Positions 1 through 55,917 of a DNA stretch of 55,917 bases are shown here, in pieces. Below the pieces are notes generated by a model, which was not told the origin of the DNA, ran no database searches, and saw only the letters and a list, made by a program, of their open reading frames with translations. Both the position numbers and the translations under genes were made by a program. This DNA is from an uncultured beta proteobacterium (GTDB lineage: Bacteria > Pseudomonadota > Gammaproteobacteria > Burkholderiales > Burkholderiaceae_C), in assembly GCA_903822205.1 (NCBI GenBank), contig CAIJOK010000113.1, forward strand, positions 1 through 55,917. Reading direction: 5' to 3'. The number at the start of each line of letters is the position of its first letter. The first letter of the stretch is position 1.

Positions 1-425
1 AATTGTGAGATCAAATTCAACTATTCGTGTTTTGCTATAAAAATCAACAGCTTACGATACTTTGAAAGTGACATCTTGAACAATTTTTTGGTAAATTAAA
101 TTATTGCATTCAATGCTAAATAACTTTATTTTTCTGACTTACCGGCGATAATGATTGCCTACATACAAAAAACCTACAGTTTTGGTATAAAAATCAGAAA
201 TTTCAGGTTAAAAATGCGGCACGAAAAACGAAAAAAATCCGGTTTTTTAGAAATCCAGTGAAGTTGATTTTTATACAGGGTTTTTTTGTCAGCCACGAGT
301 TGGGTTCAACGTGGGCATCCTTGCAGACGACCAGTTGCAAGACCAAACGGCAAGGCGGGGCGTAAACAGTCAGGTGCTCAGGCGATGGCTGGCATCCAAC
401 CCTGCGTCACCTGTTCTATCGTCCG
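1..425. other. AT-rich gene-free left edge
   Basis: No gene is supported here. Positions 1-285 are strongly AT-rich and 286-425 return to the base composition of the neighbouring helicase gene. The AT-rich part carries three copies of an 11-mer TATAAAAATCA: direct copies at 36 and 186 and an inverted copy ending at 275. A-tracts and T-tracts around 225-295 could weaken transcription leaving the helicase gene, but there is no GC-rich stem that would make a convincing intrinsic terminator. Confidence 0.5.
36..275. repeat. Inverted 13-mer pair bounding an AT-rich block
   Basis: TATAAAAATCAAC at 36-48 is matched exactly by its reverse complement at 263-275. A third, direct copy of the first 11 bases lies at 186-196. 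The enclosed 240 bp has no coding capacity that I recognise. It could be a small non-autonomous element, a set of protein-binding sites, or a coincidence of AT-rich sequence. No flanking target-site duplication is obvious. Confidence 0.35.
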
Positions 426-3335
426 TCAATCGGGATTGACATCATTGTTGGCATTGGAAGTACCCTGCATCACCCACGCCATGTTCAAGACATCCTCAAG
501 GGGCCGCCACGGGGATGCTTCGCCACTGCCTGCGGAACGGAGCAGCAACTGGGGATTAGGCACATAGTGACCGTTGGCTGTTCGCATCCACAGCCTGCGG
601 GCGGGTTGGTACTGGCTGTCGATCTCGGCGCGTGCCAGCACGGCATTGACGTAAGTGCGCTTTTTGCGAGCAGGCTTCCACAGGTGGTCCGGCAAACAGT
701 CCAGCGTGGCTTGCAGCATGTCTGCAAAAAAACCACGATGGTATTTGTACTGCGGTGAAGTGCGTGCGGCACAGCGTGTGGTCAGGGTTTTATAGCCTCC
801 CATCATCAGACACAACAGCCAGTATTCGCCCTGATGGTGAGCCAACTGAACCAGGCGCTCATCGGACTGCACGTCGATCACCGAGGGGGCCAGCCGGTCA
901 AACAGGGCGGCAACTGATTTACGCGCAAATTCGGGGTCGTCGATGGCACGGTTTAAGTACACCAGCCAGGGGGTGTGACCAAATTCATCGGCCATTTGGG
1001 GGTCAGCACCGCGTGCCAACAAGGCATCGACCAGAGGCAGGTTGCCGGCGCGCGCAGCCATCTGTAGCGGTGTGGCCCCCACAGGACTTCGATAGTCCAC
1101 ACCGTATTGGTCGCACTGGCGCAAGATGTCCTTAAAGTTATGCGCGCTGTAGGGCTGCAAGTGCCGTTGGCGCAACGCCGTGACGGTTCGCATGGCAAAG
1201 GCCTCAAAGTCCTCAGAATCCCGCCTGGATTTTGCCGTGGGCGAATACCCAAAGTCGCCGTCAGGGGCGACAGCGCGGGCCGCCTGAAAGTGGGCCTGCA
1301 CAGCCAACTTGTCGATCCAGACATGTTGACCGTGCCACAACGCATAGTCCAGCAAAGTCTGACGGGGCTTGTTGGACGGCTGGGCTTTGTCCAAGGCGCG
1401 TGGTATCAGGTCTTGCAGCAACGACTGTGACCAGGGTGTCCAGGGCACTTCCTTGGCTTTTAAGAACGTGTCGTGGATCGCTTTAGCCTGTTCAACCTTG
1501 CCTTGTAGGGCCAGTTTGCGGGCCTCTTGCGCCCATTCCTCAAGGGTAGAGGTTTGCGCTGGCGCACTGGTCACGGGGGCATTGGCATCGCTGGGGCGCA
1601 GACCCAGCAGCTCCAGCAACGGGTGAGACGTGTCGGACTCAATGAGTACCAGACTTTGCACGGCGCGGGTCATGGCCACATACAGGGCATTGACGTAAAA
1701 CTTGTACAGCTCAAGCGATTTGTCACCCTTGTCGCGAGCACGGTTGTAGGCCAAGGACTCCACCGCAAGGTCAGCGACCGTGACACCCTCACAGACATCG
1801 GCATAAGCGCTGCGCTGCCCCGAGATCATCGAATACAAGATGACGTGCGGGTATTCAAGCCCTTTGGCCTCGTGGACTGAAAACACCAGCGGTGTGGCAA
1901 AGTATTCGCGCGCTGATGCCTTGTCCTCATCGCGCAGCACCACCACGGCATGGTTGACCGAGGCCCGGGTGCGGGCGTTCAGCTCTCGCAGTGCCTGCTC
2001 TTTGGCCCGCAAAAGCTGCACAAAGCCCTCTTGCTGCGAGGCACTTTGCACCAAAAAATTGCTCTCGCGGTCGATCGACCCAAACCGTGCCTGTTTGATT
2101 TTGAGCAGGGTATTCGCCAGCTCGGTCACGGTGCGGTTGTTGCGAAAGTTGGCTTGCAAGACCGACAGCGTCTGGTGTTGCGCCGCATCACCCGCCAAGC
2201 CGTGCCAAAACAAGGTGCGCACCGCAGCCCATGAGAAAAAATTAGGGTGGACGATCTGGTTGGAGTCTCCGCACAACAAAAATTGCCCTGGTTTTTTAAG
2301 GCAGGCCAGCACCAGGGCCAGTTGCACGGTGGTCAAGTCCTGCACTTCGTCGATCACCACAAAGTCATAGGTGGGCTGCGCCAGCGACTGCCACTCAAAC
2401 GCCACCAGGTTGATGTCGTAAAAGCCGGTGTCTTTCAGCCACTGCCGGTAGCGCCCAAACAGTTCATGGGCCGCCGTGCGGGCATCAGCGCCCAGCAGCG
2501 ACTGGCGCGGCCCCAGGGCCAGATAGGACGGCAGGTCCAAGGGGCCTTGCGCACTGGCACCGATCACACCGCGAAACTCTTCAAACAAAGCGTGGGCATC
2601 GATGTCGCCCAAAGTGCTGCGAACCGACTGGCGGTAGCGCTCATACCAGCCTGCAAACGCGGGAAAGGCCAGCTCGCGGCCTTTGGGAACCCGCAGGGTC
2701 TCGATCAATTCGCGGTAGCTAAAAAAACTAACCTCCTGGGCGGGGTTTTCAAACCCGTGGGCCTCGTACAGGGCACGTGCCGACTGGGCCAAATAGGCCG
2801 AGTGTGTGACGTAGAGCACCAAGCCGGCGGCTTCACGCAGACGGGCCAGCGTGACCGCCGTTTTGCCCGAGCCTGCAGACCCCACCACCACCACCGGTGC
2901 CGGCAGGCGGCGAACGGCCTCTTGGGCATCGTCAAAAACAATGGGTTTGTCCAGCAGTTCAAACTCATTGCGGCTGGCATGAAGCCAGCGCATGGGAATG
3001 GTGTCCTTCATCACCGGCCCCGTGCCCTCAAGCGTCAAAGCCGGCTCTTGTTCGATCTTGGCCTCGTCGATGGCAGCACCGCGCAAAAAACGGGACTTGT
3101 GGTAAGCGTGGTTTTCGATGACCTCCAGCGCCAGGCAGACAGTCTCTGTGCCGCAGCGGGCAAATTGCAGCAGCAGACGGTTGCTGTAGTCCAGCTTGGC
3201 GCGCCAAAAATTGCCAGGGGCCAGTTTTTTGATGTCTGCTGACCGAAAGTCGTCCGCCAAGATGGCCGCTTTGACCTTGGCAAAAGCGGCCTTGACGCGG
3301 CGAAGATCGATGTCTTTGTACAGAAGCAGTCGCAT
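426..3335 (-). CDS. RelE-like domain / UvrD-family helicase / ankyrin-repeat fusion protein
   Basis: A 969-residue multidomain protein. Residues 1-90 resemble a RelE/ParE-type toxin fold by pattern: a short helical N-terminus, then strands around FWRAKLDYSNRLLLQF and a basic end near HAYHKSRFLRG. This part is inference. Residues 145-560 are a UvrD/Rep superfamily 1 helicase core. They contain a Walker A at about 152-159 (GSAGSGKT), a Walker B with VIDEVQD near 328, and a C-terminal helicase motif near 490 (SVHEAKGLEYPHVI). Residues about 745-795 contain ankyrin repeats (GATPLQMAARAGNLPLVDAL and following). The order helicase plus ankyrin recalls animal TRANK1-type proteins. The gene stands alone behind an AT-rich promoter region, 123 bp downstream of aroG. 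Function unknown; a stress or anti-phage role is a reasonable guess for a toxin-like/helicase fusion, but not shown. ATG start; no good ribosome binding site is visible. Confidence 0.85.
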   Translation of the reverse strand: MRLLLYKDIDLRRVKAAFAKVKAAILADDFRSADIKKLAPGNFWRAKLDYSNRLLLQFARCGTETVCLALEVIENHAYHKSRFLRGAAIDEAKIEQEPALTLEGTGPVMKDTIPMRWLHASRNEFELLDKPIVFDDAQEAVRRLPAPVVVVGSAGSGKTAVTLARLREAAGLVLYVTHSAYLAQSARALYEAHGFENPAQEVSFFSYRELIETLRVPKGRELAFPAFAGWYERYRQSVRSTLGDIDAHALFEEFRGVIGASAQGPLDLPSYLALGPRQSLLGADARTAAHELFGRYRQWLKDTGFYDINLVAFEWQSLAQPTYDFVVIDEVQDLTTVQLALVLACLKKPGQFLLCGDSNQIVHPNFFSWAAVRTLFWHGLAGDAAQHQTLSVLQANFRNNRTVTELANTLLKIKQARFGSIDRESNFLVQSASQQEGFVQLLRAKEQALRELNARTRASVNHAVVVLRDEDKASAREYFATPLVFSVHEAKGLEYPHVILYSMISGQRSAYADVCEGVTVADLAVESLAYNRARDKGDKSLELYKFYVNALYVAMTRAVQSLVLIESDTSHPLLELLGLRPSDANAPVTSAPAQTSTLEEWAQEARKLALQGKVEQAKAIHDTFLKAKEVPWTPWSQSLLQDLIPRALDKAQPSNKPRQTLLDYALWHGQHVWIDKLAVQAHFQAARAVAPDGDFGYSPTAKSRRDSEDFEAFAMRTVTALRQRHLQPYSAHNFKDILRQCDQYGVDYRSPVGATPLQMAARAGNLPLVDALLARGADPQMADEFGHTPWLVYLNRAIDDPEFARKSVAALFDRLAPSVIDVQSDERLVQLAHHQGEYWLLCLMMGGYKTLTTRCAARTSPQYKYHRGFFADMLQATLDCLPDHLWKPARKKRTYVNAVLARAEIDSQYQPARRLWMRTANGHYVPNPQLLLRSAGSGEASPWRPLEDVLNMAWVMQGTSNANNDVNPD

Positions 3336-3368
3336 AAATTAAATTACATAAAGTTTTCTACGTCATAA

Positions 3369-3398
3369 ATTATACGAAATTTCAATTTACGCTTGCCA
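3369..3398 (-). promoter_or_regulatory. Candidate promoter of the helicase fusion gene
   Basis: On the minus strand a perfect TATAAT lies at 3374-3369, about 34 bases before the ATG at 3335. The best -35 match (TGGCAA at 3398-3393, 18 bp spacer) is poor. It coincides with the -35 of the opposite-facing promoter candidate, so the two would be back to back. Weak prediction. Confidence 0.35.
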
Positions 3399-3425
3399 CC
3401 ATTGCGTAGAGCGCTATAATTATTG
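3379..3425 (+). promoter_or_regulatory. Plus-strand promoter-like element, homologous to one upstream of fliQ
   Basis: TTGCCA at 3393-3398, a 16 bp spacer and TATAAT at 3415-3420 form a near-consensus sigma-70 promoter. It reads right, into the 3' end of aroG (antisense). The same 47 bp segment recurs at 13593-13639 with roughly 37 matching positions, including GCTATAATTATTG. No plus-strand gene follows here, so it may make an antisense RNA or be the remnant of a lost gene. Confidence 0.45.
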
Positions 3426-3458
3426 ACAATATGATGTAGGTTATTTGTTAAAATAGCT

Positions 3459-4598
3459 TCATGAAGCCGATCGTCGCGCCAACACGGCGTTGGACCAGTC
3501 TTCAAGCGGCTGCAGGGACTCATCCCATCCCAGACAGGCATCGGTGATGCTTAGGCCATAAACCAATTGGTCTGGCGATGTTTTGCCCGGGGTAAATTTT
3601 TGGGCACCGGCGTTCAGGTGGCTTTCAACCATCACGCCAAAAATCTGGCGCGACCCGCCTGCCACTTGCGTGGCAATGTCGCGTGCCACATCCAACTGCC
3701 GCTGATGCTGCTTGCTGCTGTTGGCATGGCTACAGTCCACCATCAGACTGGGGTGCAGTTTGAACCGTGACAGCTCTGCGCAGGCGGCGGCCACGCTGGC
3801 TGCGTCATAGTTGGGGGCTTTGCCGCCGCGCAAGATCACGTGGCAGTCGGGGTTGCCACGGGTTTGGACGATGGCCACCTGGCCGTGCTTGTTCACCGAC
3901 AAAAAGTGGTGTCCGCCGGCAGCCGCATGAATGGCATCGGTGGCGATCTGGATGTTGCCGTCGGTACCATTTTTAAAGCCTATCGGCGCTGACAGACCGG
4001 ATGCCAGCTCACGGTGAACTTGGCTCTCCGTGGTGCGCGCACCGATGGCCCCCCACGAGATCAAATCGCCCAAGTATTGGGGCGAGATCACGTCCAAAAA
4101 CTCGCTGGCGGCCGGCAGCCCCAGACGGTTGATGTCGATGAGCAATTGACGCGCCACCCGCAGGCCTTCGTCGATCTTGAAGGAATTGTCCAGATAGGGG
4201 TCGTTGATCAGCCCCTTCCAGCCCACGGTGGTGCGGGGTTTTTCAAAATAGACGCGCATCACGATCTCAAGGGTATCGGCGTAGCGGGTGCGCTGCTGCA
4301 CCAGCCGCCTGGCATATTCAAGGGCGGCTGCGGGGTCATGGATGGAGCACGGCCCCATGATGACCAACAAGCGGTCGTCCTGGCCCGTCAAGATGTTGTG
4401 GATGCGGCTGCGGGTGGCGCTGATCATCTGCTCGGTGGCCGTTCCTGCTATCGGAAAGAACCGGATCAAGTGCTCAGGCGGCGGCAAAACGGCGATGCTT
4501 TTGATGCGCAGGTTGTCGGTTTGACCGGTGCGGTCTGCGGCGGGGTCAGCGGGGGCGGACAGCCCGTCGGGTACAAGGTGAGAGGATTTGGCGGGCAT
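3459..4598 (-). CDS. aroG: 3-deoxy-7-phosphoheptulonate (DAHP) synthase, class I
   Basis: Catalyses condensation of phosphoenolpyruvate with erythrose 4-phosphate, the committed step of the shikimate pathway in the cytosol. The 379-residue product has the family landmarks GPCSIHDP, KPRTTVGWKGL, GARTTESQVHREL, GFKNGTDG and MVDCSHANS. Which of AroF/AroG/AroH it equals, and hence its feedback inhibitor, cannot be told from sequence alone. I use the ATG at 4598 because AGGA lies just upstream and the protein then begins like its relatives. The open frame continues to 4700 but that part is the leader repeat and hairpin. The gene is monocistronic, with no minus-strand gene upstream. Any promoter must lie before the hairpin at 4615-4645, so transcription has to pass it, which suggests attenuation control. 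Confidence 0.95.
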   Translation of the reverse strand: MPAKSSHLVPDGLSAPADPAADRTGQTDNLRIKSIAVLPPPEHLIRFFPIAGTATEQMISATRSRIHNILTGQDDRLLVIMGPCSIHDPAAALEYARRLVQQRTRYADTLEIVMRVYFEKPRTTVGWKGLINDPYLDNSFKIDEGLRVARQLLIDINRLGLPAASEFLDVISPQYLGDLISWGAIGARTTESQVHRELASGLSAPIGFKNGTDGNIQIATDAIHAAAGGHHFLSVNKHGQVAIVQTRGNPDCHVILRGGKAPNYDAASVAAACAELSRFKLHPSLMVDCSHANSSKQHQRQLDVARDIATQVAGGSRQIFGVMVESHLNAGAQKFTPGKTSPDQLVYGLSITDACLGWDESLQPLEDWSNAVLARRSAS

Positions 4599-4614
4599 AA
4601 GGGGAAGTCCTAAC

Positions 4615-4645
4615 AAAAAAACCGCAGGGAACACCGGCGGTTTTT
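4615..4645 (-). terminator. Terminator-like hairpin in the aroG leader (candidate attenuator)
   Basis: Read on the minus strand, AAAAACCGC (4645-4637) pairs with GCGGTTTTT (ending near 4617), a 9 bp perfect stem. Two more G-C pairs are possible in the 11 nt loop, and a run of seven T follows. This is the geometry of an intrinsic terminator, placed 17 nt before the aroG ATG and 11 nt after the stop codon of a Trp/Phe-rich leader ORF. On the plus strand only five T follow, so it would work better in the aroG direction. Confidence 0.7.
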
Positions 4646-4656
4646 GGGGGATGGGG

Positions 4657-4731
4657 TCACGGTGGAAACCATGGAAACCATGGAAACCATGGGCATCCAA
4701 GCACCGCTACAGGTACTGGAACCCAAAACAT
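4657..4731 (-). CDS. Candidate Trp/Phe leader peptide of aroG
   Basis: A 24-codon ORF: ATG at 4731, TGA at 4659-4657. It begins MFWVPVP and its last eleven residues read PWFPWFPWFPP, giving four Trp and four Phe in 24 residues. The repeat is an exact 9 bp DNA array. Each UGGUUU can pair with AAACCG at the 5' arm of the following terminator hairpin (one G-U pair), which would make a weak antiterminator. Known leader peptides of phe, trp and corynebacterial DAHP synthase operons work by ribosome stalling at such codons. The ribosome binding site before this ATG is poor (GGTG only). Translation and function are inferred; the frame could be chance because 9 bp arrays occur elsewhere in this window. 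Confidence 0.5.
   Translation of the reverse strand: MFWVPVPVAVLGCPWFPWFPWFPP
4666..4692. repeat. 9 bp tandem repeat, three copies, in the aroG leader
   Basis: AAACCATGG occurs three times without mismatch at 4666, 4675 and 4684. On the minus strand it supplies the Trp-Phe-Pro codons of the leader ORF. CCATGG is itself palindromic, so copies can also pair with one another in RNA. Confidence 0.9.
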
Positions 4732-4913
4732 GACGCAACACCATGGCGCATGAATGTAGCACAGACCCTGTGTTGTGAGGGCAAAACTGGCATGGCAAGC
4801 GCAGCGCCAGGCAGTTGGCGCTGCCCCACAGCACCGGCACACTGCGGCCCTGCCCCAACAAAAGTGTCGGTTGGGACACCACGCAACACCTGATGATCGA
4901 GGGCGATAACCTT

Positions 4914-4943
4914 GAAGTATTCAAAGTAGTCAAAGTATTCAAA
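4914..4943. repeat. 9 bp tandem repeat, three copies, upstream of the aroG leader
   Basis: GAAGTATTC, AAAGTAGTC and AAAGTATTC follow one another with period 9. On the minus strand one frame reads FEYFDYFEYF, rich in Phe and Tyr. That frame opens only with TTG at 4973 and has no visible ribosome binding site. It lies about 180 bp upstream of the Trp/Phe leader. Confidence 0.7.
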
Positions 4944-4983
4944 TTTTTCGATATGTACGACAAAAAAATGCAATTACGTGAGA

Positions 4984-5016
4984 ATTAAGTGCAAATTAAG
5001 TGCAAATTAAGTGCGA
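4984..5016. repeat. 11 bp tandem repeat, three copies
   Basis: ATTAAGTGCAA occurs at 4984 and 4995 and once more with one change at 5006. It lies in the gap between the divergent aroG and ATPase genes. No coding role is apparent. Confidence 0.85.
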
Positions 5017-5454
5017 ATTCAATTTAGGCCGAATCTATTAATTTTTCAAACAAATGGCAGTGCCCGTTGGTATGGAGAGGCGATTCTTGCGACAGATATC
5101 ATGAACGCAACAACCATCACGCGACGTACCGGATACCTTGAACGCAACAAAAATTTGATGCCGTGTGATGCCATGTGTCCCAAGCTCTATTTGCCAAACT
5201 CTAGTCATCTGGTGACTGCCAAGCGTCAAAAGCACCATGGGATAAGCTGGTCTGAGCATGGACTCTATGCGCTAACCTCACTCCATGCGCTCACAGGCAA
5301 TGATTCAGCACGAAAATGGCTGCAAAATCGCAGTTTTAACCTTACTTGGGCAGCAAAAGCGGCTGAGTCAATCGTACGGGGCGGCGGTTTCGCTGATGAT
5401 GATTTTTCGCGTCTTTTGTACTTGCGTTTCATTTCGACTGGCGTTTATGGTTAA
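5011..5454 (+). CDS. Doubtful ORF, possible decayed transposase C-terminus
   Basis: An open frame of 147 codons with no good ribosome binding site and no clear family. Residues 70-110 contain AKRQKHHGISWSEHGLYAL. This recalls the C-terminal pattern of some transposases, in which a basic stretch is followed by G-x-x-W-S and an Ala/Leu-rich helix. The resemblance is from memory of family style and is weak. The surrounding 800 bp between aroG and the ATPase gene (4740-5483) contains tandem repeats and no better gene candidate, which fits decayed accessory DNA. Confidence 0.22.
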   Translation: MRIQFRPNLLIFQTNGSARWYGEAILATDIMNATTITRRTGYLERNKNLMPCDAMCPKLYLPNSSHLVTAKRQKHHGISWSEHGLYALTSLHALTGNDSARKWLQNRSFNLTWAAKAAESIVRGGGFADDDFSRLLYLRFISTGVYG

Positions 5455-5483
5455 ACTTACTCAATTAACTGAGTAAATTGCAC

Positions 5484-6671
5484 ATGTTGTACCGCCGCCG
5501 TCACTTTGCGACACTTTTCAATCGCCTGGCTAAGCCCGTGCGCTTGATTCAGGTGGTGGCAGGCCCGCGCCAAGTAGGCAAGACCACGCTGGTGCAGCAG
5601 GTTTGCGACGAGATGCGCTTGCCGGTGCAGTACGCCAGTGCTGACGAGCCGATGCTACGCGGGCCAGAGTGGATTGCTCAGCAGTGGGAGATGGCCAGAC
5701 TCAAGCAAACCGATGCCGGATCGCTACTGGTTTTGGATGAAATTCAAAAAATTCCGGCTTGGTCTGAGACCGTCAAGCGTCTGTGGGATGAAGACACGCT
5801 TCACAAAACCTTTGTTAAAGTGGTGGTGCTGGGGTCGTCGCCCTTGTTGATTCAGCGTGGGCTGTCGGACAGTCTGGCCGGGCGTTTTGAGGTCTTGCTT
5901 TTGCCGCACTGGTCGGCACTAGAGATGCACGAGGCCTTTGGCTGGTCGGTGTCGCAAAGCATCTTTTATGGCGGCTACCCGGGTGCAGCGCCGTTGATCG
6001 CTGATCATGAGCGCTGGGTGCGTTATGTGCGTGATTCGCTGATCGAGCCAACGCTGTCGTGCGATGTGCTGCTGCTGTCGCGGGTGGATAAACCTGCTTT
6101 GCTGCGGCGGATGTTTGAGTTGGGGTGTCGTTATTCGGGTCAGATTTTTTCGTTTACCAAGATGCTGGGGCAGCTTCAGGACGCAGGCAATACCACCACT
6201 TTGGCACACTATCTGGATTTGCTGGGCGCTGCCGGTATGCTGACGGGTGTTCCCAAATATGCGGGCGATGTGGTGCATCGCCGGGGTTCCAGCCCCAAGT
6301 TGCTGGTGCTTGATACGGCGTTTTTCTCGGCGCAGGCGGGGTTTGGCTTTGATCAGGCGCAGGCTGACCGTGAGCATTGGGGTCATCTGGCCGAAGCGGC
6401 GGTCGGTGCACACTTGGCCAACGCGGCAACTGCTGGACAATTTGAACTTTTTTATTGGCGCGAACGCAAGCGCGAGGTCGATTTTGTGGTGTGTGCCGGG
6501 CGTAAGCTGATTGCCATTCAAGTCAAGAGCGGTCGCGCCCAGAGTGTCTTGCCCGGTATGCATGCGTTCGATCTTGCCTTTAAGCCAGACCGAAAGTTGC
6601 TGGTTGGCAGTGACGGTATGGCTGTGGATGATTTTTTGCGTATGCCGGTGCAAAATTGGTGTGAGTTTTAA
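5484..6671 (+). CDS. AAA-type ATPase with DUF4143 domain
   Basis: A protein of about 395 residues of the widespread archaeal/bacterial ATPase group. The N-terminal P-loop is VAGPRQVGKTTLVQQ and the Walker B is LLVLDEIQKI. The C-terminal DUF4143 part ends in a restriction-nuclease-like fold signature, REVDFVVCAGRKLIAIQVKSG. Such proteins are common, often solitary and of unknown function; a nuclease or regulatory role has been proposed from the C-terminal motif. I prefer the ATG at 5484 over the in-frame TTG at 5478. It precedes the polysaccharide cluster on the same strand but is separated by an inverted repeat and has no obvious link to sugar synthesis. Confidence 0.85.
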   Translation: MLYRRRHFATLFNRLAKPVRLIQVVAGPRQVGKTTLVQQVCDEMRLPVQYASADEPMLRGPEWIAQQWEMARLKQTDAGSLLVLDEIQKIPAWSETVKRLWDEDTLHKTFVKVVVLGSSPLLIQRGLSDSLAGRFEVLLLPHWSALEMHEAFGWSVSQSIFYGGYPGAAPLIADHERWVRYVRDSLIEPTLSCDVLLLSRVDKPALLRRMFELGCRYSGQIFSFTKMLGQLQDAGNTTTLAHYLDLLGAAGMLTGVPKYAGDVVHRRGSSPKLLVLDTAFFSAQAGFGFDQAQADREHWGHLAEAAVGAHLANAATAGQFELFYWRERKREVDFVVCAGRKLIAIQVKSGRAQSVLPGMHAFDLAFKPDRKLLVGSDGMAVDDFLRMPVQNWCEF

Positions 6672-6711
6672 TGACATGCATAAGTGCATTATTTTGCCTG
6701 CGTCATGTCAT
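6671..6711 (+). terminator. Inverted repeat after the ATPase gene, possible weak terminator
   Basis: ATGACATG at 6671-6678 is complementary to CATGTCAT at 6704-6711, with a smaller palindrome (TGCA-N4-TGCA) inside the loop. ATTTTAATT follows instead of a pure T run. It separates the ATPase gene from fnlA and could end one transcript or bind a regulator of the next. Confidence 0.35.
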
Positions 6712-6750
6712 ATTTTAATTGATGACTTTATTATTAGATTGTAAATTTGA

Positions 6751-7779
6751 ATGTTTTCCAATAAAACTCTATTAATTACCGGCGGCACAGGTTCTTTTGG
6801 CAATGCTGTGTTGCGCCGATTTTTGCATACTGAGATTGCGGAGATTCGCATTTTTAGCCGCGACGAAAAAAAGCAGGATGATATGCGCCGGCATTATCAC
6901 CATGCCAAGCTTAAATTTTATTTGGGCGATGTGCGTGACCACGGCAGTGTGCGGTCGGCCATGCGCGGTGCGGATTATGTGTTTCATGCTGCCGCCTTAA
7001 AGCAGGTGCCGTCTTGCGAGTTTTACCCCTTGCAGGCGGTTAAAACCAATATATTGGGGACTGAGAATGTTTTGGATTCGGCAATTGCACATGGCATTGA
7101 ACGGGTGGTTTGCTTAAGCACCGACAAGGCCGTCTATCCTATCAACGCCATGGGTTTTAGCAAGGCCATGATGGAAAAGGTGGCCATGGCCAAATCGCGT
7201 GAAGCCGGTAAGACCGTGATTTGTGTCACGCGTTACGGCAATGTGATGGCCTCGCGCGGGTCGGTTATTCCGCTTTTTGTCGAGCAAATACAGGCGGGGC
7301 GGCCACTGACCATGACCAACCCCGCCATGACGCGGTTTATGATGACCCTGGACGAAGCCGTGGACCTGGTGCTATTTGCCTTTACGCAGGGTGAGCCTGG
7401 CAATATTCTGGTGCAAAAAGCACCGGCGGCCAACATTGGCACACTGGCCGCAGCGGTCAAGTCGGTCATGAATGTGCCTGACCATCCCATCCGTACCATT
7501 GGCACTCGCCACGGTGAAAAGCTGTATGAAACCTTGCTGGGCCGTGAAGATATGTCTGTAGCCCATGATATGGGCAAATATTATCTGGTGTCACCCGATT
7601 TACGTGATTTGAATTATGGCAAGTTTATCGAGCAGGGTGAGCAAAATGTATTGCTGGCCGAAGATTACAACTCGCATAACACCACCCAGTTGGATGTGGA
7701 CGGCATGAAGGCTTTGTTGATGAAGCTTCACCTGATGCAGGCGGTTGTGCGGGGTGAACAGGCGATGCCTGAGGAATAG
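6751..7779 (+). CDS. fnlA: UDP-GlcNAc 4,6-dehydratase / 5-epimerase (CapE/FnlA type)
   Basis: First enzyme of UDP-N-acetyl-L-fucosamine synthesis. It converts UDP-GlcNAc by C4/C6 dehydration with inversion at C5 and uses bound NADP(H). The 342-residue extended short-chain dehydrogenase has the nucleotide motif TGGTGSFG at residues 10-17. It also has STDKAVYPINAMGFSKAMMEK, where Met replaces the usual active-site Tyr, as in the CapE/FlaA1 group. It is followed by fnlB and fnlC homologues in pathway order, which fixes its role better than sequence alone. The gap before fnlB contains a tandem repeat. The product would feed O antigen, capsule or flagellar glycan. Confidence 0.92.
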   Translation: MFSNKTLLITGGTGSFGNAVLRRFLHTEIAEIRIFSRDEKKQDDMRRHYHHAKLKFYLGDVRDHGSVRSAMRGADYVFHAAALKQVPSCEFYPLQAVKTNILGTENVLDSAIAHGIERVVCLSTDKAVYPINAMGFSKAMMEKVAMAKSREAGKTVICVTRYGNVMASRGSVIPLFVEQIQAGRPLTMTNPAMTRFMMTLDEAVDLVLFAFTQGEPGNILVQKAPAANIGTLAAAVKSVMNVPDHPIRTIGTRHGEKLYETLLGREDMSVAHDMGKYYLVSPDLRDLNYGKFIEQGEQNVLLAEDYNSHNTTQLDVDGMKALLMKLHLMQAVVRGEQAMPEE

Positions 7780-7783
7780 CAAC

Positions 7784-7827
7784 AGGTATATCAATAGGTA
7801 TATCAATAGCAATAGCAATAGCAATAG
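7784..7827. repeat. Composite tandem repeat between fnlA and fnlB
   Basis: AGGTATATCAAT occurs twice (7784, 7796) and runs directly into CAATAG repeated four times (7804-7827). The array starts 5 bp after the fnlA stop and ends 16 bp before the fnlB ATG. Copy-number change would alter the spacer and possibly fnlB translation, but would not shift a frame because the array is non-coding. Confidence 0.9.
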
Positions 7828-7843
7828 AAGTAGGTCTATCAAC

Positions 7844-9013
7844 ATGAACGTGTTGATCACGGGTGCCAAGGGTTTTATTGGCAAAAACCTACAGTCGCAT
7901 TTGATTGAACGCCAAGCAATTCAGGTGCGGTGCTTTACCCGTGGCGATGATGTGGCGCAGTTGCCCGCGTTATTGAAAAACGTGGACTTTGTGTTTCACT
8001 TGGCGGGGGTTAATCGCCCACTGAACCCCCTTGATTCGGCTGAGTTTGCTCTGGGCAATACCGGCCTGACACAGGCGCTGTGCAAGGCTGTGGGCGCAGT
8101 GGCTGACGCAACTGGCCGCAAAATCCCCGTCGTTTTTACCTCGTCCACCCAGGCTCTGCTTGATAACGCCTATGGGGCCAGTAAATTGGCGGCTGAAGAA
8201 GCCTTGTTCGCCTTGCAGCGTGAGCAGGGTGTGCCGGTGTCTGTTTTTAGACTGCCAAACGTATTTGGCAAGTGGTGTCGGCCCCATTACAACTCAGGCG
8301 TGGCAAGCTTTTGCCACAACATTGCACGTGGCCTGCCCATCACCGTGCATGACCCGTCTGCGCCGATCACGCTGGTGTACGTGGATGATGTGGTTGCGCG
8401 GTTTTTGCAGCTCATGGAAAGTGCGCTGGGTGTGGATGTTGCTGGTGTTGCTGGTGTTGATACTGCGGTGGATGCCCAGGGTTTTGCCACGGTGTCACCC
8501 CAGTACACCCAGACAGTGGGCGAGCTGGTGCGCTTGATTCAATCGTTCAAGGACAGTCGCCACACCCAGATGCTGGATCGCGTGGGCACGGGGCTGGTGC
8601 GTGCGCTCTACGCCACTTACGTCAGCCATTTGCCACCTGAGCTGTTTGCCTACCCCCTGGCACAGCACGCTGACCCCAGGGGGGTGTTTGTGGAGGTGCT
8701 TAAAACGCCGGACTGTGGGCAGTTCTCTTACTTTACGGCGCTGCCGGGCATCACCCGTGGTGGGCACTACCACCACACCAAGACCGAAAAGTTTTTGGTG
8801 GTCAAGGGCCAGGCACGCTTTCGGTTCAAGCACATGCAAACCGGTCAGTCGCATGAGATTTTGACCCGTGGTGACTTGGCGACGGTGGTTGAGACTGTTC
8901 CTGGCTGGACGCATGACATCACCAATGTCGGCACGGATGAGATGATCGTGATGCTGTGGGCCAATGAGGTGTTTGACCGCGCAAGGCCCGATACGTTTGC
9001 GTGTGCGGTGTGA
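7844..9013 (+). CDS. fnlB: UDP-2-acetamido-2,6-dideoxy-hexulose reductase/epimerase with cupin (CapF/FnlB type)
   Basis: Second enzyme of the UDP-L-FucNAc pathway. In CapF the C-terminal cupin acts on the C3 epimerisation and the N-terminal dehydrogenase reduces C4. The 389-residue product starts MNVLITGAKGFIGKN at the ATG at 7844; upstream codons in the same frame fall in the tandem repeat and are not protein-like. SDR elements include YGASKLAAEEAL near residue 110. The cupin metal-binding segment GGHYHHTKTEKFLVVKG lies at about residues 305-320. A short Ala-Gly-Val duplication near residue 205 is the only oddity. It lies between fnlA and fnlC in one operon. Confidence 0.92.
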   Translation: MNVLITGAKGFIGKNLQSHLIERQAIQVRCFTRGDDVAQLPALLKNVDFVFHLAGVNRPLNPLDSAEFALGNTGLTQALCKAVGAVADATGRKIPVVFTSSTQALLDNAYGASKLAAEEALFALQREQGVPVSVFRLPNVFGKWCRPHYNSGVASFCHNIARGLPITVHDPSAPITLVYVDDVVARFLQLMESALGVDVAGVAGVDTAVDAQGFATVSPQYTQTVGELVRLIQSFKDSRHTQMLDRVGTGLVRALYATYVSHLPPELFAYPLAQHADPRGVFVEVLKTPDCGQFSYFTALPGITRGGHYHHTKTEKFLVVKGQARFRFKHMQTGQSHEILTRGDLATVVETVPGWTHDITNVGTDEMIVMLWANEVFDRARPDTFACAV

Positions 9014-9068
9014 ACATGCCGCCAGCCTTTGACTTCCTGCGTTAGCAGCTATTGTTTTTTTGATCGGT

Positions 9069-10217
9069 ATGACCAAACTCAAAGTCTTGACGGTGGTGGG
9101 TACGCGGCCCGAGATCATTCGCTTGTCGCGTGTGCTGGCATGCCTAGACTTGCATTGTGAACACCTATTAGTTCACACAGGACAAAACTACGATTACGAA
9201 TTAAGTCAGGTTTTTTTTGATGACCTGGGCGTGCGCAGGCCAGACTACTTTTTGAATAGCGCTGAGGGCAGTCGCGGCGCTGCCCATACCATTGGCAACC
9301 TGATCATTGCGGTGGACAAGGTGCTGGCCGATGTTCAGCCTGAGGCCATGCTGGTGCTGGGCGACACCAACAGTTGCCTGTCCGTCATACCGGCCAAGCG
9401 CCGCAAAATTCCCATTTTTCACATGGAAGCCGGCAACCGCTGCTTTGACCAGCGTGTGCCTGAGGAAACCAACCGCCGCATTGTGGACCACACGGCGGAT
9501 GTGAACCTGACCTACAGCGCAATCGCCCGCGACTACCTGCTGCGCGAGGGGCTGCCGCCAGATTTGGTCATCAAAACTGGCAGCCCCATGTTGGAGGTCT
9601 TGACGTATTACCGACCGCAGATCGATGCCTCTGACGTTGTGCAGCGCCTGGGGCTGGAAGCGCAGGCTTATTTTTTGGTGAGCGCGCATCGTGAAGAAAA
9701 CATCGAGTCCGATCGATCATTTACCAAGCTGGTGAGCGTGCTCAATGGGCTTGCTGATGACCACCATTTGCCCGTGATTGTCTCAACCCACCCGCGCACA
9801 CAACACCGGATCGACGCTAGCGGTGCGCTGCTTCGTCCGCTGGTGCGTTTGTTAAAACCGCTGGGGTTTCATGATTACAACCAACTTCAACTGTCGGCAC
9901 GGGCGGTGTTGTCTGACAGCGGGACGATCAACGAAGAGTCGTCTATCATGAATTTTCCGGCACTCAATTTGCGCGAAGCGCATGAACGCCCCGAGGGCAT
10001 GGAAGAAGCCGCTGTGATGATGGTGGGGCTGGATGAAAATCGCGTCCGCCAAGGTTTGTCCATCCTGGCTTTACAACCACGCGGCGCAAATCGATCTGAC
10101 CCGCACGGCATCAGGCCCGTGGCCGACTACAGCATGCCCAATGTGTCCGATAAGGTGCTGCGCATTTTGCACAGCTATACCGACTATGTGAACCGCGTGG
10201 TCTGGAAAAAATATTAA
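9069..10217 (+). CDS. fnlC: UDP-N-acetylglucosamine 2-epimerase family, FnlC/CapG type
   Basis: Last step to UDP-L-FucNAc: C2 epimerisation of the UDP-6-deoxy-L-talosamine derivative. The product is about 382 residues and starts at the ATG at 9069 (a TTG at 9060 is in frame). It begins MTKLKVLTVVGTRPE and has the family features HTGQNYDYELS near residue 38, MEAGNRCFDQRVPEE near 120 and SDSGTINEESSI near 280. Neighbours fnlA and fnlB complete the pathway. A generic WecB-type UDP-GlcNAc 2-epimerase is the alternative, but gene order argues against it. Confidence 0.92.
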   Translation: MTKLKVLTVVGTRPEIIRLSRVLACLDLHCEHLLVHTGQNYDYELSQVFFDDLGVRRPDYFLNSAEGSRGAAHTIGNLIIAVDKVLADVQPEAMLVLGDTNSCLSVIPAKRRKIPIFHMEAGNRCFDQRVPEETNRRIVDHTADVNLTYSAIARDYLLREGLPPDLVIKTGSPMLEVLTYYRPQIDASDVVQRLGLEAQAYFLVSAHREENIESDRSFTKLVSVLNGLADDHHLPVIVSTHPRTQHRIDASGALLRPLVRLLKPLGFHDYNQLQLSARAVLSDSGTINEESSIMNFPALNLREAHERPEGMEEAAVMMVGLDENRVRQGLSILALQPRGANRSDPHGIRPVADYSMPNVSDKVLRILHSYTDYVNRVVWKKY

Positions 10218-10231
10218 GATGTCGTAACCCT

Positions 10232-11458
10232 ATGAAAATTGCGTTGATCGCGGATACTTTTCCGCCCCTTAGAACCTCTGGCGCGGTGCAATTGCGAGAT
10301 TTGTCGCACGAATTTGTGCGGCAAGGACACGCATTGACGGTGATGTTGCCCACAGCGGGGTTGGCTGCACCTTGGTTGCTGGAAGAGGTTGACGGGGTGC
10401 AAGTGCTGCGATTGCGTGCGCCCAAAACCAAAGACATCAACAATGTGCAGCGCACTGTCCACGAATTTGTGATGCCGTTTGCCATGCTGCGCCATTTGCG
10501 CCAGAGCCTTTTGGGACAAGAGCGCTGGGACGGTGTGGTGTGGTACTCACCCAGCATTTTTTTGGGACCTTTGGTCAGCGCTCTTAAAAAAGCAAGCCGT
10601 TGCAAGGGCTACTTGATTGTTCGCGATCACTTTCCGGAATGGGCCGCAGACGTGGAATTGATGAGCCGGGGGGGGATACCCTACCGCTTGCTTAAGGCGG
10701 TTGCCAAGTACCAGTATTCGGTTGCCGATGTGATTGGCATCCAGACGCAGGGCAATCAGGCTTATGTGGCCCATGGGTCTCATGAGTCTCATGGAGGGCC
10801 TGGCAGCCGCATTGATGTATTGCAAAACTGGCTGGCCGATACCCCCAATGTGGGGTGCAGTGTTTGTGTGAAAGACAGCCCTCTGGCCGGACGCATCATC
10901 TTGGTCTATGCGGGCAATATGGGCGTAGCGCAAGGCATGGGTGTGTTGCTTGACCTGGCAGAGCGCTTGCGCTGCAAAGCAGACATTGGATTTTTGTTTG
11001 TCGGTCGTGGCAGCGACGTGCAACGCTTGCGTCAGGACGCACACAGGCGAGGTTTAGGCAACGTGGCTTTTTATGATGAGATCGACCCCGCAGAAATACC
11101 CGGGCTGTACGCCCAGTGCCACATCGGCATCGTTGCCCTAGACCCTCGCCACACCACACACAACATTCCAGGCAAGTTTTTGTCTTACATGCAAGCAGGC
11201 CTGCCGGTGCTGGCCAGCATTAACCCCGGTAATGATCTGGAGGGGATGATTTTGCGTGAGGGCGTGGGCAAGGTGTGTACCGATCAGTCGGTGGACACTT
11301 TGCAACGGATGGCATTGGCATTGGTGCATGAGGTAAGCTCCGATGCCGGGCAAACAAACGGCAAGCTCGCAGTGGCCAAGCGCTGCAAAGCCCTGTCTGA
11401 CAAGCTTTTTTCGCCCACAGTCGCCGTGCGTCAGATTGTGGACGCTTTGCAAAAATAG
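10232..11458 (+). CDS. wbuB: Family 4 glycosyltransferase, WbuB-like (probable L-FucNAc transferase)
   Basis: A 408-residue GT-B type transferase beginning MKIALIADTFPPLRTSGAVQ. It has the C-terminal donor-binding half with VYAGNMGVAQGMGVLLDLAE and later GKFLSYMQAGLPVLASINPGND. Directly after fnlABC by 14 bp, it is the expected enzyme to move L-FucNAc from UDP to a lipid-linked acceptor at the inner face of the cytoplasmic membrane, as WbuB does in E. coli O26-type clusters. Residues 183-190 (AHGSHESHGG region) look like a small expansion from a DNA repeat. The acceptor is unknown. Confidence 0.85.
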   Translation: MKIALIADTFPPLRTSGAVQLRDLSHEFVRQGHALTVMLPTAGLAAPWLLEEVDGVQVLRLRAPKTKDINNVQRTVHEFVMPFAMLRHLRQSLLGQERWDGVVWYSPSIFLGPLVSALKKASRCKGYLIVRDHFPEWAADVELMSRGGIPYRLLKAVAKYQYSVADVIGIQTQGNQAYVAHGSHESHGGPGSRIDVLQNWLADTPNVGCSVCVKDSPLAGRIILVYAGNMGVAQGMGVLLDLAERLRCKADIGFLFVGRGSDVQRLRQDAHRRGLGNVAFYDEIDPAEIPGLYAQCHIGIVALDPRHTTHNIPGKFLSYMQAGLPVLASINPGNDLEGMILREGVGKVCTDQSVDTLQRMALALVHEVSSDAGQTNGKLAVAKRCKALSDKLFSPTVAVRQIVDALQK

Positions 11459-11479
11459 GACTTTTACGCCAAACCACCC

Positions 11480-12520
11480 ATGACACACCCAGCCTCTATT
11501 CTTTTGACCGGTGGTGCCGGGTACATCGGCAGCCACACCTTTGTTGCCTTGGCCCAAGCGGGCTTTACCCCCGTCATTCTTGACGACTTTTCGACCAGCA
11601 ACAGAGCCGTTTTGAATCGCTTGCAGCGTATCACCAGCCAACCGGTGCTCTGCCAACAGGGCAGTGTGGCCGACAGGGTGCTGGTACACGACCTGATGCA
11701 GCGCCACAGCATCGCTGCCGTTATTCACTTTGCAGGCTTTAAGGCCGTGGGCGAGAGTGTGGCGCAGCCGCTGAAATACTACGACAACAACCTGGGCGGC
11801 ATGATGGCCCTGCTGCGTGCCATGGAGCGCACCCCTTGCCGCACACTGGTCTTTTCAAGTAGCGCCACGGTCTATGGCGACCCAGCCAGTTTGCCCATCA
11901 CCGAAAATTTTCCACGCAGCCATACCAACCCCTACGGCCACACCAAACTGGTCTGTGAGGACATGCTGGCCGCTGTGCGTGAATCCAACCCAGCTTGGCG
12001 CACGGGGGTATTGCGCTATTTCAACCCCACAGGCGCACACCCCAGCGGTCTGATCGGCGAAGACCCCACGGGGTTACCCAACAATTTGATGCCCTATGTC
12101 ACCCAAGTGGCGGTGGGCAAGAGACCGTTTTTGAACATTTACGGCCAGGACTACGCCACGCCTGACGGCACCGGTGTGAGAGATTACATTCATATTCAAG
12201 ACTTGGCCCAGGCCCACGTGGCGGCCGTGCAGGCATTGCTGAAAGGCGCAGACAGCTTTACCGTGAATGTGGGCATCGGCCAAGGCCACAGCGTGCTGGA
12301 TGTGGTGCGTGCCTTTGAGCAAGCCAGTGGCAAACCTGTGCCTTACCGGTTTGCCGCACGTCGCGCAGGCGATGTAGCGCAATGTTATGCCGATGCCAGT
12401 CTGGCGAAACGCCTGCTGAACTGGCACGCCACGCACACACTGGCGGCGATGTGCGCCGATGCCTGGCGCTGGCAAAGCAACAACCCAGACGGGTATGCCA
12501 ATGAACCTGCCTCAGTGTGA
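11480..12520 (+). CDS. galE: UDP-glucose 4-epimerase
   Basis: Interconverts UDP-glucose and UDP-galactose (some members act on the GlcNAc forms) with tightly bound NAD. The 346-residue protein has GGAGYIGSHT at the N-terminus, SSSATVYGDP with the catalytic Ser, and NPYGHTKLVCEDML containing the YxxxK pair. The domain ending DYIHIQDLAQAHVAA is typical. It closes the plus-strand sugar cluster. Its last 9 bases overlap the 3' end of convergent fliR, leaving no room for a terminator between them. Confidence 0.95.
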   Translation: MTHPASILLTGGAGYIGSHTFVALAQAGFTPVILDDFSTSNRAVLNRLQRITSQPVLCQQGSVADRVLVHDLMQRHSIAAVIHFAGFKAVGESVAQPLKYYDNNLGGMMALLRAMERTPCRTLVFSSSATVYGDPASLPITENFPRSHTNPYGHTKLVCEDMLAAVRESNPAWRTGVLRYFNPTGAHPSGLIGEDPTGLPNNLMPYVTQVAVGKRPFLNIYGQDYATPDGTGVRDYIHIQDLAQAHVAAVQALLKGADSFTVNVGIGQGHSVLDVVRAFEQASGKPVPYRFAARRAGDVAQCYADASLAKRLLNWHATHTLAAMCADAWRWQSNNPDGYANEPASV

Positions 12521-13276
12521 AAAAAGGTCGATGGCCAGTGTCATCAACGCCAAAAATGCCTGATCCAGCATGGGCAGCGTGGCCATGATGGCCACCAGCC
12601 CGACCGTCAGAGTGACCGGAAAACCTATCGCAAAAATATTCATCTGAGGAGCCACCCGCGACACAATGCCCAGCGCCAGGTTGGCAAAGATCAACATGCC
12701 CACCATGGGCAATGAAATCCAAAGCCCGCTGGCAAAAAGCTGGGAACCCAGGTCGTAGAGCTTGATGTGTTTGAGGGCCTCCAAAAAGTTTTGATCCACA
12801 GGAAAAGCCACAAAACTGTTGATCACAGCCATGAGCACCAGCATATGCCCGTTCATGACAATGAACAAAAAGGTGGCCATCTGGCTAAAAAACCGCGACA
12901 CCGCGCTGGCCTGGGTGTTTAAGGTGGGGTCAAAAAACGACGCAAAGTTCAGCCCCATCTGAAAGCCCACCACCTCACCGGCTAACTCAACAGCGGCAAA
13001 CATCACGCGAATCGCAAAGCCCATGGCCAAACCCACACCCACTTGCTGCATCACGGCACCCGCTGCCCCCGAGCTGTTGACGCTGATGACCGGCTGACCT
13101 TCCAAGCTAGGCTGCGCGGCCAGGGCCACAAAAAATGCTAAACCTATTCGGGCGCGAATGGGAAAGGCCCTGAGCGACAAAACCGGTGCCGCCGTAAAGA
13201 CCGCCAGAGTTCGCAAAAACGGCCACAGCAAGGGTGACATCCACGCCACCAGTTGGTCTTCTGAGAAAGTGATCAC
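12512..13276 (-). CDS. fliR: Flagellar export gate protein FliR
   Basis: Integral membrane part of the flagellar type III export gate with FliP and FliQ. 254 residues, mostly hydrophobic, with the conserved N-terminal stretch ending AAPVLSLRAFPIRARIGLAFF and later GFQMGLNFASFFDP. GTG start at 13276, 12 bp after fliQ. It is the last gene of the operon and overlaps galE tail to tail. Confidence 0.95.
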   Translation of the reverse strand: MITFSEDQLVAWMSPLLWPFLRTLAVFTAAPVLSLRAFPIRARIGLAFFVALAAQPSLEGQPVISVNSSGAAGAVMQQVGVGLAMGFAIRVMFAAVELAGEVVGFQMGLNFASFFDPTLNTQASAVSRFFSQMATFLFIVMNGHMLVLMAVINSFVAFPVDQNFLEALKHIKLYDLGSQLFASGLWISLPMVGMLIFANLALGIVSRVAPQMNIFAIGFPVTLTVGLVAIMATLPMLDQAFLALMTLAIDLFSH

Positions 13277-13288
13277 GACCTGCTAAAG

Positions 13289-13558
13289 CTAAAGGACGAT
13301 GGCGGGAATGGCCTCAAACGTCCGCCGGATGTACTCGATCAGCGTGGTCAGCATCCAGGGGCCAGCCAGTGCAAACACCGCCATGGCGGCGACCAGCTTG
13401 GGAACAAAGGCCAAGGTGGCCTCGTTGATCTGCGTGACCGCCTGAAACAAGCTGATGACCAGGCCCACCGCCAACACCACCGCCAACACGGGGGCGGACA
13501 CCATCAACATCATCCACAGGGCATCCTGACCTATGGTTAAAACCATTTGGGCATTCAT
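13289..13558 (-). CDS. fliQ: Flagellar export gate protein FliQ
   Basis: An 89-residue, two-helix membrane protein of the export gate. The conserved middle LVISLFQAVTQINEATLAFVPK is complete. Unlike the rest of the operon it is preceded by a 137 bp AT-rich gap that contains a good promoter candidate (13593-13639), so fliQR may be transcribed partly on their own. Confidence 0.95.
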   Translation of the reverse strand: MNAQMVLTIGQDALWMMLMVSAPVLAVVLAVGLVISLFQAVTQINEATLAFVPKLVAAMAVFALAGPWMLTTLIEYIRRTFEAIPAIVL

Positions 13559-13592
13559 TAACTAATAAAATAAATTTGTTACATTAGAAATG

Positions 13593-13639
13593 CAATAATT
13601 ATAGCATACTACGCAATAATGGTAAGCTTAAACGCAAAT
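13593..13639 (-). promoter_or_regulatory. Candidate internal promoter upstream of fliQ
   Basis: On the minus strand TTACCA (13625-13620), a 16 bp spacer and TATAAT (13603-13598) preceded by TGC form an extended -10 promoter, about 40 bp before the fliQ ATG. The 47 bp segment is about 79% identical to 3379-3425. The wider gap also carries AATAAGTTTTATAC (13670-13657), which recurs in the fliF-fliG gap. Confidence 0.55.
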
Positions 13640-13695
13640 CAATGACGGTTTATAAAGTATAAAACTTATTTATCAATAAACTGAGGTCTTCGGGG

Positions 13696-14499
13696 TCAGG
13701 TGACAAAACTGGCCGCCAATGAACTGACCAAAAGATTCCAGCCGTCTGCCAACACAAAAATCATCAGCTTGAACGGCAGGGCCACCAGCACGGGCGACAG
13801 CATCATCATGCCCAAAGACATCAGCACACTGGCCACCACAATGTCGATCACCAAAAATGGAATAAAGATCATGAAGCCGATCTGAAACGCAGATTTAAGC
13901 TCGCTGATCACAAACGCGGGAACCAAAACCCGCATGGGCACTGCGGCTGCCGTGCTGCCGGCAGGCAGCTTGGCCAGTTTGGCAAACAAGGACAAATCGG
14001 ACTGACGGGTTTGCTTGCCCATGAACAAGCGCATGGGGTCTTCGGCCTTCAGCAGGGCCTGTTCAAAGGGCATGGCACCGGTGCTATAGGGAAGATAAGC
14101 CTCGCTGTAAACGCGGTCCAGGGTTGGCCCCATCACAAACATGGTAAGAAATAAAGACAGGCCAACCACCACCTGATTCGGCGGAACGGACTGGGTACCC
14201 AGTGCCTGGCGCAGCAGCGACAGCACAATGACGATGCGCGTAAAACCGGTCATCATCAGCAAAACGGCCGGCAAAAATGACAGGACGGTAAAAAACAGCA
14301 GGGTTTGAATGGGCACCGAAAAACTGGTGCCGCCCGCACCCATGCCGACCAACAGGGGCAGTTGGGCCGGCTGCATGGCTGGGGCCATGATGGGTGTCTG
14401 CTGCGCCATGACGGGTGTACAGGCCAAGGCCATGAGCACAACCCCCCACAGCCGGCACGGTATGGACAAGCCGCTCCAAATGAACAAGGTCAGTTTCAT
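13696..14499 (-). CDS. fliP: Flagellar export gate protein FliP
   Basis: Core pore-forming subunit of the flagellar export gate. 267 residues with a cleavable signal sequence (about residues 1-32, ending VMAQ), as usual for FliP. The conserved blocks are [25 protein letters not shown] and [23 protein letters not shown]. The ATG at 14499 overlaps the fliO stop (TGATG), so translation is coupled; an in-frame GTG lies one codon earlier. Confidence 0.96.
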
Positions 14500-14873
14500 C
14501 ACGTCAAGTCACGGTCAGTGGAGTGAGCTGCCGCAAAAACGGAGTATTCCGGCAAAACAGTCTGTACCGGCTGAACAGGCGGTCGTGGCCCTGCTTCCAT
14601 CGCCACGGTGTGCAAGCAGGTGATGGTCTGTGGTGAGATGCCCAAAATTAACCAGGTCTTTTGGCCGTCCGGCCCCACTTCGACCGTCACGATGCGCTGA
14701 TGCACCCCCACAGCCAAGGACGATACGATGCGCAGAGCGGACGATGCCGATGCTGCGGTATGGATACCCACGCGCCGTTGCAACCACTTGATGCCGGAGG
14801 GCAGCAGCGCCAGCCCCAACAACAAGAGTGCTATCGACAGCCAAGCCAGCGACATACCGCCTAATACCGACAA
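14499..14873 (-). CDS. fliO: Flagellar biosynthesis protein FliO
   Basis: A small bitopic membrane protein that assists FliP assembly. About 124 residues with one transmembrane segment near residues 8-27, then a basic cytoplasmic part [21 protein letters not shown] typical of FliO. The open frame starts with TTG at 14873; an ATG at 14855 is an alternative start. Function is assigned from position between fliN and fliP plus this pattern, since FliO is poorly conserved. Confidence 0.88.
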
Positions 14874-14886
14874 TTTACCGCAAAAA

Positions 14887-15318
14887 TCAGCTTTTACTGA
14901 CGCGACGCAGCCGCTCGGACGGGGTGACCACGTCCGTCAGGCGAATGCCAAACTTGTCATTGACCACCACCACCTCGCCCTGGGCGATCAGGTAGCCGTT
15001 GACCAGCACGTCCATCGGCTCACCGGCCAGTGCGTCAAGCTCAACCACCGACCCCTGCCCCAGTTGCAGGATGTGCTTGATCGGCACTTTGGTGCGGCCT
15101 AGCTCTACCGACAACTGAACAGGAATGTCCAGCACCATGTTGATGTCGTTGATGGGGGCATCGGCCGGATGGGACGATGACGAAAATGGCCTTGGGGCTT
15201 CGCCGGCCAAAACACCACCAGGCGCAGGGTCTCCGGAAGTGGCACTTTTTTGTTCCATCAGGGCCTCAGCCCAATCCGCCATACCATCGTCTTCAGGCGG
15301 TGTATCTTCAGTTGTCAT
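14887..15318 (-). CDS. fliN: Flagellar motor switch protein FliN
   Basis: C-ring protein, 143 residues. An acidic, poorly conserved N-terminus is followed by the SpoA domain from about residue 60 (DIPVQLSVELGRTKVPIKHI, GSVVELDALAGEPMDVLVNG, and the end DKFGIRLTDVV). The ATG at 15318 is preferred over an in-frame GTG at 15327 because GGAAGG lies at a workable distance. It overlaps the fliM end by 11 bp. Confidence 0.95.
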   Translation of the reverse strand: MTTEDTPPEDDGMADWAEALMEQKSATSGDPAPGGVLAGEAPRPFSSSSHPADAPINDINMVLDIPVQLSVELGRTKVPIKHILQLGQGSVVELDALAGEPMDVLVNGYLIAQGEVVVVNDKFGIRLTDVVTPSERLRRVSKS

Positions 15319-16312
15319 GTCGTTCACCCTTCCAATTGAGGTCGTGACTCCTCAAACTCTTTTCAATTTTCAATGCATATTTTGCATTGTGCGTGCCATA
15401 CTGGCATTCAAAAATAGGCACACCGTCGATGGTGGCCTTGATGCGCGGCTGGCGCTCCAGCTCGATGAAGTCGCCGCGTTTCATCGCCAGGATTTGCTCT
15501 ATCGTGGTATCCGCGTAGGCCAGCTCGGCAACCAAAACCACCTCTGCGGCCTGAATCTCTTGCGTCAGTACGTTCACCCAGCGGCGATCCACCTCCATCG
15601 AATCGCCCTGGGTGGAGGAGTAGAGCACGTCGCGGATAGGCTCAAGCGTGGCATAAGGCATGCAAAAGTGGATAGACCCCGTGATCTCGCCGATTTCAAG
15701 CTGAAAAGACGTTGAAATAACGATCTCACTGGGCGTGGCAATGTTGGCAAACTGCGGCTGCATTTCGGACCGCTGGTATTCAAGCTCAAGCGGATAAATG
15801 CCCACCCAGGCTTTTTTGTATTCGTCAGTCACCACATCGACCATGCGATTGATGACGCGCTGCTCGGTAGCTGAAAAGTCACGGCCTTCGATGCGGGTTT
15901 GGTACTTGCCGATGCCGCCATACAAGGACTCGATCACCCCAAACACCAGCGAAGGCTCACAGACCACCAAACCGCTGCCGCGCAGCGGTCGGATCGCCAC
16001 AATGTTGAAATTGGTGGGCACGGCCAGCTCACGCAAAAAAGCGCTGTAGCGCTGCACGGTGACCGGCCCCACCGAAATTTCAGGGCTACGGCGAATAAAG
16101 TTGAACAAACCCACGCGCAGGTTGCGGGCAAAACGCTCATTGACGATTTCCATCGTGGGCATGCGCCCGCGAACAATGCGCTCTTGGCTGGAAATGTTGT
16201 AGGGACGAACCTCACCGGTCTCGTGAACCTCTTCGGCCAGTTTTTGGCTTTCGCCCGTGACCCCTTCAAGAAGTGCATCAACCTCTTCCTGGGACAGGAA
16301 AGATTCACTCAT
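15308..16312 (-). CDS. fliM: Flagellar motor switch protein FliM
   Basis: C-ring protein that binds phosphorylated CheY and sets rotation direction. 334 residues. The CheY-binding N-terminal segment is MSESFLSQEEVDALLEGV; the middle domain has a GGxG-type segment (YGGIGKYQTRIEGRDFSATE) and the C-terminal SpoA domain follows. The gene is separated from fliL by a 70 bp array of decamers that ends 13 bp before its start codon. Confidence 0.96.
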   Translation of the reverse strand: MSESFLSQEEVDALLEGVTGESQKLAEEVHETGEVRPYNISSQERIVRGRMPTMEIVNERFARNLRVGLFNFIRRSPEISVGPVTVQRYSAFLRELAVPTNFNIVAIRPLRGSGLVVCEPSLVFGVIESLYGGIGKYQTRIEGRDFSATEQRVINRMVDVVTDEYKKAWVGIYPLELEYQRSEMQPQFANIATPSEIVISTSFQLEIGEITGSIHFCMPYATLEPIRDVLYSSTQGDSMEVDRRWVNVLTQEIQAAEVVLVAELAYADTTIEQILAMKRGDFIELERQPRIKATIDGVPIFECQYGTHNAKYALKIEKSLRSHDLNWKGERHDN

Positions 16313-16324
16313 GGCAGATACCGA

Positions 16325-16394
16325 CGCTTGTCACCGTATGTCACCGTATGTAACCACTTATCACCATTTGTCACTATTTGTCACCATTTGTCAC
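16325..16394. repeat. Seven tandem decamers filling the fliL-fliM gap
   Basis: The consensus on the plus strand is CATTTGTCAC. Seven units run at exactly 10 bp from 16325 to 16394 with scattered changes (CGCTTGTCAC, CGTATGTCAC twice-like, CACTTATCAC, TATTTGTCAC). The last unit contains the fliL stop codon. The 10 bp phase places every unit on nearly the same face of the helix. It is not a CRISPR: units and spacing are too short. Confidence 0.93.
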
Positions 16395-17002
16395 TGAACG
16401 ATCAGGCTTGAAAACAACACCCCCACAACGGGGTAATCGACCACCGCACGCCGTCTGGTTTTTTTCTTTTTGCCCGGCGTTTCTACAGGCTCTGCGTCAC
16501 CGCCCCCAAAGGGCACCGAAGCCTCGCGCAAAATGTCCTCGATCAGCTTTTGCTTGCCCTCTGTCGACAACAGTTCTTCAGCGGTGCGCTGAGAGATCAG
16601 CATCAAAATCCCGCTGCGTATGGTGGGCAAATAGGCCTTGACGGTATCGACGGCGTGGGCATCGATCACCTCAAACGTGATGCCAAGCTGGGCCACTTTT
16701 TCACCACCAGGGTCAGCCAGATTCACCACCATGTTGTCAAGCGGCAGGTAAACAGGTGGCAGCTTGGAGCCGCCCGCAGCCACGTGAGCGGTCGCCGCCG
16801 GTGCGGCATGCGCAGCAGGAGCGGCCTCGCCACCCTCGCCTTCTGCTGCTGATGCCGCAGCGGCACTTTGCTTTTTGAAATACAAAACCCCCCCAAAACC
16901 CGCAAGAACAAGCACGAGGACGACACCGATGATGATGAACAGTTTGCTGTTGCTCTTGGCGGGGGCAGGTGCAGGGGCGGCCTCGGCGGGTTTACTTGCC
17001 AC
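16391..17002 (-). CDS. fliL: Flagellar basal body-associated protein FliL
   Basis: Membrane protein around the stator, 203 residues. A short Pro/Ala-rich cytoplasmic part is followed by a transmembrane helix at about 23-44 (LFIIIGVVLVLVLAGFGGVLYF), an Ala-rich linker and the periplasmic FliL domain (YLPLDNMVVNL to the region ending LLSTEGKQKLIEDIL). The GTG start at 17002 has AAGGA upstream. Its stop codon is embedded in a decamer array. Confidence 0.94.
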   Translation of the reverse strand: MASKPAEAAPAPAPAKSNSKLFIIIGVVLVLVLAGFGGVLYFKKQSAAAASAAEGEGGEAAPAAHAAPAATAHVAAGGSKLPPVYLPLDNMVVNLADPGGEKVAQLGITFEVIDAHAVDTVKAYLPTIRSGILMLISQRTAEELLSTEGKQKLIEDILREASVPFGGGDAEPVETPGKKKKTRRRAVVDYPVVGVLFSSLIVQ

Positions 17003-17072
17003 GGTGTTTCCTTAGGGGTATCAGGTGAATGGAACTTTTTGGATGGAGTCCGAGTCTAACTAAACAGAGAGA

Positions 17073-18674
17073 TTAAACAAAAAGGTCAAGCGACCGGCCC
17101 ACCGGACGTGCAAGGGACCGGTTGACGGACGCAGACAGAGGCACAGACGCAGCAGCAGCCAGGGCAGACCGTCTGGCCTGTTGCGACCGCTGGCGTGGGT
17201 CATCGCCGCCTGCGCTGTCACGGCCCGATGACCCCACTGACACGCCAACCAATTGCAGGCCCTCGCCTGACAACATGTCTTTAAGCTGGGAGGCCGCGCC
17301 CTCCAGTGCCTGACGAACCTCGGCCTGATCCGTCCTGAATCCAATCTGCGCTTGGTCGTTGTTGAGTGAAATGCTGACTTCGACAGGGTCTTTGCCAAAC
17401 CCGTCCAACGTCAGCTCTGCGTTTTGAATGCCCCCCTGGCTGGCCCAGTAACTGACCGTCTCAGCCACCCGGGTGTCAGCCACAGTGGCCTGCGGGGCAG
17501 ACACTTCATAGACCATGGGGCCTGCACCTGCACCGCCCACACCGGCCCCCATGGCAGCCTCCAGTCCCAGAGCCGATGACCCTGGTGACCCTATTGCAAT
17601 GCTTGCAGCCTGGGTGCGTTCATGCTGACGAAACCAAGCATCACCCGTGGCGGCTAAAGCACTGGTGATGTCAGATGCGGCCACAGCCACGGGTTGCTGG
17701 GCTGCTGTCTGTACCTGCTGAAGCTCTGCCGTGCCGATCAGCTTGGAATCAGCCTGTCCGGATGCTGCCCTGGCGTGCGCCTGGTGGCCCACAACACCGG
17801 CATGTACCGTGCCTGCGGGTTCAGCCAGGTACTCACCCTGACCTTGTGGTGCAAGCGATGACCAACCAGCCAAGTGGGCATCGCTGGCATTGCCGTCAGT
17901 GGCGGTTTGCAGCGGAGAGCCAGGGGGACGCTCACGGGCCATCTCGGCTGTACCCGTGGGTAAAGCAGATTCTGGGGCAAGCACGCCATCAACCAAAGCC
18001 ATGTCCGCCGGTGGCAAATCAGTGGCACGTTGTGCCGTGCTCACCCTTGAGGCATCGCTGCCGCTGGCGATCGACAGTGGGGAACCCGGGGTACGCACAC
18101 TGGCCAACGCGGCTGTACCGCCAGGCAAAGCAGCGTCCTGGGCGACCACGCCATCAGCCAAAACCGTGACTGCCGGTGGTATCCCTGTACCGACCGGTGG
18201 CGCAGCGTCCTGAGCGACCATGCCGGCAGTCAAAGTCAAAGCCACGCCCGCCGGTGGCAAATCAGTGGTCAGTTGTGTTGTGCCCTCTGCTGTGGTGAAC
18301 GAGGCCTGGGCAGCATCTGCGCCTGATGGCGAAGGGTCCGCAGTCGCCGCAGCGTCTTTGTCAGCCGCATGATCTGCGCTCTTGTCGGTCACTTTGTCCA
18401 CGTTCTTGTCCGCGTTCTTGTCCGTAGAGGATGCAGCAGATGAAGCGGACGAAGGGGTGTCTGCTTTTTTTTCAGCCTTTTTTTCGGCCTTTGCTTCAGC
18501 CTTGTTTTGCGCCTCTTTGGCAGAGAGCCTCTTCATTTCGGCGGCAAACCCGCTGTCGGTGCGGGGAGCCTCTGCGCCGCCCGGCGTTGATCCGTTGCGA
18601 TAGTTCGCCGATTTTTCAGCCGTTTTATCAACCCTTTTGTCCACCACCCGGGCAGGGCTTAGTTCAATACTCAT
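17073..18674 (-). CDS. fliK: Flagellar hook-length control protein FliK
   Basis: Secreted ruler that sets hook length and triggers the export specificity switch. 533 residues from the ATG at 18674; earlier codons of the open frame belong to fliJ. The N-terminal third is low complexity with many Asp-Lys pairs. The middle holds imperfect repeats of 45-65 residues, each with a form of LPPA...VDGV.A.....LP.GTA and a PGSPL. The C-terminal domain matches the FliK hook-binding fold (ELTLDGFGKDPVEVSISLNN and later residues). The start overlaps the fliJ end by 11 bp. N-terminal and middle regions vary freely in this family; the call rests on the C-terminus and position. Confidence 0.92.
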   Translation of the reverse strand: MSIELSPARVVDKRVDKTAEKSANYRNGSTPGGAEAPRTDSGFAAEMKRLSAKEAQNKAEAKAEKKAEKKADTPSSASSAASSTDKNADKNVDKVTDKSADHAADKDAAATADPSPSGADAAQASFTTAEGTTQLTTDLPPAGVALTLTAGMVAQDAAPPVGTGIPPAVTVLADGVVAQDAALPGGTAALASVRTPGSPLSIASGSDASRVSTAQRATDLPPADMALVDGVLAPESALPTGTAEMARERPPGSPLQTATDGNASDAHLAGWSSLAPQGQGEYLAEPAGTVHAGVVGHQAHARAASGQADSKLIGTAELQQVQTAAQQPVAVAASDITSALAATGDAWFRQHERTQAASIAIGSPGSSALGLEAAMGAGVGGAGAGPMVYEVSAPQATVADTRVAETVSYWASQGGIQNAELTLDGFGKDPVEVSISLNNDQAQIGFRTDQAEVRQALEGAASQLKDMLSGEGLQLVGVSVGSSGRDSAGGDDPRQRSQQARRSALAAAASVPLSASVNRSLARPVGRSLDLFV

Positions 18675-19143
18675 GTGCTTTCTCCTGATAGTCGTCAATG
18701 GACTGCATTTGACGGCGAAATTGCATCGCGGCAAACTCATCCATCTGTTTTTGGTCTCGCTTGTTGTGTCGCTGCAAAAGCTCTGCCTGTCTTTTGTCAA
18801 ACAGTTTTTGAAGGCTGGCCAATCGCAGCTCGGCCGCAACAACGGCCTGCCTTGCAACATCCACTTTGTGAACGGCGGCCAAAATCACGCCGTCTTGCAG
18901 CTTCATGGTTTGTTGCAAACGTTCCATGAACTGGTAGTGATGGTGCAACAACACCGGCGTGGTGCTGCGTTGCGCACCTTGTGTCAATCGCTGTCCGGTT
19001 TCGGTGGCGTATTGCTGCAACTGCTGCCGTTGTGCCAGGGCATGGCCATGTTCCTGCACAAGGTTTTGCCAGTGGCCTATCGCTTTGTCGCGCTGGATGT
19101 GAGCGAGATCCATGGCGACGGACAGACTTTGGAGAGCAGACAT
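18664..19143 (-). CDS. fliJ: Flagellar export chaperone FliJ
   Basis: Coiled-coil protein of the export ATPase complex, 159 residues, almost entirely helical and rich in Gln, Leu and charged residues. Sequence conservation is low; identity is supported by length, two long predicted helices and its place between fliI (6 bp upstream) and fliK (overlapping). Confidence 0.9.
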   Translation of the reverse strand: MSALQSLSVAMDLAHIQRDKAIGHWQNLVQEHGHALAQRQQLQQYATETGQRLTQGAQRSTTPVLLHHHYQFMERLQQTMKLQDGVILAAVHKVDVARQAVVAAELRLASLQKLFDKRQAELLQRHNKRDQKQMDEFAAMQFRRQMQSIDDYQEKAHEY

Positions 19144-19149
19144 GGCAAA

Positions 19150-20601
19150 CTACCCCCGCATGCCCCGAGGCGATGCTTGCAACACACCGCCCATGGCCTG
19201 TACGCTTTGGTCCAGCATAGCGGACTCTTCCATGCCTTGGCGCAAAAACTGCCCCATGCCGTCCTGAAGTGCGATGGCTTCATCCAAAGCAGGGTCTGAC
19301 CCCTGCACATAGGCTCCGATCTGGATCAGATCACGGCCTTTTTCGTAGCGGGAATAAATGGCCTTGAACCGTCTGGCCATCTCAAAATGCTCACGCGACA
19401 CCACGTTGTGCATCACCCTTGATGCCGATTGTTCAATGTCGATGGCCGGAAAGTGACCCGACTCTGCCAGGCCACGCGACAGCACGATATGCCCGTCCAG
19501 AATGGCCCGTGCGGCATCGGCGATGGGGTCTTGCTGGTCGTCGCCCTCGGTCAAAACGGTATAAAACGCGGTGATCGACCCTACGCCCCCCAGGCCATTG
19601 CCGCTGCGCTCGACCAACTGTGGCAGTTTGGCAAAGCATGAAGGAGGATAGCCTTTGGTGGCGGGCGGTTCTCCGATGGCCAGCGCAATTTCACGCTGTG
19701 CCATGGCGTAACGCGTCAGTGAGTCCATCAGCAGCAGAACATGCTGGCCCTTGTCCCTGAAGCTCTCGGCCACCGCCGTGGCATAAGCCGCCCCCTGCAA
19801 GCGCAGCAAAGGCGGAGCGTCAGCCGGTGCGGCCACCACCACAGCCCTGGCACGGCCCTCTGCGCCCAAAATGTCCTCGATGAACTCTTTGACCTCGCGT
19901 CCGCGTTCGCCGATCAGCCCCACCACGATCACGTCAGCCTGGGTGTAGCGCGCCATCATGCCCATTAGCACACTTTTGCCCACACCAGAGCCTGCAAACA
20001 GCCCCAGACGCTGCCCGCGGCCCACGGTCAACAGCGCGTTGATGGCGCGAATGCCGGTATCGAGCGTGTGGCGTACGGGGTCACGATCCATGGCGTTGAT
20101 GGGACGGCGGTCCATGGGGCGCGAGACCACGTTCAGCACAGGCCCCTGGTAGTCCATGGGTATGCCTTGGGCATCGACCACGCGCCCCAGCAGGCCGTCG
20201 CCCAATGGCAGCCGCAGCACCCCATAGCCCGCCGCACGGTCCACCCGCCTGCGCTCGCCCAGACGAGGCACCGTGACGTAGGCGGGGGCGGACTCGACAC
20301 TGGCACCGCTGGACAGGCCGTGAACATCGCCGGCCGGCATCAACAAAGCGCGGTCATGCGAAAACCCCACCACCTCAACCAGCACAGGCGGCTGCGACGG
20401 CTGGGTGACCAGACACTGCGACCCTACCGGCACCCGTATGCCCACAGCCTCAAGCACCAGGCCGGTCAGGCGCGTCAGGGTGCCGCGAACCTCAAGCGAT
20501 GTGCCCGTTTGCACGTGTTTCTTGGCATCTGCCAAAAAAGTGTGCCATTGCAAGTGCGTGTCAGGATGCGTATCAGGATGCGTGTCAGACAGGGCTGTCA
20601 T
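19150..20601 (-). CDS. fliI: Flagellum-specific ATP synthase-like export ATPase FliI
   Basis: Hexameric ATPase that prepares export substrates. About 483 residues from the ATG at 20601 (an upstream ATG at 20637 lies deep inside fliH). The Walker [12 protein letters not shown] is near residue 200, followed by [20 protein letters not shown] and [20 protein letters not shown]. The start codes for a period-4 peptide [11 protein letters not shown] from a 12 bp DNA repeat that lies in the overlap with fliH, where the other frame reads IHQDAHHD. Confidence 0.96.
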
Positions 20602-21343
20602 GATGAGCGTCTTGATGAATGTCTTGAGCAGCGTCATGGGGAGTGTCCCAGGCCGTGTTCAAGCCAAGATTAGCCACAGCACGCTGCCACCGTTTGGACA
20701 CCGTGCCATCCACCACCGTGCCGGATGATTCAACCAGACAACCGCCCGGCAAGACAGCCGCATCGCTGACCAAGGTGAGCGACATGCCCGCAAATGCGTC
20801 ATGAACGATCTCTTTGAGCATCTGGGCATCTGTGGGATGCAGACGCACCACAGCGCTTTTGTGTTGCAGTCCCAACAAACCCAAAGCCTCTCGCAGCACT
20901 GGCAGCACGGCATGGGGGTCTATCGACAGTTCTCGGCGCAACACCTGCCGTGCCAATTCACAGGCCAGTTCAAGCACATCCTGGGCCATGGTCTGTTCGG
21001 CCTCATCGACACGGGACTGTGCAGATGACAGCACGGCCGCCAATTGGTCGCCGGTCTGCCGGGCCATGTTGGCCATAAAGTCGTCCATCTGGCGGCGGGT
21101 CTCCACCTGAACCTGGGCGCGGCCCTGGGCACTGCCCCGCGTGGTTCCCTGGGCCATACCGGCATCAAAGCCCGCCTGGTAAGCCTGTTGCTCGCTGGCT
21201 TGTTTTTGAGCCTCGGCATCGGCCAGGGCGATGGCCCTTTGGCGATCGGCCAATAACTGGGCGGCCGTGTCAATGGCCCCAAAGCGCCATTGCTCAACGG
21301 CTTCGATCTCTTCACCGGGGATAAAACGTGTGTAGTTTTTCAT
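20585..21343 (-). CDS. fliH: Flagellar assembly protein FliH
   Basis: Negative regulator and membrane adaptor of the FliI ATPase, 252 residues from the ATG at 21343 ([22 protein letters not shown] at 21349 also in frame). A long helical region with Ala/Gln-rich heptads (about 25-110) precedes the conserved C-terminal domain with [18 protein letters not shown] 15 bp duplication between fliG and fliH repeats the last fliG codon and stop. It overlaps fliI by 17 bp. Confidence 0.94.
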
Positions 21344-21370
21344 GGTCAAACGCAGTTACACCAAACGCAG

Positions 21371-22372
21371 TTACACCATGGCATCGCCAGCGCCACCACC
21401 GATCACGATCGATCCCTCGTCGGCCAGGCGGCGAACCGTCTTCAAAATTTCTTTTTGTTGGGCCTCCACCTCGGACAGCCGCATGGGGCCACGGGACTCC
21501 AGGTCTTCGCGCAATGACTCTGCCGCACGGGTGGACATATTGGACAAAAATTTCTCCTTCAATTCAGGCTGTGCGCCTTTAAGCGCCACGATCAGCACGT
21601 CAGACGAGATCTCTTTGAGCACCGTCTGAATGGCCTTGTCGTCCAGTTTGATGACATCGTCAAAGACGAACATTTTGTCCATGATTTTTTGGGCCAGGTC
21701 GGGGTCATGGTTGCGGATGGACTCGATCACCGTGCCCTCAATGGCCGTACCTAACAAATTGATCATCTCGGCTGCAGACTTGATACCACCCAACGATGAT
21801 TTGCGCATCTTGTCGCCCCCTGACAAAACCTTGAACAAAACTTCATTCAGATCCTTGAGGGCAGACGGCTGAATACCCTCCATGGTGGCCACCCGCAACA
21901 TGACCTCGTTGCGCTGGCGCTCTGCAAAAAATTTCAAAATCTCGGCCGCTTGGTCAAAGTCCAGATGCACCAAGATGGCTGCAACGATCTGCGGGTGTTC
22001 GTTGCGTAAAAGCTCGGCCACGGACGAGGGGTCCATCCACTTCAGGCTCTCAATGCCCGAGACATCACCGCCTTGCAATATCCGATCGATCAGCAGCGCA
22101 GCCTTGTCGTCGCCCAATGCGCGCTTGAGCACCGACCGAACGTAGTCGCCAGAGTTGGACACCAACAGGCTTTGCGCCGCAGCGATGGCCGTGAACTTGT
22201 CGACCACCTCGGCCACCCGCTCACGCGTGACAGCCCGGGTCTTGGCGATGGCTTCGCCCAGTTTTTGAACCTCTTTGGGCGACAGGTGTTTGAAGACCTC
22301 GGCGGCTTCTTCCTCGCCCAAAGACATCATCAAAATGGCAGCGTCTTCAAGTCCATCAGTTTGTTGTGCCAT
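21371..22372 (-). CDS. fliG: Flagellar motor switch protein FliG
   Basis: C-ring protein that interacts with the stator MotA. 333 residues with all three FliG domains. The N-terminal FliF-binding part includes AAILMMSLGEEEAAEVFKHL, the middle has the EHPQ motif in LLRNEHPQIVAAILVHLD, and the C-terminal domain carries the charged ridge FVFDDVIKLDDKAIQTVL. It is separated from fliF by a 170 bp gap containing a decamer array and a short GGGC/GCCC hairpin. Confidence 0.97.
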   Translation of the reverse strand: MAQQTDGLEDAAILMMSLGEEEAAEVFKHLSPKEVQKLGEAIAKTRAVTRERVAEVVDKFTAIAAAQSLLVSNSGDYVRSVLKRALGDDKAALLIDRILQGGDVSGIESLKWMDPSSVAELLRNEHPQIVAAILVHLDFDQAAEILKFFAERQRNEVMLRVATMEGIQPSALKDLNEVLFKVLSGGDKMRKSSLGGIKSAAEMINLLGTAIEGTVIESIRNHDPDLAQKIMDKMFVFDDVIKLDDKAIQTVLKEISSDVLIVALKGAQPELKEKFLSNMSTRAAESLREDLESRGPMRLSEVEAQQKEILKTVRRLADEGSIVIGGGAGDAMV

Positions 22373-22542
22373 GGCGCGATCGTCCGGTTAAATTGTAAAA
22401 AAGTTATTGACGCTATCTGTATGGCCTGACAGGGCATCATAGCCCGTCAATACTGCATATAAAGCATGCATTCAGGTTGATAAATTGTATAAAACTTATT
22501 ACTGTTTATGACTCTTTATGACTCTTTATGACTGTTTGCATG
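22373..22542 (-). promoter_or_regulatory. Long fliF-fliG gap with shared 14-mer and hairpin
   Basis: This is one of only two long gaps inside the operon. It contains AATAAGTTTTATAC (22500-22487 on the minus strand), identical to a site in the fliP-fliQ gap. It also holds a GGGC-TATGAT-GCCC hairpin near 22430-22445 and AT-rich sequence before the fliG ATG. An internal promoter or processing site is plausible; I could not define good -35/-10 boxes. Confidence 0.35.
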
Positions 22543-22544
22543 TC
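22495..22544. repeat. Decamer tandem array at the 3' end of fliF
   Basis: TTTATGACTC at 22505 and 22515 and TTTATGACTG at 22525 are flanked by degenerate units CTTATTACTG and TTTGCATGTC. The period is 10 throughout. As in the fliL-fliM array, the edge of the array overlaps the stop codon of the upstream gene. Confidence 0.88.
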
Positions 22545-24258
22545 AGTTTGGAGGCTCGCCGTTGATCCACGTCTTGACAATGTTGGCCACGGCTGCGGGG
22601 TTGTCGCGGGTCAGTCTGCGGGCTTCTTCCAGGGCCAGTTCGGCAGGCGTGAGTTCGGCAGGCTGGCCACTGGACTTACCCGGCGCGGTCAGCAGGGGAC
22701 GATCAGGCTCTTCACCCTCGATAGCGTCCAGTTGTCCGGCCTGTTCAGACTCTGATGCCGACACCGGTACGGGCACAGGCTGAGCCATGACCTTCAGGGC
22801 AGGTCGCACAGCCCCCAGCAGCACCAGGGCAGCCAGCAGCAGCGTACCCAGCGGCCAGGCCAGGGTGCGTGCCCAGTCCAAAACCTCGGGGCGTTGCCAG
22901 AACGGCAGCGCAAGCTCAGTGGGTTTGTCGCTGGTAAACGGCGCATTCATCACATTGACCGAGTCGCCACGGTCTTTGCTAAAGCCGATCGTCTCGCGCA
23001 CCAGTGCGGTCATTTTCTCCAGTTGAATGTCGCTGATGGCGGCGGTGGTGATCTTGCCCTTGGCATCGGTGACAGGCTGGTGGTTGATGACCACTGCCGC
23101 GCTCAGGCGCTTGACCATGCCGGTACTGCCGCGTACCACGCGCACCGTTTTATCGACTTCGTAGTTGACGATGGACTCGCGTCGTCCGCCGTTGCCCAAG
23201 GCCGATGACGCTGCGCCTGCCGCCACCAGGGGCTGGGCCACGCCATTGATAGCCGTGCTGGCAGGGCCGGGGGGCTGGTTGGACGCTGCGCCCGGAATGC
23301 CGGTCGGTGGGTTGTTGGCCAGATTGCCGTTGTTGCTCTCCAGCGTTTGCTGGCTGCGAACCACACCTGCGTCCGGGGTTTGGTTGGGTTTGAACAGCTC
23401 GGAGGTCTGCTCCGTCTGCGAAAAATCAAGCTCTGCCGTCACCTGCGCCCTGATGTTCTGGCGGCCCACCACGGGTTCGAGGATGTCCAGAATGCGGCTG
23501 GTATAAAGCTGCTCGACCTGCTGCACGTACTGCAGTTGCTGGGCATCAAAACCCAGACCGTTGGCCATATCGGGCGGGGTGGACAGCAGTTTGCCGGTGT
23601 CGTCCAGCACGCTGACCAGTTTGGGGTCCATCTCAGGGACACTGGACGATACCAGGTGAATGATGCCAGCCAATTGCGACCTGTCCAGGGCACGTCCGGC
23701 ATTCATGCTGACCACCACCGATGCCGACGGCCTTTGCTGGTCACGAAAGAACCCGTTTTGGTTGGGCAGCGCCAGATGCACCCGTGCGCTCTGCACCGAT
23801 GCCAGGGTCTGGATGGTGCGGGTCAGTTCGCCCTCCAGGCCACGTTGAAACGTCAGACGCTCCTGAAACTGCGTCATGCCAAAGCGGTTGGCCGTGTCCA
23901 TCAGCTCAAAGCCCGTGACCGCGCCTTTGGGCAGACCCTGCGAGGCCAGTTTGAGGCGAGCGTCATAGACCATGTTGGCAGGCACCATGATGGTACTGCC
24001 GCCTGCCGAATACTGGTAGGGCACATTCATCTGCGTCAGTTGGGCCACGATGGCACCGCCATCTTTGTCGGCCAGGTTGGCGTACAGCACCCGCCATTCG
24101 GCTTGGCGGCCCATCACCATACCGACCAAGGCGATCATGACCAACAGGACGGCACCGACACCCAGGCGAATTTTTTGAGCGCGTTCCAGGCCAGCCAGAC
24201 GCTGAATGAGCGTGGGGTTGATGGGAATGGCGGCAGGAACAGTAACGGCGGCGTTCAT
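22543..24258 (-). CDS. fliF: Flagellar MS-ring protein FliF
   Basis: Forms the membrane-embedded MS ring. 571 residues with transmembrane helices near residues 31-52 and 445-470. The ring-building motifs run from EWRVLYANLADKDGGAI onward, there is a long Asn/Pro/Ala-rich insertion around 300-345, and the cytoplasmic FliG-binding tail is at the extreme C-terminus (TRDNPAAVANIVKTWI). First gene of the minus-strand operon, divergent from fliE. Confidence 0.97.
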   Translation of the reverse strand: MNAAVTVPAAIPINPTLIQRLAGLERAQKIRLGVGAVLLVMIALVGMVMGRQAEWRVLYANLADKDGGAIVAQLTQMNVPYQYSAGGSTIMVPANMVYDARLKLASQGLPKGAVTGFELMDTANRFGMTQFQERLTFQRGLEGELTRTIQTLASVQSARVHLALPNQNGFFRDQQRPSASVVVSMNAGRALDRSQLAGIIHLVSSSVPEMDPKLVSVLDDTGKLLSTPPDMANGLGFDAQQLQYVQQVEQLYTSRILDILEPVVGRQNIRAQVTAELDFSQTEQTSELFKPNQTPDAGVVRSQQTLESNNGNLANNPPTGIPGAASNQPPGPASTAINGVAQPLVAAGAASSALGNGGRRESIVNYEVDKTVRVVRGSTGMVKRLSAAVVINHQPVTDAKGKITTAAISDIQLEKMTALVRETIGFSKDRGDSVNVMNAPFTSDKPTELALPFWQRPEVLDWARTLAWPLGTLLLAALVLLGAVRPALKVMAQPVPVPVSASESEQAGQLDAIEGEEPDRPLLTAPGKSSGQPAELTPAELALEEARRLTRDNPAAVANIVKTWINGEPPN

Positions 24259-24293
24259 GGAGATTTCAGTGTTCAGGAAGCAGTGGCTCTCTT

Positions 24294-24320
24294 GGACTAT
24301 TTGGCCTATTTGGACTATTT
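24294..24320. repeat. 9 bp tandem repeat in the fliF-fliE divergent gap
   Basis: GGACTATTT, GGCCTATTT and GGACTATTT follow at period 9, about 35 bp upstream of the fliF ATG. The rest of the 216 bp divergent gap (24259-24474) must hold both promoters, but I could not identify convincing sigma-28, sigma-54 or sigma-70 boxes. Confidence 0.85.
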
Positions 24321-24474
24321 GGCATGAGGAGAATTATGAAAACAACGCATTAAAACATTAGCTCGAAAAGACCGGTGTTTACGGCTCACTTCAAATTTAT
24401 GTTTTGGACACAGCGCCATTAGCATCCGTTCAACCCCCTCTCATGAAACCCCTGACAACCGTGGATGATCCAGC

Positions 24475-24792
24475 ATGAACCTGAGACTAACCCCCAACAC
24501 CATGCCTGCGGCTGTCCGCCCCTCCATGGCATCAGGACTGTCGCCCAGACCCGCTGGCGGCGCATCGACGGGCGGGTTTGGTGTGGCCCTCAAGGATGCC
24601 TTGACATCGGTCAGTGCAGCCCAAAACGATGCCAGCCGCTTGCAGCGCGAAGTTCAACTGGAAAACCCCAAGGTTAGCCTAGAAGAAACCATGGTGGCCA
24701 TCCAAAAAGCCCAGATCGGATTTCAATCCACCCTGCACGTCAGAAACCGCATGGTGCAAGCCTACACGGACATCATGAACATGCAGGTTTAA
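24475..24792 (+). CDS. fliE: Flagellar hook-basal body protein FliE
   Basis: Joins the MS ring to the rod. 105 residues; a variable N-terminus followed by the conserved C-terminal half [20 protein letters not shown] and [18 protein letters not shown], ending [15 protein letters not shown]. Divergent from fliF, the E. coli arrangement. Confidence 0.96.
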
Positions 24793-24901
24793 ATTTTATA
24801 GCGTCTGTCAGACGGTGCCATACACCATAATCCGCCTCTTGTTTATCAGCATGGTGTCCACAGTTGCTCACAGTTACCCGCACGGCCTGCATAGTTTGAA
24901 T

Positions 24902-24927
24902 CGCTCCCATGCTCCTGCGTGGGAGCG
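24902..24927. repeat. REP-like palindrome between fliE and rfbF
   Basis: CGCTCCCATGC and GCGTGGGAGCG form an 11 bp stem (one G-T pair) around a TCCT loop. Palindromes of this GCTCCCA...TGGGAGC type are widespread repetitive elements in environmental proteobacteria, as far as I recall. It is the only copy in this window. It could also stop or stabilise the fliE transcript; a smaller perfect hairpin, CGTCTG-T-CAGACG, lies closer to fliE near 24803. Confidence 0.55.
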
Positions 24928-24985
24928 TTGCCTAGTTTGCTGCATTATTTATAGTTGTTGTAATTATGGAAAGATTGTTTGCGTC

Positions 24986-25759
24986 ATGAAAGCTGTCATC
25001 CTAGCCGGTGGTATGGGAACCCGTATCTCCGAAGAAACCCACTTAAGACCTAAGCCCATGATCGAGATCGGCGGTATGCCCATCTTGTGGCACATCCTTA
25101 AAATTTACTCGTTTTACGGCATCCATGATTTTGTGATCTGCTGCGGCTTCAAGGGCTATGTCATCAAAGAATACTTTGCCAACTATTTTTTGCACCAGTC
25201 AGATGTTACGTTTGACTTAAGCCAAAACCGCATGGAAGTTCACCAGCAGCACGCCGAACCTTGGCGCGTGACGCTGGTCGATACCGGCGCAGACACCATG
25301 ACGGGTGGACGGATCAAGCGAATTGCACCCTACGTAGCGGGTGAAGCATCTTTTTGCCTGACCTATGGCGACGGTGTTTGCGATGTCAATATCTCGGCTT
25401 TGATCGCGTTCCACAAGGCGCAGGGGCTAAAGGCGACCATCACGGCTACCCTGCCGCCAGGGCGTTTTGGGGCACTTAATATCGAGGGCCGCAAAGTGGG
25501 TAGTTTTATGGAAAAGCCCCGGGGTGACGGGGCGATGATCAACGGTGGTTTTTTTGTGCTATCGCCTTCGGTGATCGACCTGATCACCGACGATCAAATC
25601 GTTTGGGAGCGCGAGCCTCTTGAGCAATTGGCGCAGCAGGGCCAGCTTGCTGCCTTTGAACACACCGGCTTTTGGCAGCCCATGGACACCCTGCGCGACC
25701 GAATGCTGCTTGAAGAACTTTGGCAATCGGGCCATGCCCCCTGGCGAGTGTGGTCATGA
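24986..25759 (+). CDS. rfbF: Glucose-1-phosphate cytidylyltransferase
   Basis: Makes CDP-glucose from CTP and glucose 1-phosphate, the entry to CDP-dideoxyhexoses. 257 residues from the ATG at 24986 ([18 protein letters not shown], the nucleotidyltransferase signature). [22 protein letters not shown] and [11 protein letters not shown] are characteristic. The frame is open further upstream but that part is not protein-like. Its stop overlaps the rfbG ATG (ATGA). Confidence 0.95.
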
Positions 25760-26829
25760 CCCCCCAGTTTTGGCGCGGCAAGCGCGTTTTGCTGACAGGC
25801 CATACGGGGTTCAAGGGCAGTTGGCTGTCGCTTTGGCTGCAATCTTTGGGAGCAGCGGTCACGGGTTACGCCTTGGCATCACCCACCTGTCCGGCCTTGT
25901 TTGATGTGGCGGGTGTGGCGGCCGGCATGCACAGCATTTTGGGCGACGTGCGCGACCTGCCGGCCTTGCAAGCGGCTCTGCGTGAGCATCAGCCCGAGAT
26001 CGTCATCCACATGGCGGCCCAGCCCCTGGTGCGCTATGCTTATCTTCATCCCATTGAGACCTACGCCACCAACGTCATGGGCACGGTGCATCTGCTTGAG
26101 GCCATACGCCACACCCCCAGCGTCCGTGCCGTGGTCAATGTCACTACCGACAAATGCTATGAAAACAAAGAATGGCACTGGGGTTACCGCGAGGACGAAC
26201 CCATGGGTGGCCATGACCCCTACAGCAACAGCAAGGCTTGTTCTGAACTGGTCACCGCAAGCTATCGCAGTTCATATTTTGGCCAGAGCGGCCCGGCGGT
26301 GGCATCAGCCCGGGCCGGCAACGTCATCGGTGGGGGCGACTGGGCAACGGACCGGCTGATCCCGGATATTTTGCGGGCCTTTGAGCGATCGGACCCCGTC
26401 ATCATCCGCAACCCCCACGCCATTCGGCCCTGGCAGCACGTGCTGGAGCCTCTGTCGGGCTACTTGACTTTGGCCGAGCGCCTTTACACCGACGGCCAAG
26501 CCTACGCCCAAGGCTGGAACTTTGGCCCCACCGATGATGACACCCGTCCTGTGCAATGGATCGTCGAACGCATGTCCCAGCACTGGGGTGCAGGGGCCAG
26601 TTGGCAGCAAGACCCTGCGGATCACCCGCATGAGGCCCACTTTTTAAAACTGGACATTTCCAAAGCAAAATCTCGACTGGGCTGGCGACCGCGCAGGTCA
26701 CTGCAACAGGCACTGCTAGCCTCGGTTGAGTGGCATCAAAAATGGCTGACTGGCGCAGATATGAAATCAGTTACTCTTGGACAGATTGAACAGTACCAAC
26801 TAACCAATGGACGCAACATGGTTGACTGA
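25756..26829 (+). CDS. rfbG: CDP-glucose 4,6-dehydratase
   Basis: Converts CDP-glucose to CDP-4-keto-6-deoxyglucose with bound NAD. 357 residues from the ATG at 25756. The NAD motif is [10 protein letters not shown], and the active-site region has [17 protein letters not shown] and the YSNSK form of YxxxK in [14 protein letters not shown]. Translationally coupled to rfbF. Confidence 0.95.
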
Positions 26830-26831
26830 TC

Positions 26832-28214
26832 ATGATTTGGCGTGAAATGACAACACGCATTCCGCGCTCACTTTCATCCCATTTGCCAGACATCAGCATG
26901 ACCCAACAAGCCCTCATTCGCTTACAAATCGCCGGACTGGTTGAGCAATACGCTTCAATCGCACTGGCACCACAGCCCTTTACGCCGGGCATCACGCCTG
27001 TTCCACCGTCCGGTAAGCTGCTGGGCGCAGGCGAGCTTCAAAACATGGTCGATGCCAGTCTGGACGGCTGGCTGACCACCGGGCGATTCAACGCCCTGTT
27101 TGAGCAAAAACTGGCGGCGTTTATCGGCATCAAGCACTTGATCACCGTCAATTCAGGGTCGTCGGCCAATCTTGTGGCTTTCAACACCCTGACATCGCCC
27201 CGTCTGGGCAGCCGCGCCATTCAAAAAGGCGACGAGGTCATCGGTGTGGCTGCGGGCTTTCCGACCACGGTCAACCCCATCTTGCAGTTTGGTGCCGTGC
27301 CCGTTTTCGTCGATGTGGACCCCCTCACCCACAATGTGGATGCCGGCTTGCTTGAAGCCGCTATCAGTCCCAAAACCAAAGCCATCATGCTGGCGCACAG
27401 CCTGGGAAACCCCTTTAACCTGGATGTGGTGACTGCCCTGTGCCAACAGCATGGCCTGTGGCTGGTTGAGGACTGCTGCGATGCGCTTGGCAGCACCTAC
27501 CGTGGCCAGATGGTGGGAACATTTGGCGACATTGCCACCTTAAGTTTTTACCCCGCCCACCACATCACCATGGGCGAGGGCGGTGCCGTGTTTACCAAGC
27601 ACGACACACTGAAGGCCATCGCTGAAAGCCTACGCGACTGGGGCCGCGACTGCTACTGCCTGCCTGGCCGAGACAACACCTGCGGCCGGCGCTTTTGTCA
27701 AAAGTTAGGTGACCTGCCTGCGGGCTACGACCATAAATACACCTACAGCCACATGGGCTACAACCTCAAAATCTCGGACATGCAGGCGGCCTGCGGTCTG
27801 GCCCAACTGGAGCAGGCACCTCGGTTTATCCAGGCCCGCAAAGACAACTTTGCTTTTTTGCGGACGCGTTTGGCCGACTGCCAAGAATTTATCCAGTTAC
27901 CCCACGCCACCCTGCACGCTGACCCCTCGTGGTTTGGCTTTCCGATCACGATCAAACCCAACTGTCCGGTCACACGGCTTGATCTATTAACCTATCTTGA
28001 CCAAAACAAAATTGGCACACGGCTGCTGTTTGCCGGCAACTTGACCCGCCAGCCCTATATGGCCGATGCCCACTACCGCGTCAGCGGCGCACTGACCCAC
28101 ACCGACAACGTCATGAACAACACGTTTTGGATAGGGGTGCAGCCGGCCCTGACGCACGAGATGCTTGAGTTTGCGGCCAGCAAAATCGAGAGCTATCTGG
28201 GGGTTGATTTTTAG
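26832..28214 (+). CDS. rfbH: CDP-4-keto-6-deoxyglucose 3-dehydrase (E1, RfbH type)
   Basis: PMP- and [2Fe-2S]-dependent enzyme that removes the C3 hydroxyl on the way to CDP-3,6-dideoxyhexoses. About 460 residues with an aminotransferase fold. The usual PLP lysine is replaced by His in [13 protein letters not shown], as in E1. The iron-sulfur cysteines are recognisable: an upstream Cys in VEDCCDALG and C-x-C-x7-C in [11 protein letters not shown]. The ATG at 26832 follows the rfbG stop by 2 bp; ATG 26898 would match the shorter N-termini I remember for this family, and neither has a strong ribosome binding site. The partner reductase E3 and the final reductases are not in this window. Confidence 0.94.
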
Positions 28215-28217
28215 AAG

Positions 28218-28766
28218 TTAGAGGGTACCAGTTTCAAACCCGTCAAGCCCGTCGCGCCTGCCTCGGTCGCTACGCAAATCATAGCGATGTCTGGCCTGGT
28301 CAGCCTGCTCTTGCCCCCACGCCTGCCAGCCGGTGGCCGCCCCTGAGACGTTTTGGGCCACGATGCAGTCCACCGGGCACACCGGCACACAGCGCATGCA
28401 CCCCGTACACAGCGGCTCGATCACCGTGTGCATCCATTTTGCAGCCCCCACGATGGCATCGACGGGACAAGCTTTTTGGCACAGGGCGCAGCCGATGCAC
28501 CAGGTTTCATCCACAAACACCACGCTGCGCGGGCCAAGCTGTCCACAGTCATCCGCGATGGGCACAACGGGACGATCGGTCAAGGCGGCTAATCGCTCCA
28601 GGCCCTCTGTGCCGCCCGGCGCACAGCGGTTGATGTCCGCCCAGCCCTGACCCACCGCCCGGGCGTAGCCTGCGCAATCATCAAAACCACAGCGACCGCA
28701 CTGCGTTTGCGGCAGGGCCGCCAAGATGCGCAGAATGATCGGGGTGTTCTGCTCAAGTTCCGACAT
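28218..28766 (-). CDS. rnfB: RnfB-like ferredoxin protein
   Basis: 182 residues, without the N-terminal membrane anchor of full RnfB. An N-terminal cysteine motif CGRCGFDDCAGYARA (Fe-S domain of RnfB type) is followed by two 4Fe-4S ferredoxin motifs, CIGCALCQKACPVDA and CTGCMRCVPVCPVDC. Stand-alone soluble versions occur in many betaproteobacteria; their electron partners are not established. No other rnf gene is near. Convergent with rfbH, only 3 bp apart. Confidence 0.88.
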   Translation of the reverse strand: MSELEQNTPIILRILAALPQTQCGRCGFDDCAGYARAVGQGWADINRCAPGGTEGLERLAALTDRPVVPIADDCGQLGPRSVVFVDETWCIGCALCQKACPVDAIVGAAKWMHTVIEPLCTGCMRCVPVCPVDCIVAQNVSGAATGWQAWGQEQADQARHRYDLRSDRGRRDGLDGFETGTL

Positions 28767-28828
28767 AGCGACCCATGATTAATAATATTTTTAACATCAT
28801 GGCATGGGTTCAGTTGAATGGGATTGGG

Positions 28829-29265
28829 TTATGCTGTCATGCAAATCATAAAGAGTTCTTTCCAAGAGAAGCTCTTTTCAAGAATTTCGAGTGCAAATGA
28901 CGGAACTTTGATTGAAGTGAAATAATTCCGGTTGAAGTTATGTATCACCCAAAATACATCCAGTGTTCTTTGAAGTCCATTCTCGTGTTCCGCATAGGTG
29001 TTTGTACCTCGCAAAAGGCTAAATTCTGACGGCACAGATCGCTATTGAAAGCTTCGCAGTGATTGGCATGGATATCTTTGTTGATAATATCCAGAACGGT
29101 TTACGGATGTTTTGCGAGCGGTGCTGGGTATTTTAGGGCGTTTAGGACGTTTAGGACGTTTAGGACGTTTAAGACCTCTTTGATGATGAAGTTCCAAAAG
29201 GAACCGGCTCGCCCTGTACATGGGTTCGTGGCAAGTTGTTCATAATAACGCTTGTTTTGCTTCAT
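28829..29265 (-). pseudogene. Decayed transposase, C-terminal remnant
   Basis: Reading left from 29265, one frame gives MKQNKRYYEQLATNP, later FWNFIIKEV, a VLN repeat (three perfect copies and a fourth altered one), KYPAPLAKHP, an in-frame stop near 29103, and DIHANHCEAFNSDL. A frameshift near 29010 then leads to RGTNTYAEHENGLQRTLDVF and HNFNRNYFTSIKVPSFALEI, ending at 28829. The run DIHANH-EA-N, TNTYA, GLQRTLD and HNF is the C-terminal signature of a family of DDE-type transposases I recognise by pattern but cannot name securely. One stop, one frameshift and an internal 9 bp array mark it as dead. The N-terminal part is missing or unrecognisable. Confidence 0.6.
29136..29171. repeat. 9 bp tandem repeat inside the decayed transposase
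   Basis: GGGCGTTTA is followed by three perfect GGACGTTTA units at period 9. On the minus strand it encodes repeated Val-Leu-Asn in the remnant's frame, so the array keeps the codon phase. Confidence 0.9.
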
Positions 29266-29326
29266 CGACCGTCTTCTAGGAATCTACAGGACTTGTTTAG
29301 TAGGTTGTTGATTTATAACGATAATC

Positions 29327-29352
29327 CGAAATTCACGCAATTGTGAATTTCG
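29327..29352. promoter_or_regulatory. Perfect inverted repeat upstream of ubiU
   Basis: CGAAATTCAC and GTGAATTTCG are exact 10 bp complements around GCAATT, about 80 bp before the ubiU start. It may be an operator, or an end of the dead insertion element. The right arm is followed by AATAATCAA, whose ATCAA is a good half of an FNR box, with a poor left half. The remaining gene-free stretch 29353-29430 shows nothing else I can name. Confidence 0.45.
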
Positions 29353-29430
29353 TTAATAATCAATTGGTTACACGTTCAAGTCCGATAGCCTGCCAGAGCT
29401 GATTTCCTCAAATCCCATTCAATTGAACCC

Positions 29431-30471
29431 GTGCCGAACCCAACTCCCCCCGTAACAACAACCCCCTCATCGCTTGAGCTGGTCTGTCCGGCTGGCAGTT
29501 TGCCAGCCCTTAAAGCTGCTGTGGACAACGGTGCTGACTGCGTCTATGTGGGGTTTCGCGATGCGACCAATGCACGCAATTTTGTAGGGCTTAACTTTGA
29601 CCTGGCCGCACTGAACACCGGCATACGCTACGCCCACGACAGGGGGCGCAGGGTGTTTGTGGCACTCAATACTTACCCCCAAGCCGCTGCACCGCAGGCC
29701 GGGTGCGCTGCGGTGGACCGTGCAGCCGATATCGGGGCTGATGCGATTATTTTGGCTGACCTAGGCTTGTTGGACTATGCCGCACAGCATCACCCGCAGA
29801 TGAACCGGCATTTGTCGGTTCAGGGGTCGGCATCCAACTATGAAGCGCTTGATTTCTATTACCAAAACTTTGGCATCGTGCGGGCCGTGCTGCCACGGGT
29901 GTTGTCGCTGGCCCAGGTGGCGCAACTGCTGGACAAAACCCCCGTCGCTATTGAAGTGTTTGGTTTTGGCGGCCTGTGTGTGATGGTGGAGGGCCGCTGT
30001 GCTTTGTCGTCCTACGTGACGGGGCAATCGCCCAACACCCACGGGGTGTGCTCGCCGCCTAAGGCCGTGCGCTGGACAGAGACCCCGCAGGGGCGAGAGT
30101 CCCGTTTGAATGGCGTGTTGATCGACCGCTATGCCGTCGGCCAGAACGCCGGTTACCCCACCTTGTGTAAGGGCCGGTTTGACGTGGGTGACGACAAAAA
30201 TTATTACGCCATCGAAGAACCCACCAGCCTGAACACCCTGTCTTTATTGCCTGACCTGATGCAGATGGGCGTGTGTGCCATCAAAATTGAAGGCCGCCAG
30301 CGCAGTCCGGCGTATGTGGCGCAGGTCACCCGCGTGTGGCGGCAGGCCATCGACAGTTGCCGTGCAGACCCCAGCCGTTACACCGTCAGGCCCGATTGGC
30401 AAGCTGATCTGGCCAAGGTGGCCGAGGGCTTGCAAAACACGCTCGGGGCTTACCACCGCCCTTGGAAATAA
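29431..30471 (+). CDS. ubiU: O2-independent ubiquinone hydroxylation protein UbiU (peptidase U32 family)
   Basis: With UbiV it carries out the ring hydroxylations of ubiquinone synthesis without oxygen. 346 residues, GTG start. After a variable N-terminus the U32 fold begins LELVCPAGSLPALKAAVDNG. The [4Fe-4S] cysteines expected for UbiU are present in FGGLCVMVEGRCALSSY, THGVCSPP and YPTLCKGRF, and the family segment IKIEGRQRSPAYV follows. It lies 30 bp upstream of ubiV. The third partner ubiT is not in the window. Presence implies ubiquinone use under low oxygen. Confidence 0.93.
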   Translation: MPNPTPPVTTTPSSLELVCPAGSLPALKAAVDNGADCVYVGFRDATNARNFVGLNFDLAALNTGIRYAHDRGRRVFVALNTYPQAAAPQAGCAAVDRAADIGADAIILADLGLLDYAAQHHPQMNRHLSVQGSASNYEALDFYYQNFGIVRAVLPRVLSLAQVAQLLDKTPVAIEVFGFGGLCVMVEGRCALSSYVTGQSPNTHGVCSPPKAVRWTETPQGRESRLNGVLIDRYAVGQNAGYPTLCKGRFDVGDDKNYYAIEEPTSLNTLSLLPDLMQMGVCAIKIEGRQRSPAYVAQVTRVWRQAIDSCRADPSRYTVRPDWQADLAKVAEGLQNTLGAYHRPWK

Positions 30472-30501
30472 AGCTGTTATCTGCCAATCGACAAATCTCC
30501 C

Positions 30502-31404
30502 ATGCAAATTTCATTAGGCCCTTTGCTTTACTACTGGCCGCGTCAGGTGGTTTTTGACTTTTATGAAGCCGTGGCAGCCAGCCCGGTACACATCGTTTAT
30601 TTGGGCGAGTCCGTGTGTTCGCGCCGCCATGAAATTCGCCTGTCCGACTGGCTGGACATTGGCCGGATGCTGCAAAGTGCCGGCAAAGACGTGTTGCTGT
30701 CCACGCAGGTATTGGTTGAGTCTGGTGCTGATGTGACGGTTTTGCACAAGATCGCCGCCAACGGGCAGTGGATGGTTGAGGCCAACGATATGGGCGCGGT
30801 GCATTGCTTGGTAACAAGCCATACCCCTTTTGTGGCGGGGCCGCACCTCAATATTTACAACCTGCCCACGCTGCAATGGCTGGCCCAGCGGGGGGGCAGG
30901 CGTTGGGTGGTGCCTGTTGAAATGGCGCAAACCGACCTGGCTTTGGTACTGGACGGCGCACCGGCAGGCCTGCAAACCGAGGTGTTGGTTTATGGCCGGA
31001 TGCCGCTGGCGTTCTCGGCGCGGTGCTTTACGGCGCGTCACCACAACGTACACAAGGACGAATGCGAGTTCAAATGCATCGATGACCCCGACGGCCTGGT
31101 GATGCGCACCCGAGAAGGCGAGGATTTTTTGGTGATCAACGGCATTCAAACCCAATCTGCCCGCGTTTGTCAACTGCTGCCAGAGCTGCCCGTCATGCAG
31201 GCGATGGGCATCAACGTGTTGAGGATCAGCCCGCAGTCCCAGCACACCGATCGCATCATCAGTGTGTTTCACCGTGCGATGAACAAGCAGGTGGCGCTGA
31301 GTGACGCACTTGCCGAGCTAACCCCTCTGATGCCCGGGCTGCCCTGCAATGGCTACTGGCACGGCAAGCCGGGGCTGGAAACCATCCAAATAACGGGCCG
31401 GTAA
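30502..31404 (+). CDS. ubiV: O2-independent ubiquinone hydroxylation protein UbiV (peptidase U32 family)
   Basis: Partner of UbiU; 300 residues. It has the UbiV pattern PLLYYWPRQVVFDFYEAVA and GESVCSRRHE with the first cluster cysteine. The other three [4Fe-4S] cysteines are in ARCFTARHHNVHKDECEFKC. Same operon as ubiU, ATG start. Confidence 0.93.
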   Translation: MQISLGPLLYYWPRQVVFDFYEAVAASPVHIVYLGESVCSRRHEIRLSDWLDIGRMLQSAGKDVLLSTQVLVESGADVTVLHKIAANGQWMVEANDMGAVHCLVTSHTPFVAGPHLNIYNLPTLQWLAQRGGRRWVVPVEMAQTDLALVLDGAPAGLQTEVLVYGRMPLAFSARCFTARHHNVHKDECEFKCIDDPDGLVMRTREGEDFLVINGIQTQSARVCQLLPELPVMQAMGINVLRISPQSQHTDRIISVFHRAMNKQVALSDALAELTPLMPGLPCNGYWHGKPGLETIQITGR

Positions 31405-31501
31405 AGAGATGTAAACCCTTGCACAGCGGGGTCAACTGCCCTTTCGACGGGCGCGTTTTAGGGTGAGCGACATGATCAATCTCTCTTGTTTGACTGGAAA
31501 A

Positions 31502-32176
31502 ATGATGAAACACACATGCTTGTTATCCGCAGCCCTGCTGACTGGCACCCTGGCCATTGCCCAAGATGTTGGGCGCGTCATCTCGTCCACCCCCATCGTG
31601 CAGCAATTTGCCGTCCCCAGAAAAGTCTGTACCACGCAACAAGTGGCTGTGCAGCCTCCTAAGTCTGGGGCTGGTGCCCTGCTGGGTGCCATTGCGGGAG
31701 GAGCCATGGGCAATGCGGTGGGTGACGGAGGCGGCAGGGCTGCTGCCACGATGATCGGCATCATGGGCGGTGCCATCATCGGCGACGGGGTTGAGGGTGC
31801 TCCTACAGCGCAGCTTCAAAATGTAGAGCATTGCCAGGTTCAAAATTTTTATGAAAACCGCACGACAGCGTACAACGTGGTGTACGAATACGCCGGCAAG
31901 CAATATACCGTGCAAATGCCCCAAGACCCCGGCCCCACCCTGCCATTGCAGGTCGCCCCGATGGGGGCGCTGCATTCTGCTGCTGCGCCCATTGCACCTG
32001 TTGCCACGGTGACCGAGCTTCAACCGGTCTATGTACAGCCTGGTGTGGTGGTGGTTGATCAGCGCCGGTTGTCAGACCATCGCAACTATTTGCCCCCCGT
32101 TCGCATGGACTTTGTATGGCAGTACCCTTATGGCGGCCACAGACCGCATGGTGGCCGAGGCGGCGATTGGCGTTGA
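31502..32176 (+). CDS. Secreted glycine-zipper envelope protein
   Basis: About 224 residues. The signal peptide is about residues 1-20 (MMKHTCLLSAALLTGTLAIAQ). A glycine-zipper membrane-associating stretch at about 55-95 (GALLGAIAGGAMGNAVGDGGG and IGIMGGAIIGDGV) precedes a Pro/Val-rich tail ending in Gly, His and Arg. Resembles SlyB/17 kDa-type envelope proteins and the glycine-zipper 2TM family in pattern; no lipobox Cys is seen at the cleavage site. Function unknown. The start at 31502 is chosen because it yields the signal peptide. Confidence 0.75.
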   Translation: MMKHTCLLSAALLTGTLAIAQDVGRVISSTPIVQQFAVPRKVCTTQQVAVQPPKSGAGALLGAIAGGAMGNAVGDGGGRAAATMIGIMGGAIIGDGVEGAPTAQLQNVEHCQVQNFYENRTTAYNVVYEYAGKQYTVQMPQDPGPTLPLQVAPMGALHSAAAPIAPVATVTELQPVYVQPGVVVVDQRRLSDHRNYLPPVRMDFVWQYPYGGHRPHGGRGGDWR

Positions 32177-32465
32177 TGCCACCATGGCAAGGCCCGCAGA
32201 ATGAAATGCGGCCCAATGGCTGACTCTCTTGTGCCAATACGTGCATCCCGCAAGGACGACGCATCAAACGCATGGTGTCGCGCCAAAGACCTTTTTGAAT
32301 ACCAACTTCGCTCAGGGTCAACAGTGGGCGTGATCAGAAAGTATGGACGCTTGGGCAAAACATTGGCATGCACCAATCAGTGCCAAATGGAGGCTTTCGG
32401 CATCGTCCTGACAGACCAAACTACCTGCCTTGAGTCGTAGAATGAATTTTTTTTGGAGATTTACG
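32177..32465. other. Gap upstream of the Cache protein gene
   Basis: No convincing gene. A TTGGCA-N12-TGCCAA inverted repeat at 32363-32386, about 80 bp before the next gene, could be an operator. The small plus-strand open frame here (32201-32440) has no recognisable features. Confidence 0.3.
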
Positions 32466-32927
32466 ATGCAACTTTTTCGTCTTTTTTTCGCGTTTTATTT
32501 GGCAGTCTTGATGGGTGTTGGTGTCTTTGCGCAAGAGCGTGGCACCAAAGATGAGGCCAAGGTTATGGTTGAGTCTGCGCTGGTACACATCAAAAAAGTG
32601 GGTAAAGACCAAGCGTTCAAGGATTTCTCAACGGACAAGGCCACTTGGACAAAAAAAGACCTTTACGTATTTGTACAGGATTTTTCAGGCAAAGTGCTGG
32701 CCCATGGCACCAACGAAAAGTTGATTGGCAAGAACATGATAGACATGAAAGACCAAAATGGCAAAGCGTTTGCTCGTGAGTTTTCCAATGTTGGAGCCAG
32801 CAAAGGTGAGGGCTGGGTGGACTACGACTGGGCGCATCCTGTCACCAAAAAAGTGGAAGGCAAGTCCAGTTTTGTCAAGCGCATTGCTGGATTTGACGGC
32901 GTTGTCGTCGTCGGTGTTTACCGTTAG
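32466..32927 (+). CDS. Secreted single-Cache-domain protein
   Basis: 153 residues: a signal peptide (about 1-24, ending VGVFAQ) and one Cache-type sensory domain. The domain has the family elements LYVFVQDFSGKVLAHGTNEKLIGKN, GEGWVDYDWAHPVTKK and a final FVKRIAGFDGVVVVGVY. Such domains usually sit inside chemoreceptors or kinases; here it is a separate periplasmic protein with no membrane anchor. GGAG before the ATG at 32466 supports the start. It lies 27 bp upstream of a chemoreceptor gene, so it may deliver a ligand to that receptor. Confidence 0.85.
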   Translation: MQLFRLFFAFYLAVLMGVGVFAQERGTKDEAKVMVESALVHIKKVGKDQAFKDFSTDKATWTKKDLYVFVQDFSGKVLAHGTNEKLIGKNMIDMKDQNGKAFAREFSNVGASKGEGWVDYDWAHPVTKKVEGKSSFVKRIAGFDGVVVVGVYR

Positions 32928-32954
32928 AACGCAGATTTTGTTGACGCGTGTGAC

Positions 32955-34514
32955 ATGAAGTCAATTTTTGACCGCTTGTCGTTGATGTCCAAGGTGGCCT
33001 TGGCACCCGCAGTGGTTTTGATGTGCATGCTGGTGGTTGCTCTGCACGGTTTATGGACATCCCGTCAAACATCCGGTACGCTGGAACTGTTAACTCGGCA
33101 CAGCATGGTCAACGTGATTCTGGCAGCACAAGCACAAGAACGTGTTGTCGCTACCAACGCCATGGTGATGCAGAGTATTGCCTCAGCCGGTGCTGGCCTG
33201 AAGCCTGAAATCATCAAAGCCTTGGATATGAAAATTGGCAGTGAACTCAAGGAAAGCCAACAGTGCATTGATCGTTTGCGTCATGCACTTGCAGCTTACC
33301 CTGAAGCCACCCTTCGAATGCAGGAACTCGATGATGCATTTAAAAAATACACAAAGTCTGCACTGGATGTTCTGGACATGAAAGACATCGAAATCAGCAC
33401 GGCTGCGGTGATGATGAGTGTGACCGAATCCGCTTACTTGCGAACTCGTCAATTGCTTGCTGAGCAATTTAACCGTGAAGTGCAGTCAGCCAACGCCGCT
33501 GGTGATCGCACCGCCGGTAGTCTGTCTTTGAGCAATCAAACCTCTGCGGCTTTGACGCTGGCCGCTTTGGTGATTGGCATGCTACTCACCGGGTTTATTG
33601 CCAAACAGATCGTCGCGCCGTTGCAGTGCGCCGTCAGCATTGCCCGTGACGTGGCCAACGGGAATTTACGTTTGCGCGACATGACAGTGGGCACTGATGA
33701 GGCGGGACAAGTGTTGCACGCATTGGGTGAAGTCACACAACGACTGAATGCCATGATCGCCAACATTCGCAGTGGTGCCGATCTCATCGACACGGCCGCC
33801 AGCGAAATATCAATGGGTAACAACGATTTGGCTGTTCGTACAGAGCAAACCGCATCGGCCTTGCAAACCACATCGTCATCAGTATCTGAGTTATCCAACG
33901 CCATCAAGCACAGTGCCGGAACCGCCACACAAGCCAGTCAGCTTGCCTGCGAGGCGGCCCGTGTGGCAAAACAAGGTGGCGCTGATGTGGATGAGGTTGT
34001 CAACACCATGAATGCGATCAGTGTTCAAGCCAAGCGAATCAGTGAAATTATTGGCACGATCGATGGCATTGCTTTTCAAACCAACATTTTGGCGCTCAAT
34101 GCAGCCGTCGAAGCTGCCAGGGCAGGCGAACAGGGACGTGGCTTTGCCGTGGTGGCCAGTGAAGTGCGTAGCCTGGCGCAGCGCAGCAGCGAGGCTGCCA
34201 AAGAAATTCGCAGCTTGATCAGTGCATCGGTTGAGCAGGCGGCTATAGGCACCGACAAGGTTCATGCCGCTGGCAAAACCATGCGTGACATTGTCACATC
34301 CATCGAACAGGTCAACACCATGGTGGCCGAAATTTCAAAAGCGGCCATCGCGCAGTCCAGCGCCATTCACGGCGTGAATACCACGCTGTCCGACATGGAC
34401 ACCAAGACTCAGCAAAATGCGGCTTTGGTCGAACAAAGCGCAGCAGCAGCGGAATCACTGAAGGTGCAGGCAACAGGCTTGGTTCGATCTATTTCGGCAT
34501 TTCGGGTGAATTAA
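32955..34514 (+). CDS. Methyl-accepting chemotaxis protein
   Basis: 519 residues. The first transmembrane helix is about 12-32, followed by a periplasmic helical (four-helix-bundle-like) ligand domain at about 33-195. The second transmembrane helix is about 197-218, then a HAMP domain to about 270. The cytoplasmic signalling domain contains the hairpin tip [20 protein letters not shown] and [15 protein letters not shown]. It lacks a C-terminal CheR/CheB-binding pentapeptide. Probably co-transcribed with the preceding Cache gene. The ligand is unknown. Confidence 0.95.
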
Positions 34515-34610
34515 CCCTGGCGTGGGCACTGTGGTCGCTTTGTCGCCATCGTTATAGATTTCGGAAATGCGACATTTTCATGGTTGTAAACATCTTAACT
34601 TTTTGATTGA

Positions 34611-34646
34611 TAACGGTTCAATTTATGACATAAACCTGAATCGTTA
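34611..34646. promoter_or_regulatory. Inverted repeat upstream of a diguanylate cyclase gene
   Basis: TAACGGTTCA (34611-34620) and TGAATCGTTA (34637-34646) are complementary except for one G-T pair, 45 bp before the next start codon. It could be an operator. No c-di-GMP riboswitch pattern was recognised in the gap 34515-34690. Confidence 0.3.
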
Positions 34647-34690
34647 CGGCACAGTAACTGGTACATGGCATCGGCCCAAGTCATGAATTT

Positions 34691-35728
34691 ATGAAAAAAT
34701 TACTGCACGATTTGGCGAATTTGAGTGGATTGCGTGATCGCCGCGAGTTGGACTTTGCGCTGGTCAAAATGCTGGTTCATTCCAGTCAGTGGCGTGTCAG
34801 TTCAACGCGTCTGATGCGTGCAGTTGGCCCCGCAGACGACCAACGCTGGTTGACACTGGCCCATCTGGACACGCTACAGCCATCTCCCGATCAGGATCAA
34901 TTCTGGTTTGATGGCAGCCCGCTTCCTAAATTGTCTGATTTCAAAAATCGCGAGGCGGCCATCGTGACTGAGGCGATGGTTCGCTTTGGCGGCGGCCCAG
35001 TCACCACCATCTTTCCAATTGACACCCAAAGCTCAGTTTGCAGTCTGCTTGAAATCGAATCAGAGCATGCGCTCTCAACCGATGCAGAATCACTGATTGA
35101 CAGCATCCTGCGTCTTTACGAAAACCTGCAAGGAATGCTCGACTACGGTGAAAAAGACACGCTGACCGAATTGCACAATCGCAAGACGTTTGACAGGGCT
35201 TTTCTCAGGGCCGCCATGGAACAGCAAAAGCAAGGCGACGCTGAGCACCCGGATCGACGCATACCCCATGAAGGTGCTGGCTACTGGCTGGCTGTTCTTG
35301 ACATTGACCACTTCAAACGCGTCAATGACAACTTTGGACACCTGATTGGCGACGAGGTGCTGCTGCTGCTGGCGCGCCAAATGCGCACCAATTTTCGTTT
35401 GCATGACCAGCTTTACCGGTTTGGTGGCGAGGAGTTTGTGGTGCTGATGCGCTGTGTGGATCATCTGGATGCGTTGAGCGCACTGGAGCGGTTTCGCCAA
35501 AAAATCGAAGAGTACGCTTTTCCCCAGGTTGGCAACATCACGGTGAGCATTGGATTTGCCGCATTGAAAAGCGACGACACCCCCAGTGGCGCATTTGACC
35601 GTGCTGACCGTGCCGTCTATTTCGCCAAGGCCCATGGCCGCAACCAAGTCTGTAGCTACTCAGCGTTGGTACGGTCAGGCGATTTAATTGAAACCATTGA
35701 TGGCGCGCAGGATGTTGATTTTTTTTAA
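34691..35728 (+). CDS. Diguanylate cyclase with N-terminal sensory region
   Basis: 345 residues, probably cytosolic. Residues 1-150 form an unassigned, GAF-like-sized sensory region. Residues about 155-335 form a GGDEF domain with DTLTELHNRKTFD, DIDHFKRVNDNFGHLIGD and the active-site loop GGEEF. RLHD lies five residues before GGEEF, matching the RxxD product-inhibition site. All catalytic residues seem present, so c-di-GMP synthesis is expected. It faces, tail to tail, the diguanylate cyclase operon on the other strand across a 178 bp gap (35729-35906) in which I see no terminator. Confidence 0.93.
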   Translation: MKKLLHDLANLSGLRDRRELDFALVKMLVHSSQWRVSSTRLMRAVGPADDQRWLTLAHLDTLQPSPDQDQFWFDGSPLPKLSDFKNREAAIVTEAMVRFGGGPVTTIFPIDTQSSVCSLLEIESEHALSTDAESLIDSILRLYENLQGMLDYGEKDTLTELHNRKTFDRAFLRAAMEQQKQGDAEHPDRRIPHEGAGYWLAVLDIDHFKRVNDNFGHLIGDEVLLLLARQMRTNFRLHDQLYRFGGEEFVVLMRCVDHLDALSALERFRQKIEEYAFPQVGNITVSIGFAALKSDDTPSGAFDRADRAVYFAKAHGRNQVCSYSALVRSGDLIETIDGAQDVDFF

Positions 35729-35906
35729 GGAGCAGACATTGCGTTCTGATCTGCATCCCGACCTTGGCACGCAAGCCCCCCCTGGGTCAGAATAGTTGTT
35801 GCTTCCACAAACATCGGATAAGGGCAAGCAAAATACGGTCATTCAATCACGAACGCACCGGCTTGTGTTGCACTTTGCCCAGGCGACAGGGCATCCATTC
35901 CAAAGC

Positions 35907-37478
<1,572 letters not shown>

Positions 37479-37544
37479 ACTTGAATCCTTGTGTTTGATG
37501 TCATCTCTGTCTCACTTACCATGTTCGGATCAAGATGTCTGAAA

Positions 37545-39110
37545 TTAGGCAGCCAGACACACCCTGTTACGCCCACTTGACTTGGCTGCATACAGCGCTA
37601 TGTCAACCCGCTTGAACCAATCATCGAGCAACTCATGAGGCAAAAGTTCGGCTGCACCCAGACTGACCGTCACGGTACAAACCTCTGAAAACGAATGCTC
37701 TGCGATCAGTGCGCGAAGTTTTTCAGCCAATTTCAGGGCCTCTGGCGCGCCACACAGCGGCATCAGAACCACAAACTCTTCCCCACCCCAACGCGCCAAA
37801 ACGTCGCCCTGTCTGATGGCAGACGAAACCAATTGGGTGATTTCGATAAGAACATGGTCACCGGTTGGGTGGCCGTGGTTGTCGTTGATCGACTTGAAGT
37901 GATCAATGTCAAATATCAGCATCGACACAGTTGTCAGGTAGCGCAGCACCCGTGCTCTTTCGGTTTCAGCCACCATAACGAAATGGCGTCGGTTGTAAGC
38001 GCCGGTCAGCGAATCGGTGATGGCGATCCGGGACAACTCTTCATTGACGCTTTGTAAGGCAAGTTTTGCGGCCTGCGCATCGTCATGCGCCTGCTGCAAT
38101 GCACTCACCAGTCGTTTGTGCTCTGTGATGTCACGAGAAAGACAAATGAAGCGCTGATCTTGCAAGTCGCAACCCGGCTTGACAGAGACCGACAGTTCAA
38201 ACCAACGCGTGCCGTGAGGCTGCTCCAGCGCATAAGTAGCGCGACTGGATTGGCCATTGCACGCAGCTTCGTGGATGGCACCGATCGCCCGTTGGGCGGC
38301 ATCCCTGGGCAAGAATTCAGAGAGCGCTTTGACCAGAAAGGCCTGGGGCGGGGCTGCCTGAGGGTCGGTGCGCGGCGGCCGATAGTCGTGTATCACCCCG
38401 TCTGTGCTCACTTCAAACAGCAGATCAGGCAAGCCGTTGATGATGCCTTGCAGCTTGTTTTGCGCCGCGTTCATCAGGGTTTCTGCCTGTTGGCGTTGCT
38501 TGACTTCTGTCTGGGCCAGCACCAGTGCGCTTTTGGTTGCATGATTGATGTAATAAGTCAGACCACTGGTAAAGGCGAACAATGCGGCGTAAGTCACCCA
38601 ATCCGACACACTGATGCCGATGACCGGCGTGACCAGCCAACCGGCATTTTGGGCCACCATCAGCCCCCAAATGGCCAGCGATGCACCGACCGTTCCCAGC
38701 ACAATGCCGCGCAGATCAAACAGCACGCCCGTCATCAGCACCCAAAAGGTAAAGATGGCCGCCGAAGGTGTGCAAATGCCTCCCAGACTGGCGGTCACCG
38801 CAGTGATGTAAATCAACCCAAAAAGCACCAGCCCCAGGCGCGCCCAGGTTACCTTGCCAAGGCGCAGCCAAAGCAGAAATTGAATCATCAAGATGCACGC
38901 AACCAGGTCAATGATCAGGGTGACAAAAGGCATCGTGCCATCCAGAATGCCGCTCACCATGACAGCACAGGCAAAGGCAAGACTGCTCCACCCGACCACG
39001 TGGACCAGGCCAGCCTGGCGCGTTTTCTCCTCGCAGCCCTCAAAGACGGGGGGTATCAGCCACGGTGGCAACGGACACAGGAGGCCCTTGCGCCCAAAAT
39101 TTAACTTCAT
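37545..39110 (-). CDS. Membrane-bound PAS-GGDEF diguanylate cyclase (copy 2)
   Basis: 521 residues, same architecture as copy 1: six-helix membrane sensor, PAS, GGDEF with GGEEF and the RQGD inhibition site. The membrane and PAS parts differ more than the catalytic part, as expected if the sensors are diverging. The ATG at 39110 overlaps the stop of the upstream kinase gene (ATGA), so synthesis is coupled to a histidine kinase. Confidence 0.95.
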   Translation of the reverse strand: MKLNFGRKGLLCPLPPWLIPPVFEGCEEKTRQAGLVHVVGWSSLAFACAVMVSGILDGTMPFVTLIIDLVACILMIQFLLWLRLGKVTWARLGLVLFGLIYITAVTASLGGICTPSAAIFTFWVLMTGVLFDLRGIVLGTVGASLAIWGLMVAQNAGWLVTPVIGISVSDWVTYAALFAFTSGLTYYINHATKSALVLAQTEVKQRQQAETLMNAAQNKLQGIINGLPDLLFEVSTDGVIHDYRPPRTDPQAAPPQAFLVKALSEFLPRDAAQRAIGAIHEAACNGQSSRATYALEQPHGTRWFELSVSVKPGCDLQDQRFICLSRDITEHKRLVSALQQAHDDAQAAKLALQSVNEELSRIAITDSLTGAYNRRHFVMVAETERARVLRYLTTVSMLIFDIDHFKSINDNHGHPTGDHVLIEITQLVSSAIRQGDVLARWGGEEFVVLMPLCGAPEALKLAEKLRALIAEHSFSEVCTVTVSLGAAELLPHELLDDWFKRVDIALYAAKSSGRNRVCLAA

Positions 39111-41842
39111 GCCAGTCGCTCAACGTCCATGGGGTGACTTTCTCCAGACGGTAACCACAAAGTCACCGTCGTACCAACGCCATGCTCGCTACTCAGTTCC
39201 ACAGTGCCCCCATGACATTCGACGATTTCATGCACGATGCTCATGCCCAGTCCGGTTCCCGGAATTTGGCCTGATGCGTCGGCACGGTAAAAGCGTTCAA
39301 ACACACGCTTTTGCTGCTCTGGTGTCATGCCAATGCCTTGGTCGATGACGCGGATGCCCACCCTTGAAGGCCCAGCCCCCGTTGTGGGTGATTCAAGCAG
39401 CTCAATGTGGACATCACCCCCTGCTGGCGAGTATTTGTAGGCATTGGACAGAATATTCAGAACCGCTTGTTGTGCCTTTTTGTGATCGACCACGACAGTC
39501 AGCGGCGTACCCGAGGTGATCAGGATGGGCGCTGATCGCCCTTTGGGCAGTTTGAAATCACTCACCACGTCATTGACAAGGTCTTGAACCGAGACGTTTT
39601 CAAATACAAAATCTTTGCCACGGCGTGCTTCAATGCGCGCCAAATCCAGCAGTTCGTTGAGGATGGATGCCATCAGACCGGACTGCCGGTAAATAATGCC
39701 CAGGATTTCTTTGGTGCCCAAATCATCCATATCCTGTGTCATCAGCACTTCAGAAAAACCAAAGATGCTGACCATGGGCGTACGCAACTCGTGCGCCGCA
39801 GTGGTCAAAAACTCACTCTTCATCCTTTCCACCTCCGTCTCATGGGTGATGTCACGCAAATACAAAATGCGTGACACACTGGAAGAAGGACTGTAGATGC
39901 CCACCATCTGCAACACCGTGGGGCGGGGCATCTTTAACTCAAGGGTTTGCGGTTTTAAGGGCATTCCAAATCCCTGAAAGCAAGAAGCAATGCCACCAAA
40001 CACTGCTTTGGATTCGCATCGTTTTCTGAGTTCAGTGTCCAAAACGGCCTCTTCAAAGCCCACAACATCGTGTGTTTCTATGCCTGTCATCGCAAGAAAC
40101 GCAGGGTTGACAAACTTGACTTTGGCCTCTGACGACAAAGCAACAAAGCCATCCGGGCTTAAGGTAAACAGTGCATTAAGCTGTGCATTTTGGTCTTCAA
40201 GAGCCTTGCCTGTCACTTGCAACTGCGCGGTCTGCTCGCGCACTTTTCGCTGAACGACAGCGGTTTTTCCGGTGGCCACCAGCAACAACATTTGCAGCAG
40301 AACCGCCAGCGCCAAACCACCAGCCCCCACCATCATCGTAGCCCAATGGCTGCGTTGCGCCAAAAACTGTGCCGTTGGAAAAACGCTTAAGCGCCACGGC
40401 CTGTCGGCCATGATGAGTTCTTTTTGCCAAAGCTCATCATTTTTTTGTGGGCTGGCTGTGACGTTTGAGCTGTAAAGAAGCGATTGCCCTGGCGGTGCCT
40501 GCGCGTCTTCGACGCGAAAAACCAATTCGGGATTCGTTGCGCCCTGGGTCGCAATTTCCACCATTTGATCGACCTTGAAAACACCCACGGCAAAACCCAT
40601 TAGCGCGTTCTCGCCTGTGTCAGCGTCTTGCTTTCTGTCATAAGCCGGATGCAACAGCAACACGCCAACACGCTTTTTATTTTCCTGAACCAATTGCAGT
40701 GGTGCTGTGACGGCGGGTGATCCGGACAATTTGGCACGCTCAATAGCGTTATGGCGCACAGGTTCAGAGTTGATGTCGTATCCAATGGCCGGTCGATTGC
40801 CCTCCAGCGGCGCTATCAGTCCAACCGCAACATAGTTGGGTCGATCTGCGGCGCGAATCAAGTGACGCTGGTTGTCGCGTTCCTTGATCTCAAAAGCACT
40901 GACTTCGGCCCTTTGAGCCATGTCGCGCTCAAATGCTGAACGATTGGATGCCAGCACATAGGGGTTGATGCTCAGGGCAAAGATGTCAGGGTTGTCCTTG
41001 AGCGTGATGCGGGTGAAATACTCAAATTGCGAAAAGTTCATGTCGGGTGTGACTTCAAACAGTCGATGCAACGACGCAAGTGCCTCTTGATGCGCGATCA
41101 CGCGTTGGTTTAGACGTTCGGCCAATTTTTCACCATAGTGGCCAATGTCCAACTTTTCTTGTGAGCGTTCCCACTTTGCAGACACAGCAAAAGCAACGCC
41201 CACCAACCCCAAAGCCACCAACATGGGCAACATCAACGTCAACAAGCGACCACGCCACAGCGGCTGCCGGTGGTAAAAAAAGGCCAGACTGAGCGGCAGG
41301 ACGACCATCACGCCCATCATGTCGCCAAACCACCAGTTCCACCAGGCATACAGACACGCTGATCCAGGAACCAACTGTGCCCAATAAAGCAGTGGCACGG
41401 CAATGCTGGAGGCGATCAAGCAGGCCAGTGGGCCGGCAAGCGCAAGGCAGAGAATAATGGTGTGCTCTTCTTCCAGTGTTTGCCAAGCGTCTTTGACACC
41501 GTGCACCACCCACCCGCGCGCCACCAGCGCTTGTAGTGTGCAAGCTGAAGCGACACCGATGCCCACTGCCGCGCTGCGCCAACCCAGATTGCTATGCAAC
41601 CAGGCAATGTGCAGGTTAAGTGCCAAGGAGCCAAACCAAATGGCAGGCCAGAAGCGCTTGCCAGCCCACAGCAAAAAGGCAACAGCAAAGCCCGCTGCCG
41701 GAAAGATGGGGCTGGCGTAGCCAGGATCGATGGCAAAGTTGATGCCCAGGATGCCCAGCGCCAGATAGACCATGGCGGCCATACAAACCATCGTTACAAA
41801 ACCTTTTGGACCGACGGCGGCCGCTGCTTGAATAGGATTCAT
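39107..41842 (-). CDS. MASE1-CHASE-PAS histidine kinase
   Basis: 911 residues from the ATG at 41842, which overlaps the stop of the upstream hybrid kinase (ATGA). A MASE1-type membrane sensor covers about 10-235 with the conserved PIFPAAGFAVAFLLWAGKRFWPAIW and WWFGDMMGVMVVLPLSL. An extracytoplasmic CHASE domain (about 255-450), a PAS domain (about 550-660) and HisKA with AAHELRTPMVSIFG follow (His near 682). HATPase_c with GTGLGMSIVHEIVECHGG is at the end. There is no receiver domain, so it must pass phosphate to another protein; coupling to the downstream cyclases is translational only. Confidence 0.94.
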   Translation of the reverse strand: MNPIQAAAAVGPKGFVTMVCMAAMVYLALGILGINFAIDPGYASPIFPAAGFAVAFLLWAGKRFWPAIWFGSLALNLHIAWLHSNLGWRSAAVGIGVASACTLQALVARGWVVHGVKDAWQTLEEEHTIILCLALAGPLACLIASSIAVPLLYWAQLVPGSACLYAWWNWWFGDMMGVMVVLPLSLAFFYHRQPLWRGRLLTLMLPMLVALGLVGVAFAVSAKWERSQEKLDIGHYGEKLAERLNQRVIAHQEALASLHRLFEVTPDMNFSQFEYFTRITLKDNPDIFALSINPYVLASNRSAFERDMAQRAEVSAFEIKERDNQRHLIRAADRPNYVAVGLIAPLEGNRPAIGYDINSEPVRHNAIERAKLSGSPAVTAPLQLVQENKKRVGVLLLHPAYDRKQDADTGENALMGFAVGVFKVDQMVEIATQGATNPELVFRVEDAQAPPGQSLLYSSNVTASPQKNDELWQKELIMADRPWRLSVFPTAQFLAQRSHWATMMVGAGGLALAVLLQMLLLVATGKTAVVQRKVREQTAQLQVTGKALEDQNAQLNALFTLSPDGFVALSSEAKVKFVNPAFLAMTGIETHDVVGFEEAVLDTELRKRCESKAVFGGIASCFQGFGMPLKPQTLELKMPRPTVLQMVGIYSPSSSVSRILYLRDITHETEVERMKSEFLTTAAHELRTPMVSIFGFSEVLMTQDMDDLGTKEILGIIYRQSGLMASILNELLDLARIEARRGKDFVFENVSVQDLVNDVVSDFKLPKGRSAPILITSGTPLTVVVDHKKAQQAVLNILSNAYKYSPAGGDVHIELLESPTTGAGPSRVGIRVIDQGIGMTPEQQKRVFERFYRADASGQIPGTGLGMSIVHEIVECHGGTVELSSEHGVGTTVTLWLPSGESHPMDVERLA

Positions 41843-44442
41843 ATCGTGGACTCGGGTGAATAGTGCAGTGAACAATTCAAGTGCTGCGATATACGCTCTT
41901 GCACTTGGTTAAACGTGTACGAAAGGTCTGCGGTCTGCGCAAAAGACACTGAGCTTTCTCTGGCCAAAGCAGCAGTTTCAATGTTTTGACACAGATCGCC
42001 CAGCGCAAAAGCACCCACAGTACGTGCGGCAGATTTGAGGTTGTGCGCCAGCATGGCCAGGCGTTGAAGTTCGCCGGCCTGTGCTGCGTCGTTGAGTTCT
42101 TTGACCTGGGCCTGGGCGTTCTTCAAAAATTTTTGCAAGAGACGTGTACGCAAGTCGGGGTTGTCGCCGACCAGTTCACCGATGGCGTTGGCATCCCAGA
42201 TGAACAGATCGGGTGGGGGCAACGGACTCTCCTCTTTGGGGTCTGTTGCAGGCACCAAAACCGGTGCAGAAGCCTCATCTGATGAAGCCTCATCTGAAGC
42301 CTCCAACGGCAACCATTTGGCCAGCATCAGCCCCAATTCGGCCATGCGCAGAGGTTTGCTCAAATAGTCATCCATGCCACTGTCCAGACAACGCTGGGCC
42401 TCACCCTGCATGGCATTGGCGGTCACAGCGATGATGGGTGTGCGGCGATCTGAACCCTCTTCATAGCGAATCAAAGTGGTCAACTCAAAGCCATCCATCA
42501 CAGGCATATGGCAATCGGTCAGCAGCAAGGCATAGCGACCCGTTCGCCATTTCTCAAGCGCTGTCACGCCGTCTTTGGCCACTTCAACGGCGTAACCCAG
42601 CAAGCGCAATTGCTCGGACATCACATCGCGGTTGGTTTCATTGTCTTCGGCCAGCAAAATCAATTGGCCGGCAGCCACAGCTTGCTCGACACTGGGAGCA
42701 GGTTTTCTAAGGACAGGGCGCTTCTCAACGACAGCCGTACGCTTCTGGCCCGATGGGGAGCCTAGCAATGGCAGCTCCACCGTAAATTCGGACCCAAGAA
42801 ACATCTTGCTTTGCACCTTGATCTGGCCACCCATCAGTTTGACCAGTTCCATGCTGATGGACAGTCCCAGACCCGTGCCGCCGTATTTGCGTGAAGTGCT
42901 GGTATCTGCTTGGGTGAAGGGCTGAAACAAGCGCTGAAGCACATCGTCGCTCATGCCTTCGCCGTTGTCGATCACGCGCAGATGAATACCCGGGTGCTCA
43001 TTGGTCAGTGTGCAGGGTTCGATGCGCAAAGCCACCTGCCCAGGACGGTCTGCCTGGTTGCGGGTGAACTTGATGGCGTTTCCGACCAAGTTAAGCAACA
43101 CCTGGCCCAAGCGTGTGGGGTCGGCAAAAATCCATGGTGGCAGAGCCGGATCAATCCACAGGGACAAATCGATCGACCTGGCTTTGGCAGCTCCCGTCAT
43201 CAGTTGCACCGCATCCTGAGCAACATCTTGCAAAGACGTGGCAACATAATCAACGCTCAGTTTGCCGGCTTCAATTTTGGAATAGTCCAGAATGTCATTG
43301 ATGATGCCCAGCAAGGCCAGTGAGGACTGGTGGATGGTGTTCAGCATGCGCTGCTGTTCAGGGTTGAGATCGGTGTGTTGCATCAGATCAACCATGCCTA
43401 TCACCCCGTTCATGGGGGTGCGAATTTCATGGCTCATATTGGCCAGAAACTCAGACTTGGAACGGTTGGCAGCCTGTACTGTACGCTCTGCAATTTTTAA
43501 GGCTGTCACGTCGCGTACGGCGGCCAACACGCCAAGCTCATGACCTTGCTCGTCACGAAAGACGCTGGCGTTGAATAACACCTCGATGATCCGTCCTGAG
43601 ACATGGCGAATGGCCAACTGGAAACCGCTCACTGCGCCTTCAGAAAACGCCCGTCTGTACCCGACACGCGCTTGCACTGGCTCCGTGAAATGGTCGGCAA
43701 ATTCGCTGCCAATCATCTGCTGGCGGCCTAAACCGGTGGCGTTTTCAGTGGAGGCGTTGACATCAATAATTTTGCCTTGTTTGCTGATGGTGACCAGAGG
43801 GTCCAAGCTGGCATCCAACAAGCTGCGAACGTAATGCTCTGTATGCACAGACGACTCAGCTTGCTTGTGTGCCGTGATGTTGCTCATGATCAAGTGCAGG
43901 GTGGTCCCATGTCGCACCGGCATGATGCGGACAACTTCTAACCGTGCCCAGAACGGGGTACGGTCACTCTTGTACATGCGCAACTCACAGGACTCTGTCT
44001 CATCAGTGGGCAAGAACCGCTGGCGCATGCAGTAATAAATGTCCTGGTCGTCAAAGTCAATGAAGGGTGTCAGCGCTTGACCTCTCAATTGCTTTTGGGG
44101 GGTATCCAACAGCGTCGCTGCGGCCGGGTTGGCTTCCAAAATCAGCCAGTTTTCATCGAGTGTGCAATAGCCCACCGGAAACAGGTGGTACAGATCGGCG
44201 TAACGATCTCTGGAGGCTTCCAGATCTTCGGTGACGCTGAGAAGCTCCTCGTTTTGCAGCTCCAGTTCGATCTGGTGTACCTGCAATTCATGCACCAAAC
44301 GCTGCGTGTCTTGGTACGACATCTTGTCGGACAGCGCCGACAGACGTGCCGAACCCTCACGGCCACAACGCGTCTCGGCAAGTTTGCGCAGCGCAGCCAG
44401 CGACTCATCACCTGCCCGTTGCCGTTCATCTTGATCATCCAT
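41839..44442 (-). CDS. Cytosolic hybrid histidine kinase: PAS-PAS-HisKA-HATPase-REC-HPt
   Basis: 867 residues from the ATG at 44442, which has GGAG upstream. No transmembrane segment. A coiled N-terminus is followed by PAS domains at about 75-200 and 205-325 and by HisKA with SHEIRTPMNGVIG (His near 335). HATPase_c is at about 437-547 (GGTGLGLSIS), a receiver domain at about 594-690 (LTDCHMPVMDG carries the Asp) and a C-terminal HPt domain with HNLKSAARTVGA (His near 800). All phosphorelay residues are present. The C-terminal half is a paralogue of that in the 51761-55618 kinase. Confidence 0.95.
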   Translation of the reverse strand: MDDQDERQRAGDESLAALRKLAETRCGREGSARLSALSDKMSYQDTQRLVHELQVHQIELELQNEELLSVTEDLEASRDRYADLYHLFPVGYCTLDENWLILEANPAAATLLDTPQKQLRGQALTPFIDFDDQDIYYCMRQRFLPTDETESCELRMYKSDRTPFWARLEVVRIMPVRHGTTLHLIMSNITAHKQAESSVHTEHYVRSLLDASLDPLVTISKQGKIIDVNASTENATGLGRQQMIGSEFADHFTEPVQARVGYRRAFSEGAVSGFQLAIRHVSGRIIEVLFNASVFRDEQGHELGVLAAVRDVTALKIAERTVQAANRSKSEFLANMSHEIRTPMNGVIGMVDLMQHTDLNPEQQRMLNTIHQSSLALLGIINDILDYSKIEAGKLSVDYVATSLQDVAQDAVQLMTGAAKARSIDLSLWIDPALPPWIFADPTRLGQVLLNLVGNAIKFTRNQADRPGQVALRIEPCTLTNEHPGIHLRVIDNGEGMSDDVLQRLFQPFTQADTSTSRKYGGTGLGLSISMELVKLMGGQIKVQSKMFLGSEFTVELPLLGSPSGQKRTAVVEKRPVLRKPAPSVEQAVAAGQLILLAEDNETNRDVMSEQLRLLGYAVEVAKDGVTALEKWRTGRYALLLTDCHMPVMDGFELTTLIRYEEGSDRRTPIIAVTANAMQGEAQRCLDSGMDDYLSKPLRMAELGLMLAKWLPLEASDEASSDEASAPVLVPATDPKEESPLPPPDLFIWDANAIGELVGDNPDLRTRLLQKFLKNAQAQVKELNDAAQAGELQRLAMLAHNLKSAARTVGAFALGDLCQNIETAALARESSVSFAQTADLSYTFNQVQERISQHLNCSLHYSPESTI

Positions 44443-44511
44443 AAGACATCTCCATGCGTGCCATATTAACGTGAAACGCCGTTCGTAGTGAGCTTGTCGA
44501 GCCACCTTCGC

Positions 44512-44910
44512 TTAATTCTGACGCAGTGCGGCAGCCAATAGCTTGTCGGACTGCATGATATGTGTGACCAACCAATCTTGCAAAAATTTTGATATTTTGA
44601 TCGTCAGCATACTTTTACCGCTCGTGAAACTTGATTGCAATTGCGCAACATCGGCTATCAGCTTATCATGCTCCAGTTTGTGCATAAGATACTTTGGATA
44701 TTTGATACGCTGCATTTCAGCTTCTTCGTGCTTAAAATGCTCTTTGGTGTAGATCACCAGATTATTGAGAACTTTACCGATCACGTCATTACCGCGCCCT
44801 TGCTCCATCGCGTTATGAAAATCGTTGACCAGTTTAACCAGCTTTTTATGTTCGGTATCAATGATTTGATTGCCAACTAAAAAATCATCACTCCAAGAAA
44901 ATGCATCCAT
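44512..44910 (-). CDS. Bacteriohemerythrin
   Basis: 132 residues, a single hemerythrin domain that binds O2 at a di-iron centre. The ligand pattern is present: IDTEHKKLVKLVNDFH, then KEHFKHEEAEMQ, then HKLEHDKLI and a C-terminal THIMQSDK with the last His and Asp. AAGGA before the ATG supports the start. The gene is richer in A and T than its neighbours. It lies between two kinase operons on the same strand and could deliver or sense oxygen; the link is only positional. The 140 bp upstream gap (44911-45050) shows nothing further. Confidence 0.94.
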   Translation of the reverse strand: MDAFSWSDDFLVGNQIIDTEHKKLVKLVNDFHNAMEQGRGNDVIGKVLNNLVIYTKEHFKHEEAEMQRIKYPKYLMHKLEHDKLIADVAQLQSSFTSGKSMLTIKISKFLQDWLVTHIMQSDKLLAAALRQN

Positions 44911-45050
44911 ACATTATCCTTAATAATAAAAAATACACTTACAATAGGTAACCGTTTAGACACACGTGCCCAATGCAAGCATTCCAGTGGTGGCAAATAT
45001 CGGTCGTCGTTCTGGTGAGGTCTCCATGGTTCATGCAATTTCTATCTCAC

Positions 45051-48000
45051 TTATCCGCAATACGTCGGTAGCCATTTGCTTAAAGTCGATTTCAAGGCAT
45101 CCAACACGATGGGCTTGACCAGAAAGTCGTCCATACCCACAGCCAGGCAACGCCGGCGGTCTTCTTCAAATACATCGGCTGTCAAGGCAACAATGGGCAA
45201 ACGTAACCGGTTGTCGTTGCGTTCTTGCTGGCGTATGTGCTCGGTAGCAACGTAGCCATCCATGACCGGCATTTGCAAATCCATCAAGACAAGGTCTGGA
45301 CCATCCGCCTGGGCCAGGGTGTCCAGGGCCTGCTGGCCATCGTTAGCAACGATCACGCCAACCCCAAGTTTGGTCAGCAAGGACTTGATCACCTTGCGGT
45401 TGATGACATTGTCCTCAACCACCAACACACGCCCAGACCACCGTACAGGTTCTGCCGGGGCGTGGGTTGTCACCCTGCGTTCTGGACCGGTGTACCGCTC
45501 ATGCGGTGCAACCGGTCTGGCTTGCAGATGAAACCAAAATCTGGAACCTTGGCCCTTTACGCTTTCAACCCCCACGTCACCGCCCATCATGTGGGCCAGA
45601 TGGCGCACGATGGACAGGCCCAGTCCCGATCCGCCAAATTCACGCGTGATGGAGCTGTCGGTCTGCGAAAACGGCTGAAAAAGCAAATCCATTTTGTCGG
45701 GCGGTATGCCAATGCCTGTGTCGCTGACTGAAAACTGTAGCAGGGCTGAATCACCCTCTTGTTCCACCTCCATCCCTTCAACACAAACGCTTCCATCCCG
45801 GGTAAATTTAATGGCGTTACCCACAAGGTTAGAAAGCATCTGTCGAATACGGGTCGCGTCGGACAAATAGCAACTGTTTGTCTTGCCACGCCATTGGCAT
45901 TCAAGTTGCAGCCCCTTGGCACGCGCCGTTCCCATAAACAACCTTTGCGTTTCGCGCAATAGCGAATCGGGTTCAAAAACACGGTTATCAAGCTGAAATT
46001 TTCCGGCCTCTATTTTGGACAGGTCCAGAATATCGTTGAGCAGCGCCGACAAGGTTTGTCCGGACGAGAGAATAATTTTGATGTAATCATGACGATCGTT
46101 ATCTGTCAGGTTAGGCATCAACAAAAGTTGTGCCATTCCCAAAATGCCATTCATGGGGGTGCGAATTTCATGCGACATCATGGCCAAAAATTGGCTTTTG
46201 GTGACGTTGGCAGCATCTGCGGCTATCTTGGCCTCTCTCAGCTTGGCCTCTGTGAGTTTCAATGGCGATATATCTGCAAAAGCCCAGATCGTCGCTCCTG
46301 GGTCTGAAGGCAAACGCGCACCTGAGACGTTTAACCATTTCAAGGAACCATTTTTGTGATACCACTGGCATTGCGCATTAAACACCCGTCCCGCAGTGAT
46401 GTCAGCGTAGGCAGCACAACCCAGGGCCTCAAACTCCTCGTCACTCTGATAAAACATCCTGGTGGACGCGCCGAGTAGTTCATGGGTTGTATATCCCATC
46501 ATTCTGGCCATGGCATCGTTCACCCATTGCACCACACGTTGGGACAAAATGATAAAGCCTACAACCTCGCTTTTCAAAATGGCATCTTGGTCTGCCAGTA
46601 ATTTGGCCAATTTGTTTTGTGCAAACTTGCGTTCCGTGATGTCTTGTATAAAGCCAAATATTTTGATTGGATTTCCATGACTATCCCGTTCAAGCTTACC
46701 CATGGCGTGAATGAACTTGGGGTGCGACCCGTCGGCGGGCTGAATGGCAAACTCACCTTCATATTCATGGCTTTGGTTCAGCAGATCCGTCAAAGACTGG
46801 CGAACCGGATCATGTTCAGAAATATCCGCCAAATAGTCATCCAAAGGGTAATCTGCAATATCGTATGGAAAACCAAACTTGCCCGATAAAGTCTCGCGAA
46901 CCACCTCACGGTGCTGAGGTACACAAGCCAAAAAGTTATCCAAAGGACAATCCAAAAAGCGATCCGCGATGTTGGTTTGAAACCCAAAGGTACGCAGCAT
47001 TTGGGTCGATGCCCGAAGGCGATCCGTTTTGAAATCATAGACATACGACCCAATGCCACCGATACGCTGCGATGTGGCCATCTGGGCTTCGCTAAGCTGA
47101 AGCGCCTGGTACTGTTCCTCAAGGCGATTTTTCGCTTCCTTGTTTTTGTCGCTTTCTCTACGCAGCATCAACTCTGTTTGTTTTCGCTCGGTGATGTTGG
47201 ACTTCAGACGAACGAGAGCCACTGCGAACGCCAGCAACAAGGGCACGACCAGAAGTCCCATCCACAGCACTTGCTGCTGCCATTCAGCCACATAGTGATC
47301 GACAGAAAAAGCAACCTGCACATAGAACGGAAAGCGATCATCCAACCTGGACAAACTGGCAATGCGTCGCACACCATCAATGCTTGACGTGTACGTCAAA
47401 GTGCCATGTTTGATGCCCGACTCGATGTGCTTGCGGACAGGATGGTCAGCGGGTATGGGCTGCTCAAAGTCTTTCCCGTTGTAAAACGGAATGCGTGTGA
47501 CCAATTTAAAGTTATCGCTGCGCCGCAGCGAGATCACACCGTTGTGCTGTTCGACATTCGTGTTGCGAAACATGTCTGAGAATTCATTGACATTAAAAAC
47601 AGCATGGACAACGCCCAAAAATCGCCCGAATTCATCGCGAATGGATCTCGACTGAACCAGCGAAAATTTGCCGGTGGAACTCAGTACCAGGGGGTCTGAA
47701 AAAACGAGGCTGATTTGCGGATGGTCACGCAGCGTCTGAAAATTAGCAGGGTCAGCGATGCCAAACGGCTTTGCAGAAGGGTCTGAGGCCATTTGCAGTG
47801 TGCCCTCCGCATCCAACACAAACAGCCCTGCTAATTCTGGAAAGCTGGCCACTATCCGAACCAGGTGCTGTGTTTGCCTGGCAGAAACAGACGCAGATCG
47901 GCTGTCAAAGGGTTCTGATTGCACTTCTTGAGCGATGAATTTGAGCATGCCGTCAATATGTAAAAACTCGCTCGACAACCTCGATTCAATCACCCCCACC

Positions 48001-48218
48001 AGGTTGTATGTCTCGTTCACGGCGGTAGCAAGCGCATGCTGGTAGCTGACATGCAAGAAGTAGCCCACCATGAGCACCAAACACGTCAGGGCCGCCACCA
48101 CCAGGGTGACAGGTGTCACCATGCGTGAAATGACCCAGCGCATTGGGTGAAGGGCCATGCTCATCGGTTCAATGCAAGCGCGGACAAGATCACGCCAGGC
48201 GACTGAATGTCGATCCAT
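45051..48218 (-). CDS. Membrane hybrid histidine kinase: dCache-like sensor, 2 PAS, HisKA-HATPase-REC (copy 1)
   Basis: About 1055 residues from the ATG at 48218 (26 bp after the upstream stop; earlier starts would overlap that gene). A transmembrane helix near 30-55 and another near 315-335 bracket a periplasmic double-Cache-like domain. PAS 1 (about 390-525) contains an internal duplication. PAS 2 spans about 530-650. HisKA has SHEIRTPMNGILGMAQLLL (His near 681), HATPase_c has GGSGLGLSIVRHLAHMMGGDVGV, and a receiver at about 925-1040 has LMDLQMPVMDG. No HPt or output domain follows. Paralogue of the gene immediately upstream. Confidence 0.95.
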   Translation of the reverse strand: MDRHSVAWRDLVRACIEPMSMALHPMRWVISRMVTPVTLVVAALTCLVLMVGYFLHVSYQHALATAVNETYNLVGVIESRLSSEFLHIDGMLKFIAQEVQSEPFDSRSASVSARQTQHLVRIVASFPELAGLFVLDAEGTLQMASDPSAKPFGIADPANFQTLRDHPQISLVFSDPLVLSSTGKFSLVQSRSIRDEFGRFLGVVHAVFNVNEFSDMFRNTNVEQHNGVISLRRSDNFKLVTRIPFYNGKDFEQPIPADHPVRKHIESGIKHGTLTYTSSIDGVRRIASLSRLDDRFPFYVQVAFSVDHYVAEWQQQVLWMGLLVVPLLLAFAVALVRLKSNITERKQTELMLRRESDKNKEAKNRLEEQYQALQLSEAQMATSQRIGGIGSYVYDFKTDRLRASTQMLRTFGFQTNIADRFLDCPLDNFLACVPQHREVVRETLSGKFGFPYDIADYPLDDYLADISEHDPVRQSLTDLLNQSHEYEGEFAIQPADGSHPKFIHAMGKLERDSHGNPIKIFGFIQDITERKFAQNKLAKLLADQDAILKSEVVGFIILSQRVVQWVNDAMARMMGYTTHELLGASTRMFYQSDEEFEALGCAAYADITAGRVFNAQCQWYHKNGSLKWLNVSGARLPSDPGATIWAFADISPLKLTEAKLREAKIAADAANVTKSQFLAMMSHEIRTPMNGILGMAQLLLMPNLTDNDRHDYIKIILSSGQTLSALLNDILDLSKIEAGKFQLDNRVFEPDSLLRETQRLFMGTARAKGLQLECQWRGKTNSCYLSDATRIRQMLSNLVGNAIKFTRDGSVCVEGMEVEQEGDSALLQFSVSDTGIGIPPDKMDLLFQPFSQTDSSITREFGGSGLGLSIVRHLAHMMGGDVGVESVKGQGSRFWFHLQARPVAPHERYTGPERRVTTHAPAEPVRWSGRVLVVEDNVINRKVIKSLLTKLGVGVIVANDGQQALDTLAQADGPDLVLMDLQMPVMDGYVATEHIRQQERNDNRLRLPIVALTADVFEEDRRRCLAVGMDDFLVKPIVLDALKSTLSKWLPTYCG

Positions 48219-48244
48219 GGGTATCTTTGCAATTGCGGTCTCCC

Positions 48245-51200
48245 TTAGCTTTGGAACGTCGGTAGCCATTTGCACAAAGCCGATTTCAAGGCATCCAACG
48301 CGATGGGCTTGGCCAGAAAGCCGTCCATACCCACCGCCAGGCAATGCTGGCGGTCTTCTTCGTACGCGTCGGCTGTCAAGGCAATAATGGGCAAACGTGG
48401 CCGATTGTCACTGCGTTCCCACTGGCGTATTTGCTCGGTAGCACCGTAGCCATCCAAGATGGGCATGTGCAAATCCATCAAAACCAGGTCTGGACTGTCC
48501 CCTTGGATGAGGGCCTCCACGGCTTGCTGGCCGTCGTGGGCAACGGTCACACAAACCCCCAGCTTTGTCAGCAAGGACTCGATCACCATGCGGTTGACGA
48601 CATTGTCCTCAACCACCAACACACGCCCCGACAACTGTTCGGGGTTGCTTGCGGCGTTGGCTGACACCCCAGGTTGTGGGCCGCTGTAGGGTTCATTGTG
48701 TTCAACCAGCTTGGCTTGCAGACTAAACCAAAATCTGGAACCCTCGCCCGCCACGCTTTCAACGCCCACATCACCGCCCATCATGTGGGCCAGATGGCGC
48801 ACAATGGACAGGCCTAGCCCCGATCCGCCAAACTCACGCGTGATGGAGCCGTCGGTCTGCGAAAACGGCTTAAAGAGCAAATCCATTTTGTCGGGCGGTA
48901 TGCCAATGCCTGTGTCGCTGACTGAAAATTGCAGCAGGGCTGACTCTCCGCCTTGTTCCACCGCCATCCCTTCGATACGAACACAACCATCTCGGGTAAA
49001 TTTGATGGCGTTACCCACGAGGTTCGAAAGCATTTGACGAATACGGATTGCGTCAGACAGGTAGCGACTGTCTGTCTTGCCATGCCACTGGTATGCAAGT
49101 TGCAGAGCTTTGGCATGCGCCGTACCCGAAAACAACAATTGCGTTTCACGCAAGAGCGAATCGGGGTCAAAAACAAGGCTATCAAGCTGAAATTTACCGG
49201 CCTCAATTTTTGACAGGTCAAGAATATCGTTGAGCAGCGCCAACAAGGTTTGACCCGACGAGAGAATGGTTTTTGCGTACTCATGACGATCGTTGTCTGT
49301 TGAGTTGGGCATCAACAAAAGCTGCGCCATGCCCAAAATACCATTCATGGGTGTGCGAATTTCATGCGACATCGTGGCCAGAAATTGGCTTTTGGTGACA
49401 TTGGCGGCATCGGCGGCAAGCTTGGCCTCTCGCAGATCGGCCTCCGTTTTTCGACGATTTGTCACATCCTGCACAAAGCCCAAAATTTTGACAGGCGTTC
49501 CATGACGGTCCCGCTCAAGCTTACCGATGGCGTGGATAACCCTGGGGTTTGACCCATCTGCGGGCTGTATGGAAAACTCACCGTCATACTCATGGCTCTG
49601 GTTGATCAGATCTTTCAAAGTTTGGCGAACTGGGTCATGCTCGGGAATATCCGCCAAAAAATCATCCAATGGGTAATCCGCAATGTCGCATGGAAACCCA
49701 AACTTGCCAGCCAAAGTCTCGCGAACCCGATCACGTTTGGTAGGTACACAAGCCAAAAAGTCATCCAAAGCATAATCCAAAGGGCCATCTGCCGTGTCAG
49801 TTATGTCAGTTGGAAACCCAAAGATGTTCAGCATTTGGGTTGATGCCCAAATGCGGTCCGTGTTGAAGTCATAGACACACGAACCAATGCCGCCGATGCG
49901 CTGCGATGTGGCCATCTGTGCTTCGCTGTGTTTCAGCGCTGTAAATTGTTCAGCAAGTAATTTTTTTGCTTTGACGCGATCGGTCACATCGCGATGCGAG
50001 CTGAACAATAAGCGATGACCCTCCAGATCGATCGTTTGGATATTGATCTCGACATCGTAAATACTGCCATTCTTGCGGCGGTGACGTGACTGGAACAATG
50101 ATCGCGTGGGGCTTTGAAAATTGTGACTGAAAGCCGCCATGAGATCATCCTGACCATTAAACCCGCAGTCCCAGTGGGTCACATTCATTCCGATCATCTC
50201 GTCACGCGTGTAACCCAGCATGCTGCAAAACGAGTCGCTTACCTCCACAACGTTGGCATTTTCATCCGTGATGGTGATGCCATCGCTGGCGTTGTGCAAC
50301 AAAGCCTTGTTTTTTTCGCTTTCGCTTTGCAGCATCAACTCAGCCTGTTTTCGCTCGGTGATGTTCATGCCTGTGACGGCGATGTAACACACATCACCCA
50401 CCCGCACCGGTTGAATGTGAACCATCACTGCGATCTTGCTTTGGCTGGCCATGGGCTGCATGGCCTCAAACGTGGCGCATTCTCCGGTTTGGGCTGCTTG
50501 GATACTGTCTTGCAAACGGGAGCGATCTGGTGAGTCCGTCCACCAGGGCGTATCCGGAAAATACCGATTCGTGACTTCGTCGCGTTGGCGACCGATGGCT
50601 GCGAGTGCCCTGTCATTGACTTCAAGCATCTGACCGTCGGCATCGAGAACAGCAGCAAAGAAAGCGGACTGTTCGAACAAGGCACCAAACAGGGCCTGAC
50701 GGTATTCCAATTGTTTGGAAGCCACCTCTGCCCGCCGGTTGCTCTGTGTCAGACGCACAAGAGCCAATGCGAACGCCAGCAACAAAGGCACCACCAAGAG
50801 CACCATCCACAGCACTTGCTGCCGCCATGCAGCCAAATAGCGATCGACAGAAAAAGCAACCTGCACATAGAACGGAAAGCGATCATCCAATCGGGACAAA
50901 CAGGCGACGCGTCGCACACCATCAATGCTGGAGGTGTACGTCAACGTGCCTTGTCTGATACCCGACTCAAGGTGTTTGCGGACAGGATGGTCCGCAGCGA
51001 TGGATTGATCCATGTCATTCCCGTTGTAGCGTGGAATGCGTGTGACCAACTGATAGTTATCGCTGCGCCGCAGCGAGATCACACCATCACGCTGTCCAAT
51101 ACTGGTGTTGCGAAACATGTCTGAGAATACGTTGATGTGAAAAACAGCATTGACGACACCCAGGAACCGCCCCGCACCATCGCGGATGGGTCTGGACTGC

Positions 51201-51709
51201 GTCAGCGACCCTTGGCCGGTGGTACGTGATAAAAACGATTCTGAAAAAATAAGGCCGATTTGTGGATGGTCACGCAGCGTTTGAAAATGGGCATGTTCAG
51301 CGATGCTAAATGGCTTGACACCGGGATCTGAGGCCATTTGCAGGATGCCCTGTGCATCAAAGACAAACAGCCCTGCCAATTCAGGAGCGCTGGCCACCAG
51401 CCTGACCAGGTGCTGTGTCTGCAAGGCAGTCACCGTGGCGGAGGGGCTTGGAAAGGATTCTGATTGCACTTCATGCGTGACAAAGTCAAGTATCCCGTCA
51501 ACGTGTAAAAATTCACTCGACAACCTCGATTCAATCACCCCCACCAGGTTGTATGTCTCGTTTACGCCGGCAACCAGCGCATTCTGATAACTGACTTGCA
51601 AAAAGTAGCCGATCATGAGTAGAAAGCACATCAGGGCCGCCACGATCAAGGTGATAGGCAGCACATCGCGTGAAATTGCTGGGTATTTGGGGTTAAGCGA
51701 TTGACTCAT
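48245..51709 (-). CDS. Membrane hybrid histidine kinase: dCache-like sensor, 3 PAS, HisKA-HATPase-REC (copy 2)
   Basis: 1154 residues. Same plan as the downstream copy, but with two PAS domains (about 345-465 and 475-590) between the second membrane helix and the shared duplicated PAS (about 600-740), and without the downstream copy's PAS 2. HisKA His is near 785 and the receiver is at about 1030-1145 with LMDLHMPILDG. The sensor domains of the two copies are clearly related (VNETYNLVGVIESRLSSEF in both). The tandem pair therefore exchanged or gained PAS modules after duplication. Confidence 0.95.
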   Translation of the reverse strand: MSQSLNPKYPAISRDVLPITLIVAALMCFLLMIGYFLQVSYQNALVAGVNETYNLVGVIESRLSSEFLHVDGILDFVTHEVQSESFPSPSATVTALQTQHLVRLVASAPELAGLFVFDAQGILQMASDPGVKPFSIAEHAHFQTLRDHPQIGLIFSESFLSRTTGQGSLTQSRPIRDGAGRFLGVVNAVFHINVFSDMFRNTSIGQRDGVISLRRSDNYQLVTRIPRYNGNDMDQSIAADHPVRKHLESGIRQGTLTYTSSIDGVRRVACLSRLDDRFPFYVQVAFSVDRYLAAWRQQVLWMVLLVVPLLLAFALALVRLTQSNRRAEVASKQLEYRQALFGALFEQSAFFAAVLDADGQMLEVNDRALAAIGRQRDEVTNRYFPDTPWWTDSPDRSRLQDSIQAAQTGECATFEAMQPMASQSKIAVMVHIQPVRVGDVCYIAVTGMNITERKQAELMLQSESEKNKALLHNASDGITITDENANVVEVSDSFCSMLGYTRDEMIGMNVTHWDCGFNGQDDLMAAFSHNFQSPTRSLFQSRHRRKNGSIYDVEINIQTIDLEGHRLLFSSHRDVTDRVKAKKLLAEQFTALKHSEAQMATSQRIGGIGSCVYDFNTDRIWASTQMLNIFGFPTDITDTADGPLDYALDDFLACVPTKRDRVRETLAGKFGFPCDIADYPLDDFLADIPEHDPVRQTLKDLINQSHEYDGEFSIQPADGSNPRVIHAIGKLERDRHGTPVKILGFVQDVTNRRKTEADLREAKLAADAANVTKSQFLATMSHEIRTPMNGILGMAQLLLMPNSTDNDRHEYAKTILSSGQTLLALLNDILDLSKIEAGKFQLDSLVFDPDSLLRETQLLFSGTAHAKALQLAYQWHGKTDSRYLSDAIRIRQMLSNLVGNAIKFTRDGCVRIEGMAVEQGGESALLQFSVSDTGIGIPPDKMDLLFKPFSQTDGSITREFGGSGLGLSIVRHLAHMMGGDVGVESVAGEGSRFWFSLQAKLVEHNEPYSGPQPGVSANAASNPEQLSGRVLVVEDNVVNRMVIESLLTKLGVCVTVAHDGQQAVEALIQGDSPDLVLMDLHMPILDGYGATEQIRQWERSDNRPRLPIIALTADAYEEDRQHCLAVGMDGFLAKPIALDALKSALCKWLPTFQS

Positions 51710-51760
51710 CGGGTGGCATTCAAGACATGGGGTGGCTGTGTCGCGGGCGGGTACTGGGTG

Positions 51761-54700
51761 TCACACTTTGGAGCGATCTAAGCAGATCAGGTGCGCCTGA
51801 ATCACCGATTTCAATGGGGCAAAAGTGCCTGAGAGGCCTGCGGTCAGTGCCAAAGACACCGCGCTGTCTTTGGCAGTGGCAACCTCTTCTATTTGCTGGC
51901 AAAGATTGCCCAGCACCAAAGCACCGACGCTGCGTGCAGAAGCTTTAAGCATGTGCGCAAGGTCGGCCATGCGTTGTTGGTCGCCCACCTGTGCCGCGTC
52001 GCAAAGTGCCTTAACCTGGGTGTCGGCGTTCTTTAAGAATTTGGTCAGCAATTGCCGGTGCATTTCGGGGTCATTGCCCACCAATGTGTTGAGCGTGTTG
52101 GCTTTCCAAATGGGCACATCGGTTTCAGGGACTTCACCCTCGCTGTCGCTCTCTGCCATCAGGAATGGAACTTTGTCATCGAACGCCCCTGATGCTTTCA
52201 GTGGCAACCATTTGGCCAGCATGCGCCCCAGTTCATCCATGCGCAAAGGCTTGCTCAAATAGTCGTCCATGCCGCTGTCCAGACAGCGCTGGGCCTCGCC
52301 TTGCATGGCATTGGCACTGACCGCAATGATGGGCGTGTGGTGATTGGGCCCTTCTTCAAAGCGGATCAGGTCGGTCAGATCAAAGCCGCTCATCAAAGGC
52401 ATGTTGCAATCGGTCATCAGCAGGGCAAAGCGGCCAGTTCGCCATTGTTCCAGCGCTGTCACGCCATCTTCAACGACCAAAGCGGCATAACCCAACAGAC
52501 GCAGTTGTGCAGCCATCACATCGCGATTGGTTTCGTTGTCATCGGCAATCAAAATCAGTTGCCCGTTGGCTTCGGCTTGCGCCACGCTGGGTGCAGGTCG
52601 TCTGGGCCGCAAACGTCTGTCCGGTACGACAAGCGGCTGGCCCGGGGGAGATTCCAGCAAGGGCAATTCCACTGTAAATTCTGATCCCTCGAACATCTTG
52701 CTTTGAACCCGTATCTGGCCACCCATCAGCTTGATCAGTTGGGTGCTGATGGACAGTCCCAGACCGGTGCCGCCGTATTTGCGCGATGTGCTGGCATCGG
52801 CCTGCGTAAAGGGTTGGAACAAGCGTTGAACCACTTCCTCTCTCATGCCTTCGCCGTTGTCGATCACACGCAGATGGATGCAGGGGTGACCACCGTCAGG
52901 TGTGCAAGCTTCCACCCGTAAAGCCACACGACCTGGGCAGTCGGCTCGGTTGCGTGTGAACTTGATGGCGTTGCCGATCAGGTTGATCAACACCTGGCGC
53001 AGCCTGATGGGGTCCGAATAAATCCACTGCGGCAATTCGGGCGCAATCCACATGGATAAATCAATGGACTTGGCTGCCGCCATGCCGGTCATCAGTTGCA
53101 CCACATCCTGGGCCACTTCGTGCAAGGGCGTGGCGATACGTTCAACAACCAGTTTGCCTGACTCAATTTTGGAGTAATCCAAAATGTCGTTGAGGATGGA
53201 GAGCAGGGCCAGTGAGGAATGGTGGACCGTGGCAAGCATGCGCTGCTGTTCGTGGTTCAGTTCGGTTTGCTGCATCAGATCAAGTATGCCAATGACACCG
53301 TTCATGGGCGTGCGAATTTCATGGCTCATATTGGCCAAAAACTCGGATTTGGAACGGTTAGCAGCCAGGGCGGCTTTTTCTGCATGCTTGATTTCCGAAA
53401 TATCCTCAAATGACCACACGCGCCCCACCACGCTGCCGTCCATGATTTGGGGGTGCGACATTCGCCTGAACACCCGACCGTCGGCCAGTAGAAAGGTGTC
53501 ATCGCTTTTCGCATTGGGGCGGTCACGCATGGCCTGCATACTGGCCAAAAAAGGGTCAGGTTGCTGCACTTGGGTGGCTGCAAAAACCAGCAAGGCGTTA
53601 CTGTGCGGCGCATCCAGCAGCTCTTGTGGCAGATGCCAAAGTTGGGCCAGGCGCTGGTTGTAGTGGGTGATGCGACCGTCGTTATCCAGTAACAAAATGC
53701 CGCTGTGGATGGCCTCAAACGTCGCGGTGATCAATGACAGTGACATCAACAGTGCCTGATGGTCCAGTTTGTTCTGGTGAATATCGCGTGCCATTCCGAT
53801 CAGCTTAAAAAGGCCGGTGGACGGGTCCTGAATGCGCGATCCATTGGCGCTCAACCACACATAATTGCCGTCCTTGCGGCGAACACGGTACTCCACGTGG
53901 CTTAGGCGGGTGTTGGCTTCAAGGATGCGCTGTAGGGAGGTCAAACAATGGGCAACATCGTCAGGGTGAACAAAAACAGCAAAATATTGACCCATGACTT
54001 CGCTAACCTCATGCCCCATCAAGCTTGTCCACTGCGGCGAGACATACTCAAAAAAGCCATCTGGCGTGATCGTAAAAAATACATCGTTGAGGTTGTCTAT
54101 CAGCGTCATGTAGTGCTCACGACTCGTCTGCAACTGGTCTTCTAACTGTTGGCGCTTGGTCACATCTGTCCGAACAGCGATGTACCTGGGCGATGCCCCC
54201 TCTTCGTCCGTGGTGGCCAGCACGGTGGTATCGACCCAGAACAGATGGCCGTCTTTGGCGCGGTTGCAGACGGTGGCATGCCAGTCACCGCCTTGGTGGG
54301 TGGCATCAAACATGCCCTTAAAAAAACCAGGGGGGTGGTAGCCCGAGTGAACCAGGTGGTGGGTTTGGCCCAGAAACTCTGCCGGTGTGTAGCCGCTGAT
54401 GTCAGTGAACTTGTCGTTGCCGTACAGGATAACCCCCTTGCTGTCGGTGATGGTCACAATGGCGTGATGGTCCAGCACCCGCTTTTGCTGTTCAAGCTCA
54501 CTCAGGGCGTGCCGAGCTGCCAAAGCGCTTTGCTCTAACGCCTGGTTTCGTTCCAACAGGGTGATGTCACGACGGCGAACAGCCAAGCCGATGCTCGCGG
54601 TCAGCAAGGACAGCACGATGCTCAACGAAACGCCAGCAACAAACACCATTTGGGGTTTTTGTGTCAGGTTGGGCGCACCATAACCCTGCGGCGAGTGAAA

Positions 54701-55618
54701 CGACAAAGTCCAGGTGTGTTCACCAAATACGAGTGACCTGACGCTCTTGAATGGCGATGTACCGTGTACACCCCTCAAACCCTCTGAGCTGAACATCAGG
54801 CTGGCCTGGGACGGTGTGTCGCCGTCATAGATGTCCAGACCAAGGCCAGTGGTGTCCTTGGGCAAGGCACGGGCCACAAAGTCGGCCATGCGAAACGGCG
54901 CACGCACCCAGCCCCATAACTGGTCACGGCGTTGCGCAGGCGTACCCATCACTGCGCCGTGCCGATAAACCGGCTGGTGAATGACAAAACCTGAAACAGG
55001 CCTGCCGGCATCGTCCATCCGTAGCCGTCCTGAAGACATCGTTACCACGGCGTTGTCGCGTGCGCTGGCCATGGCAGCCTGCTCAGTTGGCAGGGTGTAG
55101 GGGTCAAAGCCCAGCATCTTGCGATGTTCGGGGGCTGGTGGTTCAAAGTACACGATGGGCGAATAGATTTCGCGCGGTGTATCAGGACGGACAAAGTAGT
55201 CAGGCAGGCCCTCACGTCGCATGGCAGCGATGTGGCTGTCCAGGTCTTTGGCGCTCACTTGCTCTACAAACGCCACGCCCACTGGACCCCACTCGCTGGG
55301 TGCTGCACTGACAGACGCAAAAAAAGCATGAAACTCTTGGCGTGTCACTTGGTCAGATGCGTCGAAAAGCGCTGCAAACCCCTTTAGCACCGAAGCCCTG
55401 GCCGCCAAGTGCTGTGCCATGCTGCTTTGGATGTCGCTTGCATGGTGATCGAATTCTTTTTGCACCCACCGTTTGGCATCCAGTCTGACCTGATGCCACA
55501 ACACGGCGGTGACGGTCAGCCCGCCCACCAGTACCAGACACGCCAACACGATCGGCCAAAACTGACGAACCCATTTGAGGCCAGGCGACATGTCTGCTGA
55601 GGGGTTGGTGGGGTGCAT
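51761..55618 (-). CDS. Membrane hybrid histidine kinase: CHASE, 3 PAS, HisKA-HATPase-REC-HPt
   Basis: 1285 residues. Transmembrane helices near 20-45 and 325-350 enclose a periplasmic CHASE domain (GFDPYTLPTEQAAMASARDNA region). PAS domains lie at about 375-490, 505-625 and 630-745. HisKA has SHEIRTPMNGVIGILDLMQ (His near 764), HATPase_c is at about 870-975, and the receiver is at about 1020-1125 (MTDCNMPLMSG). The C-terminal HPt has AHMLKASARSVGA (His near 1221). From HisKA to the end it is a paralogue of the 41839-44442 kinase. Its start is preceded by a decamer array. Confidence 0.95.
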   Translation of the reverse strand: MHPTNPSADMSPGLKWVRQFWPIVLACLVLVGGLTVTAVLWHQVRLDAKRWVQKEFDHHASDIQSSMAQHLAARASVLKGFAALFDASDQVTRQEFHAFFASVSAAPSEWGPVGVAFVEQVSAKDLDSHIAAMRREGLPDYFVRPDTPREIYSPIVYFEPPAPEHRKMLGFDPYTLPTEQAAMASARDNAVVTMSSGRLRMDDAGRPVSGFVIHQPVYRHGAVMGTPAQRRDQLWGWVRAPFRMADFVARALPKDTTGLGLDIYDGDTPSQASLMFSSEGLRGVHGTSPFKSVRSLVFGEHTWTLSFHSPQGYGAPNLTQKPQMVFVAGVSLSIVLSLLTASIGLAVRRRDITLLERNQALEQSALAARHALSELEQQKRVLDHHAIVTITDSKGVILYGNDKFTDISGYTPAEFLGQTHHLVHSGYHPPGFFKGMFDATHQGGDWHATVCNRAKDGHLFWVDTTVLATTDEEGASPRYIAVRTDVTKRQQLEDQLQTSREHYMTLIDNLNDVFFTITPDGFFEYVSPQWTSLMGHEVSEVMGQYFAVFVHPDDVAHCLTSLQRILEANTRLSHVEYRVRRKDGNYVWLSANGSRIQDPSTGLFKLIGMARDIHQNKLDHQALLMSLSLITATFEAIHSGILLLDNDGRITHYNQRLAQLWHLPQELLDAPHSNALLVFAATQVQQPDPFLASMQAMRDRPNAKSDDTFLLADGRVFRRMSHPQIMDGSVVGRVWSFEDISEIKHAEKAALAANRSKSEFLANMSHEIRTPMNGVIGILDLMQQTELNHEQQRMLATVHHSSLALLSILNDILDYSKIESGKLVVERIATPLHEVAQDVVQLMTGMAAAKSIDLSMWIAPELPQWIYSDPIRLRQVLINLIGNAIKFTRNRADCPGRVALRVEACTPDGGHPCIHLRVIDNGEGMREEVVQRLFQPFTQADASTSRKYGGTGLGLSISTQLIKLMGGQIRVQSKMFEGSEFTVELPLLESPPGQPLVVPDRRLRPRRPAPSVAQAEANGQLILIADDNETNRDVMAAQLRLLGYAALVVEDGVTALEQWRTGRFALLMTDCNMPLMSGFDLTDLIRFEEGPNHHTPIIAVSANAMQGEAQRCLDSGMDDYLSKPLRMDELGRMLAKWLPLKASGAFDDKVPFLMAESDSEGEVPETDVPIWKANTLNTLVGNDPEMHRQLLTKFLKNADTQVKALCDAAQVGDQQRMADLAHMLKASARSVGALVLGNLCQQIEEVATAKDSAVSLALTAGLSGTFAPLKSVIQAHLICLDRSKV

Positions 55619-55640
55619 GGAAATGAGGTACCTGCTGGAA

Positions 55641-55720
55641 GGTAATGATTTATGCTAATTGGCGATGATTGGCGATGATTGGCGATGATTTGTACTATTT
55701 TGTGATGATTTTGAACGATC
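55641..55720. repeat. Decamer array upstream of the CHASE hybrid kinase
   Basis: Three perfect GGCGATGATT units (55661-55690) are flanked on both sides by degenerate units in the same 10 bp phase (GGTAATGATT, TATGCTAATT, TGTACTATTT, TGTGATGATT). The array spans about eight turns of the helix, in the promoter/leader position of the minus-strand kinase gene. A further ATTCAGATG pair at period 10 lies near 55820-55840. Confidence 0.88.
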
Positions 55721-55862
55721 TTAAGCCATCCTCGTCGTAAAAAGACAAAAAATCTTGAGAGGGACTCAGGAAATGCTGGCTTCCCACTTAAAGCGGGACA
55801 GAGGTGAAGTCGCATGCCGATTCAGATGAATTCAGATGCCGGTGCTTGTTACTATTCCTTCT

Positions 55863-55917
55863 ATGCAAAAAAACTCCAAGACCGAAGCCATACGACACGC
55901 AAGTCACGCACTACTGC
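55863..55917 (+). CDS. Possible start of a gene cut by the window edge
   Basis: ATG at 55863 opens a frame of 18 codons to the window end (MQKNSKTEAIRHASHALL). The upstream sequence has no clear ribosome binding site. Too short to assign; listed because the frame is open and the region is otherwise empty. Confidence 0.3.
   Translation, partial: MQKNSKTEAIRHASHALL

Follow-up and report, generated by a model that had tools for sequence, protein, structure and literature searches.

The aroG gene of many Burkholderiales is preceded by a conserved leader which is predicted to be a ribosome-mediated attenuator and whose peptide probably senses the shortage of Phe, Tyr and Trp. A copy of this element lies upstream of aroG in the window (the whole stretch of DNA analysed, 55,917 nt), where the promoter element, the family-spaced start codon, the terminator and a weakened antiterminator are retained and the run of aromatic codons is lost. 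This copy most likely no longer senses aromatic amino acids, a reading that is given somewhat better than an even chance. The conserved leader is the larger result: if it works as predicted, joint sensing of Phe, Tyr and Trp by one peptide, with an almost leaderless start, controls the first step of aromatic synthesis in a large bacterial group.

Parts of the aroG leader in the window

The features of the leader are presented in Table 1. The product of aroG matched the TIGR00034 profile with 528.9 bits (cut-off 173.2), in agreement with its earlier naming as a DAHP synthase, and was the only DAHP synthase match in the window genome (G000) at E 1e-20. Direct reading of the minus strand reproduced the positions of the ORF, the hairpin and the T-run given by the original prediction, including the leader stop codon 11 nt ahead of a 9 bp stem. 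The gap between the end of the T-run and the aroG ATG (4598) was 16 nt instead of the 17 nt first given. The stem is formed by AAAAACCGC (4645-4637) and GCGGTTTTT (4625-4617), and the full T-run of seven T (4621-4615) is retained. The terminator has the ACCGCC...GGCGG-T(n) form of the family, except that its 3' arm carries TGCGG instead of GGCGG, and its hairpin energy was -12.6 kcal/mol compared with -18.5 kcal/mol for the hairpin of L012. The aroG hairpin was not flagged by a consensus terminator scanner with a loop limit of 8, nor was the promoter element by a sigma-70 consensus scan, which requires a -35 element.

Table 1. Features of the aroG leader and non-ORF tandem arrays of the window genome (G000).
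Feature	Position	Strand	Basis or remark
aroG, class I DAHP synthase	3459..4598	-	profile search
Extended -10-like promoter element TGCTACATT	4753..4761	-	kept in family; alignment A1; start site predicted
ORF from family-spaced ATG, MVLRHVLGSSTCSGAWMPMVSMVSMVSTVTPSPKNRRCSLRFFC	4610..4744	-	ATG 8 nt past hexamer
24-codon ORF MFWVPVPVAVLGCPWFPWFPWFPP	ATG 4731 to TGA 4657	-	direct reading
Hairpin 1:2, predicted antiterminator competitor	4724-4712 with 4705-4691	-	folding
Segment 2, GCGGU, remnant of family GGCGG antiterminator	4703..4707	-	folding
9-bp tandem array ATGGTTTCC x3.3, WFP in MFW frame	4663..4692	-	between segments 2 and 3
Spacer stem GGAUG 4698-4694 with CAUCC 4653-4649	4649..4698	-	encloses array in predicted antiterminator fold
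Predicted intrinsic terminator, segments 3:4, AAAAACCGC / GCGGUUUUU, 7 T	4615..4645	-	folding
Non-ORF arrays, window	4663-4692, 4915-4943, 4972-5019, 16328-16394, 22496-22537, 29132-29175		
Non-ORF arrays, other loci of G000	L204 777-813; L206 5104-5131		

The frame of the 4744 start codon contains a single aromatic codon (Trp) ahead of the terminator. It reads MVLRHVLGSSTCSGAW..., in which SSTCSG corresponds to SSxCGG of the family and no aromatic codon stands ahead of the switch. In the 4731 ORF, Phe2-Trp3 are located at the switch point and the PWF codons past it. The frame of a further ATG at 4751, MRHGVASCFGFQYL, which stops at segment 2, was set aside: this ATG begins 1 nt past the -10 hexamer and is therefore upstream of any start which that hexamer could give. 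Hairpin 1:2 was predicted at -17.0 kcal/mol (z -2.8; 4 of 200 shuffles were equally good), and at the matching position a UUCUC/GAGAG hairpin is present in the family model. On the plus strand the array reads TGGAAACCA, with 3.3 copies and 100% matches.

The leader family upstream of aroG in Burkholderiales

The aroG set comprised 110 loci with upstream DNA, the named genomes being the best 80 of at least 591. Three loci with 34 nt or less upstream were left out, which resulted in 107 loci, the window and 106 relatives. A leader ORF with aromatic codons followed by the terminator pattern was detected in 86 of these 106 relatives. A typical leader has a Phe/Tyr/Trp run, often FYFxYFWF, and then a CCGCC...GGCGG-T(n) terminator. 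The pattern was absent from 20 of the 106 relatives among the listed matches, where other forms of terminator would escape it; these include three Polynucleobacter, two Cupriavidus, three Methylotenera, Rhodocyclus and its kin, and two gamma-proteobacteria. The leader of Burkholderia is MSAKFYFYFFWxLxPLADREG, and that of the genus of the window typically MKSxxFYFSYFWFSSxxGGREF. In this genus, aroG was matched at E 1e-140 or better in 77 of 90 genomes. Upstream DNA was obtained from 76 genomes, of which 73 were readable, and 67 of the 73 had the aromatic-run leader with its terminator. The remaining six, without an intact leader, were the window genome, G064, G072, G088, G104 and G106. G009 belongs to the 67 with a run and is divergent (MKCQDFFFRFFYFSLAARRRRD). 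A variant leader in L042 (1288-1426) has the run YHFWHFHIQH, with His codons among the aromatic ones, and only four aromatic codons ahead of the terminator.

A covariance model (R1; 145 positions) was built from 27 intact leaders with the window excluded. At E 0.01, matches were obtained in 22 of 100 genomes from the order, and all the 20 matched loci that were fetched, the window included, were upstream of aroG and had leaders with aromatic codons. A more specific DNA pattern run over 399 genomes of the family matched 4 of them and was too strict to be useful. No Rfam family was matched by six intact loci, and the window between 3000 and 5600 gave four matches only, all far below the curated threshold.

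The putative switch was studied by placing a ribosome at every codon in turn and folding the free RNA downstream of it to where the 5' arm of the terminator ends. The 127 relatives' leaders with a called peptide include that of G104, whose aromatic run is lost. The mean antiterminator probability over the aromatic run was at least 0.9 in 118 of the 127, the probability at the stop codon was at most 0.25 in 107, and the drop in antitermination followed the last aromatic codon by 1-2 codons in 105. With six intact leaders, the on-off shape was obtained in 0-2 of 500 shuffles. The antiterminator motif GGCGG is kept although its reading frame differs among leaders, with 89, 32 and 3 of 124 in the three frames, so that the RNA and not the peptide seems to be conserved there; L042 and L161 are without GGCGG. 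Pairing with the terminator arm involves the base 5' of GGCGG in 111 of 124 leaders and the next base in only 76 of 124. The pair adjoining GGCGG covaries between groups defined within the analysis: it is C-G in 78 of 100 Comamonadaceae-type leaders, T-A in 11 of 15 leaders of Burkholderia and others, and T-A in three and A-T in two of nine Oxalobacteraceae-type leaders. RNAalifold on the family alignment returned the terminator only and no covariation, since the terminator stem is almost invariant in that set and covariation shows only between families. In 61 leaders with a length of 22 residues, the variation of the aromatic codons is mostly synonymous or a Phe/Tyr exchange.

The leader ATG lies 6-8 nt past a TACATT-like hexamer in 98 of the 127 relatives (the hexamer was not found in 29), and the leader mRNA is therefore probably leaderless or nearly so. 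The leader peptide encoded by such an mRNA would have about 22 residues and contain the Phe/Tyr/Trp run. When charged tRNA is lacking, the ribosome would be held on the run, GGCGG would remain exposed and capture the CCGCC arm of the terminator, and aroG would be transcribed. A ribosome running on would cover GGCGG, and the terminator would form. Folding with no ribosome went against the antiterminator in three leaders (L008, L012, L020), but not in L031 or L080. Once completed, the terminator prevails at equilibrium in almost all states; the model therefore requires the antiterminator to form earlier, as is the case with other attenuators.

E. coli trpL and pheL are ribosome-mediated trp and phe attenuators, and E. 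coli aroF, aroG and aroH are controlled by TyrR and TrpR. As predicted, the family shares with trpL and pheL a leader peptide with control codons, the hairpins 1:2, 2:3 and 3:4, and an intrinsic terminator ahead of a biosynthetic gene. It differs from them in that the gene is that of the first-step DAHP synthase and that Phe, Tyr and Trp codons are mixed in the run; in addition, the control run is lost from the window copy. By its modelled mechanism the family would be an ordinary ribosome-mediated attenuator, of which the window copy is probably a decayed member. Attenuators in proteobacteria were reportedly predicted by comparative genomics by Vitreschak et al. in 2004, and both the approach and the kind of element are alike. 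A literature search of open-licence papers returned no description of an aroG attenuator in Burkholderiales, and the available part of a survey of premature terminators (PMC2965389) makes no mention of aroG. In Sinorhizobium meliloti, the trpL attenuator RNA begins directly with the AUG of its leader ORF (PMC7298713). The spacing of ATG and hexamer, where the latter is recognised, suggests a similar leaderless start in the present family, the starts being placed from sequence; gene, bacterial class and codons are different in the S. meliloti system.

Divergence of the window copy and leader loss in the genus

R1 aligned with 4760-4615 of the window over positions 1-145 of 145 (37.3 bits, E 1.6e-4), and this locus was the sole match in its genome at E 0.01. 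As judged by sequence, the window element as a whole is above chance. The run-less leaders of G106 and G104 scored 46.5 and 45.2 bits, respectively, both above the window. The scores of same-family leaders with a run were 60.6 (L042), 85.0 (G009), 130.2 (L003) and 151.3 bits (L027), and no match was obtained with G064, G072 and G088. Aromatic-run leaders from other families of the order scored down to 36.1 bits (L197-L199), so the low score of the window proves little alone.

The Phe/Tyr/Trp run upstream of segment 2 is absent from the window: at most Phe2-Trp3 remain in the 4731 frame, aligned with the F-W codons of the family, and none in the 4744 frame, the Phe-Trp codons that are left not being in phase with the family-spaced start codon. 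The larger of two alignments shows a net deletion of about 14 nt in the window, which removes the stretch carrying FYFSY, whereas a second, small alignment places the window otherwise and without a deletion. As the two alignments disagree, it is uncertain which indels exactly separate the window from the family. A DNA search of the genus for window-like leaders gave leaders which, where read, were intact or that of G106, with no second PWF leader; a plasmid search found none.

The loss of the run recurs within the genus, in G104 together with G106, in G064, in G072 and in G088. Mapped onto the aroG tree, the odd genomes, seven with G009 added to the six without an intact leader, require five changes, three of which are forced by starred branches. 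The aroG branch of the window is long, 0.45 compared with a median of 0.089, and its placement in the tree is unsure. With 67 of 73 genomes carrying the run and six altered or lost leaders on several branches of the aroG tree, the genus is a natural series for studying the effects of attenuator decay. Long aroG branches of 0.35-0.51 (median 0.089) were observed for G000, G064, G009 and G088, whose leaders are altered, lost or divergent; counterexamples are G104, G106 and G072 with branches of 0.04-0.18, and L051 with a branch of 0.53 and an intact leader.

A single DAHP synthase match was found in G000, G064, G104 and G106, and also in G009, which is only 74% complete. Several matches were found in G010 (two) and G036 (three), and in the leader-less G072 (two) and G088 (three). 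G016, which is 100% complete, has one DAHP synthase and has kept the leader. The extra copies of the leader-less G072 and G088 and the single copy of G016 make the link between leader and copy number a loose one. The second match of G072, L177 (G072:C2:107245-108318), contains one in-frame TGA.

A Trp-rich ORF (MFIHRI...GAWPW) precedes trpE in G010 and G036 and is absent from the trpE gaps of G000 and G106. As a conserved ORF upstream of trpE, it is perhaps the trpE attenuator of the genus. A DNA pattern built from G010 and G036 was present in 50 of the 90 genomes of the genus, all six altered genomes being among those without it (P 0.006 on the assumption of independent genomes, which does not hold); the pattern was also missing in 34 of the other 84 genomes. 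The trpE gap of G000 (L203 700-774) contains a 24-codon GTG ORF, VSTYQSGDTKKWNWQKNQSQKMSP, with Trp-Asn-Trp, which is not related to the leader seen in G010 and G036. A simple scan, which misses the aroG terminator too, found no terminator in this gap. TACACTT-like DNA was observed ahead of the ATG of the MFIHRI..TG..DRGAW.W.. ORF (L201, L200).

Folding and readings of the window copy

The original prediction had placed an aromatic-codon attenuator upstream of aroG, with the PWF codons as the sensor and the UGGUUU copies as the antiterminator pairing with AAACCG. The first part stands insofar as the relatives' aroG has a predicted attenuator, to whose terminator the window hairpin is homologous, but the PWF design does not. 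The proposed alignment of the relatives' upstream regions showed that aromatic codons and terminator are indeed common; however, the aromatic run precedes the antiterminator there, and PWF was found in none of the 127 other leaders with a called peptide. It is true that the WFP units of the window are in frame and that a ribosome at codons 17-19 gave partial sequestration of 0.46-0.53, but this pairing is that of CACCG with CGGUG and not of UGGUUU. With the ribosome on the PWF codons, the antiterminator probability was 0.08-0.53 (0.08-0.10 on the first or third PWF), in contrast to the high means over the run in the relatives. Varying the footprint (10 or 16 nt) and the temperature (25-37 C) shifted the drop by about one codon and left the tested PWF codons at or below 0.55. 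The UGGUUU:AAACCG pairing had a probability of at most 0.03 at the seven ribosome positions tried, and the energy of the UGGUUU duplex was -4.2 kcal/mol versus -12.6 kcal/mol for the terminator. The PWF sensor with its UGGUUU antiterminator was accordingly rejected by the ribosome-blocked folding; given also how rich the genome is in arrays, this design is regarded as very improbable. Nor is the alternation of Phe and Trp, considered unusual at the outset, unique as such, since L055 (FYFWFWFS) alternates them in its run ahead of the antiterminator.

The RNA on-off switch is still predicted at Phe2/Trp3. With the ribosome held at codons 2, 3 and 4 of the 4731 frame, the antiterminator probabilities were 1.0, 0.99 and 0.96, and segment 2 pairs GCGGU with ACCGC (4641-4637); beyond, they fell to 0.74, 0.17 and 0.02 at codons 5, 6 and 7 (0.02-0.17 over codons 6-8). 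A minimal working attenuator with its start at 4731, in which Phe2 and Trp3 are sensed and the array is neutral or a structural spacer, would fit these values, the stop codon ahead of the terminator, and the full on-off shape, which was obtained in 3 of 500 shuffles. The 162-nt region also folds better than 200 of 200 shuffles (z -3.7), and the array is modelled to form its own hairpins inside the GGAUG/CAUCC stem, where it would act as a spacer in the fold. On the other hand, only two control codons stand ahead of the switch, the start, originally taken as the MFW leader start, is 21 nt past the -10 hexamer instead of the 6-8 nt of the relatives, and the relatives' trpE leader is absent from the window genome. 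The GCGGU:ACCGC helix has 5 bp and -8.8 kcal/mol, compared with -16.7 and -13.6 kcal/mol in two examples of the family. Shuffling of the spacer only kept the 'on' state of the window in 109 of 300 cases (171-299 of 300 for eight intact leaders), so the survival of this state in the window is no strong sign of selection. A working minimal attenuator is thus considered possible but unlikely. Slightly less credit still is given to the proposal that tandem duplication is rewiring the attenuator once the ancestral start frame was lost, the new 4731 ORF sensing Phe2-Trp3 and the TGGTTTCCA copies adding Trp/Phe codons and a spacer stem; the in-frame TGGTTTCCA copies differ by one base from TGGGTTCCA of the ORF itself at codons 3-5. 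Translation might instead begin at 4744, where the spacing matches the family, and a ribosome meeting no stop would cross the hairpin and leave aroG constitutively on. That frame is open to TAG 4612-4610, just ahead of aroG, and the frames of G106 and G104, in which the run was lost on another branch, are also open into the T-run. Openness as far as the terminator arm is nevertheless what chance would give, with 3183 of 5000 shuffles of the window and 3268 of 5000 of G106 showing it; the open frame was rejected as a proof of constitutive expression, and the reading is held to be improbable.

The window switch is most likely a relic or a deregulated attenuator. This is favoured because the loss recurs in the genus, the trpE leader is absent and the genome is rich in arrays; the on-off switch predicted at Phe2/Trp3, the full T-run and the Trp-Asn-Trp ORF in the trpE gap of G000 stand against it. 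In such a relic, the level of aroG would be set by read-through of the weakened terminator, and the PWF repeat would be a tandem-duplication product in the spacer, neither sensor nor antiterminator.

The early cautions about 9-bp arrays and a weak ribosome binding site were well placed. Sixteen arrays of period 7-15 were counted in 93 kb sampled of G000 and one in 197 kb of six same-genus relatives, the stretches being hand-chosen. Eight of the 16 lie outside ORFs of 100 aa or more, one of them in the trpE gap. A random 9-bp unit has at least two aromatic codons among its three with a chance of 3.3% in a given frame and 9.2% in any frame, so the PWF frame is mildly surprising and not more, and the PWF array alone is weakly above chance. 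The repeat is most likely a by-product of the short-repeat making of the window genome; an eye-catching repeat of control codons can be a product of tandem duplication. Two of the non-ORF arrays in Table 1, AAGTATTCA x3.2 and AATTAAGTGCA x4.4 at 4915-5019 of the window, are found upstream of the aroG promoter element at a distance of about 150-270 nt.
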